DNA from: Petrosia ficiformis
Taxonomy: Eukaryota; Porifera; Demospongiae; Haplosclerida; Petrosiidae
Length of the DNA stretch: 64,000 nucleotides
Reading direction: 5' to 3'
Assembly: GCA_947044365.1 (NCBI GenBank)
Contig: OX345636.1
Location: forward strand, 23,903,466 to 23,967,465
Shown here in pieces: positions 1-64,000 of this stretch; position 1 is the first letter of the stretch; every line of letters begins with the position of its first letter. Both the position numbers and the translations under genes were made by a program. The notes beneath the pieces are model-generated. The model ran no database searches, had not been told where the DNA came from, and was given only the letters and a program-made list of their open reading frames with translations.

Positions 1-1209
1 GGTCAAAACTGTACGTTCAACAAGGATGTCCAATTACCCAAGCAGATGTTGATATTTCTCCATTTCTTCGAAGGAAGGACGAACTCAGCATCATGAACGG
101 CTGCATTCTGTGGGGATCTCGAGTCGTAATTCCTCCACTTGGTCGACCAATCCTTATCAGGGAACTCCACGATGGTCATCCAGGAACCACTCGAATGAAG
201 AGTCTTGCCAGAGGATACATGTGGTGGCCGAATATGGACTCAGACATAGAAACAGAAGTCAAGAAGTGCCACATTTGTCAGTCTCCAAGAAACAGTCCCC
301 CACAAGCCCCCATCCACTCTTGGCAGTGGCCATTACAACCCTGGTCTCGCATTCATGTGGATTATGCAGGACCATTTATGGGTCATTATTTTCTCGTGAT
401 TATTGATGCTCACATTAAATGGGTAGATGTACACATGACAACATCAGCAACATCAAAGGTCACTATTGAGAAACTGCGCAACACTTTTGCCACCTTAGGT
501 CTACCCAAAGTATTGGTATGAGACAATGGACCTGCATTTATTAGCGATGAATTTCAGGCATTCCTGTCTCAATGGTATTATACATCAAAGAATATCACCA
601 TACCACCCAGCCTCAAATGGACTGGCAGAAAGAACTGTCCAGACATTGAAGAGAGCAATGAAAAAACTAACAGGATCTTTGGAGACTCGGTTGTCAAGGT
701 TCCTTTTCAATTACCGGATAACACCGCAAAGTACTACTGGAGTTTCTCCTGCAGAACTGATGTTCAACAGACGTCTAAGGTCACGTTTTGATCTTCTGTA
801 TCCTGACGTATCAAAAGGAGTTCAAGCTAAACAAATTCTTCAGCAGAAGTCTCGTTCAAGTGTCCAAGGTCTAAGAAATTTTCAACCAGATAATCCCGTC
901 TACTGTAGACATTTCTCATCAACTAAACCCACTTGGGTTCCTGCAGTAATTAAAAACAAAACTGGACCATTGACTTATGAACTGAAGTTAACTGATGGAA
1001 GAATAGTGCGTTGTCATATAGACCACATAATCTCTCGGGAATCTAATGCTGATCCACGGTTTGATAATTTTGATGACCTGGATTTCTCTACCTCTATTCC
1101 ATCGGCCGAGCAACCTTCACCCTCTCCTAATGATAAACAAATGTCTCCACAAATCAGGAGATCTACTCTTATCCGTAAACCACCCGATAGGTATGAACCT
1201 TCATGGTGA
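1..1209 (+). pseudogene. Ty3/gypsy pol, integrase part (broken)
   Basis: Integrase of a gypsy-type LTR retrotransposon, which inserts the cDNA copy into the genome. The open frame runs in from before the window start, so protease, RT and RNase H lie upstream. Visible: the H2C2 zinc-binding domain (H-D-G-H-P-G ... C-H-I-C, about 160-280), then the catalytic core with D in 'HVDYAG' (about 355) and the 'DNGPAF' Asp (about 525), and the Glu region 'SPYHPASNGLAER' (about 590-635). The C terminus ends in 'RKPPDRYEPSW', typical of this clade. Two lesions: an in-frame TGA at 520-522, just before DNGPAF, and a frameshift near 565-580, because the later core is read in another frame. The 3' LTR follows within about 10 bp. 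Type is certain; activity is lost. Confidence 0.93.
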
Positions 1210-1219
1210 GGGAGGAAAA

Positions 1220-1432
1220 TGTGATATCTTTCAAGACTCCAGAACATTGTCTCCATAAACAATAGTCATGTTCATACTTTATTGTAATTATGTAGCCACT
1301 ATTGTTTAGTCATTGTATTTCCAGACAATATGATTTTTAAGTGTATATATAAATTCATCCTGTTTTCATAATGATCAGTTCTAGTTGCTGCTAAGATATA
1401 TACATATACCCTAACTCTCTGGGGCTGTAACA
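1220..1432 (+). repeat. 3' LTR of the gypsy element
   Basis: It begins directly after a purine-rich tract (gagggaggaaaa, 1208-1219) that looks like the polypurine tract priming plus-strand synthesis. It starts TG (TGTGATATC) and ends CA (CTGTAACA), the usual LTR ends, and lies about 10 bp past the pol stop. A TATA-like stretch (gtatatataaat) sits near 1342-1353. Length about 213 bp. The 5' LTR is outside the window, so the boundaries rest on end motifs only. Confidence 0.65.
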
Positions 1433-1538
1433 AGGAGGGCTCTTTATGTTGGTTTTTGGAATACTGCTGACTTTAATGTCCAAAACACATACCTGTGTGG
1501 TTGCAATAAAGTTTCTCAAGTAAAGCAAAGATAAACAG

Positions 1539-3366
1539 AAAAGGCAAAAGATTCACGAAGAGGTTATACTCGAGAGTACTATGTAAACAACGGCAATGAG
1601 TCAGTGAAAGTGTGTAAAGCAGCATTCTGGTCCATTTTTGCTGTTTCAGATGGCAGAATCAATAAAGCCTTAAAAGCTCAAAGTGAGACTTCAGGTGCCC
1701 CACACACTGATCGCAGAGGTCACCATGAACCCCAGAACAAAATTAGTGATCAACGTAAAGGATTCGTGAGAGAGCACATCGAAAGTTTTCCGAAATATCG
1801 AAGCCACTATTCAAGAAAAGACAACCCTAACCGTAGTTACCTATCACCTACTCTAAGCATAGCAAAGATGTTTGAACTGTATAGAATAAAGTGTTCTGAA
1901 GCTGAAGTTGAGCCTGTTAGTGAATGGGTGTATCGAAGGATATTCAATACAGAGTATAATCTTTGTTTTGGAAGGTATGGTAAAAAAGTGCTATTCATGC
2001 ATATCTTTTTGTAGTGTTTTTGACTTAGTTTTTGTGTATTATATGTATGTTCATTCTTGAGTGTAGCCAGTAGTTGTGTGTGTGTGTGTGTGTGAGTTTG
2101 CATGTTTGCATGTTCATGTGGTTTTTGTGTAAGTTTATCATGTACTCCCCTCTCTCACTCTTACCTTCCCTCTCTCTCTTGCTCACGTTTTCACAGCCCA
2201 AAAAGCGATACATGCAAAACATGCGATTCCCTACAAACTCGCATTGCTGCTGCTACTACTGAAGAAAAGACCAGTTTAGAGGGTGAACTAATGCTACATC
2301 AATGTCGAGCAGAACGAGCATATCAACAACTCAAGAGGATGCTGCTATGTGTAAAACTAAGGACACTGTGGATATGATTACATTTGATTTACAGCAATCA
2401 ACCAATATTGTGTTCTATAAGCGCCAGATGTGGACTTACAACTTTGGAGTGCATGACTGTTCGAATGATATGGGATCTATGTATATGTGGCTGGAATCAA
2501 TTGCATCGAGGGGGTCAAAGGAAGTTATCTCGTGTTTGAACAAACACTTACAGAAGCCATCAAGTGCCACTGAACTCATTGTCTTCAGTGATGCATGTGG
2601 TGGTCAAAACCGCAACATAAACGTTGCCTTTTACTGGATACATGTAGTGTGCACCCCCAAGTACTCTTATACCACAGTCAACCATAAGTTTATGGTATCG
2701 GGACATAGTTATCTACCAAATGACCGGGATTTTGGGAGTATTGAAAAGGCAAACAGGAAACAACATGTCTATATCCCCGAGGAGTGGTGTAAGCTAGTTG
2801 AAAGTTGTCGAAGAAAAAATCCTTTCAATGTTACAAGGATGGACACCAAGGATTTTGTCTCCACATCTAACCATAGAACACATATTGTTTATCGTAAAGT
2901 AAACACTGCAAAAGAGAAAGTGGAGTGGTTGAAGATACGATGGATGCAATTTAATAATGACACACCATTCCAACTTCGCTACAGGTATGTTAACACACTA
3001 AACCTCTCTCTTCTCCTTCCCTTCCCCCTCCCCTTTCTCCCTCACTCACTCTCTCCCTCCCCTCCTCATTTTCAATGCAATAGATGTACTTCAATAAGGG
3101 TTATGTCATTATTCTGTTGCAGGTACAGTCACAACACACTTGAGACATGGAAAGTATTAGACATCAAGAGAAAACAACCTGGCCGTCCTGTTGAGTCTCT
3201 TTCTCCTCTCTACACAGGTCCACTTTCTTTAAATGTGAATAAATTACAAGATCTTCAGCAGCTCTTGGCCTATATCCCTCCAGTCCACCACGACTTTTAC
3301 AATGCCCTTACGTCATCACCCACTGCACACACTAGTTCGGAGAGTGATTCTGAGCCAGATGATTAA
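1539..3366 (+). pseudogene. GGQN-family transposase-like gene, spliced, frameshifted
   Basis: Member of a repetitive gene family seen in many invertebrate genomes and probably a DDE-type transposase; I cannot name the superfamily. Exons: about 1539-1974, 2197-2984 and 3123-3366. Introns 1975-2196 and 2985-3122 have good GT..AG ends. The second intron is open in frame, so a naive ORF runs through it. Order of motifs: N-terminal 'RRGYTREYYV', a CxxC pair ('CKTCDSL', about 2212), 'SDACGGQNRN' (acidic residue at 2590-2592), 'HKFMVSGHSYLPNDRDFG' (about 2680-2736) and an acidic tail. A one-base frameshift near 2338-2345 separates the first part of exon 2 from the rest. A second, different member lies at 53.5-55.7 kb on the other strand, and a C-terminal piece at 49.2-49.7 kb. 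Confidence 0.7.
2074..2094. repeat. (TG)n microsatellite in intron 1
   Basis: About ten TG units inside the first intron of the transposase-like gene. The CTCTCT-rich tract at 2150-2180 that follows is the polypyrimidine region before the splice acceptor. Confidence 0.8.
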
Positions 3367-5379
3367 CAATACTATAATACCATTCGCTTAAGTTTGTTTA
3401 TATTGTAGTGATTTACAATAGTAGTGTTTTTTTTTGTTTGTTGTAAAAAATATTGGTACTATGAATTTCATTATGAAACATGATTGGGAAAACTTTTATG
3501 TCATAATAGATAACCTATAAATACTTCTTTAGTATTGATGTGGTATCTGGAATTTATTATAACATGATAACTTTAAACGGTTTAATCTTGCATCAAGTTC
3601 TATGTGGGTTAGGCCACTCTGGTTCTCAGACCTTCAAATGTAAACAAAAGGAAATGACTCAAATATTTAACTAAAACCAACTGAGTTAACATAACTCTGC
3701 ACGCATACAAGATAAAACTGTTACAGTTAATAACATCCCAGTTTTATCAAGTACAACAAATGCATTCCAAGAAGGTAAACAATAGATTTTATCTACAATA
3801 ATCATACTCACCATTTATGAGATTTCCTCCATCAATCTGGGTCTTGGATTGCAGAACAAGACACTCTAAACTAAGGGTGAAGTTTAACATTCCAAATGAA
3901 TGACAAAATTGGCTATTAACAGTAAAAAAAACAGGCATTTACAAACCTCCAAAAGCTTGTTTCTCTCTCAAATGCTTGCGTAAATGGATAGTTTACGGAA
4001 AAACGTGAACATTTTATAAATGGCCTTTCTAGCATTTTAACCCTTTCAGTTTTTTTATGTTGTAATTTTACAACATCCTGTCAGAGAGGAAGTGTATCCA
4101 ACTTAATAGAATACTGAATTCAAACTGCAATTCACGGGATCTTGGATGTACCACCCCCCAAATTACTGTAGATTACGAGAGTATGCCAATGTGGTGTCGG
4201 CATTCTATTATCAAAAACGCCCACGCTTTGTTGGATGTGTCCGCCCTTTGATGTTACTTTGAAGTTAGCTTAGGGTACTTAAAAAAAAATAATTAAAAAA
4301 AAGTAAAAGGAGACACTACTGCAATGTAATATCTGAATGTTATCTTGACACAATCTGATTTTTTCAGACAAATCTGAAAAATATCTGAGTTTATTGGACT
4401 TGCAAATTCTTTTACTTGTGCAAATATCTGAAAACTATAATGTAACTGGTGGAAAGTAAATAGTATTGGAATTTTTTTCAGATATCTGAATACTATGTAA
4501 AAAATGTCTCAACGTCTTTGCTTCGGGAATGAATCGCTTGACCAACCACATGTAAAAGTTTCACACCTTCAATCACATTAAAATGTAGCTACATTTGCAT
4601 CCAGATTTTTTTGAAATTCTTTTCTTTTCCCTCTCTTTTATTTTAGCGATCAAGGTACTGCATGTCCTTTGGCATTGGAGGATAACATTTGTCTTTTGAA
4701 TGAGGAAAATTTTCTGTGTCTTCATGAAGTAGATCCCCAGGATTGATATATCATCGGTGTTCCAAGTAGACCATCTTTCTTAATGAACTATAGTACTCGC
4801 CCTTGATCTTGCAATAAACACAACCAGAATAAGCCCCTGCACCTATATACAAGTAATAAAATGTAATTATATATTATGTTTATTACTTTACATAATACAC
4901 TATAATATCTACATGTACATGTATATGGATTATAATTATTTAATTATAAGTGTACATGTATTCTAATACATTTATACTTATACATGTAGTTAACTATTTG
5001 TTAGCAAACAGCTAATACCTACATGTAATTTGGAAAGTAAATAGTGCGGGATATATTTCCCCATTGGCAATTGCTATTACAATTAAGACAGTGAATATGT
5101 ATTAATATCGTTTGTTTTAGTGTGTTTGACACATGCATCATCACAGAACTTTTATCTAGCAAATATTATTAGAAATACAAATTAAATACAGGATTGGGGC
5201 CGATTACAAAGGCATGATTATGATTACACAAAAAGTGTAATCGATAACAATCAATTAAAATCGTAATCAGCCACAACCCTGCATATAAGCACACATTTAT
5301 GTACATGTACATGCATATACCCAAAACAAGGATAGTTGTATTGCTAGAGTATATACCAAAATTGATAGATAGTTAACAA
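3367..5379. other. No gene seen; AT-rich noncoding
   Basis: No supported coding exon. There is a cluster of short 'atctga'/'tcagat' motifs in both orientations at about 4330-4500, which suggests a decayed palindromic element. A 'TTAACCCTTTCAG' at about 4038 looks like a piggyBac-type end, but I see no partner. Confidence 0.5.
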
Positions 5380-5702
5380 CTAACCATTACAGTGAAAGAC
5401 TTTATTTTGTCCTGGATAATCCAAAATGTGCAATAAAATATTAGCCTTCAGAGTGAAGTGTTCATCCTTGAAAGAATGCAGAAGTGTGTGACCAGAAATG
5501 TCATCAATCAAAATATTCAAATATGGATCTAAGTTTTTTGGTTCTTTTTGGCCAGGAATAATACCAACCAATAGTAAGGATTTGGTCTTAGCACGTATAT
5601 CAAGGGGAAAGTTTAGCACATTCAACATAATAAGCCACATGCTGTATTGACATTTGAAAATGGATTAACTCCATCTGTGCATAGACCAAAACATACACCT
5701 CG
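5380..5702 (-). pseudogene. CACTA/EnSpm transposase (tnp2) fragment
   Basis: Reads as the middle of the tnp2-type transposase of CACTA elements. A 'GLCTDGVNPFS' block lies at about 5645-5685, followed by 'GIIPGQKEPKNLDPYL' and 'HILDYPGQNK'; all three are family hallmarks. A one-base frameshift near 5640 separates the DGVNPFS block from the rest, and the Y/S residues usual before 'MW' are lost. The fragment is about 100 residues of a protein normally many hundreds long. No CACTA terminal repeat is visible; the next element abuts at about 5700-5760. Confidence 0.75.
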
Positions 5703-5855
5703 AATTCATCGAAGTTACACAACATACCTCGCCAAACATTACACGACAGGTTAAACAAACATCTACCTGAAAGTACTAAAGCCAGAAGACCTCCTAGACT
5801 TTCTAAAATGAGGAATCCGAGATAGTAGAAACTTGTTTAATATTTTCTGAATGGG

Positions 5856-7682
5856 TTGGGAAAAAAGGATGTGATAAGTGTAGTTAGAGACTATTGTAAG
5901 CACAACAAAAAAGATCATCTTTTTCCAAATGGCACACCTGGAGAGGAGTGGTGGAGAGGTTTTATAAAACGCCATCCTCAATTAGCTCTTCGAAAACCAC
6001 AAAGTTTGCAACTATCGAGGGCTAAAGCAGCTTGCCCTGAGACCATTGATCATTGGTTTTTCAAGATTTTGGAACCATTACTTCATAAAACTGGTTTGAT
6101 TAATCATCCGGATCAGATTTATAATGCGGATGAAACCAGCTTCTGCCTCACTGGAAGACCACAGAAGGTGATTGCTTGTAAGGGGGCTAAATCTCCCCAG
6201 TGTGTCATAGGTGGTACAGGGAGAGAAAACATCATGACACAGTGTTGTGTTTCAGCGACTGGTCACTTTCTGCTTCCCTATATTCTTTACTCAGGGCAAC
6301 GTCTCATGTTCCATTACACCCAGAGAGGTCCAGCTGGTGCTAAATAATGGTGTCTCGCAAAAGGGATGGATGACCGAAGTTAATTTTTTGGATTGGTTTC
6401 GCAATCATTTCATACCATTCCTACCTGACAAAAGACCAATACTACTCATCTTGGATGGGCATGAATCGCATGTTAAGTATGAAGTACGGCAACTTGCCGT
6501 TAAACATAATATAGAGATAGCAAAAATACCTCCTCATACAACACACCTGTTACAGCCACTTGATCTCGCTGTGATTAAGCCTCTGAAGGAACCCCACAAT
6601 TTCTTTCTCTCAGAAAGAAGCTACGTCACTAAACGTGACTTCCCTGGGTTAGTTTCTGATACCTGGAAAACCTTTCGGCCAGAGTCTGATTCAGAAAGGC
6701 AGGCATTGTACCACTATGTCACAGAGTTATTGGTGTAGAGTCATTGGCTCCATCTAATCCATTAATCATTAACTCTTCTGTTGTCAATGATTCCACTAGT
6801 GATGATGGTGATGGTAATACTGATCTTGATGGGCAATCAATGACAAACCTGCTTGGGGAAAATGTAGAAGACATAACTGAATCCAATATTCCAATAATTT
6901 AACCAATTCCAATCAATCAAGATACCACACCATCTATTTCCCTACAATTTAGTCCAGATATACCATCCATTAAACTACCATTCATTAATCCACTCTCACC
7001 TACAACCACTCCACCATCCAACTATTATACAATCTGATAACATATCACCATTTATTGACCCATCCACCGATATACCAACAGCCACACCAACTACTGTTTC
7101 AATCTCACCAATAGTTACACCTACTACTGTTTCCACTTCACCAATGCCCACACATACTATTTCAATATCCACTGTTTCAACCTCACTAACACTCACACCT
7201 ACTGCTGTTTCAGCAGATTCTTCTGGTCTTCGAGACTTTTTCCTTTCCTTTTTAGAATCCAAAACACCAAAACGGGTTCAAAATAGGAGAAGTAGAAGAC
7301 TTGCATCCTTTGGTGAAAGCCTGACTGCTGAAGAGGCCCTAGATAAAGAGGAAAAAAATGAAGATGAATAGAAGAAAAAATTGATAGAAAAGGAGGAAAG
7401 GAAGCGTGTAAGATTAGAAAAGACATGAGAAAAACAAAAACAAGAGGAGAAGAAAAAAAAGACAGGAAGATCGAAAAAATATGGATTGTAATGACCTTAG
7501 AAAGAGTTCCAGAAATTTGTAGAATATGCGCTGAAGGATGGGAGGAAGAAACAGAGGAAATTGAGCTATGGCTGGATTGCTCATTATGTGGTGGATGGTT
7601 CCACTCAAAATATGTTGGGTTTGAAAATCTAAACCAAGAAAAGATTACAGACCTTAACTATGTATGCAATAGTTGTAATTAG
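5856..7682 (+). pseudogene. Pogo-like (Tc1/mariner) transposase with C-terminal PHD-like finger, broken
   Basis: DDE transposase of the pogo/Jerky type, which cuts and pastes its own element. N-terminal CENP-B-type helix-turn-helix remnant ('WWRGFIKRHPQLALRKPQ', about 5950-6010), then the DDE core: 'NADETSF' (first Asp, about 6125), 'ILLILDGHESH' (second Asp, about 6440-6470) and 'PPHTTHLLQPLDLAVIKPLK' (about 6530-6590). A frameshift near 6342-6350 splits the core. A Ser/Thr/Pro-rich linker (about 6770-7250) contains stops, then a basic/acidic stretch and a Cys-rich finger at about 7525-7679 ('CRICAEGW', 'LDCSLCGGWFHSKYVG', 'YVCNSCN') of PHD type. Such C-terminal fingers occur in cnidarian and sponge pogo copies. 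No terminal inverted repeats found. Confidence 0.85.
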
Positions 7683-7714
7683 TGTCCAATACTTTTACCA
7701 AACACATGCACATA

Positions 7715-7723
7715 TATTCCATA

Positions 7724-7745
<22 letters not shown>
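7715..7745. repeat. (TA)n microsatellite
   Basis: Pure TA run just after the pogo-like ORF. Another TA run sits at about 8243-8262. Confidence 0.85.
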
Positions 7746-7754
<9 letters not shown>

Positions 7755-7961
7755 TATGCTACAATAGTTTATATTTACTAAGAAAAAAAACACATTGTAC
7801 TCTATCCTCAAAAGTGATCCTACCTTCCAGTATAAAAACAGCATAATTTCTGCCCTTCAAGGTATAGACTATAGAATGTCTGAATTTGAAGACGACGTCC
7901 AAGACGTCATGGATATTGAGGTAACGCCAAGGCAGAGTCCACTGTCTCCTGTTAGACCTCC

Positions 7962-8048
7962 ACCTCCAGTTGGAGGTCCTCCTCCACCTCCACCTCCACC
8001 TCCACCTCCACCTCCAGTTGGAGCTCCTCCTCCACCTCCACCTCCACC
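7962..8048 (+). repeat. CCACCT/CCTCCA hexamer array in a proline-rich ORF
   Basis: Tandem CCACCT-type hexamers. They fall inside an open frame at 7795-8124 (109 aa) with a neutral N-terminal half, two polyproline tracts separated by 'VGGP'/'VGAP', and a very basic end ('KKKGRKRRRKQKG'). The opposite strand is open too and reads poly-Gly, so openness is weak evidence. It may be the last exon of a gene or a chance frame kept open by the repeat. I assign no function. Confidence 0.5.
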
Positions 8049-8414
8049 AAAAAAGAAAGGGAGAAAAAGAAGGAGGAAACAAAAGGGGAGGGGGGAGTCA
8101 AAGCCCATCATAACTGTTAGTTAATAAGTAATTTTATAATAATAATAATTATTATAATTATTCTTTATACAGATTCAAGTAACCAAAAATGGTGGTGTTA
8201 TTATAAAAAAAACATTTTAATATTATTATTAAATTACATAATTATATATATATATATATATAATATTATTTTAAAAGTTTCATTTAAATTATATATAATA
8301 TTATTAGCAAATATCAGCAGAAATTCCAGTAGCTAAAACTTTCACTTACTCTCCTCTGCATGTGCTGTTTAAGCTTGCATTAGATTGTCTGACATGCTAC
8401 AGAGTGATCTCTGC

Positions 8415-8575
8415 CTTGCAGTAGTAGTAGTCTAAATTAATCTTTGTTGTTTCTATCCTTTGTGCTCTAATCCTTCTCTGTATTTCTGCTTGAGCAGTAG
8501 TAATCTTCTTAATCTGTGGTGTTTCAATCCTTTGTGCTCTATGCCTGTTCTCAGTGTTCTGTATTTCAGCTTGCC
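8415..8575. repeat. Two-copy tandem duplication, about 75-80 bp
   Basis: The block 'gcagtagta...ctttgtgctct...ctgtatttctgcttg' occurs twice in a row with moderate divergence. No coding meaning is evident. Confidence 0.55.
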
Positions 8576-8847
8576 AGTGCTTGCTTATCGCAGATTTCTT
8601 CAACATTCTAGTGCTCTACTTCATGCGCATGCTCAGTATCATGCGTGACCTTTGAACACGTGCGATCAAGCTCTACACACCAGCAGAAAGAAAGATGTGT
8701 AGCTTACGTAGAAACTGGAAGTAATAGCTAGCTATTCTGCCTGAAATATATTCCTAAAGTTCTACAAGATCCTTTAAAAGGTCAGGAGAGTAGATAATCA
8801 AAATAATAACTATAATAAGCTATTGTCTTCCATCATGTGCTTGATGA

Positions 8848-8965
8848 AGTCACCCATGATTACTGAATGCTGGACACCACAAAGCAGTCATAAGGATACT
8901 TTTATCTTCACTTAAACTTGTAAAGCAATCATAGGGATGTTTTTTTTCTCTATATATCTTGTTAC
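8848..8965. repeat. Dispersed repeat copy (also at about 38058-38125)
   Basis: The string 'catgattac(t/a)gaatg(c/g)tgga' followed by 'caccacaaagca' and 'atagggat' plus a T-rich CTCTATATAT tract occurs here and near 38058 in the same orientation. It is likely part of an interspersed repeat family. Confidence 0.6.
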
Positions 8966-9186
8966 TTACACCGCTGAGATGAGCAAAGGTTGGTGATTTT
9001 GCCAGTATTTTTTTTGTAAGTGTATAACTACTCAAATAGCAATTTACAGAGCCATCATCATTCGAGAAAGAGCGTATTGAAAAACGCGTCTGGAATTACC
9101 CCACCTGACTATATATGCCTTGGTTCACTTCAGCACCTTACTCAGTTTTTTCTTAACAGTGGTTGATTTTCTTTTCCTCTTTCCAG

Positions 9187-11747
9187 ATCGTTCGCTTTCA
9201 GTGCAAGGCTCCTAGTGCTACATCTTCAGTGGATATAGGAACTGAAGGTTCTCTGCCTTATAGTAGTTCAGGTATATATCATCCAATACATATAGTACTC
9301 ATGAGTTCATATATTTTTTTCTTCATTCTTGCAGGAGCAGGTACTACTAATACAGCTGCTGTAGCTAATGAAGTTCAGGCTTATGTTCTTGGTAGTAGTT
9401 CAGGTAGATTAGATTTATCTATGATTGATGTATGTAATTCATAATAATATTATGTATTCATTTTCCACAGAAGTGTTAAGTTTAGATGTGAACAATGCAC
9501 CTGATCTTGATACTCAGAATTTACTGCAGAGCAATACTTGGACAGACGTAGAAAAAGTACACCTGCTAAACGACGATTCAGGGTAAGATATTTCGTTAAT
9601 TAGTGAAAATAATTACAAAAACTAGCAATTTACACAAAAATGATATCGTATATATAAACATGTATATTAATGAGTGTTGTTTTAGTCAATGTTGAAGTAG
9701 ACTCAGATTAGTTTTAGTGTAACATGAGAAATTAAATGCTTTTGTAATAGTTTTCAAAGGTGATCATAATTTAGTTTTAGTAAAAGGAAGATATTGTGGA
9801 ATATAGTTTTAATAAATAACAAACTAAGATTGAATTTTAGTTAGTTATAGTTATTGCATACTTGTAATTTAGTTATTATAGTTTAGTTAAGGAAAAGTCA
9901 CAATACATTGGTGTTTTAGTCATAGTTATACTGTAGTTAACTAAAAAAAATACTAAATATATAAAACATAATTATAATTAATTTTGTAGCACATGCTCAA
10001 AAAAGCTGCTTCAGAAGCAGAAATCTGGGGAAAGGGAACAATTAAAGACCTTCACCCATCTCATCTAAAGCATATCCATGATAGGATTGGTATAAATAAA
10101 GGTAAACATTACTAAAATAAATATTGGTTCCTTTTCTGACAGATCTATAGCCAGTGCCCAGTTCTAAAAAGACATGAGTTGGAAATAGATGCAATACTGT
10201 CTAAATCCTTAATTGAAGCAAAACACTATGAAAGAAAGGTATGTGTTATGATGCTGTTGAAGATCCAATACAGGGATCGATAGAGCATTGTTTTTTGCCT
10301 GGGCAGGGAAAGATGGGTAACTAAGTGCTGTGTGAACAGAAAATGGTATATGTGATGTGTAAATGATTATAATTTCTTACCTTTAGAAACAAGGAAAGTG
10401 TACAAATGAGTACAGCAAGCTTAAGGTACATGTGTATCACAATATCTTCTTATTTATAATGACTAATAATAACTATACACATCAATAATTTAGAAGAAGC
10501 ATGAAAAGACAAAGGTTAAGGTGAATTCTTTTATTATCTTAAAAGTCATCCAATTATAGTACTACTGTACAAATCAAATTTGTCTCGGTAGAAGCACAAG
10601 GCAAGAAACAACTCAGTCAAATACATGTAGTAGTGATGAAACAGAACGTGAGACCAAGGTATTCTAAATTACTGTTTAGAATTATTATTATTGTTATTTA
10701 TATTATATTATAATAGTTTTTAATGTGTCAAAAACTTTTTCATTTATTCTTGTAGAAAACTACTCAAAAGAAAACAATGAAGGTGATGTTGTAGTTTGGT
10801 ATTGATATCACCATTACTGCACTTAAATTTAATATTCTGTTTACAGAGCAGAGCTCGTGATAGTAATTTACACATTCATAGATATAAGGCTACTAAAATT
10901 ATATTTTCTATTAACAGTTCAGCTCATTGTAATTTCTGCTAACATAGGGCAAGTATCAAATGAAGCAAAAGCAAAAGGTAACATAATCATAATTACTAAG
11001 CATAGTCTCTTTATTGTACTCTACTGTAGGATATTGAAGAGGAAGCAGGACCATCTACTGGACATTTATAAAAATCCAAGGTTATCATAATATTACCATG
11101 TGGTTCTGTATGTCTCATCATTACTCATCACTCCCATGACCAGTAGGGCAAGACAAGCATTAAATCAAAGGTAAAATATTTACGTTACATGTAGCGACCA
11201 TTTGAATTTCCTTTTTATAGAATAAAGAGTCTAGATTAAAGTTTAAGACTGGGTATGTTTATTGATACTATTTCAATCCTAATTAATATAGTAAGTAATG
11301 TTTTGTAGACAACCAGTTGTTGTCATACATAAAGGCCAGCCACTGGCTACAGGCACCTTCGCAAAACTAAGAAATGGTAGATAATTATGTGTTCTTAAAA
11401 TATTACCAAATCTGCATATCTTACTGCCTTGAATTACAGACATGTACGGTGAAGTGATGCTTAAAGATCATCTTGTCCCTGATCATGAATTTGAAATAGA
11501 TCTAGAGTTACCTGAAAAGATAACTGAATCAAAAACACATTTTCACCACCTGGAGGTTAGTTACACTTGTCGATTAATAACAATATTCACATGTCAGTTT
11601 CTCTAGAAAGGTGATACTTTTCTTTGGAAAATTGACAAATTAGTTGAAAATGTACCAAATGGAGGTTATGTATTAGGAATACCACCGACAAAAGACATTT
11701 TCATAGAAACAGTTGTGAATGGTAAAAGGCAACCAAAGCCAAAGTAA
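9187..11747 (+). CDS. Multi-exon gene, function unknown
   Basis: A series of short exons with clear splice sites: 9187-9271, 9335-9403, 9471-9592, 9990-10101, 10143-10238, 10387-10425, several small Lys-rich ones at 10.49-11.05 kb, then 11309-11376, 11440-11555 and 11607-11747 with the stop. The first three exons join in phase, as do the last three. The last three give a clean C terminus: 'QPLATGTFAKLRN', an acidic-hydrophobic 'HEFEIDLELPEK', 'GGYVLGIPPTKD' and a basic end 'KRQPKPK'. The junctions around 9990-10143 do not join in phase with the sites I can see, so either a splice site is wrong or there is a lesion. The first exon and promoter are not identified. Because the exon frames are mostly clean, this is the best candidate for a real host gene in the left third. 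I recognise no domain. Confidence 0.5.
9690..9965. repeat. TTTAGTTA-rich interspersed repeat in an intron
   Basis: Dense 'tagtt(a)' and 'agttaactaaaa' words in the intron before the 9990 exon. A similar block sits at about 35440-35665, with the same 'tttagttaactaaaa' style. Likely two copies of a non-coding repeat. Confidence 0.5.
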
Positions 11748-12860
11748 AAAATTGACATGTAACATATTTAGTTATAGTTGTGTTTGGTATATACTGTTAT
11801 GTGTTACTGCTGCATATCATTTTATAATGTTTGTGCTATAGTTGGGTTAACATTTATATACTTATAATTAATTTTTTCATGTGTAATAATTTGTCTTAAT
11901 TATAAATTTAGTTGTGTTATTAAATTCATGTTTCATAGATTTAATATGTCTTTTTTATTTTCAAATGAAAGTTTAACCTTCTAACATGTTGTATTTAAAG
12001 TGATGGCAATATCGGCACAGTAGTTAATAATTGTGATGTAATTATTATTAATTGCATCAGTAAAAATGTAATACATAATATCAGACTAAGGTGAGATAGA
12101 ATTGCACTAAATTTCAAATGTTCTTCAGACATTTAAATTTATACTACTTTCAGACAATTGACAATATTTTTCCAATGTATAATCAATGTAAATGCAATAA
12201 AGTAGTTAAATATGTTTTCAATGAAATTCAGATATGCTGTGCTAGTAGTGAGATCAGAATGGGATGTTGATGTATGTGTGATGTATAGACTTGCTTTCTA
12301 GCTGGTTCTAGTGAGAGAGAAAGGGATGTTGGGGGAATAAGTGAAAAATACCGTTCGCTTGCAGACTTGAGTGGATGCTGTGCTTGCAGTAATTGGTAAG
12401 CAAGGTTGAGTGAGTGTTAGATTGCTCCAGAAAGTCCAGAAAGTTGCAAAGAAGCTGCATTTGTGATGCTGAGCCACACCTCACACATTATATGCTTGAT
12501 CAAGGTGGGTGTGATTATAATAATTTCAAATATGTCTCTGTTGCAAAACTGAAAGAGTTAATTTCGCAATGGCTATTGCCACTGACATACCGGTGGTTTG
12601 AACTGTCACAGTGCCAGTGAGCGGTGGCGTAATGAACCACTAACCTGCTGTAACCACCACGAACGAAATGTTTTTTTGGAAAGAGCTGATCTGATTGAAC
12701 TATATGTGGTATAATCAATAAAATCTTCATTCGAAATGTTTACCGCGTTGTTTCAATGGGAAAAAATTGATAGAAATATAATATAAATTATAATAATAAT
12801 TATTGACAATATAATTATCAGATTAACCGCCAACGTCGCCTATAGGCGACGGTAAAATTA
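11748..12860. other. No gene seen
   Basis: AT-rich 3' flank of the preceding gene, with several possible AATAAA signals (for example near 12196). From about 12550 to 12670 a GC-richer stretch with 'ccactgac...ccggtggtt...gccagtgagcggtggc' resembles 14320-14400 and may be the decayed end of a transposon. Confidence 0.45.
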
Positions 12861-13624
12861 TACACTGTAAACGCCAACGTCGCCTCAAGCCGACGATTTG
12901 GTAACGCCTACTTTAAACGATCATAACTCGCCGAGAAAGGCAAGTCTGGATCAGGGAATTCTTCAACATAGAGTCCCATACCTGTTCTTCAACTTTCATG
13001 TACTGAGTAACGGGGGTTTCCATAAACAAAAAGGAGAAAATCCACGTGGAATATTTAATGTTATTATAGTCATAATTATGTAATAACAATAAGTAAATTT
13101 TGATGATGAACATCTCTCTTTTACATAATAGAGATCCAAAACGTCTCCCATTAAAGCATTATCTTATTAAAAACAAAACAGAGAGTAAGAAAGGTTTAAG
13201 GAGGTGCTGGTACTGTAGAAACAGAAGAGACCCTCGAAGAAAAAAGGAGAAATGTTGATACTGTTATGATTGTGGGAAACATCTTTGTCATACAGGAGAA
13301 CTCAATTCTGACTGCTTTTTAGATTACCACAAAGAGGAAGGAATGATATCTTAGCTTCGTATATTAATCAGTATAGTTAATGATAAAGATTCAAGAAACA
13401 TATTAAGTATATTACAACATGAAGTGAATAACTGGTTTTTTGTATTTGTAATTAAAAAATAAAAACAAAGTAAACAAAGTCTCACCTTATTGTGTTTCGT
13501 TTTAGTCACTGATGATGTCATCATTGCAATACAAAAATAGCACAGAAAACCAGTTATAACCGGTTTGGTAAACCTGTATGGAAATTACCACTTCCTGTTG
13601 ATTTAATTCCGCGTTTACAGTGTA
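12861..13624 (+). mobile_element. Non-autonomous element with 14-bp TIRs carrying a piggyBac tail
   Basis: The ends TACACTGTAAACGC (12861-12874) and its exact complement (13611-13624) bracket 764 bp. Flanking 'atta' on both sides may be the target duplication. Inside, at about 13131-13344, is the C-terminal Cys-rich domain of a piggyBac transposase. A related but rearranged copy lies at about 62.16-63.0 kb. Confidence 0.6.
13131..13344 (+). pseudogene. piggyBac transposase C-terminal zinc-binding domain, broken
   Basis: Reads 'RDPKRLPLKHYL' and then a Cys pattern 'CWYC ... C(stop)YCYDCGKHLC ... DCFLDYHKEE', the CxxC..CxxC..C..C/H finger that ends piggyBac transposases and helps bind the element ends. 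An in-frame TGA falls directly after 'KKEKC'. The catalytic Asp-containing core is missing. Compare the nearly identical 'CYDCGKHICHTRELNSDC' near 62.9 kb. Confidence 0.75.
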
Positions 13625-13737
13625 ATTAGCAAAAATTGAATTTAGCTGTTAATCTGTTAAAATTGATATTATAATTGATATAATTATAATTATTGATAAT
13701 TATATTGATTGACAAAATTCAGCAGAATTCACAATCT

Positions 13738-14115
13738 TCATTTTTTTGAACAGTTAATACAGTTCCATATTCCTGGTATTTTAGTTTTCAACTGTATTCC
13801 AACGCACGTATAGTGGTACCAACTGCGACAAGTAGAGCACTTCACCATATCATCATCACCAGAGTCAGGTAGCCTACACTGACAAAATATTTTCAGTCGA
13901 AGAAGAGAATTTGGCTTGAATGCAATACTACCACATGCGAAAGATGAAACTGACTGTTGTATTAAGCAGGAGTGGAAATGTTTACGAAAATTATCTTGGC
14001 AATATTCTCTTAAAGAAGGATCATTTCCATCACAAATTTCAAATGCAAATGCCAAAGAGAATAAACTGCAACTGGAACCATCAGTCTGCTGTTGAACTTC
14101 CGGAAACTGAAACAT
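13738..14115 (-). pseudogene. Ulp1-like cysteine protease end plus PHD finger (fragment)
   Basis: C-terminal piece of a SUMO/ubiquitin-like protease fold (family C48): 'QQQTDGSSCSLFSLAFAFEIC' carries the Gln and the catalytic Cys of the last motif, and 'DPSLREYCQDNFRKHFHSC' follows. Fused behind it is a PHD finger ('FCQCRLPDSGDDDMVKCSTC', then 'WYHYTCVGI' and 'WNCINC'). The His and Asp of the catalytic triad would lie upstream and are absent. Ulp1-PHD fusions of this kind are common in transposon-borne genes of sponges and cnidarians. Intact for 125 residues, but an isolated exon. Confidence 0.7.
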
Positions 14116-14606
14116 TATTTACTTATTGGAAGAGTTCATAATTGTGGCTATGGATTCCTTCACATTCATTGGAACATCTCCTGTTCTCATGCTATCATAT
14201 TTTGATAACATTGTGTTTACAGGCAACAGTTGTTGCACAAATCCAGTGCCGATCGTTACAATTGAGAATCTGAACATCTTCCTTTTCCTCCATCATTGTT
14301 ACACGTGTTGTTTATTAACGGGTGTGCCACTTAAAGGTGGCAGTAGCATTGTAATGGCACCAAGTACCACCGATCAGTGCCAGTAGCCAACTTGTGACCA
14401 CAACTGCCACCGAGACGTCGGTGTCAATAGCAACGGCCTTTTAATTTTAATTGCTGTCAAAGCTTTGAGGGTGTGTAACTCAGCAACACAACGTCAGATT
14501 GCAAAATCGAAACCATCAGGAAGTAGCTTGAAACATGGAGAATTCACTGATAGCAAAAACTCAATTTTGAATTTTAGTGTCACAAGTCACGTTTTCTCAT
14601 TCTCGG

Positions 14607-14967
14607 TCACATATGTATACATTGTATCTTCGAACAGGATGAATTGTCATCCTTTTTTGTATGATAGGTTTTGAAACAGTCTGTTGGGCATAAGGGAGGG
14701 TGCTCAGAACAAGTAATGCAATGGTGGAAAGTCAAGTGCCATTCACCATCAATTCGTTTGCTACAGACTACACAGTCAACACACTTATCTCCATATCCGA
14801 GGAAATGAGGGTTGGGTTGAAGTCGTTCCAAACTGACGAGATCTTCTACCTGAACGACCACTCACAGAGGCTCTTACAGACCGTGTAAGCTCAACAAGTG
14901 TGCGACGGTAAGCAAGGTGTTGGACAGGTTTGATTTTTTCTTTAGTGCAGTGTGTATATTCATGCAA
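14607..14967 (-). pseudogene. piggyBac transposase C-terminal fragment
   Basis: Ends in the finger 'CVVCSKR..DGEWHLTFHHCITC', then 'PPLCPTDCFKTYHT', a textbook piggyBac cysteine-rich tail. Upstream, in another frame, is a basic Arg/Ser-rich stretch ('RRTLVELTRSVRASVSGRSGRR'), so there is at least one frameshift. The catalytic core is absent. It is a different subfamily from the copies at 12.9 and 62.9 kb. Confidence 0.75.
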
Positions 14968-15224
14968 ACAACACGGTAATTTGTTGTACTTTTATTCCAA
15001 TCCTTACCCTTTGCTATATAGTGTATAACTTTTAGCTACTGTTTGGCATTAAATTTCTCCCTATGGTGTTTTTTGGTCTCACTATAATTATGATTGCATG
15101 TCCAATATCTGATTCCTGCAATCCAGCCACTTCAATTAAAGTGCACAGAATTCACATTTGTCAGTATATAAAGCCACACATAATTATGTGAAACACACTT
15201 GAGCTTCAAGAAATTAAGGATTAA

Positions 15225-15320
15225 TTATAAGCATGTGTTAACTTAACACTAGACTAATTATAACCATGTGTTAACTTAACACTACACTAATTATAAGCAT
15301 GTGTTAACTTAACACTTATT
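15225..15320. repeat. Three-copy minisatellite, about 36-bp unit
   Basis: The unit 'gcatgtgttaacttaacac' plus 't..actaattataa' is repeated three times with few differences. Each copy contains the palindrome gtgttaacttaacac. Confidence 0.85.
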
Positions 15321-15407
15321 AGAATTAGTCAGCTATTGTAATCGAACACATTTCAATGACAGTATATTGGTTCCACTGTAATATAAATATTTAAAGTACG
15401 GTGTGTG

Positions 15408-16185
15408 GGTGTAATCAAAGGCACCAACAGTGCTTTATATGCCATATTGAGCACACGTGCTGTATGAAAATTCATACAGCACCGTAACATGAATACACTT
15501 TTAGGGGCATATCAGTTGTGATTGTGTGGTCAGAGTGTATTCTAGAGGTTTTATCAGTCTATTGTTTTATGGCTTGCTAATAAATGATTAAATAACAGAA
15601 AAATGAATATATTATAATATATAACAACAATCAGAAATCAACCTGAATTACTTATTGTAAAGTTGTTTAACTCTGCTCCAGGAAAACTTTGAGCTGTTAT
15701 TTCAGGATTTTTATCAGCATCACGACTCCCCATTTCATGCTTTTCCTCATTATCAAATGTGCTCTGTTCTAAAGCAGCTATGGCTCTGCCTGCTTCTTGT
15801 TGTTGATGCTCAGAGGTCTTTTCATAAGCTCTTAAAGCAGTAAGTGATCGATGACAAGATGTTTCAGAAATGCCACTTGTGAACATCTGAGAAATGCCTG
15901 TGGCACGTAGACAATGATTTGTATAATGAACTTCAACACTTTCAGCTGCCTTCAAAAAATTTTCTTCTGATGTTGGCTGTGCAAACCGATTGTTGCTGTC
16001 CTGAAGAGGTAACTTTCTACGGGATCGCAGCGACAATGACAGTCGCCTTTTCTTATTTTGTGGTTCCATAATTTAAGAAAACCAAAGTAACACAGGAGGT
16101 GAAACTGTTGAACTGCTTTCGTCTGTCCAAAGAAACACAGGAGATAAAACTGCTTTTGTCTGTCGTGTGCCTTTGATTACACCCA
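15408..16185. mobile_element. Element with perfect 18-bp TIRs carrying a recombinase fragment
   Basis: GGGTGTAATCAAAGGCAC at 15408-15425 and its exact complement at 16168-16185 delimit 778 bp. I see no clear target duplication. The interior holds the tyrosine-recombinase-like ORF on the minus strand. Cryptons proper have no TIRs, so this is either a TIR element that picked up recombinase sequence or an unknown class. Confidence 0.6.
15638..16069 (-). CDS. Crypton-like tyrosine recombinase C-terminal domain
   Basis: 143 residues. A basic N terminus ('NKKRRLSLSLRSRRK') is followed by 'HYTNHCLRATGISQMF', where H-x-x-R matches the catalytic box of tyrosine recombinases, then 'CHRSLTALRAYEKTSEHQQQEA', containing the second His and the likely nucleophile Tyr (as in 'GHRS..LRAYERTS' of Crypton/DUF3504 proteins). 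About eight residues usual between the two boxes appear deleted ('ISET' runs straight into 'CHRS'). The first catalytic Arg and the N-terminal DNA-binding domain are missing. Open throughout, so it could be the last exon of a longer gene or a captured domain. Confidence 0.65.
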   Translation of the reverse strand: MEPQNKKRRLSLSLRSRRKLPLQDSNNRFAQPTSEENFLKAAESVEVHYTNHCLRATGISQMFTSGISETSCHRSLTALRAYEKTSEHQQQEAGRAIAALEQSTFDNEEKHEMGSRDADKNPEITAQSFPGAELNNFTISNSG

Positions 16186-17150
16186 TGCATCACTATAAAT
16201 CAGTTAATGCACTCGAAAGGGTGCTTTAACTATTACATATATTAAATCCTGTGTCATACAGTTAAGGAGGTTGCATCATTTGGGGAAGGGGGAAGGGAGT
16301 TTGGTCAGTTAATAGGCATGACACGTAAGTAAACACATCTCGTCTAGCTACAGTGTATGACAAATTCTGAAAAAGCAGTTTACTGTTATACATGCTGTAG
16401 GTGTGAATACTACTTGCAAACTACTATTAAAAGGTCAGAAGCTATATTGTGTTTAGATATATTTTGTTGACATTCATAGGGGGTACTTTTATTCACCTCA
16501 TATATACAGTGTAATATATCTTGCTATCGAATATATTTTAATTTTCATGCTCTATTTTGAAAGTTTTACTTAATTTCTAATATGTATATTAGCAATGCAA
16601 ATGTGGAACTTAGGCGGATTTCTTCCTCTTGCTGTGATAGTTGCGTTAAGAGGACAAAGATTGGAAAAGTTTTCTTCTACTAAATATTATGGAAATTAAC
16701 ATTCTCACGTAAATTTTGTAAGGAGATGTGCAGATATGTGGAGGGCATTGATAGCTGATCACCACATGGAGTTTTCACCCTCATACAAAACTAACCCTGA
16801 AGATGCATAACATAATTCAAGATTAACTCCTAAGTAAGGATCGCATATACACATACATCATGCAGGTATTGACATTGATTTAAGCTTTTATTGCATATTA
16901 TATATAGGTTTGGCCCGTTTTGAGGCTAAACATATGTACTTTAAGAGATTAGCCTCAGTGATGGGCAACTTCAAGAATATCACATATTGATTATCACTAC
17001 GTCACTAGCTGTATCAGTGTTTTTTTAATTTAGACAGTAGTACACTTCCTGGAAGTGAACCTATAATTGGAGCAGGTTTGTACATCTCTTTTTAAAATAT
17101 ATATATATCAATTTTAATGCATAAAGAAAAGCAGAAAAAGGTATGCATTA
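16186..17150. other. No confident gene
   Basis: AT-rich. Possibly the decayed 5' part of the piggyBac copy that starts to be readable at about 17150, but I see no convincing motif before that. Confidence 0.4.
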
Positions 17151-17760
17151 AGGGCTCAACCCTCCAAGTCCCAGCTGGACAACCTGGCTATGATAGACTC
17201 TTCTAGACATTGTAACAGAGTATACCCTACACAAACAAGTGACCATTGATGAAGCTATGATACCCTTCAAAAGGAAGATTGGGTTTCAAACAATATATGC
17301 CAACGAAGTGGGGTATCAAAGTATTTACATTGAGCGATGCCACGAATGGTTATGTTTATCGTTTTCAAATGTCCACTGGAAAAAATATCAAGGAACTCCA
17401 ACTGTAGGATTATGTTCAAGAGTGGTTCAAGAGTGGTACTGGATCTCATGTCTGGACTCAATACACAAGGGTATCAACTGTTCACAGATAACTATTACAC
17501 AAGCCCTGAATTTTATCATACTTTGTACAAGTTAGGTATCAATGCTTGTGGAACAGTTGAAGCAGTTAGGACGAACAGAAGGAGCTTCCCAAAGGAATTG
17601 ATACATTTCAAACGAGAACAGTTTGAAAGGGGTTACAGGTCATGTGGACCACTGCTAGCATCATTTAGTCTCGCAGGCCAGCCCCTTCACTAGAGGAGGA
17701 AGGGTCGATCTGGTGACATGGAATAAAACAGCTCCTGATAAAAGTTAGAAATACTGCGGT
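17150..17760 (+). pseudogene. piggyBac transposase, N-terminal/core part (broken)
   Basis: Core of a piggyBac DDE transposase. 'TIDEAMIPFKRK' carries the first catalytic Asp (about 17245), and 'LFTDNYYTSPEFYHTLYKLGINACGTV' the second (about 17490). The two are in different frames, so there is at least one frameshift around 17400-17440. 'FPKELIHFKREQFERGYRSCGPLLA' follows and is then interrupted. The rest of the protein resumes at about 19030 after a RecQ-like insert of roughly 1.3 kb. Confidence 0.85.
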
Positions 17761-17799
17761 ACAATGAAATTGCACAGCGGTAAAAAGTCACACGTAACA

Positions 17800-18490
17800 A
17801 TGGATGCTGGTGATAGAGTTAAAGAATCTCTGGGTTTTAAAGACCTAAAAGCAGAGCAAAGGAAGGTAATAGATGCGTTTATGTGTGGAAGAGACATGTT
17901 CATTTGTCTTTGACAAGAGGGTATGTTACATTGTGTTTGATATCAATAGAAATGCTGTTTTTAAAGGGCTTGATGGAAGACCAAGTAGAATTTGTGGTGA
18001 TGAAGAGTCCAGAAGAGTTTATAATTCAGTTATTTGTGGTTTTTATCAGTGGTTTTTATTAGTCCAGAGATACCAATAGGGAAAAAGATGTGGAGAGATA
18101 TGTTGAATAGTGATAATTATCAGGGTGATGATTTTAGGCCTGAGTTCAAGAAGTTAGGGGAGCTACGAAGTATTGTAACCCAGAATGTGAATATTATGGT
18201 ATTAACAGCAATTACAACAGATACATTAAGGCTGTCTTCAGAAAATCCTTGGAATGAAAAATCTAGTGTTAGTAGACCAGTCACCTGACAAAGGAAATAT
18301 AGTATTGGCAGTGAAAAATCATGTGACTCTTGAACTGTCGTTTATGCCTTTTGTAAATAGAATGAAAGAAGTTAGAAGTAACTTAATAGATATAGTGATA
18401 AAAGCGTTCTGGAATATTGTGAAGTTACTGATGTGTGTAGGAGAGATTTTCTGTTTAGAGACTTCAGCTGTTACACACATAATTTGGTGA
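17800..18490 (+). pseudogene. RecQ-like DNA helicase fragment inside the piggyBac gene
   Basis: RecQ-type 3'-5' helicase sequence. 'LGFKDLKAEQRKVIDAFMCGRDMFICL' (17821-17910) is the RecQ motif 0 and the lead into Walker A; the Walker A that should follow is destroyed by a TGA and a frameshift, leaving only 'VCYIV'. Later come 'YQGDDFRPEFKKLGELRSIV' (about 18118-18177) and 'NIMVLTAITTDTLRLS' (motif III area, about 18190-18238), then in another frame 'LGMKNLVLVDQSPDKGNIVLAV'. At least three lesions; the DEAH box is not visible. The helicase family is clear, but whether this is a retrocopy, a nested transposon gene or a captured host gene is open. Confidence 0.75.
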
Positions 18491-18930
18491 TTAAATGTAC
18501 ATCCAATTTACAGCAGTTTCTGTTATAGTTTATAGTTTCTACAATTAGAATTCCCAAGTGTTTGTAAAGGTTTCTTTTTGTTAATTATATAGCATTGAAA
18601 TTATACAATATAATCGACTAATCGTAATTATTATACATTACTAAAATATACATTACTAAAATTCATTAACATCTTACTCCTACAACCATACCAGAATAAA
18701 TGACAATCACCCGTTGGTATTTCCCAAAACAAGGTCTTCACATAAATGTCTCAGCAGAGGAATAGGAGAATGAATAAGTGACAATACCTGTAACCAGAGC
18801 TTCGGCAAGGCTTAACTTGATGATATTTTTAAGCAAGGAAAATACTGCACTTTTTTTCTAGTGTCGCCTTGCTCCACTTTTAGTAGCTATCCCACAGCCT
18901 AAACAGAGATCCATAGCCATCCTAACTTAC

Positions 18931-19696
18931 ATGGGTGTAGGCGTTACCATTCGTTGCTATGGGTATCACATGACCAGGACGAACTTCCGCATTCCAGCTT
19001 CACGAGTATGTCTATTGCATGTCACCAGACTCTTCCTCCTCTGGCGAAGGGATTGGCCTGCGAAACTAGCAACATTCTGGGTAGACAAAAGATTTGTTTA
19101 TTTTCTCACAACCATTCATACAGCAGAGGCGAGTTGTACTACCATCTTGAGAAAAAAAGGAGATGGTACTCGAATATCAGTGGACTGCCCTCCCCTGACT
19201 ATCAAGCATATATGCGGGGGCGTTGATAGAGGGGATCAAATGATTGGATAGTACAATTTTGGCAGACGCTCAAAAAAGTGATGGAAGAGGGTATTTAGCT
19301 GTATAGTAGAATTTTGCCATACTCAATGCATATATCCTTGAGCATCATTTACATCCATCTGAACATGACCAAAAAGGCAGGAAAAAAAGAGACTATCTTT
19401 CATTTAGAACCGAGCTAGCACAACAACTAATCGTCAATTTTCAATCGTGAAAAAGGAGTGGACGAAGGCACAAATGGAATTCACAAATGGAAAGACTAAA
19501 TGCTACTCTTGGTCACTGGCCTGTTGTTTGCAGTGAATGCCGACAAAAACATGGACTACCTAGACAAGGAAACCGCCATGAAACTAGGCAAAAGTGCTAC
19601 CATTGTAATGTGCATCTTTGTGTGGACAAGGAAAGGAACTGTTATTGTAAATATCACACATTAGTTGATAATTTTTTTGGAAAAATTTATAATTAA
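18931..19696 (+). pseudogene. piggyBac transposase, C-terminal part (broken)
   Basis: Resumes the interrupted copy. 'FWVDKRFVYFLTTIHTAE' (about 19075-19128) and 'CPPLTIKHICGGVDRGDQMIG' (about 19180-19248) include the third catalytic Asp of piggyBac (the GVDRxD box). A separate frame at 19487-19696 gives the Cys-rich tail 'CSECRQKHG ... CYHCNVHLCVDKERNCYCKYHT'. Frameshifts and stops separate the blocks. A 'CGGTGAAGGGG' followed by TTAA at about 19858-19872 may be the element's 3' end; no matching 5' end was found. Confidence 0.8.
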
Positions 19697-19872
19697 TGAT
19701 TACTTGTTGCTATAGCAACACAATTTTGGAAACGCGCCCACCAATATGTCAGCTATCAAAAAAAAATGGTTGCTAAAGTGTTCAAGCTTCTATGAAGATT
19801 TGGAGCTCAAAAACAGTGCTAAGGTAAGCAAATTTAGATATTCCCTGGGAATTCACCGGTGAAGGGGTTAAC

Positions 19873-20842
19873 AGATGTGAATGCACCACGGGAGAGTTAC
19901 CATAGCACCTTGAAGATGTTACAGTTACAATGTGGTGTTGGTGTTACACTTGATGTGTTACCATAACATCAAAGGGTTGTAGCAACACTTCATCCAGTAC
20001 ACTTTGAGTGGTTGGCCAACACCCCACTTTTTACAGTGTACTTGAAACATGCATTCTTTGTGTGGGCAATTACAAGTGAGATGTTTTTCTGTCTTGATAG
20101 ATACGATCCATATAATTCCCCATTGAACACCATAAATTTAGATAGAATTAGAGTCTTGCAGTACCTCTCACCAAATTGTGATGCCACATACAAACCTATT
20201 ACAGTAATATCGGTTGAATTAAATCCTTTTTTCTTGATTTGTGGCAATGATTTTGAGCAACTATTTACTGCTGAAATAGCCAAAGGGTCTGAATGATTTA
20301 GGATATGACTATATAATCATCCACAATTGGTAATATCCTTCACCTAATTCAAGCCAGTAAGCAGACTACTGCCACATTATTGGTATGAAAATTTCCTAAG
20401 CATCCATTCATCTGTTGAAATGCAAATAGCCAGAATGATGTTGCTGGCCCATAGTCCAAAAGGCGTTGTTTGAAATGGCAGTGTAAGTGTAGGTTCAGGA
20501 CACTTTATCTTTTCCAAATTCTTGTTCAACGATAAAGCAATATTGATGGGCAAGACGATTCATATGAAATTGCACGAGAGCAGAGCATTGAACATGCTTG
20601 TACAAATATAACCCATAAAGAATACTGACTGCTACTATGGACTGGTTTAAAACAAACCAATTTTTCCATTGATCTGCCTTGAAATTAGCAAAACCATTCT
20701 CAATTTTTTTTGTATGCACCCAACTCCAGCTGGAATAACAAACATATCCACTGCTGCTTATACATAGAAGTGCAGCTCGTATTTTGATTGTACATGTAGG
20801 TAGTGGTATGTTTTTTCCTCTACTAAAGGTTCAAGAAATGAA
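19873..20842. other. No gene seen
   Basis: Two opposing ORFs of under 100 codons at about 20.0-20.3 kb have no recognisable motif and shadow each other. Otherwise noncoding. Confidence 0.45.
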
Positions 20843-20846
20843 TTAA

Positions 20847-21516
20847 CTCTTTAGCGGCGATAATTAAACTGGACTTTTTTCATAGATTCCGAATTTAATT
20901 ATCTAGGAAAATGTGTGGGCGGAGCGTATAGTAACTATGATTTATACCACTATAACTCTCCCGTATTATGAAACTAGAGTTTCTAACTTACTTTGCTGGA
21001 AAGAAGAGTTGTTGAGAAAGCTATAGATGTAAAATTTATGCTTCGCTATTGGCAGGAAGATAGCAAGGCGATTGCTTGAATATTTAGTATTCGAAAGGAC
21101 AACGCCCACACCTTTACTTACCTGTATAACTTCCACATTTTAAACAACACAGACTTATGACTTACTTACATAGACAGAGGAGCTTCTAACAAAGCCGTGG
21201 ATACCAAATACATGCTTCGTTAGTTGGAAGAAAGTAGCAAGATGAGTGTTTGAAAGTGCAGTGGTCAGTGCCAATACCCGCACTTAGCGTCTTTGGGAAT
21301 TCGATCACTTATAACTTTGGATTGGTTACTCGTATAGCTTCAAGTTTTGCACTGCTTAAAGTATATTTAGTGCACTGTCTTCTGAAAAAATGTGGTTGAA
21401 AAATAATGAAGCAATTCAAAAATACGACCATTAGTACTCATGACGTCTGTAGACGTCATTGGCTTTTAACGGTTTAATGTTCATGATGTCTGTAGACGTC
21501 ATTGGCCGTTAAAGAG
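20847..21516. mobile_element. piggyBac-type MITE, copy 1 (670 bp)
   Basis: TTAA at 20843-20846 and 21517-21520 flanks the ends CTCTTTAGCGGC... and ...GCCGTTAAAGAG, which are imperfect inverted repeats. TTAA duplication is diagnostic of piggyBac. No transposase inside. The right end carries two tandem copies of a unit containing GACGTCTGTAGACGTC, itself a palindrome. A sibling is at 47113-47730, with shared interior words such as 'gtgtgggcgga' and 'ttctaacttactttg'. Confidence 0.85.
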
Positions 21517-21903
21517 TTAAGTTATGGTATTGATTGGGAAGGATCCATTTCATCTAATGAGAGTGAAGACGATGGGGGTGTGACTGTTCCTGAAACCGAA
21601 TGCCCTCTATCTTCTTCATATGATATCGAGGAGCTTCGCTCTACAATCCAGCCATTGTCCCGCAGCAATGATTATGGAATTGATATATATGAATGTACTC
21701 TTGCATTTTTATACCAAAAGTTGCATTTTGCGTTGCGAGGTACATATATACAGTCAATGCAATGGTACAAACAGTACAAACAATAAGTTTATCACATCTT
21801 CAAACTCAAATTACAAAACATGAATGGTTAATGTATGTATGTATTTTTTTAATTTCAAATCTGATAGTTATATACTTGTATTATTGTTAGAATAATGAAC
21901 GCA

Positions 21904-23390
21904 TTACATTATATTCTTGCTTTTGAAGAAATTGTTGGTTTTACACCTGTCTTGTGATCCTAATATTGATAAATCCATTTTATCTTTAAGAGTAAGAGAA
22001 CATGTGGATACAGTTGGAAGTACCACGTCTTTTGAAAATAGGATGCATGGATCAACATCACCAAATCCTAAAGGTGGGACACAGTCACATCCAGTGAGAA
22101 AAAGCATTACATCTTTTAGTGTTGCTGGACCATTTCCATCTGCAGTTGTACATGAAATTAGCACATAAAATACACGTAATAATAATTATAAATAATTAAT
22201 GTACGAACAATAAAGTTGTTATACATACCTTCTTGATTTTGTAGGTAGAGAATCCAAGTCATCACAATTGCTTCTTCTAATTCACGGTTATTACTTCCTT
22301 TAGAAGAAAATAATGGCTTAAATAAGTCTTGAATATATCTACTTGTAAGTTGGTAATCTGATGGCTGAAAAGCCTCCTACATGATTTCTGGGTAGTTTTG
22401 CAACAAAGAATCGAATTTATGTATTGAAAACCCACGACGTAGTTGTTCTAGCTCTGCAAGACTTGCCAACACTGAGTAATGCAGACAAAAAGCATCTATG
22501 ACTTTCTTCTTTTCTGACAAGGAGATTCGACAAGAAGGCTTGGCAACCCCACATTCGTATCGGAATTCATATTCATCACTATCCAGCATTTCCTGGAACC
22601 AGACATTGCACATCTAGTGAATGCTCTCATTTACATGTATGTACTTGTATTGTAATAAAAATTATTATATACAACCTGTATGACCCAGAAAAATTTCTTG
22701 TATATACATCTACTTTTTAAATTGATAAAAACATGTATTTTTGTAATAATCATTGTTTATCAGATATCAAGTCATCTTGCTAAACACTTCGATGAAATGG
22801 TAGGCCTTGTTTCAGGAAGTATAAAAAACATGTTGTACTTAACACAGACCTTCGATTCTCTGTCTGTTTCACTAGGCCCGGGGCTGGTCGATGTTGATGA
22901 AAACGAAGGAGGCGAGTATGCTACCATTTTCCATACAATAATAATTAAAACACGTGCTTATAATTTTAGCCACGCCCAGTATATGAAAAGTAAACGAAAA
23001 ATCGTCTTATTTACTCCATTTTTGATCATGTATGTACATGTACATGTGCATTGTCTGCCTGGAACACTTTCTCTTCATCTACAGTAGCAAGCTACAGACA
23101 AATAAAATAAGTGAAAAATAAATAAAGATATATAGAGAAAAAAAGTATCCCTGATTGTTTTGTGGTGCCTATGGGGGGGGCATAAATATACATAATACAT
23201 GTAGATGTACATACCCTTTGGATCAATCACTAGATTTGTAAATCAGGGATATCTCGAGCACCCACATTTGCAATCCCTCCAAAAATGTAATCAATAACAC
23301 TACGTGCAAAGAACACAGGTCCAGGACCTCCATGAAGAATAGATAAAGCAATCATTTTCCCCACCATCAGAAATAATTCATCCAACAAGG
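21904..23390 (-). pseudogene. HECT-domain E3 ubiquitin ligase (G2E3-like), exons with a stop
   Basis: HECT ligases pass ubiquitin from E2 to a catalytic Cys and then to substrate. Read 5' to 3' on this strand: exon near 23250-23370 with 'GKMIALSILHGGPGPVFFARSV' and 'DIPDLQI'; exon 22613-22230 with 'LEQLRRGFSIHKFDSLLQNYPEI', an in-frame TAG, then 'YIQDLFKPLFSSKGSNNRELEEA', ending at a GT donor; exon 22164-21904 with 'LFLTGCDCVPPLGFGD' and 'LPTVSTCSLTL', where the Cys of 'PTVSTC' is the expected catalytic thioester cysteine. The last 30 or so residues of the domain are replaced by unrelated sequence. Such single-domain HECT genes are expanded and transposon-linked in sponges. Confidence 0.75.
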
Positions 23391-23635
23391 TGAAGTGTCA
23401 ATTGTACTACATTCTAGCATACCTATAAATGCTACATTTAATTTCAGCCACGATTTAGTCTTGGTATCACGTTACTTGGACAATGTTTTAGCTTTTAGAA
23501 CTAAAAATAACAGGAACTATATTCGTATCGAGCGTGATATCATTTGAATGCAGTGTATATGCTCGGTATATGTGCTTCTGTGACATATAATGTTCCAGTT
23601 GTTCTATCATAGGAGGAGCGGCTTTCACTGTTGTC

Positions 23636-23703
23636 CAACCCCAAACCTGAATTCTGTTGTTCAGGTAAACTTCTCTGAACAACAGAATTCAGGTTTGGGG
23701 TTG
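23636..23703. repeat. Perfect 29-bp inverted repeat, 10-bp loop
   Basis: Arms 23636-23664 and 23675-23703 are exact complements, containing CTGAATTCTGTTGTTCAG, with the loop gtaaacttct. It looks like a tiny foldback or a templated repair scar: one arm may be part of older unique sequence and the other an inverted copy. Confidence 0.9.
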
Positions 23704-24690
23704 TATGTCTTTTTCATTTTTAGTAAATATAATGCTAGCTATCTATAGACACATTGAGTAGAGTAATCTTTTTCCAGCCATAGTCACAAGGCTTTCATTG
23801 AAGAAACTAGTTACAACTTGTGATGGGTCGTGGGAACAAACAGAAGAAAAAGGAGATTAGGAACTTCCACAAAAAAAATTGCAAACAGCAAGATGGTAAG
23901 CATTCGACAAATTATGTTTTAGTGTCTCAGTGTGATGTTGTTGTCATTTTTATTCTATCAGTGTGATGTTGTTGTTTAACTCATTGGAATTCGTGGCTTC
24001 ATGCTGTCAGTCTGATGTTGTCATTTTAGTCATTTGACATTTTCATGCAGATGTCAGTTTGATGTTGCCATCTCATTTAACTATACACGAAACTTTTGCG
24101 CTTAGCATAAAGTAAAACCAAACATCATGTATTAAACTCACAGTTAGTACACTCTGACATCTCTTCAGGCTCTGATCTTGTTCGTGTTTCATACAATGAC
24201 AATAATAATTTATTATTATTATATATACTATAATTATATATTATGTACACTGTAAATTGTACTTCAAAAGAAATAACCCTCCCATGATTTCCAACTGGTC
24301 CTTAATGCAAGGTGACAACACATCCCAATTTTATTATTAAGTTGTTAGATGTCTTCTGATATAGATGTTAGCACGCTAGTTGCAGTCTTTCAAACACATC
24401 ATCTTTGCCAAACATTAATGTACTAACTAACCCTCATGCATAGAGCAGAGAAAGATAATTACTTGAAAGATAATTTTTGAATTGTGATCATAATAGTCAG
24501 GAAAAAAAGGAAATCACTATAATTTTATATACATAAACATGGCACTCATCAATGTTGAAACACAAATTATATACAAATGGAATACTATTAAATTAGCATA
24601 CTGGGAGCAACCACCAAGAATGCAAAGAAAAAAGTGTACTTAACTGAATACCAAGAAAAAAAGTGGCAACCACAATATCACTTACATGTA
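23704..24690. other. No gene seen; degenerate short repeats
   Basis: At about 23925-24070 the word 'cagt(g/c)tgatgttg(t)tgtc' recurs four or five times with drift. The rest is AT-rich noncoding. Confidence 0.5.
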
Positions 24691-25393
24691 TATTGCCTTA
24701 ATTTTTTACATTTATTGGAAATTGATACTAAACAAGTGTTTTTCCACATATCTTCAAACATCTGGTCAGAAACTTTATTTTTTGATTGAACAATATTCTT
24801 CACTGCACTTCTTAACTGCGACAACTTTTCTGGATTAAATTGGTGATATCCTTTCAGTCGACCAGAAATGGTAGAAGATTTCAATACCCCTTCTCCAAAG
24901 TATGTATGTACTGCTAACTGAATTGCCAATCGACCAATATTAAATTTGGTTTTTGTAGTATGACTTCATGAACACTTTTGAACTTAGATGGTGAGATGGC
25001 TTGGATTGGTAATTGTGTTGTCATAGAGACATCAGGTGAGTTAAAGTCTTGTTGGTAATTAGATGGGGTCTGTAGACAGCTAGGCCCTGCCTCAATTTGT
25101 GCTGTGAGATTTTCTGAAGGGAAGAAAAGGGGTTGGCAACCACTATCCCTTCTCTCCTGTGTAAATAGAGCCACCGGTTTTTCTGATGGATGGGATGGGC
25201 AACCACTATCCCTTTTGTTATCATGAATAGAGAGAAATGATTCGTCTGTTAAATCGGAGATTATTACTGGCAATCTCATTATCAATGGGAAAATGGCTGT
25301 GAACTGGTAGTGGTGGTGATACAAAAGTGTCAGCAGAAACCTGAAGACTTGAAGGAGGTGATTTGAAGGGTATAGATGGTGTAGATACTTCTG
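24690..25393 (-). pseudogene. BEN-domain gene, 3' part, interrupted by the viral insertion
   Basis: BEN domains bind DNA and recruit chromatin factors. The domain is the last exon (about 24929-24690): 'VHTYFGEGVLKSSTISGR', then 'QLRSAVKNIVQSK' and 'MWKNTCLVSISNKCKKLRQ'. Upstream is a low-complexity, Ser/Pro-rich region with an internal repeat (RDSGCPSHPSEKP / RDSGCQPLFFPSEN, about 25120-25230). The frame changes near 25240-25260. Coding similarity continues on the far side of the insertion: the frame at 33770-33880 (minus) runs into the frame at 25363 and below if the viral element and one copy of the 31-bp repeat are ignored. So this exon was split by the insertion. Confidence 0.7.
25363..25393. 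repeat. 31-bp target-site duplication, left copy
   Basis: Begins ttgaagggtatagatgg and ends gatacttctg. It is identical to 33770-33800 and flanks the element. On the minus strand it is coding sequence of the BEN gene (reads STPSIPF). Confidence 0.93.
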
Positions 25394-25486
25394 GACCTTA
25401 ATCACTCTATTAGCACTCCTTTAATCAGGTATGACCTCCGGAGGTCATACCTGATTAAAGGAGTGCTAATAGAGTGATTAAGGTCC
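25393..25486. repeat. Left terminal palindrome (94 bp)
   Basis: Perfect 47-bp arms centred on GACCTCC/GGAGGTC at 25439/25440, with no loop. The outermost G is shared with the host. As single-stranded DNA this folds into a complete hairpin like parvoviral telomeres, which prime replication by strand folding. Its outer sequence GGACCTTAATCACTC also appears at the right end. Confidence 0.95.
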
Positions 25487-25539
25487 TGTGTTTATACAAG
25501 TTATTAGCACATATGTACATATTTACCTATAAAATAATA

Positions 25540-25960
25540 AATATTATTATATAATAAATAATAATAATTGTGATTAAGAATAGTGATTAACTTTTTTTTT
25601 TTTTGGTGATTAAGAATGTGATTAATAATAGTGATTAATGAAATATTTATTATGTGATTAAGTACCTTAATCACTCTATTAGCACTCCTTTAATCAGGTA
25701 TGACCTCGAGGTCATACCTGATTAAAGGAGTGCTAATAGAGTGATTAAGGTACTGTGTTTATACAAGTTATTAGTACATATGTACATATTATAATAGTAA
25801 TAATTGTGATTAAGAATAGTGATTAACATTTATTTTTTTTAATAGTGATTAAAGAAATATTTATTATGTGATTAAGAATGTGATTAAGAATAGTGATTAA
25901 GCATATTTATTGTGATTAAGAATGTGATTAAGAATAGTGATTAAGCATTTTAAAGTATTC
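25540..25960. repeat. Iterated GTGATTAAG words, candidate Rep-binding repeats
   Basis: The 9-mer GTGATTAAG and close variants (gtgattaagaatagtgatta) recur more than ten times at spacings of about 11-16 bp. The complement cluster is at 33420-33610 at the other end. Such iterons next to a hairpin are what parvoviral replication proteins bind (GACC or ACCA repeats in known viruses); that role here is inference. Confidence 0.6.
25661..25754. repeat. Second, internal copy of the terminal palindrome
   Basis: Perfect 47-bp arms (AGTACCTTAATC... outward, centre GACCTC/GAGGTC at 25707/25708). Same body as the terminal palindrome but with a different centre and different outermost bases. The sequence after it (to about 25955) repeats the subterminal region of the first unit with drift. 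So the left end carries two terminal units in tandem. Confidence 0.93.
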
Positions 25961-26015
25961 TTAGTATATTTCAGTATATTTCAGTATATTTCATTAGCTT
26001 AATAGCTTTAGAAAG

Positions 26016-26819
26016 ATGAGCAAGCAAGAAGAAATGGAAGTAACTAAATCACTTCCAGCAGCTAGTTTAGCTAGAAGTTATTCGAAACAATCATCTACTG
26101 ATGAAGAACCTATACCTATCGAACCTTTACCAGGAATAAATACATCTCTTCAAGTGTTGTTCGATTACTTAGGATCATTCGTTGAAATCATGAGTAATTT
26201 TACTTCTACCTTTACTCCAGTTATTCATATTGCTGTTTTCATTGCATATTTGCAAGCATATGGCATTTCTTTTGTGCCTGAGTTTGTGATGTGTTTGTTT
26301 GACAAAGCTGTACGTGATATAAGTGGTGATCCTTTAGAAAAACAACTTGGAGATAAACGTACTAGCACTCTAATGAAACTATCATATATGGCTATACCTA
26401 GACGACTTAGAGAGATGGCCATACAAGGTGGATGTAAACATATACAAAGTGTAGTGTACGAGCTTTATTTCAATAATAGAAACCTCTACCATAATACTTG
26501 GTTCGAATCTTTCTCTTACACTTATAATGCTGAATTCTCTAACTTGATTTTCGGTTTGCAAGATAAACTATGGCCAAACTATGCAAAACAAACTTTTGGG
26601 TCAGAAGTTGAAGGTACAGATGGAGCTCCTATAGACTTAGATTCTGAGACAACAATCAAAGCTGGAGTTGAGTATTATAGGTCAAAAACAGATAGAGATG
26701 GGAAACAATCACAATGTGAGGTTCTTAGGATTAAGGGTAGCATTAAAGAATTTCTTGATTTTCAATTACACAAAAATGATGATAGTGGTGGTGTTGAGGG
26801 TGATTTTATCTTAGTATAG
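26016..26819 (+). CDS. Viral ORF A (267 aa), unknown function
   Basis: Intact. Polar N terminus ('MSKQEEMEVTKSLPAASLARSYSKQ', of which the first ~40 residues look disordered), a hydrophobic helical stretch at about residues 65-90 ('VIHIAVFIAYLQAYGISFVP'), then a mixed alpha/beta body and an acidic tail. No known motif recognised. Upstream is a threefold 'ttcagtatat' repeat (about 25968-25993) that may form the core promoter. Its stop lies 58 bp inside the opposite-strand Rep frame, so the two are tail-to-tail and overlap. Candidates include a structural or accessory protein; I cannot choose. Confidence 0.7.
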   Translation: MSKQEEMEVTKSLPAASLARSYSKQSSTDEEPIPIEPLPGINTSLQVLFDYLGSFVEIMSNFTSTFTPVIHIAVFIAYLQAYGISFVPEFVMCLFDKAVRDISGDPLEKQLGDKRTSTLMKLSYMAIPRRLREMAIQGGCKHIQSVVYELYFNNRNLYHNTWFESFSYTYNAEFSNLIFGLQDKLWPNYAKQTFGSEVEGTDGAPIDLDSETTIKAGVEYYRSKTDRDGKQSQCEVLRIKGSIKEFLDFQLHKNDDSGGVEGDFILV

Positions 26820-28580
26820 ATACTCCAATTGGTAACTACAGGTATGTAGTTTGTGTTCAAAGAGGTGTTACTGATGAATATGCAATGAATGTAATTCTTT
26901 TCCCTATTATCATCAATAAACCTTATAAAATTAATAGGTGAAATAACAATAGGTTTTTTAACAAATTGAAATGAATTAGGAAAATGGAATATGAATACAC
27001 GATTATTTAAAGTAGTCATCTCACTATGAGATTGTTCTCTACTAAATACTTGATCAAGAGGGTAATTAGAAGTAACGAAACAAGGTGTTCTTTTAACTTC
27101 AATTGGAGCTTTATATTTGATATTTATACTTGTAGTTTCACCTTCCCATAATTTTTTAATTGTAGACAAAGAATGGACTGGTATTGTTGAAACATCTTCA
27201 AACAGAAAGCAAGTACGATATGAAGCTTCACTAAAAGCAAACTGCCCTCCTTGTTCAGTGTACGAACCGAAACGAACAAGTAGCCTTTTAATGATATTTA
27301 TTATGAGAGTTTTACCACTAGAACTTGCACCATATATGTAAATGCAATTTCTTTTCCCTGATGTTTTATTTACTACTTCATAAATTGCTCAACAAAAGTA
27401 TCTAATATCATCTTCAGAAAATTGCTGGAACCTAAGTAAACCAAAGAGAAATTTAATTGAATCTTCACTTGATGCATAATCTGTATTTGATTTAGGAGCT
27501 AAAGTGTTATGGAAATTCCTCCAATCCCATTGAGTTATTTTGTCATGAACCCATCTCTCCAAAGCCCTATTCCACTGTTTAGCCATACCTCCTGCACTAA
27601 ACTGTTCATAGTCTTTCTTACTCAATTTTATATGAACACTACTAGCATCTATACAGCCATATTTTTGGAAGAATGAATATATCTTCATAAAAGGAGATGT
27701 AGAATGTGATGTTATAACTGTTCTTTGTTGAAAGCAATTTATATGGTTTTTTGTAAGCCTATGCTTAAAAGCAATATACCATTCAGGATGTTCGTAAAAT
27801 ATGCAACTATATAAAGAATCGTTACCTTTCTTGTAGCACATAATATCTTTTTTGCACAAAGGGTTGAGTTTGTTATTATAGCCTGAAGCATAATCAGGTC
27901 TAGCTAATGCCCCAACAGCAATGTAATTAGTCATTCCACACCACGGTGACATATTCCCAGAGATACTTGCAAATGCCATTTTACGAAAAAAAAATTTCCT
28001 AACATTTTTTTTTATAAACTCATCTTCACAGCCAAAATATTTGTTAAAAGCACCCCTAAACCTTTGAGGTTGCCATTCTTTAGAAGAAATAAGAATACAG
28101 TGATAATGTTGATATTATTGTATGCTCTCCATAAACTATTTCTAAAATTTCTTGTGTACTTTGTGAAAGCTCACCATCACTATTAGCCCTCTCTTCTGTT
28201 TGTTCTCCTTCTTCTTCTTCTTCTTCTTCTTCTTCTTGTTCTTCTTCCTCTTCTTCTTCTTGCTCTTCTTCGATTTCTTCTACTATTTCATGTTCTTCTC
28301 TTTCTTCATCTTCTTGGTCTTTTTCTGCTTGAATTGATTCTTCTATTTCTTCTTCATGAATTCTTTCTAAACCCCAATTCAACATTATGTGAGGTTCTAC
28401 ATAATCTTCTGGTAGGGTTTGTTCAACATCTTTATTCAAGAACTGATCAGCAAACTCTCTCTGCCTGATAGACAACGTTTTAATATGGTCGAACTCAACA
28501 TCGTAATCAGACAGATCATCATCTTCTTCAACCCTTGGGTATTTACTTGAAGAAGGTTGTTCGCTCTGTCTTTTACTCAT
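26762..28580 (-). pseudogene. Viral Rep (NS1-like: HUH nuclease and SF3 helicase), broken
   Basis: Rolling-hairpin replication initiator: nicks one strand, stays covalently attached through Tyr, and unwinds. N-terminal part (28580-28120): nuclear-type basic residues, then a long Glu run encoded by a TTC-type repeat on the plus strand. In the next frame HYH (codons 28108-28100) is the HUH metal site. Some 76 codons on, 'GYNNK' (Tyr at 27880) fits the YxxK motif. Walker A 'GASSSGKT' is at 27331-27308, Walker B-like 'LFEDV' at about 27210, a K..W-G..-K stretch ('KLWEGETTSINIKYK') at about 27145-27105, and sensor-1 Asn in 'FVTSNYPL' at about 27075. Breaks: a frameshift between about 28135 and 28110 (just before HYH) and an in-frame TGA at 27391-27389 (before Walker A). 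The family call rests on motif order and spacing; the nuclease part before HYH is not clearly visible. Confidence 0.85.
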
Positions 28581-28688
28581 TTTGAAATAAACAAATTAAA
28601 TAAAGGTCATCATTTTATAATAAATTAAAACCACAAGACACGCCTATCTATGACTATATAAGAAGAATTTATTTCATTTATTTTAATA
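28581..28688. promoter_or_regulatory. Divergent promoter between Rep and B1
   Basis: 108 bp between two head-to-head start codons. On the plus strand 'gactatataagaag' (about 28648-28661) is a good TATA box about 30 bp before B1. On the minus strand 'ttataaaatga' (complement of about 28606-28616) can serve Rep. A compact bidirectional promoter fits a small viral genome. Confidence 0.6.
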
Positions 28689-29141
28689 ATGCAAAATTAT
28701 TTCAACTGTGAAATTAACGGCAAAGATTTAGAACTCAAAGTTATAAGTCAGTTCGCTTTTAGTCAATACAAAATATTTGACATTGACTTTTGTACACCGA
28801 ACAATTTGAAAGTTAGATTTTGGAGAGGAAAAGACGCTTTAACTATATATCTATACTCAAGTATAATAATTGGAGTGAACGATGTCTTACAAATCAAATA
28901 TGAAGACTTCATTGCTCAAAGGGAAGGCAAAATCAATGGTGAAATTCACAAATGCTTCCCAACATCAAGAATCAAATCCTGTACAGCATGTCACAAAAGA
29001 CATTGGGGAGGACACCAGCCAAATTGCAAGTGGGGAGAAACATGCGAAAGAGTTGTCATCGAATTCGCAAACCATTTCGAAATCCCAGAAGGAGCATGCC
29101 CCTATCCAGACAGATTGCCAGACATCAACTACAAACCTTGA
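28689..29141 (+). CDS. Viral ORF B1 (150 aa), Cys/His-rich
   Basis: Intact. Begins 'MQNYFNCEINGKDLELK'. The C-terminal third has 'CTACHKRHWGGHQPNCKWGETC' and then 'EGACPYPDRLPD'. The C-x2-C-x2-H..H-x3-C-x5-C spacing suggests zinc binding. The last 260 bases overlap B2 in another frame. In densoviruses two NS proteins overlap in this way, but I see no sequence relation. Function unknown. Confidence 0.65.
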   Translation: MQNYFNCEINGKDLELKVISQFAFSQYKIFDIDFCTPNNLKVRFWRGKDALTIYLYSSIIIGVNDVLQIKYEDFIAQREGKINGEIHKCFPTSRIKSCTACHKRHWGGHQPNCKWGETCERVVIEFANHFEIPEGACPYPDRLPDINYKP

Positions 29142-29892
29142 AACACCGAAACAAGTCTTAACTCCAGAGACTGGAATGAAGAGGAAATTAGAAGAACAAC
29201 AACAAGAACAACCAGCTAAAAAAAGTAAGGAAGATGAGGAAGAAGAGCCTAATTATCTTTATGAATTTAAAGATAAAATAGTTGCAATTGATCCTAAACA
29301 ATATATGAATGAATATGTCAAGAAAAATGGAAGCAAATATATGAAAATATTGTCTATTGATTATTCATGCTGGGATAATATCCCTTTAAATTTACAATTA
29401 GGTCATGATGTGTTCAAACAATCATCATATGCATTAGCTTTAGTTCCTTCTCCTAGAAATTTTGAAGAATATAATGAAATGCGTTATCCTTTGGCTTTCT
29501 TTATTGAAAAATTTGTAGCATGTGTTCCAAATCAATATGCAATCAAAGGAATTAACTTTGTTAATGGAGTTGAGATTATAGATTGCTTTAAATGGTTACA
29601 TACTATTGCTAATTCAACAGACTTTGAAGATTTTGTTAAAATCATCATAGGATCTAGTTGTTTAGCTGATAGGCATAGAGCTAAAAGATATAATGCACTG
29701 ATATTTAATGATTTTGTTTTGAGAAGGCTAGGAGTAGCATTCCTAGGCTATTTCTGTAATAAATGTGAAGTAGCAAGAGGAATTCTACAAGCTAAAGATG
29801 ATGATATTGATTTCAATTCTATAAGTGAGCACATAATGAATGAAGTCATTAGTGATGATGATGATGATAAATTTGATATATGGGATTTCTAA
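28882..29892 (+). CDS. Viral ORF B2 (336 aa), overlaps B1
   Basis: Intact. First ~110 residues are polar, Lys/Gln/Ser-rich, ending in a bipartite-like nuclear signal ('KRKLEEQQQEQPAKKSK', about residues 99-115). The folded part (about 120-330) is rich in aromatics ('PKQYMNEYVKKNGSKYMK', 'SSYALALVPSPRNFEEYN'), with an Asp-rich tail. The true start could be spliced from B1, since the overlap region reads open in both frames. No known family recognised. A poly-T run and ATTAAA follow at about 29893-29935. Confidence 0.7.
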   Translation: MSYKSNMKTSLLKGKAKSMVKFTNASQHQESNPVQHVTKDIGEDTSQIASGEKHAKELSSNSQTISKSQKEHAPIQTDCQTSTTNLETPKQVLTPETGMKRKLEEQQQEQPAKKSKEDEEEEPNYLYEFKDKIVAIDPKQYMNEYVKKNGSKYMKILSIDYSCWDNIPLNLQLGHDVFKQSSYALALVPSPRNFEEYNEMRYPLAFFIEKFVACVPNQYAIKGINFVNGVEIIDCFKWLHTIANSTDFEDFVKIIIGSSCLADRHRAKRYNALIFNDFVLRRLGVAFLGYFCNKCEVARGILQAKDDDIDFNSISEHIMNEVISDDDDDKFDIWDF

Positions 29893-30046
29893 TTTTTTTT
29901 TTTTTTTAGGATTTGCTCATTTAACACTTAAAATTAAACCTGTTAGACTATTTTGATTATTTTGATGTATTTTGATTGATTTATAATTTGATTTATGTAA
30001 TCTTTATTTAAAAAAAAAATTAAACACAAGTCATGAAAATACACAG

Positions 30047-31173
30047 TCATTCATGATGCTTTCTTTCACTATCTTCAAAAAATCTTTTGCCTAATCTATC
30101 ATAATCAGTTATCATTGTACTTTCTATTTTCAATTCTCTTGATTTGGCTATATCAATTAAATGAATATAACAGACATCTAGTTGTTCATTACAAGCTTCA
30201 GGAGACATAGAATTACTCCTAACACTATGCAATAAAGTAGCTAAAGTAATTGGCACATCAGTTACATAGTTCATATCTTGATCTTCAATTCCTTTTTTGG
30301 TTAATTGATCGAAAACCTCAGCCCTAATCAACCCTAAAACTCTATTTTTATCTTCTAAATCTTTGTAAAGATTATTACTATCTTCCATCTCTGATTGGGA
30401 AGAATAATCACCACTATCACCTTCACCACCTACATTTGGACTAGCTGGAGGAGTAGACTCTGTTTCATTTGAAGGTAAAGTACCTAAAGTTTGGCTTTTA
30501 GTATCACCTTTTTCTTTCATAATTTTACGAAATTGTGTTAGTTCATACTTATAGTCTAAGTATTGTTTGTAGCTTCTTTCTAATAACCTCAAATCTATAG
30601 TAGGTTTTTCATTAAATGAAGCTTTCCATACTTCTTCTACTATATCTAAGAAATATCTTGAAATAACCTCTTGATCTGATTCTTCTGTATATTCATCTTC
30701 TTCAGCTATTTTCTCAATATCTACATTACCCATTATAGTTTTCCTATTGCCTTTTCCACCTGACATTGGCATAACTATAACCCTTCCTTTTCTGCCATTT
30801 TTAGGTTTAGACAAAATGAATTGTGGCTTTTGGAAATGCTGTACTTTCATATAGTACAATTCACACGATACAAACATAAAATAAACCTTCCATCTACCCT
30901 CTTCTTATTAGACCACACCTGAGTTCTCTTCATATTCGTCTTCTTCCATCCAACAGTAAATGTGATTTTTAAATATTGGGGATGACTAGACATAAATTGA
31001 ACTATCATTGGTTTAGTCAATTCTTTGTAGTCTAAACCCATTGAAGGCTTTTCGACCAAATGAATTTCTTTGTTATATAACCAATCATCATAAGCTTCTT
31101 CAATTCTGCTCTCATATCTTTTCTGTGCTTCACGATCATCAGGGCCAGCTGAGTAAACTGATGTGAACGACAT
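30047..31173 (-). pseudogene. Viral ORF C, split by a frameshift
   Basis: Two frames overlap at 30847-30877: an N-terminal 108 codons from 31173 and a C-terminal 276 codons. The reading fits better as one protein of about 370 residues with a -1 shift near 30893, because the sequence in the second frame stays protein-like upstream of its first Met. The first part is charged; the second has a Gly/Lys-rich basic patch ('KPKNGRKGRVIVMPMSGGKG'), then helical acidic segments and a Ser/Pro linker. An AATAAA for this strand lies at about 30003-30008. Function unknown. If the short overlap is real instead, these are two genes. Confidence 0.6.
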
Positions 31174-31212
31174 TTTTAAGTTAAACCTCTTATTAAAATT
31201 AAATTATTAAAA

Positions 31213-33230
31213 TTATAAATTGAAATGTACTTGTTGTTCATTGTCATGATGATGTTCATCATCATGATGTTCTTCATCATGATGATGTTCATCTTCATCT
31301 TCATCTTCTTCTTTTTTTTCTTCTTTTGTAGGTAAACTACTTTCATCTTCTTTAACGAAAGTTACTTTATCATCTTTATTAAGAAAGCTGATTATAGAAG
31401 GTAAAGGATTTTTTGTTCCCACAGCAACACAACTATTAACTTTAGAATTTTCATCTGTTAGACATACTGTAGGTATATTTGGTAATATAATAGCTTCACC
31501 ATCATCAGTTGAAACTACTCTATGATGTAGACCATTAGATTCAGCCAAGACAAAAGGTAAAAACATACTAGCAGCTCCAGCAATATCTTTGCCAAAGCTT
31601 AATATATCATTAATATTAATTTTAATCTTGTGGAGATGTAATTCGAAATATCTATCAAGAAAGTATTTTTCCTTTTCTTAACTCCTCTGATTTCTCTTCC
31701 AATAAAACAACATACACCTCTTTTTTTAACAGCACCATTAATCAGCAAATTGACCCTATCTCTATCAGTAGCAATATTATCATTATTTTTGTGTTGTTTA
31801 TTAGAAACAATTCCACTATCATGATCTTTATCAAACCCCATTCCTGATATAGTTAGCACACCTGTTCTACCTCTTTCAGCTATTATTTCTGAATCCCAAA
31901 GCTCGTTGTTATAATATTTATCAATAGGCATTAAACTCTCATGATATATCATTTCAACTTCTATTTTAGGCATGTCTACATCATACCACAAAGCAACCAA
32001 AGCACTAGCATCTTTAACATCTTTGATATCAAGCATAGATGATTTTTGATATGAAAGCCTAACCAAACCATGTATATTTTCGCCTGGAATGAAAGATTGC
32101 ATAGCCATATGCTCGAAACCAGTTTGGAAATGTTGTACTATTTCGTATTAAGGATAGTACCTAAGTGTAAAAGTTTGAATTTTATTCACATCTACTTTCC
32201 TGTCATATATATTACTAACTCTAGTAAGAGTTTGGGAATAATAAATAAAAGAATCTTTCCTTTGAGGAATCAAAGAGCATCTTTCTTCGAATTCAAATGA
32301 GGATGTAGGCTTCTCTCTATTAATTATTTCATCACCCCTTTCGTCTTCGAAAATTGCTAAATCACCTAATTCAATAGGCTGTGTAGAAAAAACTATTTGT
32401 GTTGAATAACATATACTAAGACTTGATAAAGTTTCATGGAAACCATAATTAACCAAGCTATCTATATTATGCATTTGAAAGTTAGCTTTGTGAACAACTG
32501 AATTTGTAACTTTGAAATGAGTGAGCATTGGAACTGTTAAAACAGTTTTGCCATTTAAAACTTTACTTGAAGCAGGTAAATCAGGTATTTGGTAATCTAT
32601 AACTTCAAACTTCTCCATATAATTTCTAAACTTCTGCTTATTTAAAGGCTGAGGTTTGTCACCAAAGAAAGACAAATCTACTGTAAAATTAGATTCCATT
32701 GCATCTTGTTGTATTGTGATATTGTTTTTACCTATAAATTCGTCAACTGACTCTAATACACCATCATCTTCTTCAATTTCCATCATTTCAGGTCTATAAT
32801 CTATAATCCCATCACCACTCATTCCACTAAACAAGGCATAGGACTTAGGAATATTAACTGGAGTATCTTCTACTTCTTCTTCTTCAGGAACTGTTCTTTT
32901 AGTTATTACTTTATCTTCAACACTCCTATCAAACCCACTAGTTGTAATCTTTATCTTTTGTTCATCAACAACTTTCTGTAGATTAGCAACTTTCTTTGAT
33001 AAAGATTTATTATCCTTCATAGCTTGTTCGTGGAGGACAATAAGTTTATTAGCAGCACTCTTAGACAAAACACTATCATCTTTAGGTTTTTTCTTTGGAA
33101 TACCACTAGGAATATCTTCTAAAAGACGTTTAGTAGCTTTAGCTAAAGCTTTAGTAGTCAACCCTTTTTTAGTAGCCATTTTCTTTAAGGATAAAAAAAA
33201 ATAAAATATGTTAATCACTTTCTTAATCAC
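31213..33230 (-). pseudogene. Viral ORF D, largest gene; candidate structural protein, broken
   Basis: The frame from 33230 runs 360 codons to a TAA at 32150-32148, continues in the same frame to 31599, then continues in the -1 frame (shift near 31665-31680 in an A-rich tract) to 31213: about 670 residues in all. N terminus very basic ('KKGLTTKALAKATKRLL', 'PKKKPKDD'), then a coiled-coil-like stretch, an acidic linker, a beta-rich body (about 32700-31700) and a His/Asp/Glu-rich tail ('HHHDEEHHDDEHHHDNE'). It is the last long gene next to a hairpin, where parvoviruses keep VP. I see no phospholipase A2 motif, and the capsid role is inference from position, size and basic N terminus. Confidence 0.65.
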
Positions 33231-33239
33231 ATTTATTAC

Positions 33240-33420
33240 TCATTATTATTATTATATTACATACATATATATATATATTACATTATATATATATATTACA
33301 TTATATATATATTACTTTTTATATATATATTACTTTATACATATATAATAATAATATATATATATATAATAATAATAATAATAATATATATATATATAAA
33401 TATATATATATAACAATGTA
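33240..33420. repeat. (TA)n/(TAATA)n tract upstream of viral ORF D
   Basis: About 180 bp of almost pure A and T with repeated 'atatatatata' and 'ataataataata', between ORF D and the right terminal repeat. It probably contains the ORF D promoter; expansion after integration is also possible. Confidence 0.8.
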
Positions 33421-33489
33421 GTGATTAAGAATATGATTAAAGTTTTTTTGTTTTTTAAAAATATATATAATACATTACAATACTTTAAA

Positions 33490-33769
33490 ATGCTTAATCA
33501 CTATTCTTAATCACATTCTTAATCACATAATAAATATTTCATTAATCACTATTATTAATCACATTCTTAATCACCCAAAAAAAAAAAGTTAATCACTATT
33601 CTTAATCACAATTATTATTATTTATTATATAATAATATTTATTATTTTATAGGTAAATATGTACATATGTGCTAATAACTTGTATAAACACAGGACCTTA
33701 ATCACTCTATTAGCACTCCTTTAATCAGGTATGACCTCCGGAGGTCATACCTGATTAAAGGAGTGCTAA
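33490..33769. repeat. Right inverted terminal repeat and truncated palindrome
   Basis: Near-identical complement of 25394-25670, including the palindrome with the CCTCCGGAGG centre (33693-33739 complete arm, 33740-33769 incomplete arm). The outer 17 bp of the palindrome are missing at the junction with host DNA. The inner GTGATTAAG words extend further inward than in the left outer unit and match the left inner unit there. Confidence 0.92.
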
Positions 33770-33890
33770 TTGAAGGGTATAGATGGTGTAGATACTTCTG
33801 TACTGTTCTTAAGGGAAATTAGCTGGTCAGTTTTCACTTCAATACTTCGGATATGATTTACTATTCAAATGCTTCATGATCAGAGTACAA
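33770..33890 (-). pseudogene. BEN gene exon part beyond the insertion, with right 31-bp duplication
   Basis: 33770-33800 is the right copy of the target duplication. The minus-strand frame from about 33880 ('IRSIEVKTDQLISLKNSTEV') leads into the duplicated segment and then matches the frame left of the element. It is thus the upstream half of the split exon. Confidence 0.65.
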
Positions 33891-33914
33891 CTTCTCCTTT
33901 TCTAAAATTTTGAA

Positions 33915-34195
33915 ACTTCAAACGAACTACTGGCAGACTTCAAATTATACAAGGAAAAAAAATAACAATAGACTATTTCTAGAACCTTTCGGTTGTAAAG
34001 TTATGACAATTTCTGTAACTCACTGTTGCTGTTTCACAAGACTTCTAGCAGCAAAATAGTACATGGAAATAAGTGCTCTTGTTGAAGCCTATCGCTGTTG
34101 AATAACTGCTTGAAATCAAGTATAATTCAGGTAGTGACTGCTACAATATTGAGCACAGACTAAGCTTTCTGCCATGGAGCTCCACCTATTTTAAT
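33915..34195. repeat. Interspersed repeat, copy 1 (other copy about 45700-45990)
   Basis: Shares 'ctggcagacttcaaattata', then 'caaggaaaaaaaataac' and 'acctttcggtt(g/a)taaagtta' with 45700-45990 in the same orientation and order, with substantial drift. Noncoding, class unknown. Confidence 0.75.
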
Positions 34196-34514
34196 TGCAT
34201 GCTTGTGAGTCAAGCCACAGACAATAGTCTATAATTATAGAGTTTCTACTATTGTCCATGGTTTCTCTAACTGATTACTGGGTAGGTGATAAGTTAGCTA
34301 TAATATTTCTTATTAGTAATTAAACTAGCTGATTTTAGAGGAAATTGTTTTCAGTCCAATCATGTCAGTGTGGCGGCAAGGGTTCTGCACCTCAAATGCA
34401 TTTATTTCAAATATGATGATTTTAGACATTAGTAAGTGGATAGGGACGAGACTATTGCATAGTAGGGTGTCAGACAATCAATAACTAACTGCAATATAAT
34501 TCTACCTGAATTGA

Positions 34515-34626
34515 CTTGTAAACCTTTGTCAGGGAGGCCTCCATCACCTGATAACTGCAAAGCACTTTCAGTAAAATCAGTGTTAGTAACCAGAGCTTCA
34601 TTTTCTGTCCCTACGCAAAGAATCTG
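34515..34626 (-). pseudogene. Exon-like segment, paralogue 1 (probably BEN gene)
   Basis: Minus-strand frame with 'VTNTDFTESALQLSGDGGLP' and 'DKGLQ'. Closely resembles 35121-35236 ('LTNTDLTENVLQYSGDGCLP', 'DKDLQ'), so an exon has been duplicated in tandem about 600 bp apart. Lies on the same strand as the BEN gene. Confidence 0.55.
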
Positions 34627-35120
34627 AAAAAGATCAATAAAAGCACTGTTTGTGCATTAGAACTAATTTATTGCAGGGAAGAGCAGTGCTTGAGTGAAGC
34701 CATGAAGTCCCAGGTAGATATCTAAACTTATATCAATTAACTTGTAGCTTTCTTGGGTTTTCAAGTTCACTGGCACATCCTTGGCTTCATTCCATGCTGT
34801 CATGAAATCAGGAGGATGATAGAAAGCAACTGACATTCTAACAAATTGCGCTATACAGCTATACAGTCAAAACTGATTTCTAACTCTTTGTTTCTAAACA
34901 GAAACTAACATCGTAGAAGTCAATGTTGAGGTAACACTGTTGCTGAGCACGGTGCTGCTTAATTGTTAACTGGAAATGATTGGTTAGTTCTATTTGCATT
35001 TGCCTTGAATTCTACAACGTGATTGGTCAGGATAGGGTAAGTACAGTATAATAAGCTATATAGCCTATTCAGTGTCATGTTCAGTTCATTGCATGGTAGG
35101 TGTCAGACAATCTATACCTG

Positions 35121-35236
35121 GACTGTTTTGTAAATCTTTGTCAGGGAGGCATCCATCACCTGAATACTGCAAAACATTTTCAGTCAAATCAGTGTTAGTA
35201 AGGAGATATTTATCTTCTGACATATGCAAAGAATCT
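35121..35236 (-). pseudogene. Exon-like segment, paralogue 2
   Basis: See 34515-34626. Open in frame, with acidic/Ser character. A splice acceptor-like pyrimidine tract on the minus strand is compatible, but I cannot fix the boundaries. Confidence 0.55.
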
Positions 35237-35439
35237 GGAAACAATACAAAAAGTAAAAAGTTAGTGTCCATAACTGAAATGATGCTAGCTTTTGTGTAAC
35301 ATTATTTAGATATTTTAATTTTTAGCAATATCTAAACATTATAGGTTATAGGAATGCTTGAGAATTGGCCAGTAATACGCATTTTTTGCCCAACAGAATT
35401 GAAGTTATGAATATAGATTATCATAGGCGTACAATATTG

Positions 35440-35665
35440 ACCACTTTTAGTTATAGCTATATATACTTGGCATTATTTAACTAAAATAATATTAGGCTTA
35501 CTAAAAGGGTTTTAGTTTTAGTTAAATAACTAAAAGTGCCCATTATAGGCCAAGTTTCATTTTAGTTAGTTAATGTCATTGCAGTAGAGTTATAGTTTAA
35601 AAAAGTCATAATTCCTTACTAAAAGAGGGTTTCATTTTAGTTAACTAAAACAACACTAGTACATA
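35440..35665. repeat. TTTAGTTA-rich repeat, second copy
   Basis: Same word usage ('tttagttaactaaaa', 'agttatagttta') as 9690-9965. Located between exon-like segments of the BEN gene. Confidence 0.5.
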
Positions 35666-36278
35666 CATAGTTATAAATGAGTCAGATATTGGGAGGGGGC
35701 TCTAGGGCGGACTCCAGCCCCTCTTTCCTAAGCCTATGATTATTATATACTTATAACTAGCACATTTATATTCACAAAGAAATAACGCTAACCAGACTGT
35801 TTGATGCCTGCTTCACCAATACTTGTTAGCAAAATGTTTGTCGACATGGAGTATAATAATTAATACAATGTATGATAATAAGAACTGTTAAATATGATAT
35901 TTCGTAATTATAATTAACTAAGTGAAAGTTGAAGCCAAGGTTAGGTGTCCTCAACCACATTTGCTTACACTAACTAACCACAATCCTGCCTTTGATACAG
36001 ACAACCAAATACCAACTGATGATGATTGCAAGTTTGCAACTGTTTATAAAACATCAACTGTATTCCGATAATGGTATATGGTCATGCATTCTTGTCCAAC
36101 TGTCCCTGGACAGCTGCAAACCACAAATACCACTATAAACATATGCTGTAGTATGACCACTTCAAAATCACCTCTCAATAGACATGTATTGCTACACTAT
36201 AGGAAATTGGCCAATGCACATGCCTGATCACAGGTGATTGTCTATGAATCAATATCACTTACCACCCCCCTCTATGGG

Positions 36279-36531
36279 AGGTGATTAGGACCATCAATAG
36301 TGGTAGTGATGCACAACAGAAGACAAAATCACTTAATGTTTGCAAACTCCAGTTCAGTTCAGTATGGTTACCTGCTTCTGTGCATAGAGATTTGATGCAG
36401 ATGGGAGTGTCTTCTTGCAATTAATGCTGAGCTTTCAAAACGATTTTACTGCTCATGTGGTTCTGACATTTGACCGATGGACCAGAAACAAGAAAACCAG
36501 GGCCTACGATTTCCAGAAGAGAATGGACGAA
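36279..36531. repeat. 253-bp direct repeat, copy 1
   Basis: Matches 36999-37251 at a constant offset of 720 bp with only a couple of substitutions (for example at 36468 and 36513). Recent segmental duplication; contains part of a minus-strand ORF ('ICIKSLCTEAGNH'). Confidence 0.93.
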
Positions 36532-36618
36532 CAAATAGAAACTTGTAAATTACAATAACATTTTACATTACAGCACACCTGAGCGCGCAATCCGAGACAG
36601 CTAAATCATTGGACTAAC

Positions 36619-36714
36619 CTTTCTTTTCTCTATTGGTGGCTTTCTTGGGTTTCTTTGGAGGATTTGGATTGTCACAGTCTTGTTGCAGGTGTGATTCTAA
36701 CTCATCTTCTGAAC
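36619..36714 (-). CDS. Exon, acidic-to-basic linker (likely BEN gene)
   Basis: 96 bp bounded by an acceptor (TTTCTAG before GTTCAG) and a donor (AAAG/GTTAGT). Reads 'SEDELESHLQQDCDNP' then 'PPKKPKKATNREKK', a nuclear-signal-like basic end. In phase length (32 codons). Confidence 0.5.
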
Positions 36715-36823
36715 CTAGAAAGGCAGATCAGACTCTAGTATGCCAGAAGTAAATATCGAACTGAACGCAAAATATAAATTTTACAATTATAATACGTATA
36801 ATTATATATAATTATATAATTTC

Positions 36824-36854
<31 letters not shown>
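36824..36854. repeat. (AAT)n microsatellite
   Basis: About ten ATA/AAT units just after an AT-only stretch. Confidence 0.85.
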
Positions 36855-36855
<1 letters not shown>

Positions 36856-36998
36856 TTTCCTTACAGGTGTCGACAATTGAATCAATTTTTTTCTTGCTGG
36901 GACATCTTTTCCTGTTTGGACCTTTGAATCGCGTCCACTGCAGTTAAGACATTAGTAGTTGAACCATCCACCGATGTTGTAGTAACAGAAGGAGGCAA

Positions 36999-37251
36999 AG
37001 GTGATTAGGACCATCAATAGTGGTAGTGATGCACAACAGAAGACAAAATCACTTAATGTTTGCAAACTCCAGTTCAGTTCAGTATGGTTACCTGCTTCTG
37101 TGCATAGAGATTTGATGCAGATGGGAGTGTCTTCTTGCAATTAATGCTGAGCTTTCAAAACGATTTTACTGCTCATGTGGTTCTGACCTTTGACCGATGG
37201 ACCAGAAACAAGAAAACCAGGGCCTACGATTTGCAGAAGAGAATGGACGAA
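36999..37251. repeat. 253-bp direct repeat, copy 2
   Basis: See copy 1. After its end comes an inverted pair 'agtgtgccattctggcacact' (about 37254-37274) that is not present after copy 1. Confidence 0.93.
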
Positions 37252-40206
37252 ATAGTGTGCCATTCTGGCACACTATTTTCGCTTTCAGACGATATCTGTC
37301 GTATGGTACTAAAACTGTATCGCCTATTGTAGCGTTTGTCCTACAACTTTGTTTGTCCAAGACAAACTGCCTTCTCTATGTTTCTTATCTCTCCGTCCAG
37401 AGGCAATTTGTTATCAAAAAATTTAACGAAGCAAACTGACATTTCCACTGTGGTTGACGAGGTCGGCAAAACACTTACGTATACCCTTAAAGCCTTGACA
37501 CTAAATATATGTATACTCATTATTGCGATCAAACCGTACGCAATCACCCTTCACCAGATGAAAAAGTCGTTTTAAGGCCAGCACTGAAAGGACCGTTCCC
37601 GACCTGCTGCCACATTACTTTTGACATGTACCGTATCTACAATTTCTGGACCCAACGATCTGCACTAGCACTGCACTTCAATCTGGAGCCCACTACTGTT
37701 CTACAACCCTGGCTACTTGGGTATTTATAGACACCCTTTTCATTGATCATGCAAGGTGTCTTTTTACTTCTATTGAAACTGTAGAGTGTGAAGGACCATC
37801 AGCTGGATCCGCAGGATTTACAAATCCTGGAATAGGTGCAGTATCTGATGAATGGCTTGTAGCTATTGACGTAGTACTTTCGCTATAATCACTATGTTTA
37901 TGCCTTGAACAGACACTAGACTGACTAGAGAAATACATACTCAAGCTAGGCTGCATAATTTTCCAGTTCACAAAAACACGTGCATTGTCAACATGGGTGT
38001 GGCCTGGCTAGCCAGGCTAGGTGTGGCTACAGCCACACCTTCACTACGCCTCTGGCCATGATTACAGAATGGTGGACACCACAAAGCAATCATAGGGATA
38101 CTTTTTTCTCTACATATTTTTTTCCATGTGCTAACACACTGTGCATGTGCACATATGCATGCATAACATCAGTATAGGTGCAACACTGATATGTAAGAAT
38201 GCTATGAAATCATTACAAAACAATGTAATAATCCATAGCCACACCCATTATTGTCTAGTTGTTCAGTTAGTTGATCACAATTTCATGTATCAAAATGGCA
38301 GAAATATAAATATTTGCAGTAAAGTAGGTCCACTTCCACTTCGACCGCCCCCAGATCAGATGTAGTCTTGGGATGAACACTTGAGATTATAAAACAGTTA
38401 CAGGAAGTATGTGTAATGACACCACTTACATTAAAACATGTTGAGAATGTGGGTTGCACAAAAAATAGTTTTTTTGCTACAACAAAAGCTTGAATGCTTG
38501 TATTGTCAAAGCGATGTATATAAGCAGATCTTGTTGTGGTTGCAAGGTTCTTGAGAGTGAGTGGCTACACAAACACCATAAAAAGAATTGATTATAAAAC
38601 AAATAATAACCCTTACTTACTACATCATTTGGCACATCTTTCACTTTGAGGACCTTCCAGTCCACATTTTTAAAGTAAGGATAGAAGATTATGTGCTTTC
38701 TGAGGGTCTTCACAGCTGAAAAAATATAAGTATAAATAATACAGTAATAAATAATTATGAATTTCTCACACATACAAGAAGGCCTTATATATACTCACTC
38801 AATACAGTGTTTAGAGCCTAATGGCGAGTTTTGCTCTTAGTCCTCCAATAAAACGTCTACATGGACTTTATGGTTGGGAAATAGAAAACAGATTCCATTG
38901 TAGAAGTACGTCCTTCCAGGTGCTTCGTTTTTTCACCTTGGCTAACCTACATGCATTACACACATATAGCACTAAATCACTAACTTTCAATCACTTTACC
39001 TCTGTGATGATGTAGGGTCCTCCATTGTGCACATGTATGATTACACCTTAAAAAAGGGGATACTTGTAAATAGAGGGGTTATACACAAGCTATATAGCTA
39101 TCAACTTGAACAAGTCTTGAAGACAATTAAAGGCATTATGCTCAAAAATGTTACATTTATTCTTTCTCAAGTGCTTGAAATAATAACAATTATGCTGGTA
39201 TGCTCTGATTTTTCCTAAATTATACTCTAGTTTCCGATTCATTGATGTAAACAAGAACTTACAAGTACTCATGATCAATGAGGCCACTGAAGAGAAAGAT
39301 AACTCGCAAAGTACTAAATAAATGATAAATGTCGATTGAATTGTAGCACAAATGAGACTTCTAGGTAATCTTGACTGTCTATTGGAAAAAGGTTCATTAG
39401 TCCTTTAGGTGGGTAGATGAAATTAATTACCAAATATGCTTTGAATATTCTACTGTGATATTTCCAATAATGCTAAACATATTCTCCTCAGGACTAACAA
39501 GTATTGCCAGCAACCCATTTTTATTTTTAACCAGCAAATTGTATGTGTTTGTGCGAGGGGTTAAGTGATCAGTTCTGTCCATCCATCTATCTGTCTGTCA
39601 TGCCGAAAATGTTGAAAAACGAATTTACAATAGTTTATAAGCACTTTAGAAATCTCAAAATTAGTTGTATTAGAACATATACATACATTACAGAAGCTAA
39701 TGCAGTTCACAGTATCAGCAAGTCCTGTGCTGTCTTGTTATCCATTTACAAAAGGTATCAGATTAAAAATACCTCCTGTTTTGACATGTTTGCAGCATCC
39801 CCCTAAGCTATTAATTGTAAGGTGGCAGGCTGAAACACTCCTTCACAACACAAAGAAAATAATCATGTTCTCATCCATACTCTACTAATTGCAGATACCA
39901 CCTGGTCAGCACATGTAATATAATTGACATAAATCAGTATCGATTGGTTGCTTCTATCCCGTTTCAACTAGGCAGATTTTATGAACACACAGACACACAC
40001 GATTACCATACCTTTCCACCTACAGGGTAGCAGGACTGAATCCAGGATATTTTGAAATAAGGCGTTGTAACTACAGCAACTAATAAAAGAGAAGATTGTG
40101 GAATTTGTCTTTGGAGTACAAAAACAGTGTCAAGTGCCATCATCTTTATAGAATGTAAGAGTATTGTGATTTTTTAACAGAACTCAGGTGTCAGTATGTA
40201 TGGTTG
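37252..40206. other. No confident gene; scattered short ORFs
   Basis: Contains a Ser-rich minus-strand ORF at 37747-37971 ('IPGFVNPADPADGPSH', reminiscent of linkers after hAT zinc fingers, weak), the palindrome gcctggctagccaggc at about 38004-38019 and the dispersed repeat at about 38058. Otherwise nothing I can support. Confidence 0.4.
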
Positions 40207-41758
40207 AAACTATTTATTGTGTGCTTGATAAGTCTCTGCTCCATGAGACTGAGACTAAACTATTTTTGGGCAGTTGCTTGTCCTAAAAAGGTATTTCTAT
40301 AGGTTGGAAAAAATGGCTACTGTGTGGTTGTAGTGGGGTCTACTTTGGCAACAATTGCTTGTTCTTCTTATAGCTTACTGCCCTAAAGACAGTGTAGGAT
40401 ACATGCTATACTATCTATGCAGTAATCAAGAAAGGGGATACGCATTATAATTATAATAATAACTATTGCTACTTAGCCAATTTACACCAATTATCACTTA
40501 CTTCAGTACAGCTATCCCTCTAGTATAGTAGAATAACTAAATAAACATAATAATAAGTAATAGTTAGAACACACTTTACCGTGATTACGTGTTTTAATGT
40601 AGCACGAGGGCGGGTCAATAAAGGTGGAGTTTACATAATGCACGAGCCAAAGGCGAGTGCGTTATGTAAATGAGACCTTTATTGACCGCCCAAGTGCTAC
40701 ATTGAAACACACGATGCACTGTCAAGTGTGTTCTAAGTGATTTATTGACGATCTGGTGAACTACCACTGTTGTTGAAGTAGCTTCGTTAGTAGAGGTGAG
40801 CAAAGTGTGCAATAACTATTTATTGCACGCAAAAGCACTGTGCAATAAGTGATTTAATGGTCAATCACGTGACGCAATATCTGGACTCTGATTGGCCACG
40901 GGTCACATGATCAGCAATAAGTTATAGTACTACTTAGCCAATCTGTACATATTATCACTTATTTCGCAACACAGCTCAAACACTCAACTTTCAACACCAC
41001 ATGCTCCTGCGGTTGGAAATTGTCATTGCGAACAAGATAGTGAGCAACTGCGCATGCGTTATAACAAAAATGACGTGAGTTGCAGATGAGGAATGTTCAT
41101 AATCAAAGATTCATTTATGAAAGTACACATTTTAGCATCCCTTCCTACCTTAAAGATTACAAAATAAAATTAAAAATTTTCTAAGATCACGTGATTGAGT
41201 GAATCCCTTGTTAAAATACAGAAACAATGTTTTCAGTTAGTCCACAGTGGCCACACTTCATAGCTCATCTTCTGATACTATTTATGAATCCATTACAGAT
41301 GTACCGGGTGGATGGATTTGATGGTTTTGAATCTTTACAGTCATCTGAACAAAACTGCCGAATCTTGTCACGTAAATACCACTGTCTATCTAGACTTAAT
41401 CCCTTTGGTTGAATAATTTCTGGTAAGAAGTACATGTATACACGTACATGTACTTCTTAATGCGCCAACTGTTGTTTCTGGGAGTTAGAATAACTGTGTT
41501 ATTTTAAATTGGTGGAATTTTTTTATAGATGGGATTCTTATGAAGAAGGGAGCTAGTAACCCTTGCCAGTTGTATGTTGGCACAATAATCTCACCAGACC
41601 AGTTTCTCCAATTTGCTGTGCATAATTTACATGGGGTGATTTCTCCACCACTTCGACTATGTCTTGCATACAGTCCACTTTAGATCTCCATAGCTTCTGC
41701 TTTAGCAACTAGTCTGGTAAGAACTTTGTATGACCTTGGACCAACTGGTGGAATTTTG
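40207..41758. repeat. Large inverted duplication, left arm
   Basis: Reverse complement of about 49160-50765. Shared anchors include 'cagtgtaggatacatgctat', 'gttggaaattgtcattgcga' and 'tcaccagaccagtttctcca'. The left arm carries an extra insertion (40557-40921) and lacks about 350 bp that the right arm has at about 49705-50058. It holds a mirrored copy of the C-terminal GGQN-family gene piece. Confidence 0.9.
40558..40921. mobile_element. Foldback/MITE insertion within the left arm
   Basis: Absent at the matching site of the right arm, so its limits are readable: the empty site is 'ataataagttatag', and the filled site shows 'aataagt' on both sides (7-bp target duplication; position uncertain by a base). 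Inside is a long palindrome, AGAACACACTT (about 40567) to its complement AAGTGTGTTCT (about 40728-40738). Confidence 0.8.
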
Positions 41759-41759
41759 T

Positions 41760-41901
41760 GTGAGCGATAAGTGGGTGGAAACACCGTTAATGAAATTTAT
41801 AAACCACACGTTTTCTCGCCTCTAAACAAACATGTGGTTACCTAAATAAACGTGTGGTTTATGAATTTCATTAACGGTGTTTCCACCCACTTATCGCTCA
41901 C
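41760..41901. mobile_element. Foldback MITE, about 60-bp TIRs
   Basis: Starts GTGAGCGATAAGTGGGTGG and ends with its complement. Arms are nearly perfect for about 60 bp around a short centre (tctaaacaaacatgtggtta). Sits exactly at the outer edge of the left arm of the large inverted repeat. Confidence 0.85.
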
Positions 41902-43680
41902 CCAAAATCTGGTGGTACTTGACAAAAGCTAGTATAGTCTTCCACCAGACTAATGTTGCTTATCTTACCTTCATACCTTTGAACAAGAGTTAGACATACC
42001 CTACAATTCCTTAATACTGTAAGTGGCTATAGTAATATTAGAAAAATCATCAGAGATACTTATAGAGTGCATGAGCACAGACAACATAGTGATGAAAAGT
42101 GTAGTACCTGCCATAAAACAATACGTAACACAGCTCCAAACATTCAAGAATACATATTGTATACTTGCATGTATACTATAGTATACACGTTATACTTGGC
42201 ATTGTACATATGTATACTGTTGTAGATGAACCAAGTATACATCAAATTGTATACCACTTGTATACTGCTTAGTATTCTAAATGACTAGGAATATAATTTA
42301 TTTTTTAATTTTTTTATGAATGCATAAATAATTGAACAAAATTAAAAATTTCAAGTCATGTCTCTTTTCTTGTACTCAGTGGAAGTTCTCTGTGAAGAGA
42401 AACAAGATTACAAAAATGAATGATCAGTAACACTAATAACTAATATATATATCATGTCATTAGCACAAAAAGTGATAGTTTTGTATATGAATATGCAGGA
42501 ATTCAAGTTTACAGACTAGAAATCTATTAGCTCTCCAAATTCAAAATATTCGATTATAATCATTATTTAATGCAAATAATATGCAGTAACATATAAAACA
42601 TTCACACATTTGTAATTATTATACTACTTACTTGTTTAGAAATAGACAACTGTTAGTTAGACCCTTCTATTGGTGCTGTTCGAGCTGAAAAGGAGTGATG
42701 CAATCAAATGAATTACAGAATATAATATACTTCTGTAAATTACCTTCTTCACTGATAACAGCCCAAGAGGGAGCATTTTGTGGCGGGAGAGATGCTGAAG
42801 GAGAACCTGAAACTCGCTCCTTCTTTGCCACTAATCCAATAGTTTTGATGTTGCTCCTTCTCTAAACAGCCTTCCAGCAAATCATCCAATTCTAGGGAGG
42901 TTATATATTATAATATTAAATTATTAATGTATAAGTACAATTATATAAAATGAATTATATTAATGCACGAGTTTTAATATTATAATATAATGTAGTCATA
43001 GTTATGTATGATTTTTATACCACAATTATTATTCACTATGATTATAATTAATTTTTTATCATAGTCAAATGTTGTTGTCTATACATAATGATACCTGTGT
43101 GACTAACATTCCGAAGAAAAAATATATTATAATGTTATATACATGTGTGGCAGTTAGCTAGCATACTTTTAGATCGCCAAGGTAGTTTGTGTTCTATGAT
43201 AATAGACATTGAAGTGCTTCCAATATTTCTCTTTTTCCACATTACTAACAGATGTTCTTCTTTGGAATTTCTATGAAGTTTACAAATGTACAGGTTTGTC
43301 CCAAAAGTATCAAGGCTGTACTAGGAGGAGGGGTAGATGAAACTCCAATCAGTGTCTCGTCTTGCCAGCTTCTTGCCGCATACAATCTGGTTCAATTCTG
43401 TATTTTTTGGAAGCCATACCCACCTGGGTGTATAATTATTGGGCCTAAATGTTTTCACCGATAGTTTATTTTCAGAAACAAAGCTAAACACACCCTACGG
43501 GTGGTGGAGAGGGCAGTGGTTTTCACGTAAAGCGCTGGAATGTAGCACTGTGATAATTAATACGTGACATCACTTCCAGGGTACATTCTTGCGCCATCTT
43601 GGGGTACTTTTGTATTGAAATCAATGGAGAAAAATATGGAGTGCCATTAGGGTCAAAATAGGATTTAAAATGTCTGCGTT
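41902..43680. other. No gene seen
   Basis: AT-rich. A cluster of 'tatac' words (tatactatagtatac, tgtataccacttgtatactg) at about 42160-42270 makes several small palindromes. The ORF near 43252 has no motif. Confidence 0.45.
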
Positions 43681-43689
43681 ATGTGGTGA

Positions 43690-44035
43690 ATATATAAATC
43701 AACGTACTTATATATACTGCAACATACTTATACATACTGCTACTTATTTGTAAATACATCAACGTACTTATATATACTGCAACATACTTATAAATACTGC
43801 TACTTATTTGTAAATACATCGACATACTTATAAATACTGCAACTTATTTGTAAATACATCAACGTACTTATATATACTGCAACATACTTATAAATACTGC
43901 TACTTATTTGTAAATACATCAACATACTTATATATACTGCAACGTACTTATAAATACTGCTACTTATTTGTAAATACATCGACATACTTATAAATACTGC
44001 AACTTATTTGTAAATACATCAACATACTTATATAT
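43690..44035. repeat. Minisatellite, higher-order array of about 60 bp
   Basis: Units 'acttatatatactgcaac', 'acttataaatactgctac' and 'ttatttgtaaatacatc' alternate to give about six 60-bp higher-order units with variants. It keeps frames open on the minus strand, but these are not genes. Confidence 0.93.
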
Positions 44036-44321
44036 AACCATGACAATTTAATTTAACACAAAAAGCAATCGTTTTTTTCTCTATATACACTTGTTTAGTT
44101 GACTATACATGTACCAATATCATTCTCATTGTTGGTAGTCTCTTCATTAATTCCTCTCCTGGCTGTGGATCCTCCAAGATTTGTTTTCTTCATGAGACAT
44201 CTGATCATCAATCATTCCCTATGCATCATCAGTTCAACACTCCACAACATTTGTTGCTTATTTAATTTTTAAGTTTTTAAATAAGTATAAACAAATCCCT
44301 GTTTTTATGTACTCGGTGTTC

Positions 44322-44700
44322 TTAAGCACGGCGTTTCACTCCTTCACAATTTCTATAACAGGTGGCCAATTTAAGATCCCGGTGAGAAACTGCATTTGGG
44401 TTAAAAACTCTGACATCAAAGTAGGCACATTGTTGTGGTATTCCCCAGAAACCTCTCACTTTGACATCCATGTTTGCTGTAGCATAAGGTAGATGCTCAC
44501 TAGAGTGTGTTTGAAGTAGAAGTTCCACATACACGTCATGGTTTAGCAGTAAAGTCACGTAACTGATTATGGCGGATTGTAGGGAATCCACCTGTGGGAC
44601 AATTCAGAGCATGGTCTACACTGAATGACTTTCCACACACACACCTTGAGGGGAGATTTGCCAGCCATTTCTCAGAGAAAGGGAGAAATCATGACTTTGT
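44322..44700 (-). pseudogene. Retroelement-associated Cys/His domain fragment
   Basis: Reads, in two frames, 'WLANLPSRCVCGKSFSVDHALNCPTGG' (limits of about 44690-44610), 'FPTIRHNQLRDFTAKP' and then 'VRGFWG ... FDVRVFNPNAVSHRDL'. This block order (CxCGxxF..HxLxCpxGG, RHNxxRD, DVRVFNP) is a conserved tail found in transposon proteins of cnidarians and sponges, often downstream of a reverse transcriptase. A frameshift lies near 44535. Class not resolved. Confidence 0.6.
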
Positions 44701-45564
44701 ATGGGGAGATACAACCCTTTTTCACTCAACATGGTGAGATGGTGAGATGGTGATAGGAGTGGTCAAATTCTTCTGGCCTCAGCAGATTGTACCTCTCTCT
44801 TCTCTTTCCTCACTTCAGACTTTGAATTCATTTGTTGTACAAATGACACGTACAGTAGTGCCAAACCCTTGGCGTTGACCATTATATTAAATATTATTTT
44901 ATAGTTTGTTCAAACAAAATGAATATGTGGTTTTGATGGTTAAAGCAGGCTTACTACATTTTGATTTTCTAACATTTACCACACTACAACAACGTGAACA
45001 CTCTTTGGTTAGAGGTATAATAATTACAACTCTTTCCACAATAAATTCTCTATAGTTACAACGTTAACCACAAATCCAACTAGCACACAACTAAAAACTC
45101 CCTACAGTTTATAACCAACACTGCCACAAACTCATATAAATCCATTTCCTTTGTCTAACCATGTAAACTGTTAAGAATGAATGTACACTTAGGATTTGAC
45201 TTCTTTGATAATTTTGTTTTGTCACAAATAAGTGAGTGACTCCAATTTTGGTGCTCTCAGAAGAGCTTCCACAGTCACCAGTTCGTCTTGGCGAAGATTG
45301 GCAATGTTGTGGACCACTTCACCAAAGGCATGACATTGGAGTGTTTTTGTTTTAATATTTTCATCATACAGTTGCATCATCATGCATTCAGTTCTTGGAG
45401 AGCGTCATTGGCTAAACTCAAGCCTTACATTGTAGGCACGTTTTATTATACTTGTCTAGGAGAGGCAATTATTTGGAAGTTTTTAACAGTAGTATATTGG
45501 TTTTCTTCATCAGTGATGCACTTGTGAACATCTCCAATATTATCAATACAAATGAAAATCCGTT

Positions 45565-45655
45565 CCTTGTTACCCTCGCCGCGTAGCGTAGGCGGAAGGG
45601 TACGGTAATCGTTTTGTCTGTGTGTCTGTGTGTCTGTGTGTCTGTGTGTGTGTTA
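45565..45655. repeat. (TGTGTGTC)n microsatellite with CGCGTAGCG palindrome lead-in
   Basis: 'ctcgccgcgtagcgtaggcggaa' followed by tandem 'tgtctgtg' units. The lead-in looks like a repeat-family end; a related word 'taccttgccacgtaggcgag' is at about 46395. Confidence 0.75.
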
Positions 45656-45699
45656 GCAATTTTTCTGGAAAAATAAAAACATTGACATTTCAAAAGAGG

Positions 45700-45990
45700 T
45701 ACTGGTAGACTTCAAATTATACAAGGAAAAAAAATAACGTAGGAATTCTTCTTAAACCTTTCGGTTATAAAGTTATCACAATGTTTATAACTCACGATTA
45801 CTGTTTCCAGACTTGAGAAGACTCGTGGAGGCATCTGGACACATCAAAACATAACTACTCCTGTATCATGACTATCGCTAGCAAAGCACTACATAAAAGC
45901 AAACAAAATTTGGGTAGTGGTTGCTACAACATCGAGTACTGGCTCCAAGCATTCTCCATTACTTTCAAACTCCGCCTATTTCAATTTCAA
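45700..45990. repeat. Interspersed repeat, copy 2
   Basis: See 33915-34195. Here followed by 'gcaaacaaaatttgggtagt' where copy 1 has a diverged equivalent. Confidence 0.75.
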
Positions 45991-46367
45991 GTCATGTGCT
46001 GTGCACGTTACTCGAACGTCAGCAGTTTTGAGGACCTGTCTATGCTGTCTTTGTGGAATATTTCACAAGACGAATTGAGGATCTTTCTTTCTTCTTTCAG
46101 ATAATACAGAGACTAAAATGTAAGACTTATAGTATAGACAAGGAAGAGACTAGTATAATCATACTAAGTAATAAGTAGTGACATGTTAGTTTATATATAT
46201 TATATATATATATCTATATCTATTATAATATTATTATAAAAACTAACATGCCAGTACGGTTTTATAACCTAATATGTTTTATACACAAACTAAACAATCT
46301 GAAGTAAACATTCTCATTATTATATGACCATACAAACGAGCAATGATAATTATAATCTTTTGGCATA

Positions 46368-46930
46368 TTATATTTCGAAATTATAGTTTGTATTACCTTG
46401 CCACGTAGGCGAGGGTCCCGTCCCGACGGTATTCATTTGGACATTGTCTTCCCACAAGCTGACATTTGCAGTTCCAGTTTTGTCGACAATTAGAATATCT
46501 TGTTCAGTTTCGTCACCAATCTGAGTAGGATCTTTGACTGCAATAGCTTTGACATTCACTGTAACCTTTTCAAAATCATCCATAGTTATGCTTTTAGGCA
46601 CTCTCTTCAATCAACGCAGACATGTCAGGTTTGTTTGATGATTCCCTTATTTGTGTGACGCTTTTCAGCATTACTTTGTATGCCTGGCTTTGACGAAAAG
46701 GCTTTACCTCACAATCAATTGTATAGGCATATTCTTTTGATGGTAGTTGTTTATCTTCTTTTGCTGCTGTGCATCAAATCCAACTATTCTGATCTTCAAT
46801 GTTTCATCTGCAAGGGTACCATCAAATAAAATAGAATTTCGTCTTGAGAAGTGATTGCACCACGAATGATAGTGTTTGCTAGTGGTTTGGCTGATCTCTT
46901 CATGTCAGGAGAAAAGTGTTGGATTTATTG
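46368..46930 (-). pseudogene. OB-fold (RPA-like) protein fragment
   Basis: The open part (46610-46368) reads 'FEKVTVNVKAIAVKDPTQIG' and 'DILIVDKTGTANVSLWEDNV', the pattern of a single-strand DNA binding OB fold of RPA type (hydrophobic strand, 'D.tG.a.v.LWe'). Upstream pieces in other frames ('RGAITSQDEILF', 'DETLKIRIVGFD', to about 46900) seem to be the preceding part of the same protein, so frameshifts are present. RPA-like proteins of this type travel with transposons in sponges. Confidence 0.55.
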
Positions 46931-46965
46931 GTTTGATTGGTTTCAAGAGTGGATCTAACAATTTT

Positions 46966-47031
46966 GAGTTGAATCAGATCTATTAAATTTAAAAATATTA
47001 TATATTAATTTTATAGATCTGATTCAACTCT
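46966..47031. repeat. Inverted repeat, about 18-bp arms
   Basis: GAGTTGAATCAGATCTAT and its complement separated by an AT-only spacer of about 28 bp. Confidence 0.85.
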
Positions 47032-47112
47032 AAAGTTTTGACAAGATCAAAAAAGAACTTTTCCCTCTACAATTTGAGAAGCACGATGTGCACCGTAAGT
47101 TATTATAATTAA

Positions 47113-47730
47113 CTCTTTCCCGTCTATAATTAAAATTTAATTAACGAAATTTTGTGTGGGCGGATCGCTTAATATCTAATTCTTATTACTATCCTATTTT
47201 ATAAGACTAAAGATTCTAACTTACTTTGTTGCGAAGAAGAGTGTTTAAGAAACAAATTGATGTAAAATTTACACTTTGCTATCCACAGGAAGAGACCAAG
47301 GCGAGCGCTTGTAAGTACAGTAGTCCACGGGCAACGCCCACTTTTTTTGTCTGTGTAGCACCTGAATTTTAAACAGCAGTGACCTTTAACTCACTCAGTT
47401 AGACAGAAGACATTCTTAGAAAGCCATTGATACCAAAAACATGGTTTGTTAGCTGCAGGAAAGCAGCAAGACGAGTGTTTAAAACTATAGTAGTCAGCGG
47501 CGACGCCCATATTTAGCGTCTTTATCACTTTCGTTTGGCATGTAACTCCACTTTTTCACTACTATAAACTAGGTAAATGTCGTCTTCGTGTTGTATGCTT
47601 GTTAGTTTGTTCTATTTTTAAAGGGTTTAGCATGAATTTGCACTTTGTTACTTAGGTTGCAAATCTGCAACCTTGGCTAATTCGTGCATTGTTTAAAAGT
47701 TGCATATATGCAACTTTGGTTGGTAAAGGG
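47113..47730. mobile_element. piggyBac-type MITE, copy 2 (618 bp)
   Basis: Flanked by TTAA at 47109-47112 and 47731-47734, with ends CTCTTTCCCGTC... and ...GGTAAAGGG. Interior is homologous to 20847-21516 in the same orientation ('gtgtgggcgga', 'ttctaacttactttg', 'atgtaaaattta'). The right portion differs: copy 1 ends in GACGTC-palindrome repeats, this one in 'gttgcaa...tgcaac' repeats. Confidence 0.85.
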
Positions 47731-48064
47731 TTAACTATGCATAAAATCATGATTTGCACATAACTGAGGTTTCGCAGGCATTTTGAATTCAAAAAAAAAA
47801 ACTTATCAAGAGGATAATAGGGTTTTAACATAACATTGTAAAAAGAAATATTATTTTGGTGTGTAATTACGTTGGTTCATCTATAGCATAATTTGTTATG
47901 TATATAATTCGACAGTGAATTCAAAGTCAGTATAATATTTTAATATTTACTGAACTTGGAACTTTTTATATATGCATGCATGGTTGTAGATTGTGTGTAA
48001 TTAAGCAGAAATGTTTGAAAGAAAATGTATACGTATGCATGAATGTTTCTGTCTTATAATCTTT

Positions 48065-48512
48065 TGACCGAAGATCAAAATATGTGAAGGCAAATGAAGC
48101 TGAGTTATGGAAGCTAGTGACAGTAGGATATATGACTGATGAGAGTGATATAGAGGATGGCACAATAGCTGATGGTAATTATGTGTATGCATAATGTATG
48201 CTTACAGAATAATTATTACCATCATCCTGATAACGATTGCAATTATGGCATATACATTTTATGTATGACTACAGATTTGACACATTCCATTAGATGAGCG
48301 TCACAAACGAAAAAGAAAATCACCATGGATATGCAAAAAAGAGACTTATTGCTTGTCCAGATGCATTTTTTAAAATACATAGATCTAGTAGAGAGGAAGA
48401 TGATATCAATGACATAGAAATTGGAGCTAATACTGATATTAGTGTTCATGATGAAGGAAATATTAGCGAGAGCAGTGGTGATTTTGACATAAGCAGTTTA
48501 CTTAGTAAATAG
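48065..48512 (+). pseudogene. Possible two-exon fragment, unknown
   Basis: A short exon-like frame 'RRSKYVKANEAELWKLVTVG' followed by 'YMTDESDIEDGTIADG' ends at a GT donor (about 48176). A second frame at 48294-48512 is acidic ('SSREEDDINDIEIGANTD'). The 'V.VGYMTDESD.E' phrase recurs in transposon proteins of cnidarians and sponges. No functional assignment. Confidence 0.3.
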
Positions 48513-48746
48513 CTAGAACAGGACAGTTAACCCTTAAAGGAAGTTTTTTTTTCTTGTTGGTGATTTAATTAATACACGTATAATTATCAAATGCATTACA
48601 GCTTTGAAAAACAATGACAAAAAAAATCTAAGAATTGATAGAAAAAAAAAACACCCATGGTCGTTGGTTAACTCTCACACATGATCCAAAAATTCAAATT
48701 AGTGAATCTCCAGTGAACAGAGTTGAAAGGTTAGTTTTCATGATCA

Positions 48747-49013
48747 TCAACATGTATATGCATTCACATACAAAATTAAATCCTGTGGGATGGGATGGTG
48801 CTTTAAATGAACAGCAAGGTTTGTAGTATTTCCCACATAATTCAGTTTCTTTCGGCATATTTTACAGTAAACATACTTTTGCAGTTTTTTGACGGGCTCA
48901 ATATATTCACCTTCCCTGGCTGGAAAGCCAAAGTAACGCCATACTTTACTTTTTGCACCTTCCAAAGCTAAAAGATCAAAATTAGTACCGGCCATTTTTG
49001 TCCAACTTTGCAT
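48747..49013 (-). pseudogene. BED zinc finger (hAT-type N terminus)
   Basis: 'SKVWRYFGFPAREGEYIEPV', then 'YCKICRKKLNYVGNTTNLAVHLKHHHP'-type finger (here CKIC...HLKHHP), the classical BED pattern Cx2C..Hx3-5H with the upstream aromatic pair. Only this domain is present; the rest of the transposase is not adjacent. Confidence 0.8.
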
Positions 49014-49159
49014 TATACTACTGTACTATAGGGGACGGATTTGCATGCTCATAACTGCTGTGGGCAGAATAAAAACAAGTATGTACACTTCTAAGTAACA
49101 ACATAATTATTTACAGCTTAGCTTATTTCATATACTTTAGTACTTTATGTGGAGAGTTC

Positions 49160-49683
49160 AGAAGGGGTTACATCATTCCACCAGTTGGTCATACAAAGTT
49201 CTTACCAGACTAGTGATTTGGCTTGCTAAAGCAGAAGCTATGGAGATCAAAAGTGGACTGTATGCAAGATATAGTCGAAGTGGAGAAATGACCCCATGTA
49301 AATTATGCACAGCAAATTGGAGAAACTGGTCTGGTGAGATCATTGTGCCAACATACAACTGGCAAGGTTTACTAGCTCCCTTCTTCAAATGAATCCCATC
49401 TATAAAACAATTCCACCAATTAAAAACAACACAGTTATTCTAACTCCCAGAAACAACAGTTGACGTATTAAAAAGTACATGTATGTGTATATCAACAAAC
49501 TTAACAGAAATTATTCAAACAAAGGGATTAAGTGTAGATAGACAGTGGTATTTACATGACACGATTCGGCAGTTTTGTTCAGATGACTGTAAAGATTCAA
49601 AACCATCAAATCCATCTCTTACAGTTCCTCCACCCAGTACATCTGTAATGGATTCAGATACAGTATCAGAAGATGAGCTATGA
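49160..49683 (+). pseudogene. GGQN-family transposase-like gene, C-terminal piece
   Basis: Frames read 'GEIIVPTYNWQGLLAPFFK' (about 49330-49391) and 'IIQTKGLSVDRQWYLHDTIRQFC' (about 49510-49578), the conserved end of the same family as the gene at 53.5-55.7 kb (there 'GEVIIPTYSW'). A stop and shift separate the two blocks. Mirrored in the left arm of the inverted repeat. Confidence 0.6.
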
Positions 49684-50765
49684 AGTGTGGCCATTGTGGA
49701 CTAACTGTGCACAACAAACACACTTGCCCAACTATCTTGCCAACAAAAGATTTCATTCTTTTGAAACGGTTTTTTTAAAGCCACCCAATGTTCAAAAGAT
49801 TTCCCTTTACAGGAAACAGTCATAAGTCATAAGTCATACTATGAATAAAGAATTAGTACTAACCTTAACAGCACAAATCCAAATCCATTTCTTTTACAGT
49901 AGTAAGAAAGAACATTTATCTTCTGGAATTACCTAGAAAAATTGCTGAAATGGTAACAAAAAAAACGATGAATTTGATAGTGTTTCTTGCTTCACTTCAA
50001 CTTTACGCTCAAAATTATGAACTAGACAGCTGGTTATAGTGACAAAATTTTAAAAAACGTTGTTTCTGTATTTTATCAAGGGATTCACTCGATCACGTGA
50101 CTTAGAAAATTTTGAATCTTATTTTGTAATCTTTAAGGTAGGAAGGGATGCTAAAATGTCATTATCTGAAACTAAAATGTGTACTTTCCTAAATGAATCT
50201 TTGATTATGAACATTCTTCATCTGCAACTCACGTCATTTTTGTTATAACACATGCGCAGTTGCTCACTACCTTGTTCGCAATGACAATTTCCAACCGCAG
50301 GAGTATGTGGTGTTGACAGTTGAGTTGCTGAATCGAGTTTGAGCTGTGTTGCGAAGTAAGTGATAATATGTACAGATTGGCTAAGTAGTACTATAACTTA
50401 TTATTATGTTTATTTAGTTATTCTACTATACAATGAGGGATAGCTGTACTGAAGTAAGTGATAATTGGTGTAAATTGGCTAAGTAGCAATAGTTATTATT
50501 ATAATTATAATGCATATATCCCCTTTCTTGATTACTGCATAGATAGTATAGCATGTATCCTACACTGTCTTTAGGGCAGTAAGCTATAAGAAGAACAAGC
50601 AAGTGTTGCCAAAGTAGACCCCACTACAACCACACAGTAGCCATTTTTTCCAACCTATAGAAATACCTTTTTAGGACAAGCAACTGCCCAAAAATAGTTT
50701 AGTTTCAGTCTCATGGAGCAGAGACTTATCAAGCACCACAATACTCTAGTATAAATAGTTTCTCA
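49160..50765. repeat. Large inverted duplication, right arm
   Basis: Complement of 40207-41758 (see there). The right arm lacks the 40557-40921 insertion and so shows the empty target site near 50395-50410. It has about 350 bp (49705-50058) absent from the left. Confidence 0.9.
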
Positions 50766-50807
50766 TACCTACATAAATGTTGCCAAAGTGGTAGTCATAT
50801 TCCATTT

Positions 50808-52072
50808 TTACTTCCCACGTACCTTTTCTAAAAGATTTGTTAGCCTGCTTTCACCAGTTTTCTTGTACTCAGGTGGCCTAGGGTCAAAGTCTTCTAAAGA
50901 TTTATGTTGTCGTTTCCGCTCATGACCATATACATGTTTCTGAAATGTTGCCTCTGACATTTGCATGGTACTCTGCTTACGTTTACAAGGAGGTCTCCAT
51001 TGACAGGCAAATGATGTAATGGGTAATGGTTCTCCTTCTTGTTGGCTTGTGCTGGATGTACTACCATAGAAGCCACTTGAGCACATTGCCACCAATGCAT
51101 GAAGTAAGGCAGACACATGTGTACATGAGCCTGATTTTCTGTAAAGATAAAAAACAACAGTCACTTTTTAAAAGATTTTAGTGATGGTATATAACTTACC
51201 CAGCAGCACATTGACACGAGGCACATTGAATGGATGCAAAGGGTCCATCACGACTAAGTAATACATATACTGAATACTGTCCAAGTTTCATTGATGGAGT
51301 CATCTGGCACCTAACATGACAGTACAATGGATTTTTGTAGTTGACTTCTAGGTGTTGAAGTCGTCCTGAAGACCAGTGAACAAATCCACGTTGTAAAGCT
51401 CTAAACGCTCCTCCCTTATCACTACTGTTACCTGTGCCTTCAGCCAGGTAAGTATACAGCAAGCCTAAATGACACAAAGTAGTGATAAGTAATGACAAAT
51501 TTGTACCAAATACTACTCGACTCTTACCATGTGTAACAGTTGGAATATTTTTGGCAATATTACTGTAATTTTCTTGACTCACAATATCCCATCCAGCAAG
51601 GGGTGCATTTGGAACAGGCAACATATTGGAATCTCCACATTGTTCATACTTTCGAAAAAGGTATGATCCATCTACATCTATCACAGCAGTGCTAGCTTTC
51701 TTTGCCTCTCTGATCCTACACAAATAAAAGTGAGAGAACTAAAAATTTGAAAGATTACACACTAAAAATAAAAATTAAGTAGTAAAATGTATATATTTTA
51801 TGATATGGTATGATATATGTATACATATGTACTTGATACATAATTACAAATACATGTATACACTATGTAACAGCTAACTTTTCAATCAGATTAGGCTTCT
51901 TGCATGAAGTTGGTACTTGAATGCCATGACAGAGGAGCCACCATCTTAATGCAGGCATTGTATGCTTTTGCAAAGGTTCATTTAAGGCTGCTCCAGGAAT
52001 ATCCTCTTCTGTTAACACCAAGGATGGCAACAAACCTGTGCCTTGATCATCATTCCCTTGAATTTCTGCCAT
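50808..52072 (-). CDS. SAP and SWIM zinc-finger gene, spliced
   Basis: Exon 1 (52072 to about 51878): SAP-like motif 'MPALRWWLLCHGIQVPTSCK', usually DNA binding. Exon 2 starts after TTTGTGTAG at about 51716 ('DVDGSYLFRKYEQCG'); a short intron at about 51467-51537 (GTAAGA...TTTAG) is open in frame and would otherwise add spurious residues. The exon ends at about 51200 with 'CASCQCAAG'. Exon 3 (from about 51142) 'KSGSCTHVSALLHALVAM' completes a SWIM finger CxC..CxH. The C terminus is basic with 'DFDPRPPEYKKTGESRL'. In cnidarians and sponges this family often precedes a YqaJ-type exonuclease domain; not visible here. A broken paralogue is at 57.7-58.7 kb. Reads intact over the exons seen. Confidence 0.6.
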
Positions 52073-52075
52073 CCT

Positions 52076-52743
52076 GAGGCATAAAATTGTAGGACTAACT
52101 ATTTATTTTATTCTTACTAACTACCCTAAGATGCATTGTATTATTATACATGTTTATGTCTAAATTTTCTGCTCACCTCACTAAAATATTAATTAATCTT
52201 TGCAGAATGATATCTCGCACAAAAAACACGTTTTTCACACCAGACCTTCACTGTTCTGTAGCCCAAAAATGAAATTTTCACTGACGTTCGTTTTATTAGG
52301 ATATTCGGTTTTACTGCTGAATTATAACTGCAAGAGTGTAGACTATATTTCCATTGACTTCAATGCAAAACGAAAACAAGATGGCGCAGAAACGTACCCC
52401 GGAAGTGACGTAAGGGTTCATTTATAATAATTGCATAACTTGCTCTCTTAAATGAAACGGTCTATTACTGCCTGATGATGAGAATCCTCTACAGTCTCAT
52501 CCTCTACAATTAATTAAGAGTATTGTTAGTTTAATTTTATTTCTATCTAGAATACTTACTGCTATATCCCTGAGATCTTTCAATAGTTGACTGTAATGAA
52601 TGGAGAGTTGTTTTTTGGTCTGTTGTTGTGACTTTTTTGCGGACTTCTAATTCTCCAGATGCTCCAAAACTTCTTTGTATTCATCCTTATGATATCATTC
52701 CAAATGCTATATAATATATACACATAGCGTGCATAATGATTGC
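52076..52743. other. No gene seen
   Basis: The upstream side of the SAP/SWIM gene probably includes its promoter. A plus-strand ORF at 52200-52427 has no motif. Confidence 0.4.
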
Positions 52744-53016
52744 CTACACCTTCATCATATTGATTGTATTTCCTGCAGTAACAATTTTCATAGCACACAG
52801 GTCACATCGAGCCTCTTTTTGATCCAGCTTTGTGAAGTATGTCCAAAGAACACTTCGTTTTCTTTTGACAGGATAAGTTGACACTAGTGGCTGCAGCTGG
52901 GTAGCCAAGTTAGACATACTTGCTGTACTGCTGGAACTACTGGCAGTAGTGACAGATGTAGTGGTAGAAGTGATCCTGGTTTGAATTGGAAGTGTATGCA
53001 ATTTGACCACGCCCAC
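52744..53016 (-). pseudogene. BED zinc finger fragment, second copy
   Basis: Ser/Thr-rich lead, then 'KRKRSVLWTYFTKLDQKEARCDLCAMKIVTAGNTINM' in pieces: aromatic pair, CDLC and the 'GNT.N' loop of a BED finger; the His pair is lost where an AT-rich sequence follows. Different subfamily from 48747-49013. Confidence 0.65.
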
Positions 53017-53529
53017 TTCCGGCGGGCATATTTACGCCCATTTTAATACACCGAACACGGTTGTTTTCCGTAATTGAAATGTGAAACTTAGTTACGTAAT
53101 GATGTCATAATTATCCATGGTAACGCGATTGTAATGCTTCATAGCAACAACAAAACTGGTTTATATCATGAATATGATTATAGCCATGTTGCCTTTCTGA
53201 CCATCTTTCAAGAGGTCACGTCTGGAACGTTCGCTCAAACTTTGTTGTACGTCTATGTGATTTTCCTTTCTGGAGTTATAGACACGGAAGTAATTGAGAA
53301 TGACAATCACAGAGGACACTTTACTGGAGTTGCAGAAGTTTTTTCAAGTAAAATAGGTATGGTATTTTGTTAATACTAAAATGTTTTTGTGTAGCTATGA
53401 TGCCACGTTTTTTCTTTTCTCACTAAAATCGAGGGCAAAGTTACTGTGTGTTACTGTGTGTTGTGAATGTAAAGTGTGCAATGTTTAATGATAATTTAAA
53501 AATTATAGTTTACAACTGCTTTTTTTTTT

Positions 53530-55698
53530 GGTAGTTGTGGTGCTAAGTATTGGTTCTCCGGATCAATTCGAAGGAGATGCTCTTGCATAACTCTAAGCAA
53601 TCGATCAACCTTGTTAGGAATAGAAACATACGATCTTTCGATTGAATTAAATGATGCATGGATACTTTCAGCACCCTGTTCAGCTATATGTAGGGATGAT
53701 TACTTCTCCATCTTGGGTTCCCACCAACTGTGCTATGTTTACAGATGCAGATTCTTCGACAACTTTGGCAATTTCGTTCAAACAGCCAACTTCTGTTTTA
53801 CGAAATTTTTGTTTGACTAGGCCGAAGCACCAGTCTGGGGAAAATTTGGTGTTCCCAGCTGGTAAGAAGGACATGGTGATCGACTTGATTTGTTTAGTCA
53901 AGACTCTCCACATAAGGTACTAAAAAAAAAAACAAAAGTATGCTATGTTTTTTTTTGGCATTACATGTGCATACCTGTATCATGGTATTGTTTTTATTTT
54001 GGCCCGAACAGGTGTCTGCATTCAGGCTTAAGCATGAAGCATTTAGTCCATGTTCTTGCAAATAAAAATGGAGCATACTTATGACAGTATTTGCCCCCTT
54101 TCCTGTGCCAAAATATTCATCAATTAAAAAATTGACTTGTGGAATAGATTCACAACATATCCGGAATATTCCACATTTGTGTGGAGTTAGGAAATACAGT
54201 GGACCTGGCTGTAGTGGGTTGCTGGGAAAATGTACCTATCAAGTGTAGGAATGAAATAACATCATACATAAGTAGACACTTTTACCTGTTGTGCATAGTC
54301 AAAGCTATAATGTGCTGTTATATCTAATGTAGTAATGGGCCAGGTTAGAGGGGGAAGAAAATTATCATCGCTAGTGAACATCTGTTTCAACACATCACTT
54401 GTTTCCTTCAAAACACTTCTGAAACTATTCCGTTCTCTTCTCACCATGTCTATGTGGTCTTTTGCTCTCTCTAATACCTATGAGAGTTTGTGCTGAAACA
54501 ATTCTGGACTCTACATTAGACAATCACTTACTGTGGATTGATTCTGCATAGTAGAATTCAAGCTTCTAACAATCGCAGCACTGTTATGCTGGCATTTCCA
54601 GCATAAATCAGTCATAGGTTTCGTTATAATAACATGTGGAAGGTACTTTCTCCAAATTTTATAAAAGGTAGTCTCTGGAGCTAGTCTGTAAGTTAATGTG
54701 CCCTTGGCTTTCATATATTGCAGATAGACACTACGTTTGGATACACTTGATGGTAACATCTGCATGTTGTAGCGTTTGTACCCAGGGATTCTTCCAGGCA
54801 ACAAAATTGCGTTAGCCTCTGCATAAAGGAAACAATTTGCGTTTCCTCCTCAGCACTAAAAGCATGTGAAGGTTGTTTTCCAGTATTTCCATGTCTCCTT
54901 GAAATTTAAGATCAACATTTCAAGTTAGCTTGGCATTTAAGTGGAACTTTCCAATTCCATTCAGGAACAAAAATGTTCTTTGACATACCTAGTAAGACAT
55001 TATTGCACACTAATTCCATTTTATGTTATGGTTTTACGTTCATTCCATGGTGCATATATAGAGTAGATGGGCTGGTTCTTTCAGTGGGTATTTTTTTAAA
55101 GTTTGATGTTTTTTCCCCACAGTGTATAGTAGCCATCAGCTGTCCCATTACTAACAGATCCCTTTCATCTTTCGACAACTCAAGAACATCATCCCTGATC
55201 CTTCGAATATAGAATTCAGAGAAGTGTTTGAAACATTGGGCATGACATCCACAACCGTCTTTAAGAAAGGTTTCACATTCCTTTTCTTCCCTAATATCTA
55301 TATCTCTTTTATCATTGTCAATTGTGATGTCAGTACTATGAGGGAGCGGCAGGATAGGAGGAGCAATGAGTGGTTCAGAATCTACAAAGAACGATGTGAC
55401 ATAACTGCCAATTTTAACTACTTATGATATATACTTTCTGAAAGGTGTTCCTCAGATTCATCATCATCATCATCAAGTGTTTCATCATAACCATAATCAT
55501 GATTTTCCATTATTCATTATTTTAATAATTGTATTCATTGCAACTATAAATCAATGTAATATTTTCCCTACCTTCTTCTGTTTCTTTGTTGTCAAAGAAG
55601 TAGTCTTCAAGCAGACTTAAAACACCTTCTTGGTCATCTCCTGAAAGGTTTTCATGGTTCAATGAGTGAGCTATTGCTGCTTCTCTACTGGTAGCCAT
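53530..55698 (-). pseudogene. GGQN-family transposase-like gene, multi-exon, subfamily 2
   Basis: Start Met at 55698 (exon to 55572, GT donor), an acidic second exon about 55503-55441, a main exon about 55340-54980 ('DGCGCHAQCFKHFSEFYIRR', 'VLELSKDERDLLVMGQLM', 'MHHGMNVKP'), 54804-54511 ('IPGYKRYNMQMLPSS', 'CWKCQ'), 54447-54262 ('WPITTLDITAHYSFDYAQQV'), about 54076-53998 ('NADTCSGQNKNN', the key acidic/GQN motif), and 53913-53680 ('MSFLPAGNTKFSPDWCFGL', 'QLVGTQDGEVIIPTYS'). It shares the D-x-C-x-G-Q-N core with the 1.5-3.4 kb gene. Several exon joins need frameshifts or unknown splice sites, so I call it a pseudogene, with less certainty than for others. Confidence 0.6.
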
Positions 55699-55837
55699 TT
55701 TTATTAATGTTGTTATCTAGTTAGTTACCATGGAGCGTCTCCAGGGTTATGCAAATGCGTCATTACTTAGCTTTCGTTGCTATAGCAATGATGTCATTGT
55801 CCAAGCGATTAGTAACCTTCGCGTGTTATTTACACAT

Positions 55838-57716
55838 TGAATAATGACCCAACAGATGCCAAAACCCCAGAAGTATGTGTCAAAGTCAATGGTGTTTCTA
55901 TTAAGATGATTGTTGACACAGGTGCCTCCACAGATATATTGGACATTCACCAAAATAAAACATCTAAAGAATATCAAGCTACAAACTCCTACTAAATGTA
56001 TTTTTGCTTATGGTTCTAAGTCACAGCTCCATGTACTTGGAAAGTTTGACACCGAGATAGAATTCAAGAACAATTGTCATACCTCTACTGTTCATGTGTT
56101 ACAAGGAAACCATGGATCACTACTAAGTTACAAAACAGCTTCTAACCTTGGTATCATTGATGTAAATCTTCATTGAATTGACGAGCAGTCACTCACCTCT
56201 GAAAGGTTGGTGCAGCAATATCCAAATGTGTTCAAAGGGATTGGAAAGTTAAAGAATGTTGACATCAAGCTACACATTGATGAGACTGTTCCTCCGGTAG
56301 CCCAGTCAGCTCGCTGCATTCCGTTCCACATGAGAAAGAAAGTTTCTAAAGAATTAGAGAAAGTGGAAGGACCAACTCCCTGGGTTTCTCCATTAGTCGT
56401 CATCCCTAAGAAAAATGGTGATGTTCGACTCTGTGTCGATATGCGAATGGCTAATAAAGCAATAAAGCGTGAAAGACATCCAAGTCCGACTGTTGATGAT
56501 TTGATCCACATCCTGAATGGAGCCACAGTATTTTCGAAACTGGATTTACGTGCTGGTTACCATCAACTAACGTTAGCAGAAGAGAGCCGATATATCACGA
56601 CATTTACCACTCACAAAGGTCTACGACGATATGCCAGATTGAATTTTGGTACAAACTCAGCAAGTGAAACATTTCAGAAAGTCATCAACGAACAGACTCA
56701 AGATATTCCTGGTTCGTTGAATATCAGTGATGATGTCATTGTATTTGGCACAACTCAAGCTAATCATGATAAAGCCCTTCAAGCAGTTTTACAGAAATTC
56801 TCTAAGGTTGGTCTGACTCTGAATAAACAGAAGTGTGAGTTCAACAAAAGCTCATTGACATTTTTTGGTTTTGTGTTCTCAGCTAACGGAATTTCTCCTG
56901 ACCCAAAGAAAGTTCAAGCAATTCATGAGGCTAGTCCACCAGATTCGATCAGCAGTGTCAGAAGTTTCTCAGGAATGGCCACATACTGTGCAAAGTTCAT
57001 CCCAAACTTCAGCGAGATTTCACAGCCACTTCGAAAACTAACGAAGAAAGATACTCAGTTCAAATGGACGCAGGACGCAAGAGCATGATCATTCATTCAA
57101 AATGATCAAAGAACAGTTAACTGGTGATAAAGTCATAGCTTACTTTGATCAAAGCAAAGAATCCGAGCTAATCACAGATGCCTCACCATTTGGTCTATCT
57201 GCTATTCTGATACAGAAAACTCCGGGACGAGAGGACAGGAAAGTTGTTGCATATGCAAGCCGATCGTTATCTGATGTAGAAAGCCGTTACTCACAAACTG
57301 AGAAAGAAGCATTGGCTATAGTTTGGGCAATTGAAAGGCTTCATCTCTACTTATTTGGTAATCATTTTACTTTATACACAGACGGTAAACCAGTCCAACT
57401 GATTGTTGACAATCCAAAATCGAAACCACCTGCCAGAATTGAGCGATGGAATTTACATCTGCAAGGATATAATTTCACTGTCGTACATACGAAAGGAAGT
57501 CAGAATCCATCTGATTTTTTATCGAGACATCCAAACCCAAAGGAAAATGAAAAGCTGGATTTACTAGCAGAGGACTATGTCAACTTCCTCATCATTCATG
57601 CTTTACCGAAAGCTATGTCTTTAGAGGAGATTCAACTAGCAACTAAAGCTGATAACACCTTACAAAGGCTCACAGATCTATTAAATCTGTTTCATCCTAA
57701 TGGCGAGAAGAAGTGA
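55838..57716 (+). pseudogene. Ty3/gypsy pol: protease, reverse transcriptase, RNase H (broken)
   Basis: Protease: 'IKMIVDTGASTDIL' with the D-T-G-A active site (about 55895-55935). Reverse transcriptase 56207-57085: 'FSKLDLRAGYHQL' (catalytic Asp), 'NISDDVIVFG' (the xxDD box, here S-D-D) and 'GLTLNKQKCEF'. RNase H 57102-57716: 'LITDASPFGLSAIL', 'SQTEKEALAIVWAIERLHLYLFG' and 'FTLYTDGKPV'. Breaks: a frameshift after the protease (about 55935), a stop at about 56175, and a one-base shift at about 57075-57085 between RT and RNase H. The element is cut off near 57716, where minus-strand SAP/SWIM sequence begins. Integrase is absent here, whereas the window start has an integrase of similar type. 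Confidence 0.92.
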
Positions 57717-57719
57717 AAT

Positions 57720-58745
57720 AGAAAGGTATTCACCGTGAATCCTGTCAAGTAGACCAGGGAGATGATAGCTAGCAGTCCTCTTGTATTCATTAGGTCTTGG
57801 ATCAAAATCTTCCACTTGCTTCACTACTCTCTTTTTTGGTTTGCCATATGTGTGTTCGTGGAAGTGTGCTGCAGCATTAGAAGAATGCCCTCTTTCCTCT
57901 TTTCTTTTTCTAGGAGGCTTTAATTGACATAGATAGGATGTTACAGGTAAGTTGTCTTCTTCCAGAGACAGTGATGGCGGATTACTAGGTCTTAACTGAA
58001 ATTGAACAGGTGTCATTGCAACAAGGGCCTGCAATAAAGCTGACGCATAAGTACAACTAGCTGACATCCTGGGATAAATAGACTAATATTATTTACATGA
58101 TATCGAACATTGAAACAAGTGATATTCACTCACCCTGCAGCACCGTCACATGACGCAGACATATCTTCTCGTCCCAGGAGAACACCATTGATGGCTTCAT
58201 TGTTGATCGTACATGGCAGTAAAGGGGATGATTTTGTATTTACTTCTAGTTTTCAATTCTTCCAGACTGCCAATGGATAAAACCTTGAGTAAGTGCTTGG
58301 AAACTTCCTTGGGCTTTACTCCTTCCAGCAGCATATACTACACCTATTATAATACTAAGCATTAAGTAACACATTACAATATACACAATATTTGTTTTTA
58401 CCTGAGGCAATCTGGGCTACATTGCCTTGCGTCACTGAATTCCAACCAGTAATTGGCAGTGTAAACAGTTACCCCAAAATCAATAAGCTGCCGCTGCTTA
58501 TGACACAGATATGAACCATCGACATCAACAACCTTTGATTTTTCTCTTACAGCTTTGTGGATATAATAATTAATTATATATATTTTTTATATAATATATT
58601 TTTTAATTCTTCCATCAACTAACCTCTCAAATAACTGTTTTTTCTTCCAAGACAAAGGTGCTCTAATTCCTCTGCACAGTAGCCACCATTCTATTTTCCA
58701 GCTCCTTCATCCTATCCAAATTGTTCTTTTTGGAGGTTTGTTGAA
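57720..58745 (-). pseudogene. SAP/SWIM gene paralogue, decayed
   Basis: Same order as 50808-52072: SAP-like 'EWWLLCRGIRAPLSWKKKQL' (about 58700-58640), 'DVDGSYLCHKQR' (about 58530-58490), remnants of the central exon with frameshifts (58450-58150), then 'SCTYASALLQALVAM' and 'DFDPRPNEYKRTASYHL' (58067 to about 57740). Stops interrupt the SAP exon. The gypsy fragment abuts at about 57716. Confidence 0.7.
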
Positions 58746-59139
58746 TTCACTGGAAATTCACATAAATAGAAAATACGGTAATGCTTTGGAAAACCTCAGC
58801 AAATGACAAAATCTCCTATTGAATGGGAGAACTTTCTAATGTCTTCATTAGGACTACTAGTTCTGTTGGGACAGGTAGTTTTAACTTGACAGCCCTGATT
58901 CTGACCATCCAACACACTTATTATTCTACTCACCAGCTGTTCCTTTCCTTCTCTCGTTGAGACATGTCCCTGTGTAACCTCAATGGCGTATCTTATACTG
59001 GAAAACAGAAGCATTTACATCACAGCACAAAATAATAGTTGGAACTGTTTTGAAAACAGGGCATATCCACTCTTAATAATGTCACGTTAGAAATGAGGCG
59101 TGGTTGTGAATGGGTGTCCAAATAAATAGGAATGAAACT

Positions 59140-59499
59140 TTTTTACTCCATATATACACGCTAATCCTTCTTTTTCCAACTGGGAATAGTTTTTCTTGGA
59201 TTCTGTGAGTGTGCGGGACACTTATCCAATTGGCTTTTCTGTTCCATCAGATAATTTGTGGGCTAAAACTGCTCCAATGCCATAAGCTGAAGCATCATCA
59301 CATGACAATACTAAATCTAGTTTGGGGTCAAAGTGTGTGAGTACTTCTGACGATATCAACAACTCCTTGGATTCCGTAAATGCTTCTTCCTCATTTGCTG
59401 TCCAGTTCCATTTTGTATCTCGTTTAAGAGCCTGTATAAAGGGAATAAAGTATCTGTGAGGTTGGGTAAAAATCATGTTTATCAAATTATGTTTATGTC
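59140..59499 (-). pseudogene. Ty3/gypsy RNase H fragment
   Basis: 'ALKRDTKWNWTANEEEAFTESKELL', 'FDPKLDLVLSCDDASAYGIGAVLAHKLSDGTEKPIG' and, after a stop, 'SRTLTESKKNYSQLEKEGLACIYG' form the RT-thumb/RNase H segment of a gypsy pol. One extra residue ('CDDAS' for CDAS) marks an insertion. It is interrupted on its upstream side by the hAT element at 59508. Different lineage from 55838-57716. Confidence 0.85.
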
Positions 59500-59507
59500 A
59501 TTAAAAG

Positions 59508-61395
59508 TAGGCCTGGGCAAAAGTTTCGGTATTATCACTATCGCAATCACAATAGCAATTAATTGGACTTTTGCAAATATAACGCATGGTTTTGCACATG
59601 TGCAATTCAGTATAAAGTGCATGCAGCTGTAACGTGGTTTGAAGTTTGAACTGTGTGGTTTGTGGTATCTTTTTATCTCTGATTTGTAAAAACATTCATG
59701 GCAATTGCAGCCCACTCTTGTCTGGAAGCAACTTTGGCTTCCCATCAAAGGATGGGAAAATTATAGTCGAAAAGAAAAAAAGGGACAAAGTACATTGTAT
59801 GCAATACAATGATTTGAGATTTCATTTAAGAGAACATCACAGATCTGTTTTTAACTCCCTGCCATGCTCTGACAGCAGCCCACAAACTAGGGTTCAACTA
59901 AGCAAGGACCAGTCCACACTACCACAGGTCATTTCTGCCACTCAACCAATTCACTTTTTCAGCAAAATGGAATAAGCTGACTGATGCAATCATGTACTTT
60001 ATTGTAAAAGATATGCAGCCTTTGGATACTATAGATGACAAAGGCTTTCGTCACATGATTCACATTTTTTAACTTAGATACAATCCACTTTCTTGAAAGA
60101 CACACCTTCTCGAAAGACAATCTCAACAAAGCAGCTACCTCAACTTTATGATTCTGAAGTGGCTCGAATTAAATCGCTCACTCAAACTGCAAGCTCGTTT
60201 GCTTTGACAAGTGACATATGTCCATGGACATAAGGCATATACTGGGGTCACTGTGCATTCTTGAGCTCCATCACTATCTGCTTGAAACAAGAGAGTTCCC
60301 CACCACTCACTCTAGTACCAACATAACCGACGAAGTGGAATGTGTCCTAAAAGAATGAGACATTAACATGATTACAGCAATGAACGGAGCCAACATCACT
60401 TCAGCAGTTCGCATGTTAGACAATATTCATGTACGATGTGTTTCCCACACACTACAGCTTGGAGTAGCGAAAGATTGGAAATTACCTGCAGTGGTTAAAG
60501 GAGTAGCATGTTGTAAGTTCATTGTCACTCATTTGCATCACTGAACGCATCCTGGAGCAGCAGCAGCTGATTTGTGCCACTTTGTTAGCTATTCACAATT
60601 AATGCCATCTGTTTCTGTAATGAAACTGTTGGTAGGGAAAAGTGGATTACTATTTCCACAATCAGACTGATTTTACACAAATCACTTCAATCCAGTTTTG
60701 TTCCATCTTCTGATGACACTGCACAAGTTAAGACCTTCAAATATGTGTTGCAGTATAGATACACAAATGACATACTTTTATTCCTTACTAAGACTACAAT
60801 GCTTGATCCTCGTTTTAAAGGCTTGAAATTACTTTCCTGTGAAGATCGTGATGGAGTTGTTTCACAATCCTGCTAGTGGTCAGGCTGAGCCTGAGCAACC
60901 CCCAGCAAAACAACTTAAAGGGGAGAAAAAAGTAATGCACATTTTAGAAGGAATAAGTGAGGCAAATGATGATGGAGACCTACCACCAATGGAAGATCGA
61001 TTCAGCATTGAAATATCTCACTATGAAGGTGAGGAACCAACATCCGAATCACTGATTGAATGGTGGGCAAAGAATCAATTTAGATATCCACTCCTCTTAC
61101 AACTTGCAAGACAATATCTCGCTGTACCTGCTACATCACTGCTGGTCATATCATTTCAGAAAAAAGGTTGTGTTTGCTTCCGGAGAATGTGAACAAACTA
61201 GTGTTTTTAGCAGAAAACATCCTGTGACATTTTAATTTGTGTTTAATATGAGTATAATACTATATATACATGTATGTGTGGTTTATGGACATTTTTTAAT
61301 ATATTCATTTATGTTAACTTTAAAGTAACCTACTATCATGAAATTAAAAATGAGAAGTATCGTGAATGTTATTTTTTCACTTTTGCCCAGGCCTA
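59508..61395 (+). mobile_element. hAT transposon, complete ends, 1,888 bp
   Basis: TIRs TAGGCCTGGGCAAAAGT and complement, flanked by the 8-bp target duplication attaaaag (59500-59507 and 61396-61403). Both are diagnostic of hAT elements. The interior is a degenerate BED-hAT transposase on the plus strand. Confidence 0.95.
59646..61192 (+). pseudogene. hAT transposase (broken)
   Basis: BED-like start ('GFPSKDGKIIVEKKKRDKVHC' with 'YNDLRFHLREHH', about 59735-59840) with the CxxC pair partly lost. Middle region has many stops, but 'NIHVRCVSHTLQLGVAKDW' (about 60424-60480, the C..H motif of hAT) is readable. C-terminal dimerisation region 'SLIEWWAKNQFRYPLLLQLARQYLAVPATS' (about 61050-61140). The catalytic Asp/Glu residues cannot be assigned because of the decay. 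Confidence 0.85.
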
Positions 61396-61403
61396 ATTAA
61401 AAG

Positions 61404-62150
61404 CACTTACCTGAGTAACATCCAAACATCCACAATCCACAGCTTAAAGTTCATATATTTCTTACATCCACATATACACTTAAGGGAGGATGCGCTTCCA
61501 CTTCTAGTGAAAGTCAAGTAGCACCTACCCTGGTAGAAACAAGAATTCTTTGGAGGTCCTTCTCTCATAGCAGCTTCTTAAAACAAAAACACATGGCCTT
61601 GACTGTCAGCAAGCTGCTGCTACAAAGCTAATAACCAGGCGGCATTTGTATACTAGAAATGGTCCGTATAGTAGGGACTTTACCCTACAACCCATCTAAC
61701 TAATAACTAACTACACAAAACTTTCTCTCTTCTAGGGATAGGCGTAGTGGCAACTTGGCTGAATAATATGGCCATCATTACCATAAGAATAATTCTATTA
61801 TTCAAACTTTGCTTCATCAGCCTCACTCTTCTTTGACTCTCTTTCATTTCTTAGAGTTGAAGCATAGCCATTCTACATAACACTATTTTAACACATTGCG
61901 TAACATACAATTTTGATTAAATACAACAGCAGAACAGATTTAATATTATTTCACTGTGAACTCGTGCTGGAACTGTTCTCTGGAAGAGTTCTGGAATGTT
62001 TCAACAGAATGGTTCTCAGTTTGATTGGGGTGTAATAGTCTGTTACATGATTGGTGCAATTAATAAAGAATTATAAGAAACAGCATCCTGACTTAGCTAA
62101 AAGAATGCCAAGGGCTATTAGTCGAGCTGTTTGTAAAGTAGACTAACCAC
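61404..62150. other. No gene seen
   Basis: The right flank of the hAT element should continue the interrupted gypsy fragment, but I find no clear coding match beyond a few codons. The stretch near 61500-61900 is unstructured. Confidence 0.4.
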
Positions 62151-62159
62151 CAATGGCAC

Positions 62160-62995
62160 CTCAATGCGGTTCGGTAACGCCTACCTTAAACAATCATAAC
62201 TTGGCGAGAAAGCCAAGTGTGGATCTGGGAATTCTTCAACACAAAGTTTTATGTACTGAGTAATGGGAATTTCCAAAACAATAATAAAGTAGATGTTATT
62301 ATAGTCACATGTAGTAGTAATAACAATATGATTTATATAGCAATATTAGGCTATCTATCTGGAGGTAGTACTTTCGGTCCTGAAAAAATCCATGATATTC
62401 TGGACCAATCATGGATGGAAGTGATAATGAGTTAGAGGACATTTTAAGTGACAGTGAGCACATCACAAATACCCACATCTTCAGTATCTCACCAAACATC
62501 AACAACATGGTTTTCTGTTTTAGATCCAGTAACTATTTTATCATTTATAGGCAATGTAGGCCCAACCTTATAGATATACTCACAACCAATCCAACCTATA
62601 TGCCAGGTCCCTAAAAGGGGAGAGACTAACTATGATTGTTTAGGTTATGTTTGCCAAATTATGGTATACTGTGAACAAGCTATTGATTAGGCTATGATAT
62701 CTTTTCAAGGCAGATCATCTATAAAACAATATATGCCAATGAAGCCAATTAAACGGGTTTGAGAGGTGAGTGGTTATTTTTTGGAATTTTCAGTATATGA
62801 AGGCTGTACTTATTAAGGGCTCCACTCACACAAATGTTTTTAAAATTAAATTTGGGTTAATAATGAAAATACTTAATTTAAATAGGTGCTGGTACTGTTA
62901 TGATTGTGGGAAACATATTTGTCATACAAGAGAACTCAATTCTGACTGCTTTTTAGATTACCATAAAGAGGCTAGCTTTATATATTAATCAGTAA
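62160..62995 (+). pseudogene. piggyBac remnant, sibling of 12.9-13.4 kb
   Basis: 62171-62290 matches 12898-13030 ('ggtaacgcctac(c/t)ttaaac', 'atcataact(t/c)g', 'gggaattcttcaacata'). 62700-62760 has a remnant of the core ('SRQSIYKTIYANEAN'-like words). 62885-62985 gives the tail finger 'CWYCYDCGKHICHTRELNSDC' then 'FLDYHKE'. Relative to the other copy the first CxxC half is deleted. No TIR pair found. Confidence 0.65.
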
Positions 62996-63128
62996 TAGAC
63001 AATGTCTTATGTGCTGATGACTTTCATTCCTTCATGGAAATTACCAAATAAAAGTTTTTGATAGCCTGTTAAATTATGAGTCAAGAAACGAGCATCCTAC
63101 TGACATTAATAGCAGCTGACAATATGCT

Positions 63129-63716
63129 TTGAATCCTAATCTTCAGTCACACCTCCTGATACCGCATACAAAAACTATTAAAGATTTCCCAGAACACATA
63201 TGCTGCAGTTGTGAGCGTTTCCATCAGAGAAAGTGTGTAACAAAAATTAAACTCTCTGATAAGCTCAGCAGTGATGTGTGGCATAGGTTAATCACTTTTA
63301 TAACCCAAAATAATATACATGTACCTAGCACCTTGTACATTTGTAATTACTTTAAGCCTTTGATCCAAAAAGATATTCTGCACCCATGTTGTGTTATCAA
63401 TGGCTTACAGAATATAAGTATACCAACAGAAATAAGTAAATTAGATCCATTGAGTATGCAACTTATTCAATATGCTAAATGTTATCAGACAGCAGTGTAT
63501 CCACTAAGGTGTCAATTTATAATTCACTTAAAGCTTGCAAGGGTACATGTAATTTTCTTTCTTCCTTTACCTATCAATAAAACCGTTGAGCAGGTAAAAG
63601 ATTCTAGCACCAATTTAGCACAAAAATGTTGGTTACCAAACTCTGAATTGTTCATTATAGTAAATGTTAAGCCAACATATAAGGGAAAGTTTAGTTCCAT
63701 AAGCATCGCACATTAA
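63129..63716 (+). pseudogene. Helitron-type ORF, N-terminal (DUF6570-like) domain
   Basis: 'FPEHICCSCERFHQRKCV', then 'YICNYFKPLIQKDILHPCCVINGLQ' and 'IPTEISKLDPLSMQLIQYAKCYQTAVYP' follow the conserved pattern of the domain that precedes the Helitron helicase-like (Rep) domain in animal Helitrons. The usual second Cys of 'YICxyC' is Phe here. Beyond about 63500 the frame departs ('QFIIHLKLARVHVIFFLP' where G..vNVP is expected), so a frameshift is likely. Rep and helicase would lie past the window end. Confidence 0.65.
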
Positions 63717-64000
63717 TTCATCAAAATGTCCGTTTGGAAGCAGAGTTTGAAAACACATGACATCCAGATATTTCTGCCTAAATGTCCAAAGTTGTTCCTG
63801 ACATGTGACATATCTAAACTATGCTTATTATGAGTCCAGTGATAATAAACAAAGTCCCCCCTAGCTATGATATTGGTAAACTCGGTACTGAAGGCGTAAC
63901 TAGGATTTTATAAAGCTGCACTGTAACTTTTGTGTGTCTAATTAAATGTTCGTAGAGGGTGTGGTCAATTAAATGTATTACATCAGAAACGCGTTGATGG
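63717..64000. other. No gene called
   Basis: Continues the Helitron-like region; no ORF or motif of its own that I can support. Confidence 0.4.

Follow-up and report, generated by a model that had tools for sequence, protein, structure and literature searches.

What kind of genetic element occupies positions 25394-33769 of this stretch of sponge DNA, and what did it descend from? The window that we analyzed is the whole stretch of 64,000 nt from Petrosia ficiformis (GCA_947044365.1, contig OX345636.1, 23,903,466-23,967,465, forward strand). The original prediction for this locus was an endogenous virus of an early animal, with hairpin ends, a parvovirus-like Rep and an 8.4-kb genome. Our analysis favors a related reading, that the element is an endogenized copy, with parts deleted, of a linear DNA virus that had hairpin ends and a Rep related to that of parvoviruses. 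We hold this to be reasonably probable, and membership in Parvoviridae is not assignable on present evidence. The insertion comprises 8376 nt, the 31-bp host duplication predicted at its two ends is perfect, and the early-animal host is confirmed insofar as the insertion sits in a sponge genome, the host being identified as a sponge from mitochondrial genes. The features are collected in Table 1.

Table 1. Features of the insertion and its flanks (window coordinates; L019 to L022 are other loci carrying the element)
Position	Strand	Feature	Remark
25363-25393		Host target duplication, left	31 bp (TTGAAGGGTATAGATGGTGTAGATACTTCTG), same as right copy
25393-25486		Left terminal palindrome, perfect, 2 x 47 nt	Element boundary ~25394
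25394-25950		Left terminal repeats; TGATTAA at 23 sites in an array on both strands	Candidate Rep-binding iterons
25661-25754		Second, internal palindrome (perfect, 2 x 47 nt) of the duplicated left terminal-repeat unit	
25998-26819	+	ORF A (ATG 26016), truncated here	No recognized family
26893-26894		Deletion site, 0.74 kb vs L020 or 0.89 kb vs L019	Rep end and ORF A end lost
26900-27388	-	SF3 helicase portion of Rep, with Walker A, Walker B and sensor 1	Parvo_NS1 and Rep40 matches; dN/dS 0.03-0.04
27389-28114	-	Rep HYH endonuclease-like motif and linker	Stop before helicase part
28115-28116		Deletion site, ~341 nt (~114 Rep codons) vs L019, L021, L022	
28117-28580	-	Rep acidic N-terminal part, ATG at 28580	Joined frame in relatives
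28689-29141	+	ORF B, 150 aa, Cys/His-containing	Overlaps ORF C
28882-29892	+	ORF C, 336 aa	No recognized family
30047-30904	-	ORF D, no recognized family	Sole match in genome
30847-31173	-	ORF E, 108 aa	Overlaps D in different frame
31213-33179	-	Gene of ~650 codons	Now three ORFs (32148-33239, 31599-32147, 31213-31677)
33191-33769		Right terminal repeat, TGATTAA array (15 sites)	Truncated palindrome 33693-33769
33770-33800		Host target duplication, right	Identical to left copy

The inverted terminal repeats are present as proposed; over the compared stretch 219 of 220 aligned positions are identical and 2 columns are gapped. The predicted perfect 94-bp palindromes are present at the left end, where two terminal-repeat units lie in succession, whereas the right palindrome was shortened by the junction to a 34-nt arm with one mismatch. 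Folding of positions 25393-25490 gave -52.4 kcal/mol (z -20.7), and because none of 200 shuffles was as good, the terminal palindrome is not there by chance; the palindromes and the folding together bear out the hairpin-forming ends. The motif TGATTAA occurs at 41 sites/kb in the left terminal repeats, compared with 0.1-0.3/kb in the interior of the element and elsewhere in the window, and these arrays, found again in other copies, are on their sequence candidate Rep-binding iterons.

This genome has pieces of the element at no fewer than seven loci. Five of the seven have a palindrome whose arm is at least 32 nt long (up to one mismatch), and L021 showed none in the 9.9 kb examined. The palindromes of L022 and L024 have 72-88% identity to those of the window, and palindrome sequence thus varies between copies, yet the arms within each copy's palindrome differ by at most one mismatch, a figure that is low partly by construction since the scan tolerated no more than one. 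Among the ends inspected, those of L019 and L024 and the left end of L022 are perfect palindromes, and the right end of L022 and the end of L023 have one mismatch. This combination of divergence between copies and equality within them fits hairpin replication that keeps the arms equal.

The helicase region (26762-27388) matched Parvo_NS1 (PF01057) at 2e-15 in the Pfam search, above the curated cut-off, with PPV_E1_C second at 4.9e-13, so that papillomavirus E1 scores nearly as high as the parvovirus family. The best PDB matches were Rep40/Rep68 (Rep40 structures at 2.5e-8), and these checks support a helicase of parvovirus type in the predicted Rep. The helicase piece also had a weak primase match in PHROG (6.6e-4). 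On the minus strand an HYH lies upstream and is followed in order by GASSSGKT, FLFEDV and VTSNY, which we take to be Walker A, a Walker B-like and a sensor-1-like motif. That order had been predicted correctly. The YxxK placed among these motifs, by which YNNK of GYNNKLNP was probably meant, is not conserved, because YNNE, YNDQ, YKDE or SNNE stands at that position in relatives and in the other copies. The invariant tyrosines among four relatives (alignment A8) are those of YRKM and NYIAVG, which in P0004 follow the HYH by 38 and 59 residues, and the YRKM tyrosine is F in the window Rep. The HYH part has no match to a Pfam endonuclease domain; HYH or HFH with downstream tyrosines recurs in relatives, and the HYH part lies in the same frame in L022 and P0004. 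The acidic N-terminal part shares one frame with it in L022, P0004, P0006 and P0007, and the HYH part and SF3 helicase form one protein in relatives. The window Rep is broken by a stop between 28114-27389 and 27388-26900.

Since the window copy is without ~341 nt and another 0.74-0.89 kb around Rep, arithmetic across the copies indicates that the full element probably measured ~9.2-9.3 kb. The predicted 8.4-kb genome rightly exceeded the Parvoviridae range, but a deleted copy had been mistaken for the full genome. A spliced intron at the 28115 gap was also considered and ruled out by the open coding frame there in L021, L022 and, apart from one early stop, L019.

ORFs lie on both strands, as predicted, but three of those on the minus strand are pieces of one gene of ~650 codons, P0014 and P0023 each matching all three. 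Its protein has an acidic, His-rich C-terminus and, going by size and place, is a candidate structural protein. ORF A runs stop-to-stop for 423 codons in L019 and 428 in L022, and the overlap of ORFs B and C is open in L019 also.

Selection on Rep was examined in 13 pairs (10 HYH/linker and 3 helicase); dN/dS was 0.03-0.05 in the six with finite dS, and pN was 0.06-0.11 in the seven with dS beyond correction. The helicase part gave 0.03-0.04 in all three of its pairs, ORF A 0.12-0.35 (6/6 pairs) and the 650-codon gene 0.17-0.52 in the eight of ten pairs that had at least 40 codons. Four of the six non-Rep frames (A, B, C and the 650-codon gene) have fewer amino-acid than synonymous changes, and purifying selection on ORFs A, B and C supports the plus-strand genes that had been proposed. 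For ORFs D and E the genome holds no second copy for comparison. With synonymous sites near saturation and the Rep protein little changed, the copies diverged as working genes. Segmental duplication as the source of the copies is ruled out by the same divergence with conserved protein. In L022, Rep, ORFs A and B and a portion of the 650-codon gene are linked in the window order between two palindromic ends. Outside this assembly, relatives include P0004 (at most 69% match here) and P0020 (at most 58% here).

A virion protein was not recognized by sequence in the Pfam and PDB searches of the element ORFs. No non-Rep ORF had a Pfam match above cut-off, including any VP or PLA2 family, and the PDB comparison, which covered the 650-codon protein and ORFs A, C and D, returned nothing below E 0.3. 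PHROG gave nothing of note for the eight pieces other than the helicase, among them A, B, C, D, E and the first two 650-codon pieces. Predicted structures of ORF A (P0009 first, 6 sequences; mean pLDDT 38) and the 650-codon protein (P0014 first, 7 sequences; mean pLDDT 31) were uninformative. Scans of viral contigs for Rep, ORF A and the 650-codon protein, by a method that needs short conserved peptides, yielded no relative, nor did prokaryote genomes and phage records.

The silence of the viral contigs and the missing virion protein match would suit a parvovirus-derived mobile element that kept Rep and hairpins and moves within sponge genomes with no virion, as would the number of loci, all seven of which are on one contig, C1 (post hoc chance 4e-4 for 7/7, or 1.3e-3 if the window is taken as given and only the other six are counted). 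We consider this reading unlikely, because the few copies with near-saturated synonymous divergence are unlike a burst and the A, B, C and 650-codon frames also have fewer amino-acid than synonymous changes. The original prediction had named as contrary evidence many loci together with a transposase-encoding relative and short fixed duplications. At least seven loci were found, but no transposase family matched the element ORFs (Pfam), and the two copies with both ends observed have a 31-bp duplication in the window and no exact one of at least 8 bp in L022 (110 bases searched each side), which also separates the element from DNA transposons with short fixed duplications. The same pattern would be expected from an element that moves slowly and is under selection.

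Papillomaviruses, adomaviruses and polyomaviruses have circular double-stranded DNA genomes without terminal hairpins, unlike the sponge element. Their SF3 helicases are homologous according to the excerpt of PMC10433990, and E1 ranks second among the Pfam matches of the element. Parvoviridae (Densovirinae, Parvovirinae, Hamaparvovirinae) share with the element a Parvo_NS1-family SF3 helicase joined to an HYH-containing part in one protein and palindromic hairpin-forming ends on one linear unit; ambisense coding is also known in Densovirinae (excerpt of PMC11357303). Parvo_NS1 is the top family, with E1 close behind. A very divergent true member of that family, with an enlarged genome and an unrecognized jelly-roll VP, is nevertheless distinctly improbable: 8376 nt with deletions, or ~9.2-9.3 kb by arithmetic, stands against the 3.9-6.3 kb given for the family in that excerpt and against near-complete starfish parvo-like genomes of 6.5 and 5.8 kb (excerpt of PMC6085071). 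The sponge element also differs in having ~seven frames that use both strands and form several blocks, in its simple perfect palindromes and in its host, and its six non-Rep frames have no recognized counterpart, VP and PLA2 families included. NS1-like genes in endogenous or transcribed parvovirus-like sequences of invertebrates, some of them integrated, offer a further likeness (PMC5013282 and PMC6085071, in part), although the hosts listed in the excerpt of the former include no sponge. A bidnavirus relative, a parvovirus-derived replicon with swapped parts, would account for the parvovirus-type SF3 helicase, the linear DNA with inverted terminal repeats and more genes than a parvovirus (compare Bombyx mori bidensovirus), and sponge viromes contain sequences assigned to Bidnaviridae and Parvoviridae (excerpt of PMC6195793, citing earlier work). 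We regard it as very improbable, since bidnaviruses as outlined in part of PMC4061559 encode PolB, have no N-terminal endonuclease domain and have repeats without hairpins, while the sponge element has an HYH part and hairpin-forming ends and its ORFs match no polymerase family, PolB included (Pfam). Tentatively, and at somewhat less than even chance, the element may belong to a virus family of its own in non-bilaterian animals, with a genome of ~9 kb, hairpin ends, a parvovirus-type Rep, ~six more genes distributed over both strands and a virion protein that has no relation to parvovirus VP. In that case replication in the parvovirus manner would not depend on the small parvovirus particle and might predate it. 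The open-access literature searched, with most subscription papers outside its scope, yielded no description of such an element.

For the hairpin-ended virus that we favor, we propose that Rep would bind the TGATTAA arrays and nick at the palindrome base near GGTCCTGTG, that its helicase would drive rolling-hairpin replication, and that a virion protein may come from the 650-codon gene or else from ORF A, C or D/E. A ~9-kb sponge replicon whose hairpin ends are kept in divergent copies would split the replication machinery from the 6.3-kb limit (excerpt of PMC11357303) and from the known capsid, and would serve as an outgroup for the origins of parvoviruses, bidnaviruses and papillomavirus-type helicases. 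Replicating ends may occasionally be joined to host breaks, leaving complete, truncated or missing palindromes, and the copies are a natural set of junctions between a hairpin-ended replicon and host DNA. Among eight ends with host junctions in six loci, five junctions are at the outer edge of the palindrome, two are inside it and one, that of L020, is at its base.

On balance, the element in the window appears to be parvovirus-like in its replication and to be the endogenised remains of a parvovirus-related hairpin-ended virus, which is assigned here to no family; the original prediction is upheld in so far as the element is real and interesting. The profile search proposed there scored the helicase piece of the minus-strand Rep at 2e-15 for Parvo_NS1, followed by PPV_E1_C at 4.9e-13. 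Among solved structures, the best matches of the same piece were Rep40 and Rep68 of adeno-associated virus (AAV), at 2.5e-8 to 1.1e-7. Next came an NS1 of parvovirus type (5.1e-6), and then papillomavirus E1, whose matches began at 1.6e-5. An HYH/HFH motif lies upstream of the helicase within one protein in L022, a further copy in the same genome, and in the database proteins P0004, P0006 and P0007. P0004 has tyrosines 38 and 59 residues past this motif, and the spacing of 59 presumably resembles the distance in AAV Rep from the HUH motif to the nicking tyrosine. The helicase by itself is insufficient to decide family membership, because papillomavirus E1 scores almost as high as Parvo_NS1 and the SF3 domain is, according to PMC10433990, common to papillomaviruses, adomaviruses and polyomaviruses.

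The genome contains at least seven loci of the element (the window copy and L019 to L024), as found by searches that scored a limited set of candidates. All seven found are on contig C1 (63 Mb, 33% of the genome), five of them within 5.5 Mb at 18.8-24.3 Mb; the chance of such clustering on C1, calculated post hoc, is 4e-4 for the seven and 1.3e-3 for the six outside the window. Within the stretches examined, Rep pieces were found at five of the seven loci, which also account for all five matches of a PF01057 search of the genome. The terminal repeat was found at six (both ends at two) and the minus-strand 650-codon gene at four, three of these partial. L022, which measures 5.6 kb end to end, keeps the gene order of the window, with part of the 650-codon gene followed by ORF B, Rep and ORF A.

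The window copy had been taken for a full genome, but it is a deleted fossil. The stretches it lacks encode Rep and the end of ORF A in other copies, its Rep is in two pieces with a stop between them, and its 650-codon gene is broken into three frames. With the missing stretches added and 268 nt subtracted for the duplicated left unit, the full element is estimated at 9.19-9.34 kb, a length obtained by arithmetic over several copies and not seen in any single sequence. The database protein P0002 matches the Rep region of the window without the interruption, with 98% identity over 196 residues and 100% over 96, so there are close relatives that lack the interruption.

Positions of features in the window and in other copies of the element
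Feature	Sequence	Position	Remark
Element	window	25394-33769	8376 nt
Palindrome of second left unit	window	25661-25754	perfect
Missing stretch	window	26893	0.89 kb (relative to L019) or 0.74 kb (relative to L020)
Missing stretch	window	28115	about 341 nt, relative to L019, L021 and L022
ORF B/C overlap	window	28882-29141	about 260 nt; each of the two frames is open in the window and in L019
Tc1-like transposase frame (by eye)	L019	2048-2701	adjoins and apparently interrupts the copy
Other DNA	L021	5880-6885	about 1 kb, inside the Rep gene
Host junction at outer edge of palindrome	window (left), L019, L022 (both ends), L024		
Host junction inside palindrome	window (right), L023		
Host junction at base of palindrome	L020		

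The host duplication and inverted terminal repeats described originally were both recovered: identical 31-bp host sequences flank the element, and its ends are mutually inverted with 219 of 220 aligned positions identical and two gapped columns. The 94-bp palindromes stand at the left end: a perfect one (2 x 47 nt) is outermost, and the other belongs to a second terminal-repeat unit behind it. The single right palindrome is shortened by the host junction. When folded computationally, the terminal strand forms a single long hairpin of -52.4 kcal/mol (mean of 200 shuffles -7.75, none as good). With both strands summed, TGATTAA has 23 sites in the left 557 nt and 15 in the right 579 nt, whereas the 7.2-kb interior contains a single site and the remaining 55.6 kb of the window 11; among the positions listed for other copies, many sites are 12-13 bp apart, in runs. 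The palindromes of L022 and L024 are 72-88% identical to those of the window, yet in each palindrome the two arms are complementary apart from one mismatch at most, a result partly built in by a scan that admitted no more than one. Judged from sequence, the ends seem to behave like hairpins copied out before or during insertion. The variety of junctions would follow if hairpin ends were joined to host DNA in a complete, partly lost or resolved state, and the simplest agent would be a parvovirus-like Rep acting on the TGATTAA repeats beside the conserved GGTCCTGTGTTTATAC.

Simple Nei-Gojobori counts between copies suggest that the element sequences diversified largely as functional genes. Synonymous sites of Rep are near saturation and amino-acid sites are not: dN/dS is 0.03-0.04 in all three helicase pairs and 0.03-0.05 in three of ten pairs for the HYH/linker part (in the other seven dS is beyond correction, with pN 0.06-0.11), and the Rep stretch absent from the window has pN 0.10-0.13 and pS of at least 0.76 in all three pairs. 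Values are 0.12-0.35 for ORF A (six of six pairs; 0.21 for its C-terminal part, one pair) and 0.17-0.52 for the 650-codon gene (eight of ten pairs, two under 40 codons being left out); the higher ones may include decay after insertion. Inside the B/C overlap pS falls to 0.21 (pN 0.18) in the ORF C frame, against 0.60 beyond it, and to 0.38 (pN 0.15) in the ORF B frame, against 0.57 before it, as would be expected, in this one copy pair, of two frames read simultaneously.

On its size and its place by the right end, the 650-codon protein is the best candidate structural protein; neither this protein nor ORF A gave a structure model good enough for use. A mobile element derived from a parvovirus, which kept Rep and hairpins and forms no virion, would be an unlikely but serious alternative. 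It gains weight, and descent from an endogenised virus loses some, because selection could be tested in four of the six non-Rep frames and because the perfection of the palindromes is partly of the scan's own making.

Protein-database searches gave 8, 5 and 10 matches per query, and six scans of viral contigs with Rep, ORF A and 650-codon queries, which depend on short conserved peptides, found no relatives. Of the matched proteins 22 of 23 are from ENA sources, the other (P0012) being the window's own. Some are copies from the same genome (P0005 and P0009 read like L019); the best identity in the genome is at most 69% for P0004 and 58% for P0020, which places both in other assemblies. Contig C29, which we assume to be host mitochondrial DNA, encodes a COX1 that requires TGA to be read as tryptophan at 10 positions, and also an ATP synthase subunit c gene; the host is thus most likely a sponge and probably a demosponge. 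To our knowledge, atp9 is usually absent from the mitochondria of other animals. It belongs to the standard set of 14 mitochondrial protein genes of demosponges, as given in PMC2800124. Elsewhere in the window, at 56177-57716 and 499-1209, frames resemble, by eye, the reverse transcriptase/RNase H and integrase of Ty3/gypsy-like retrotransposons.
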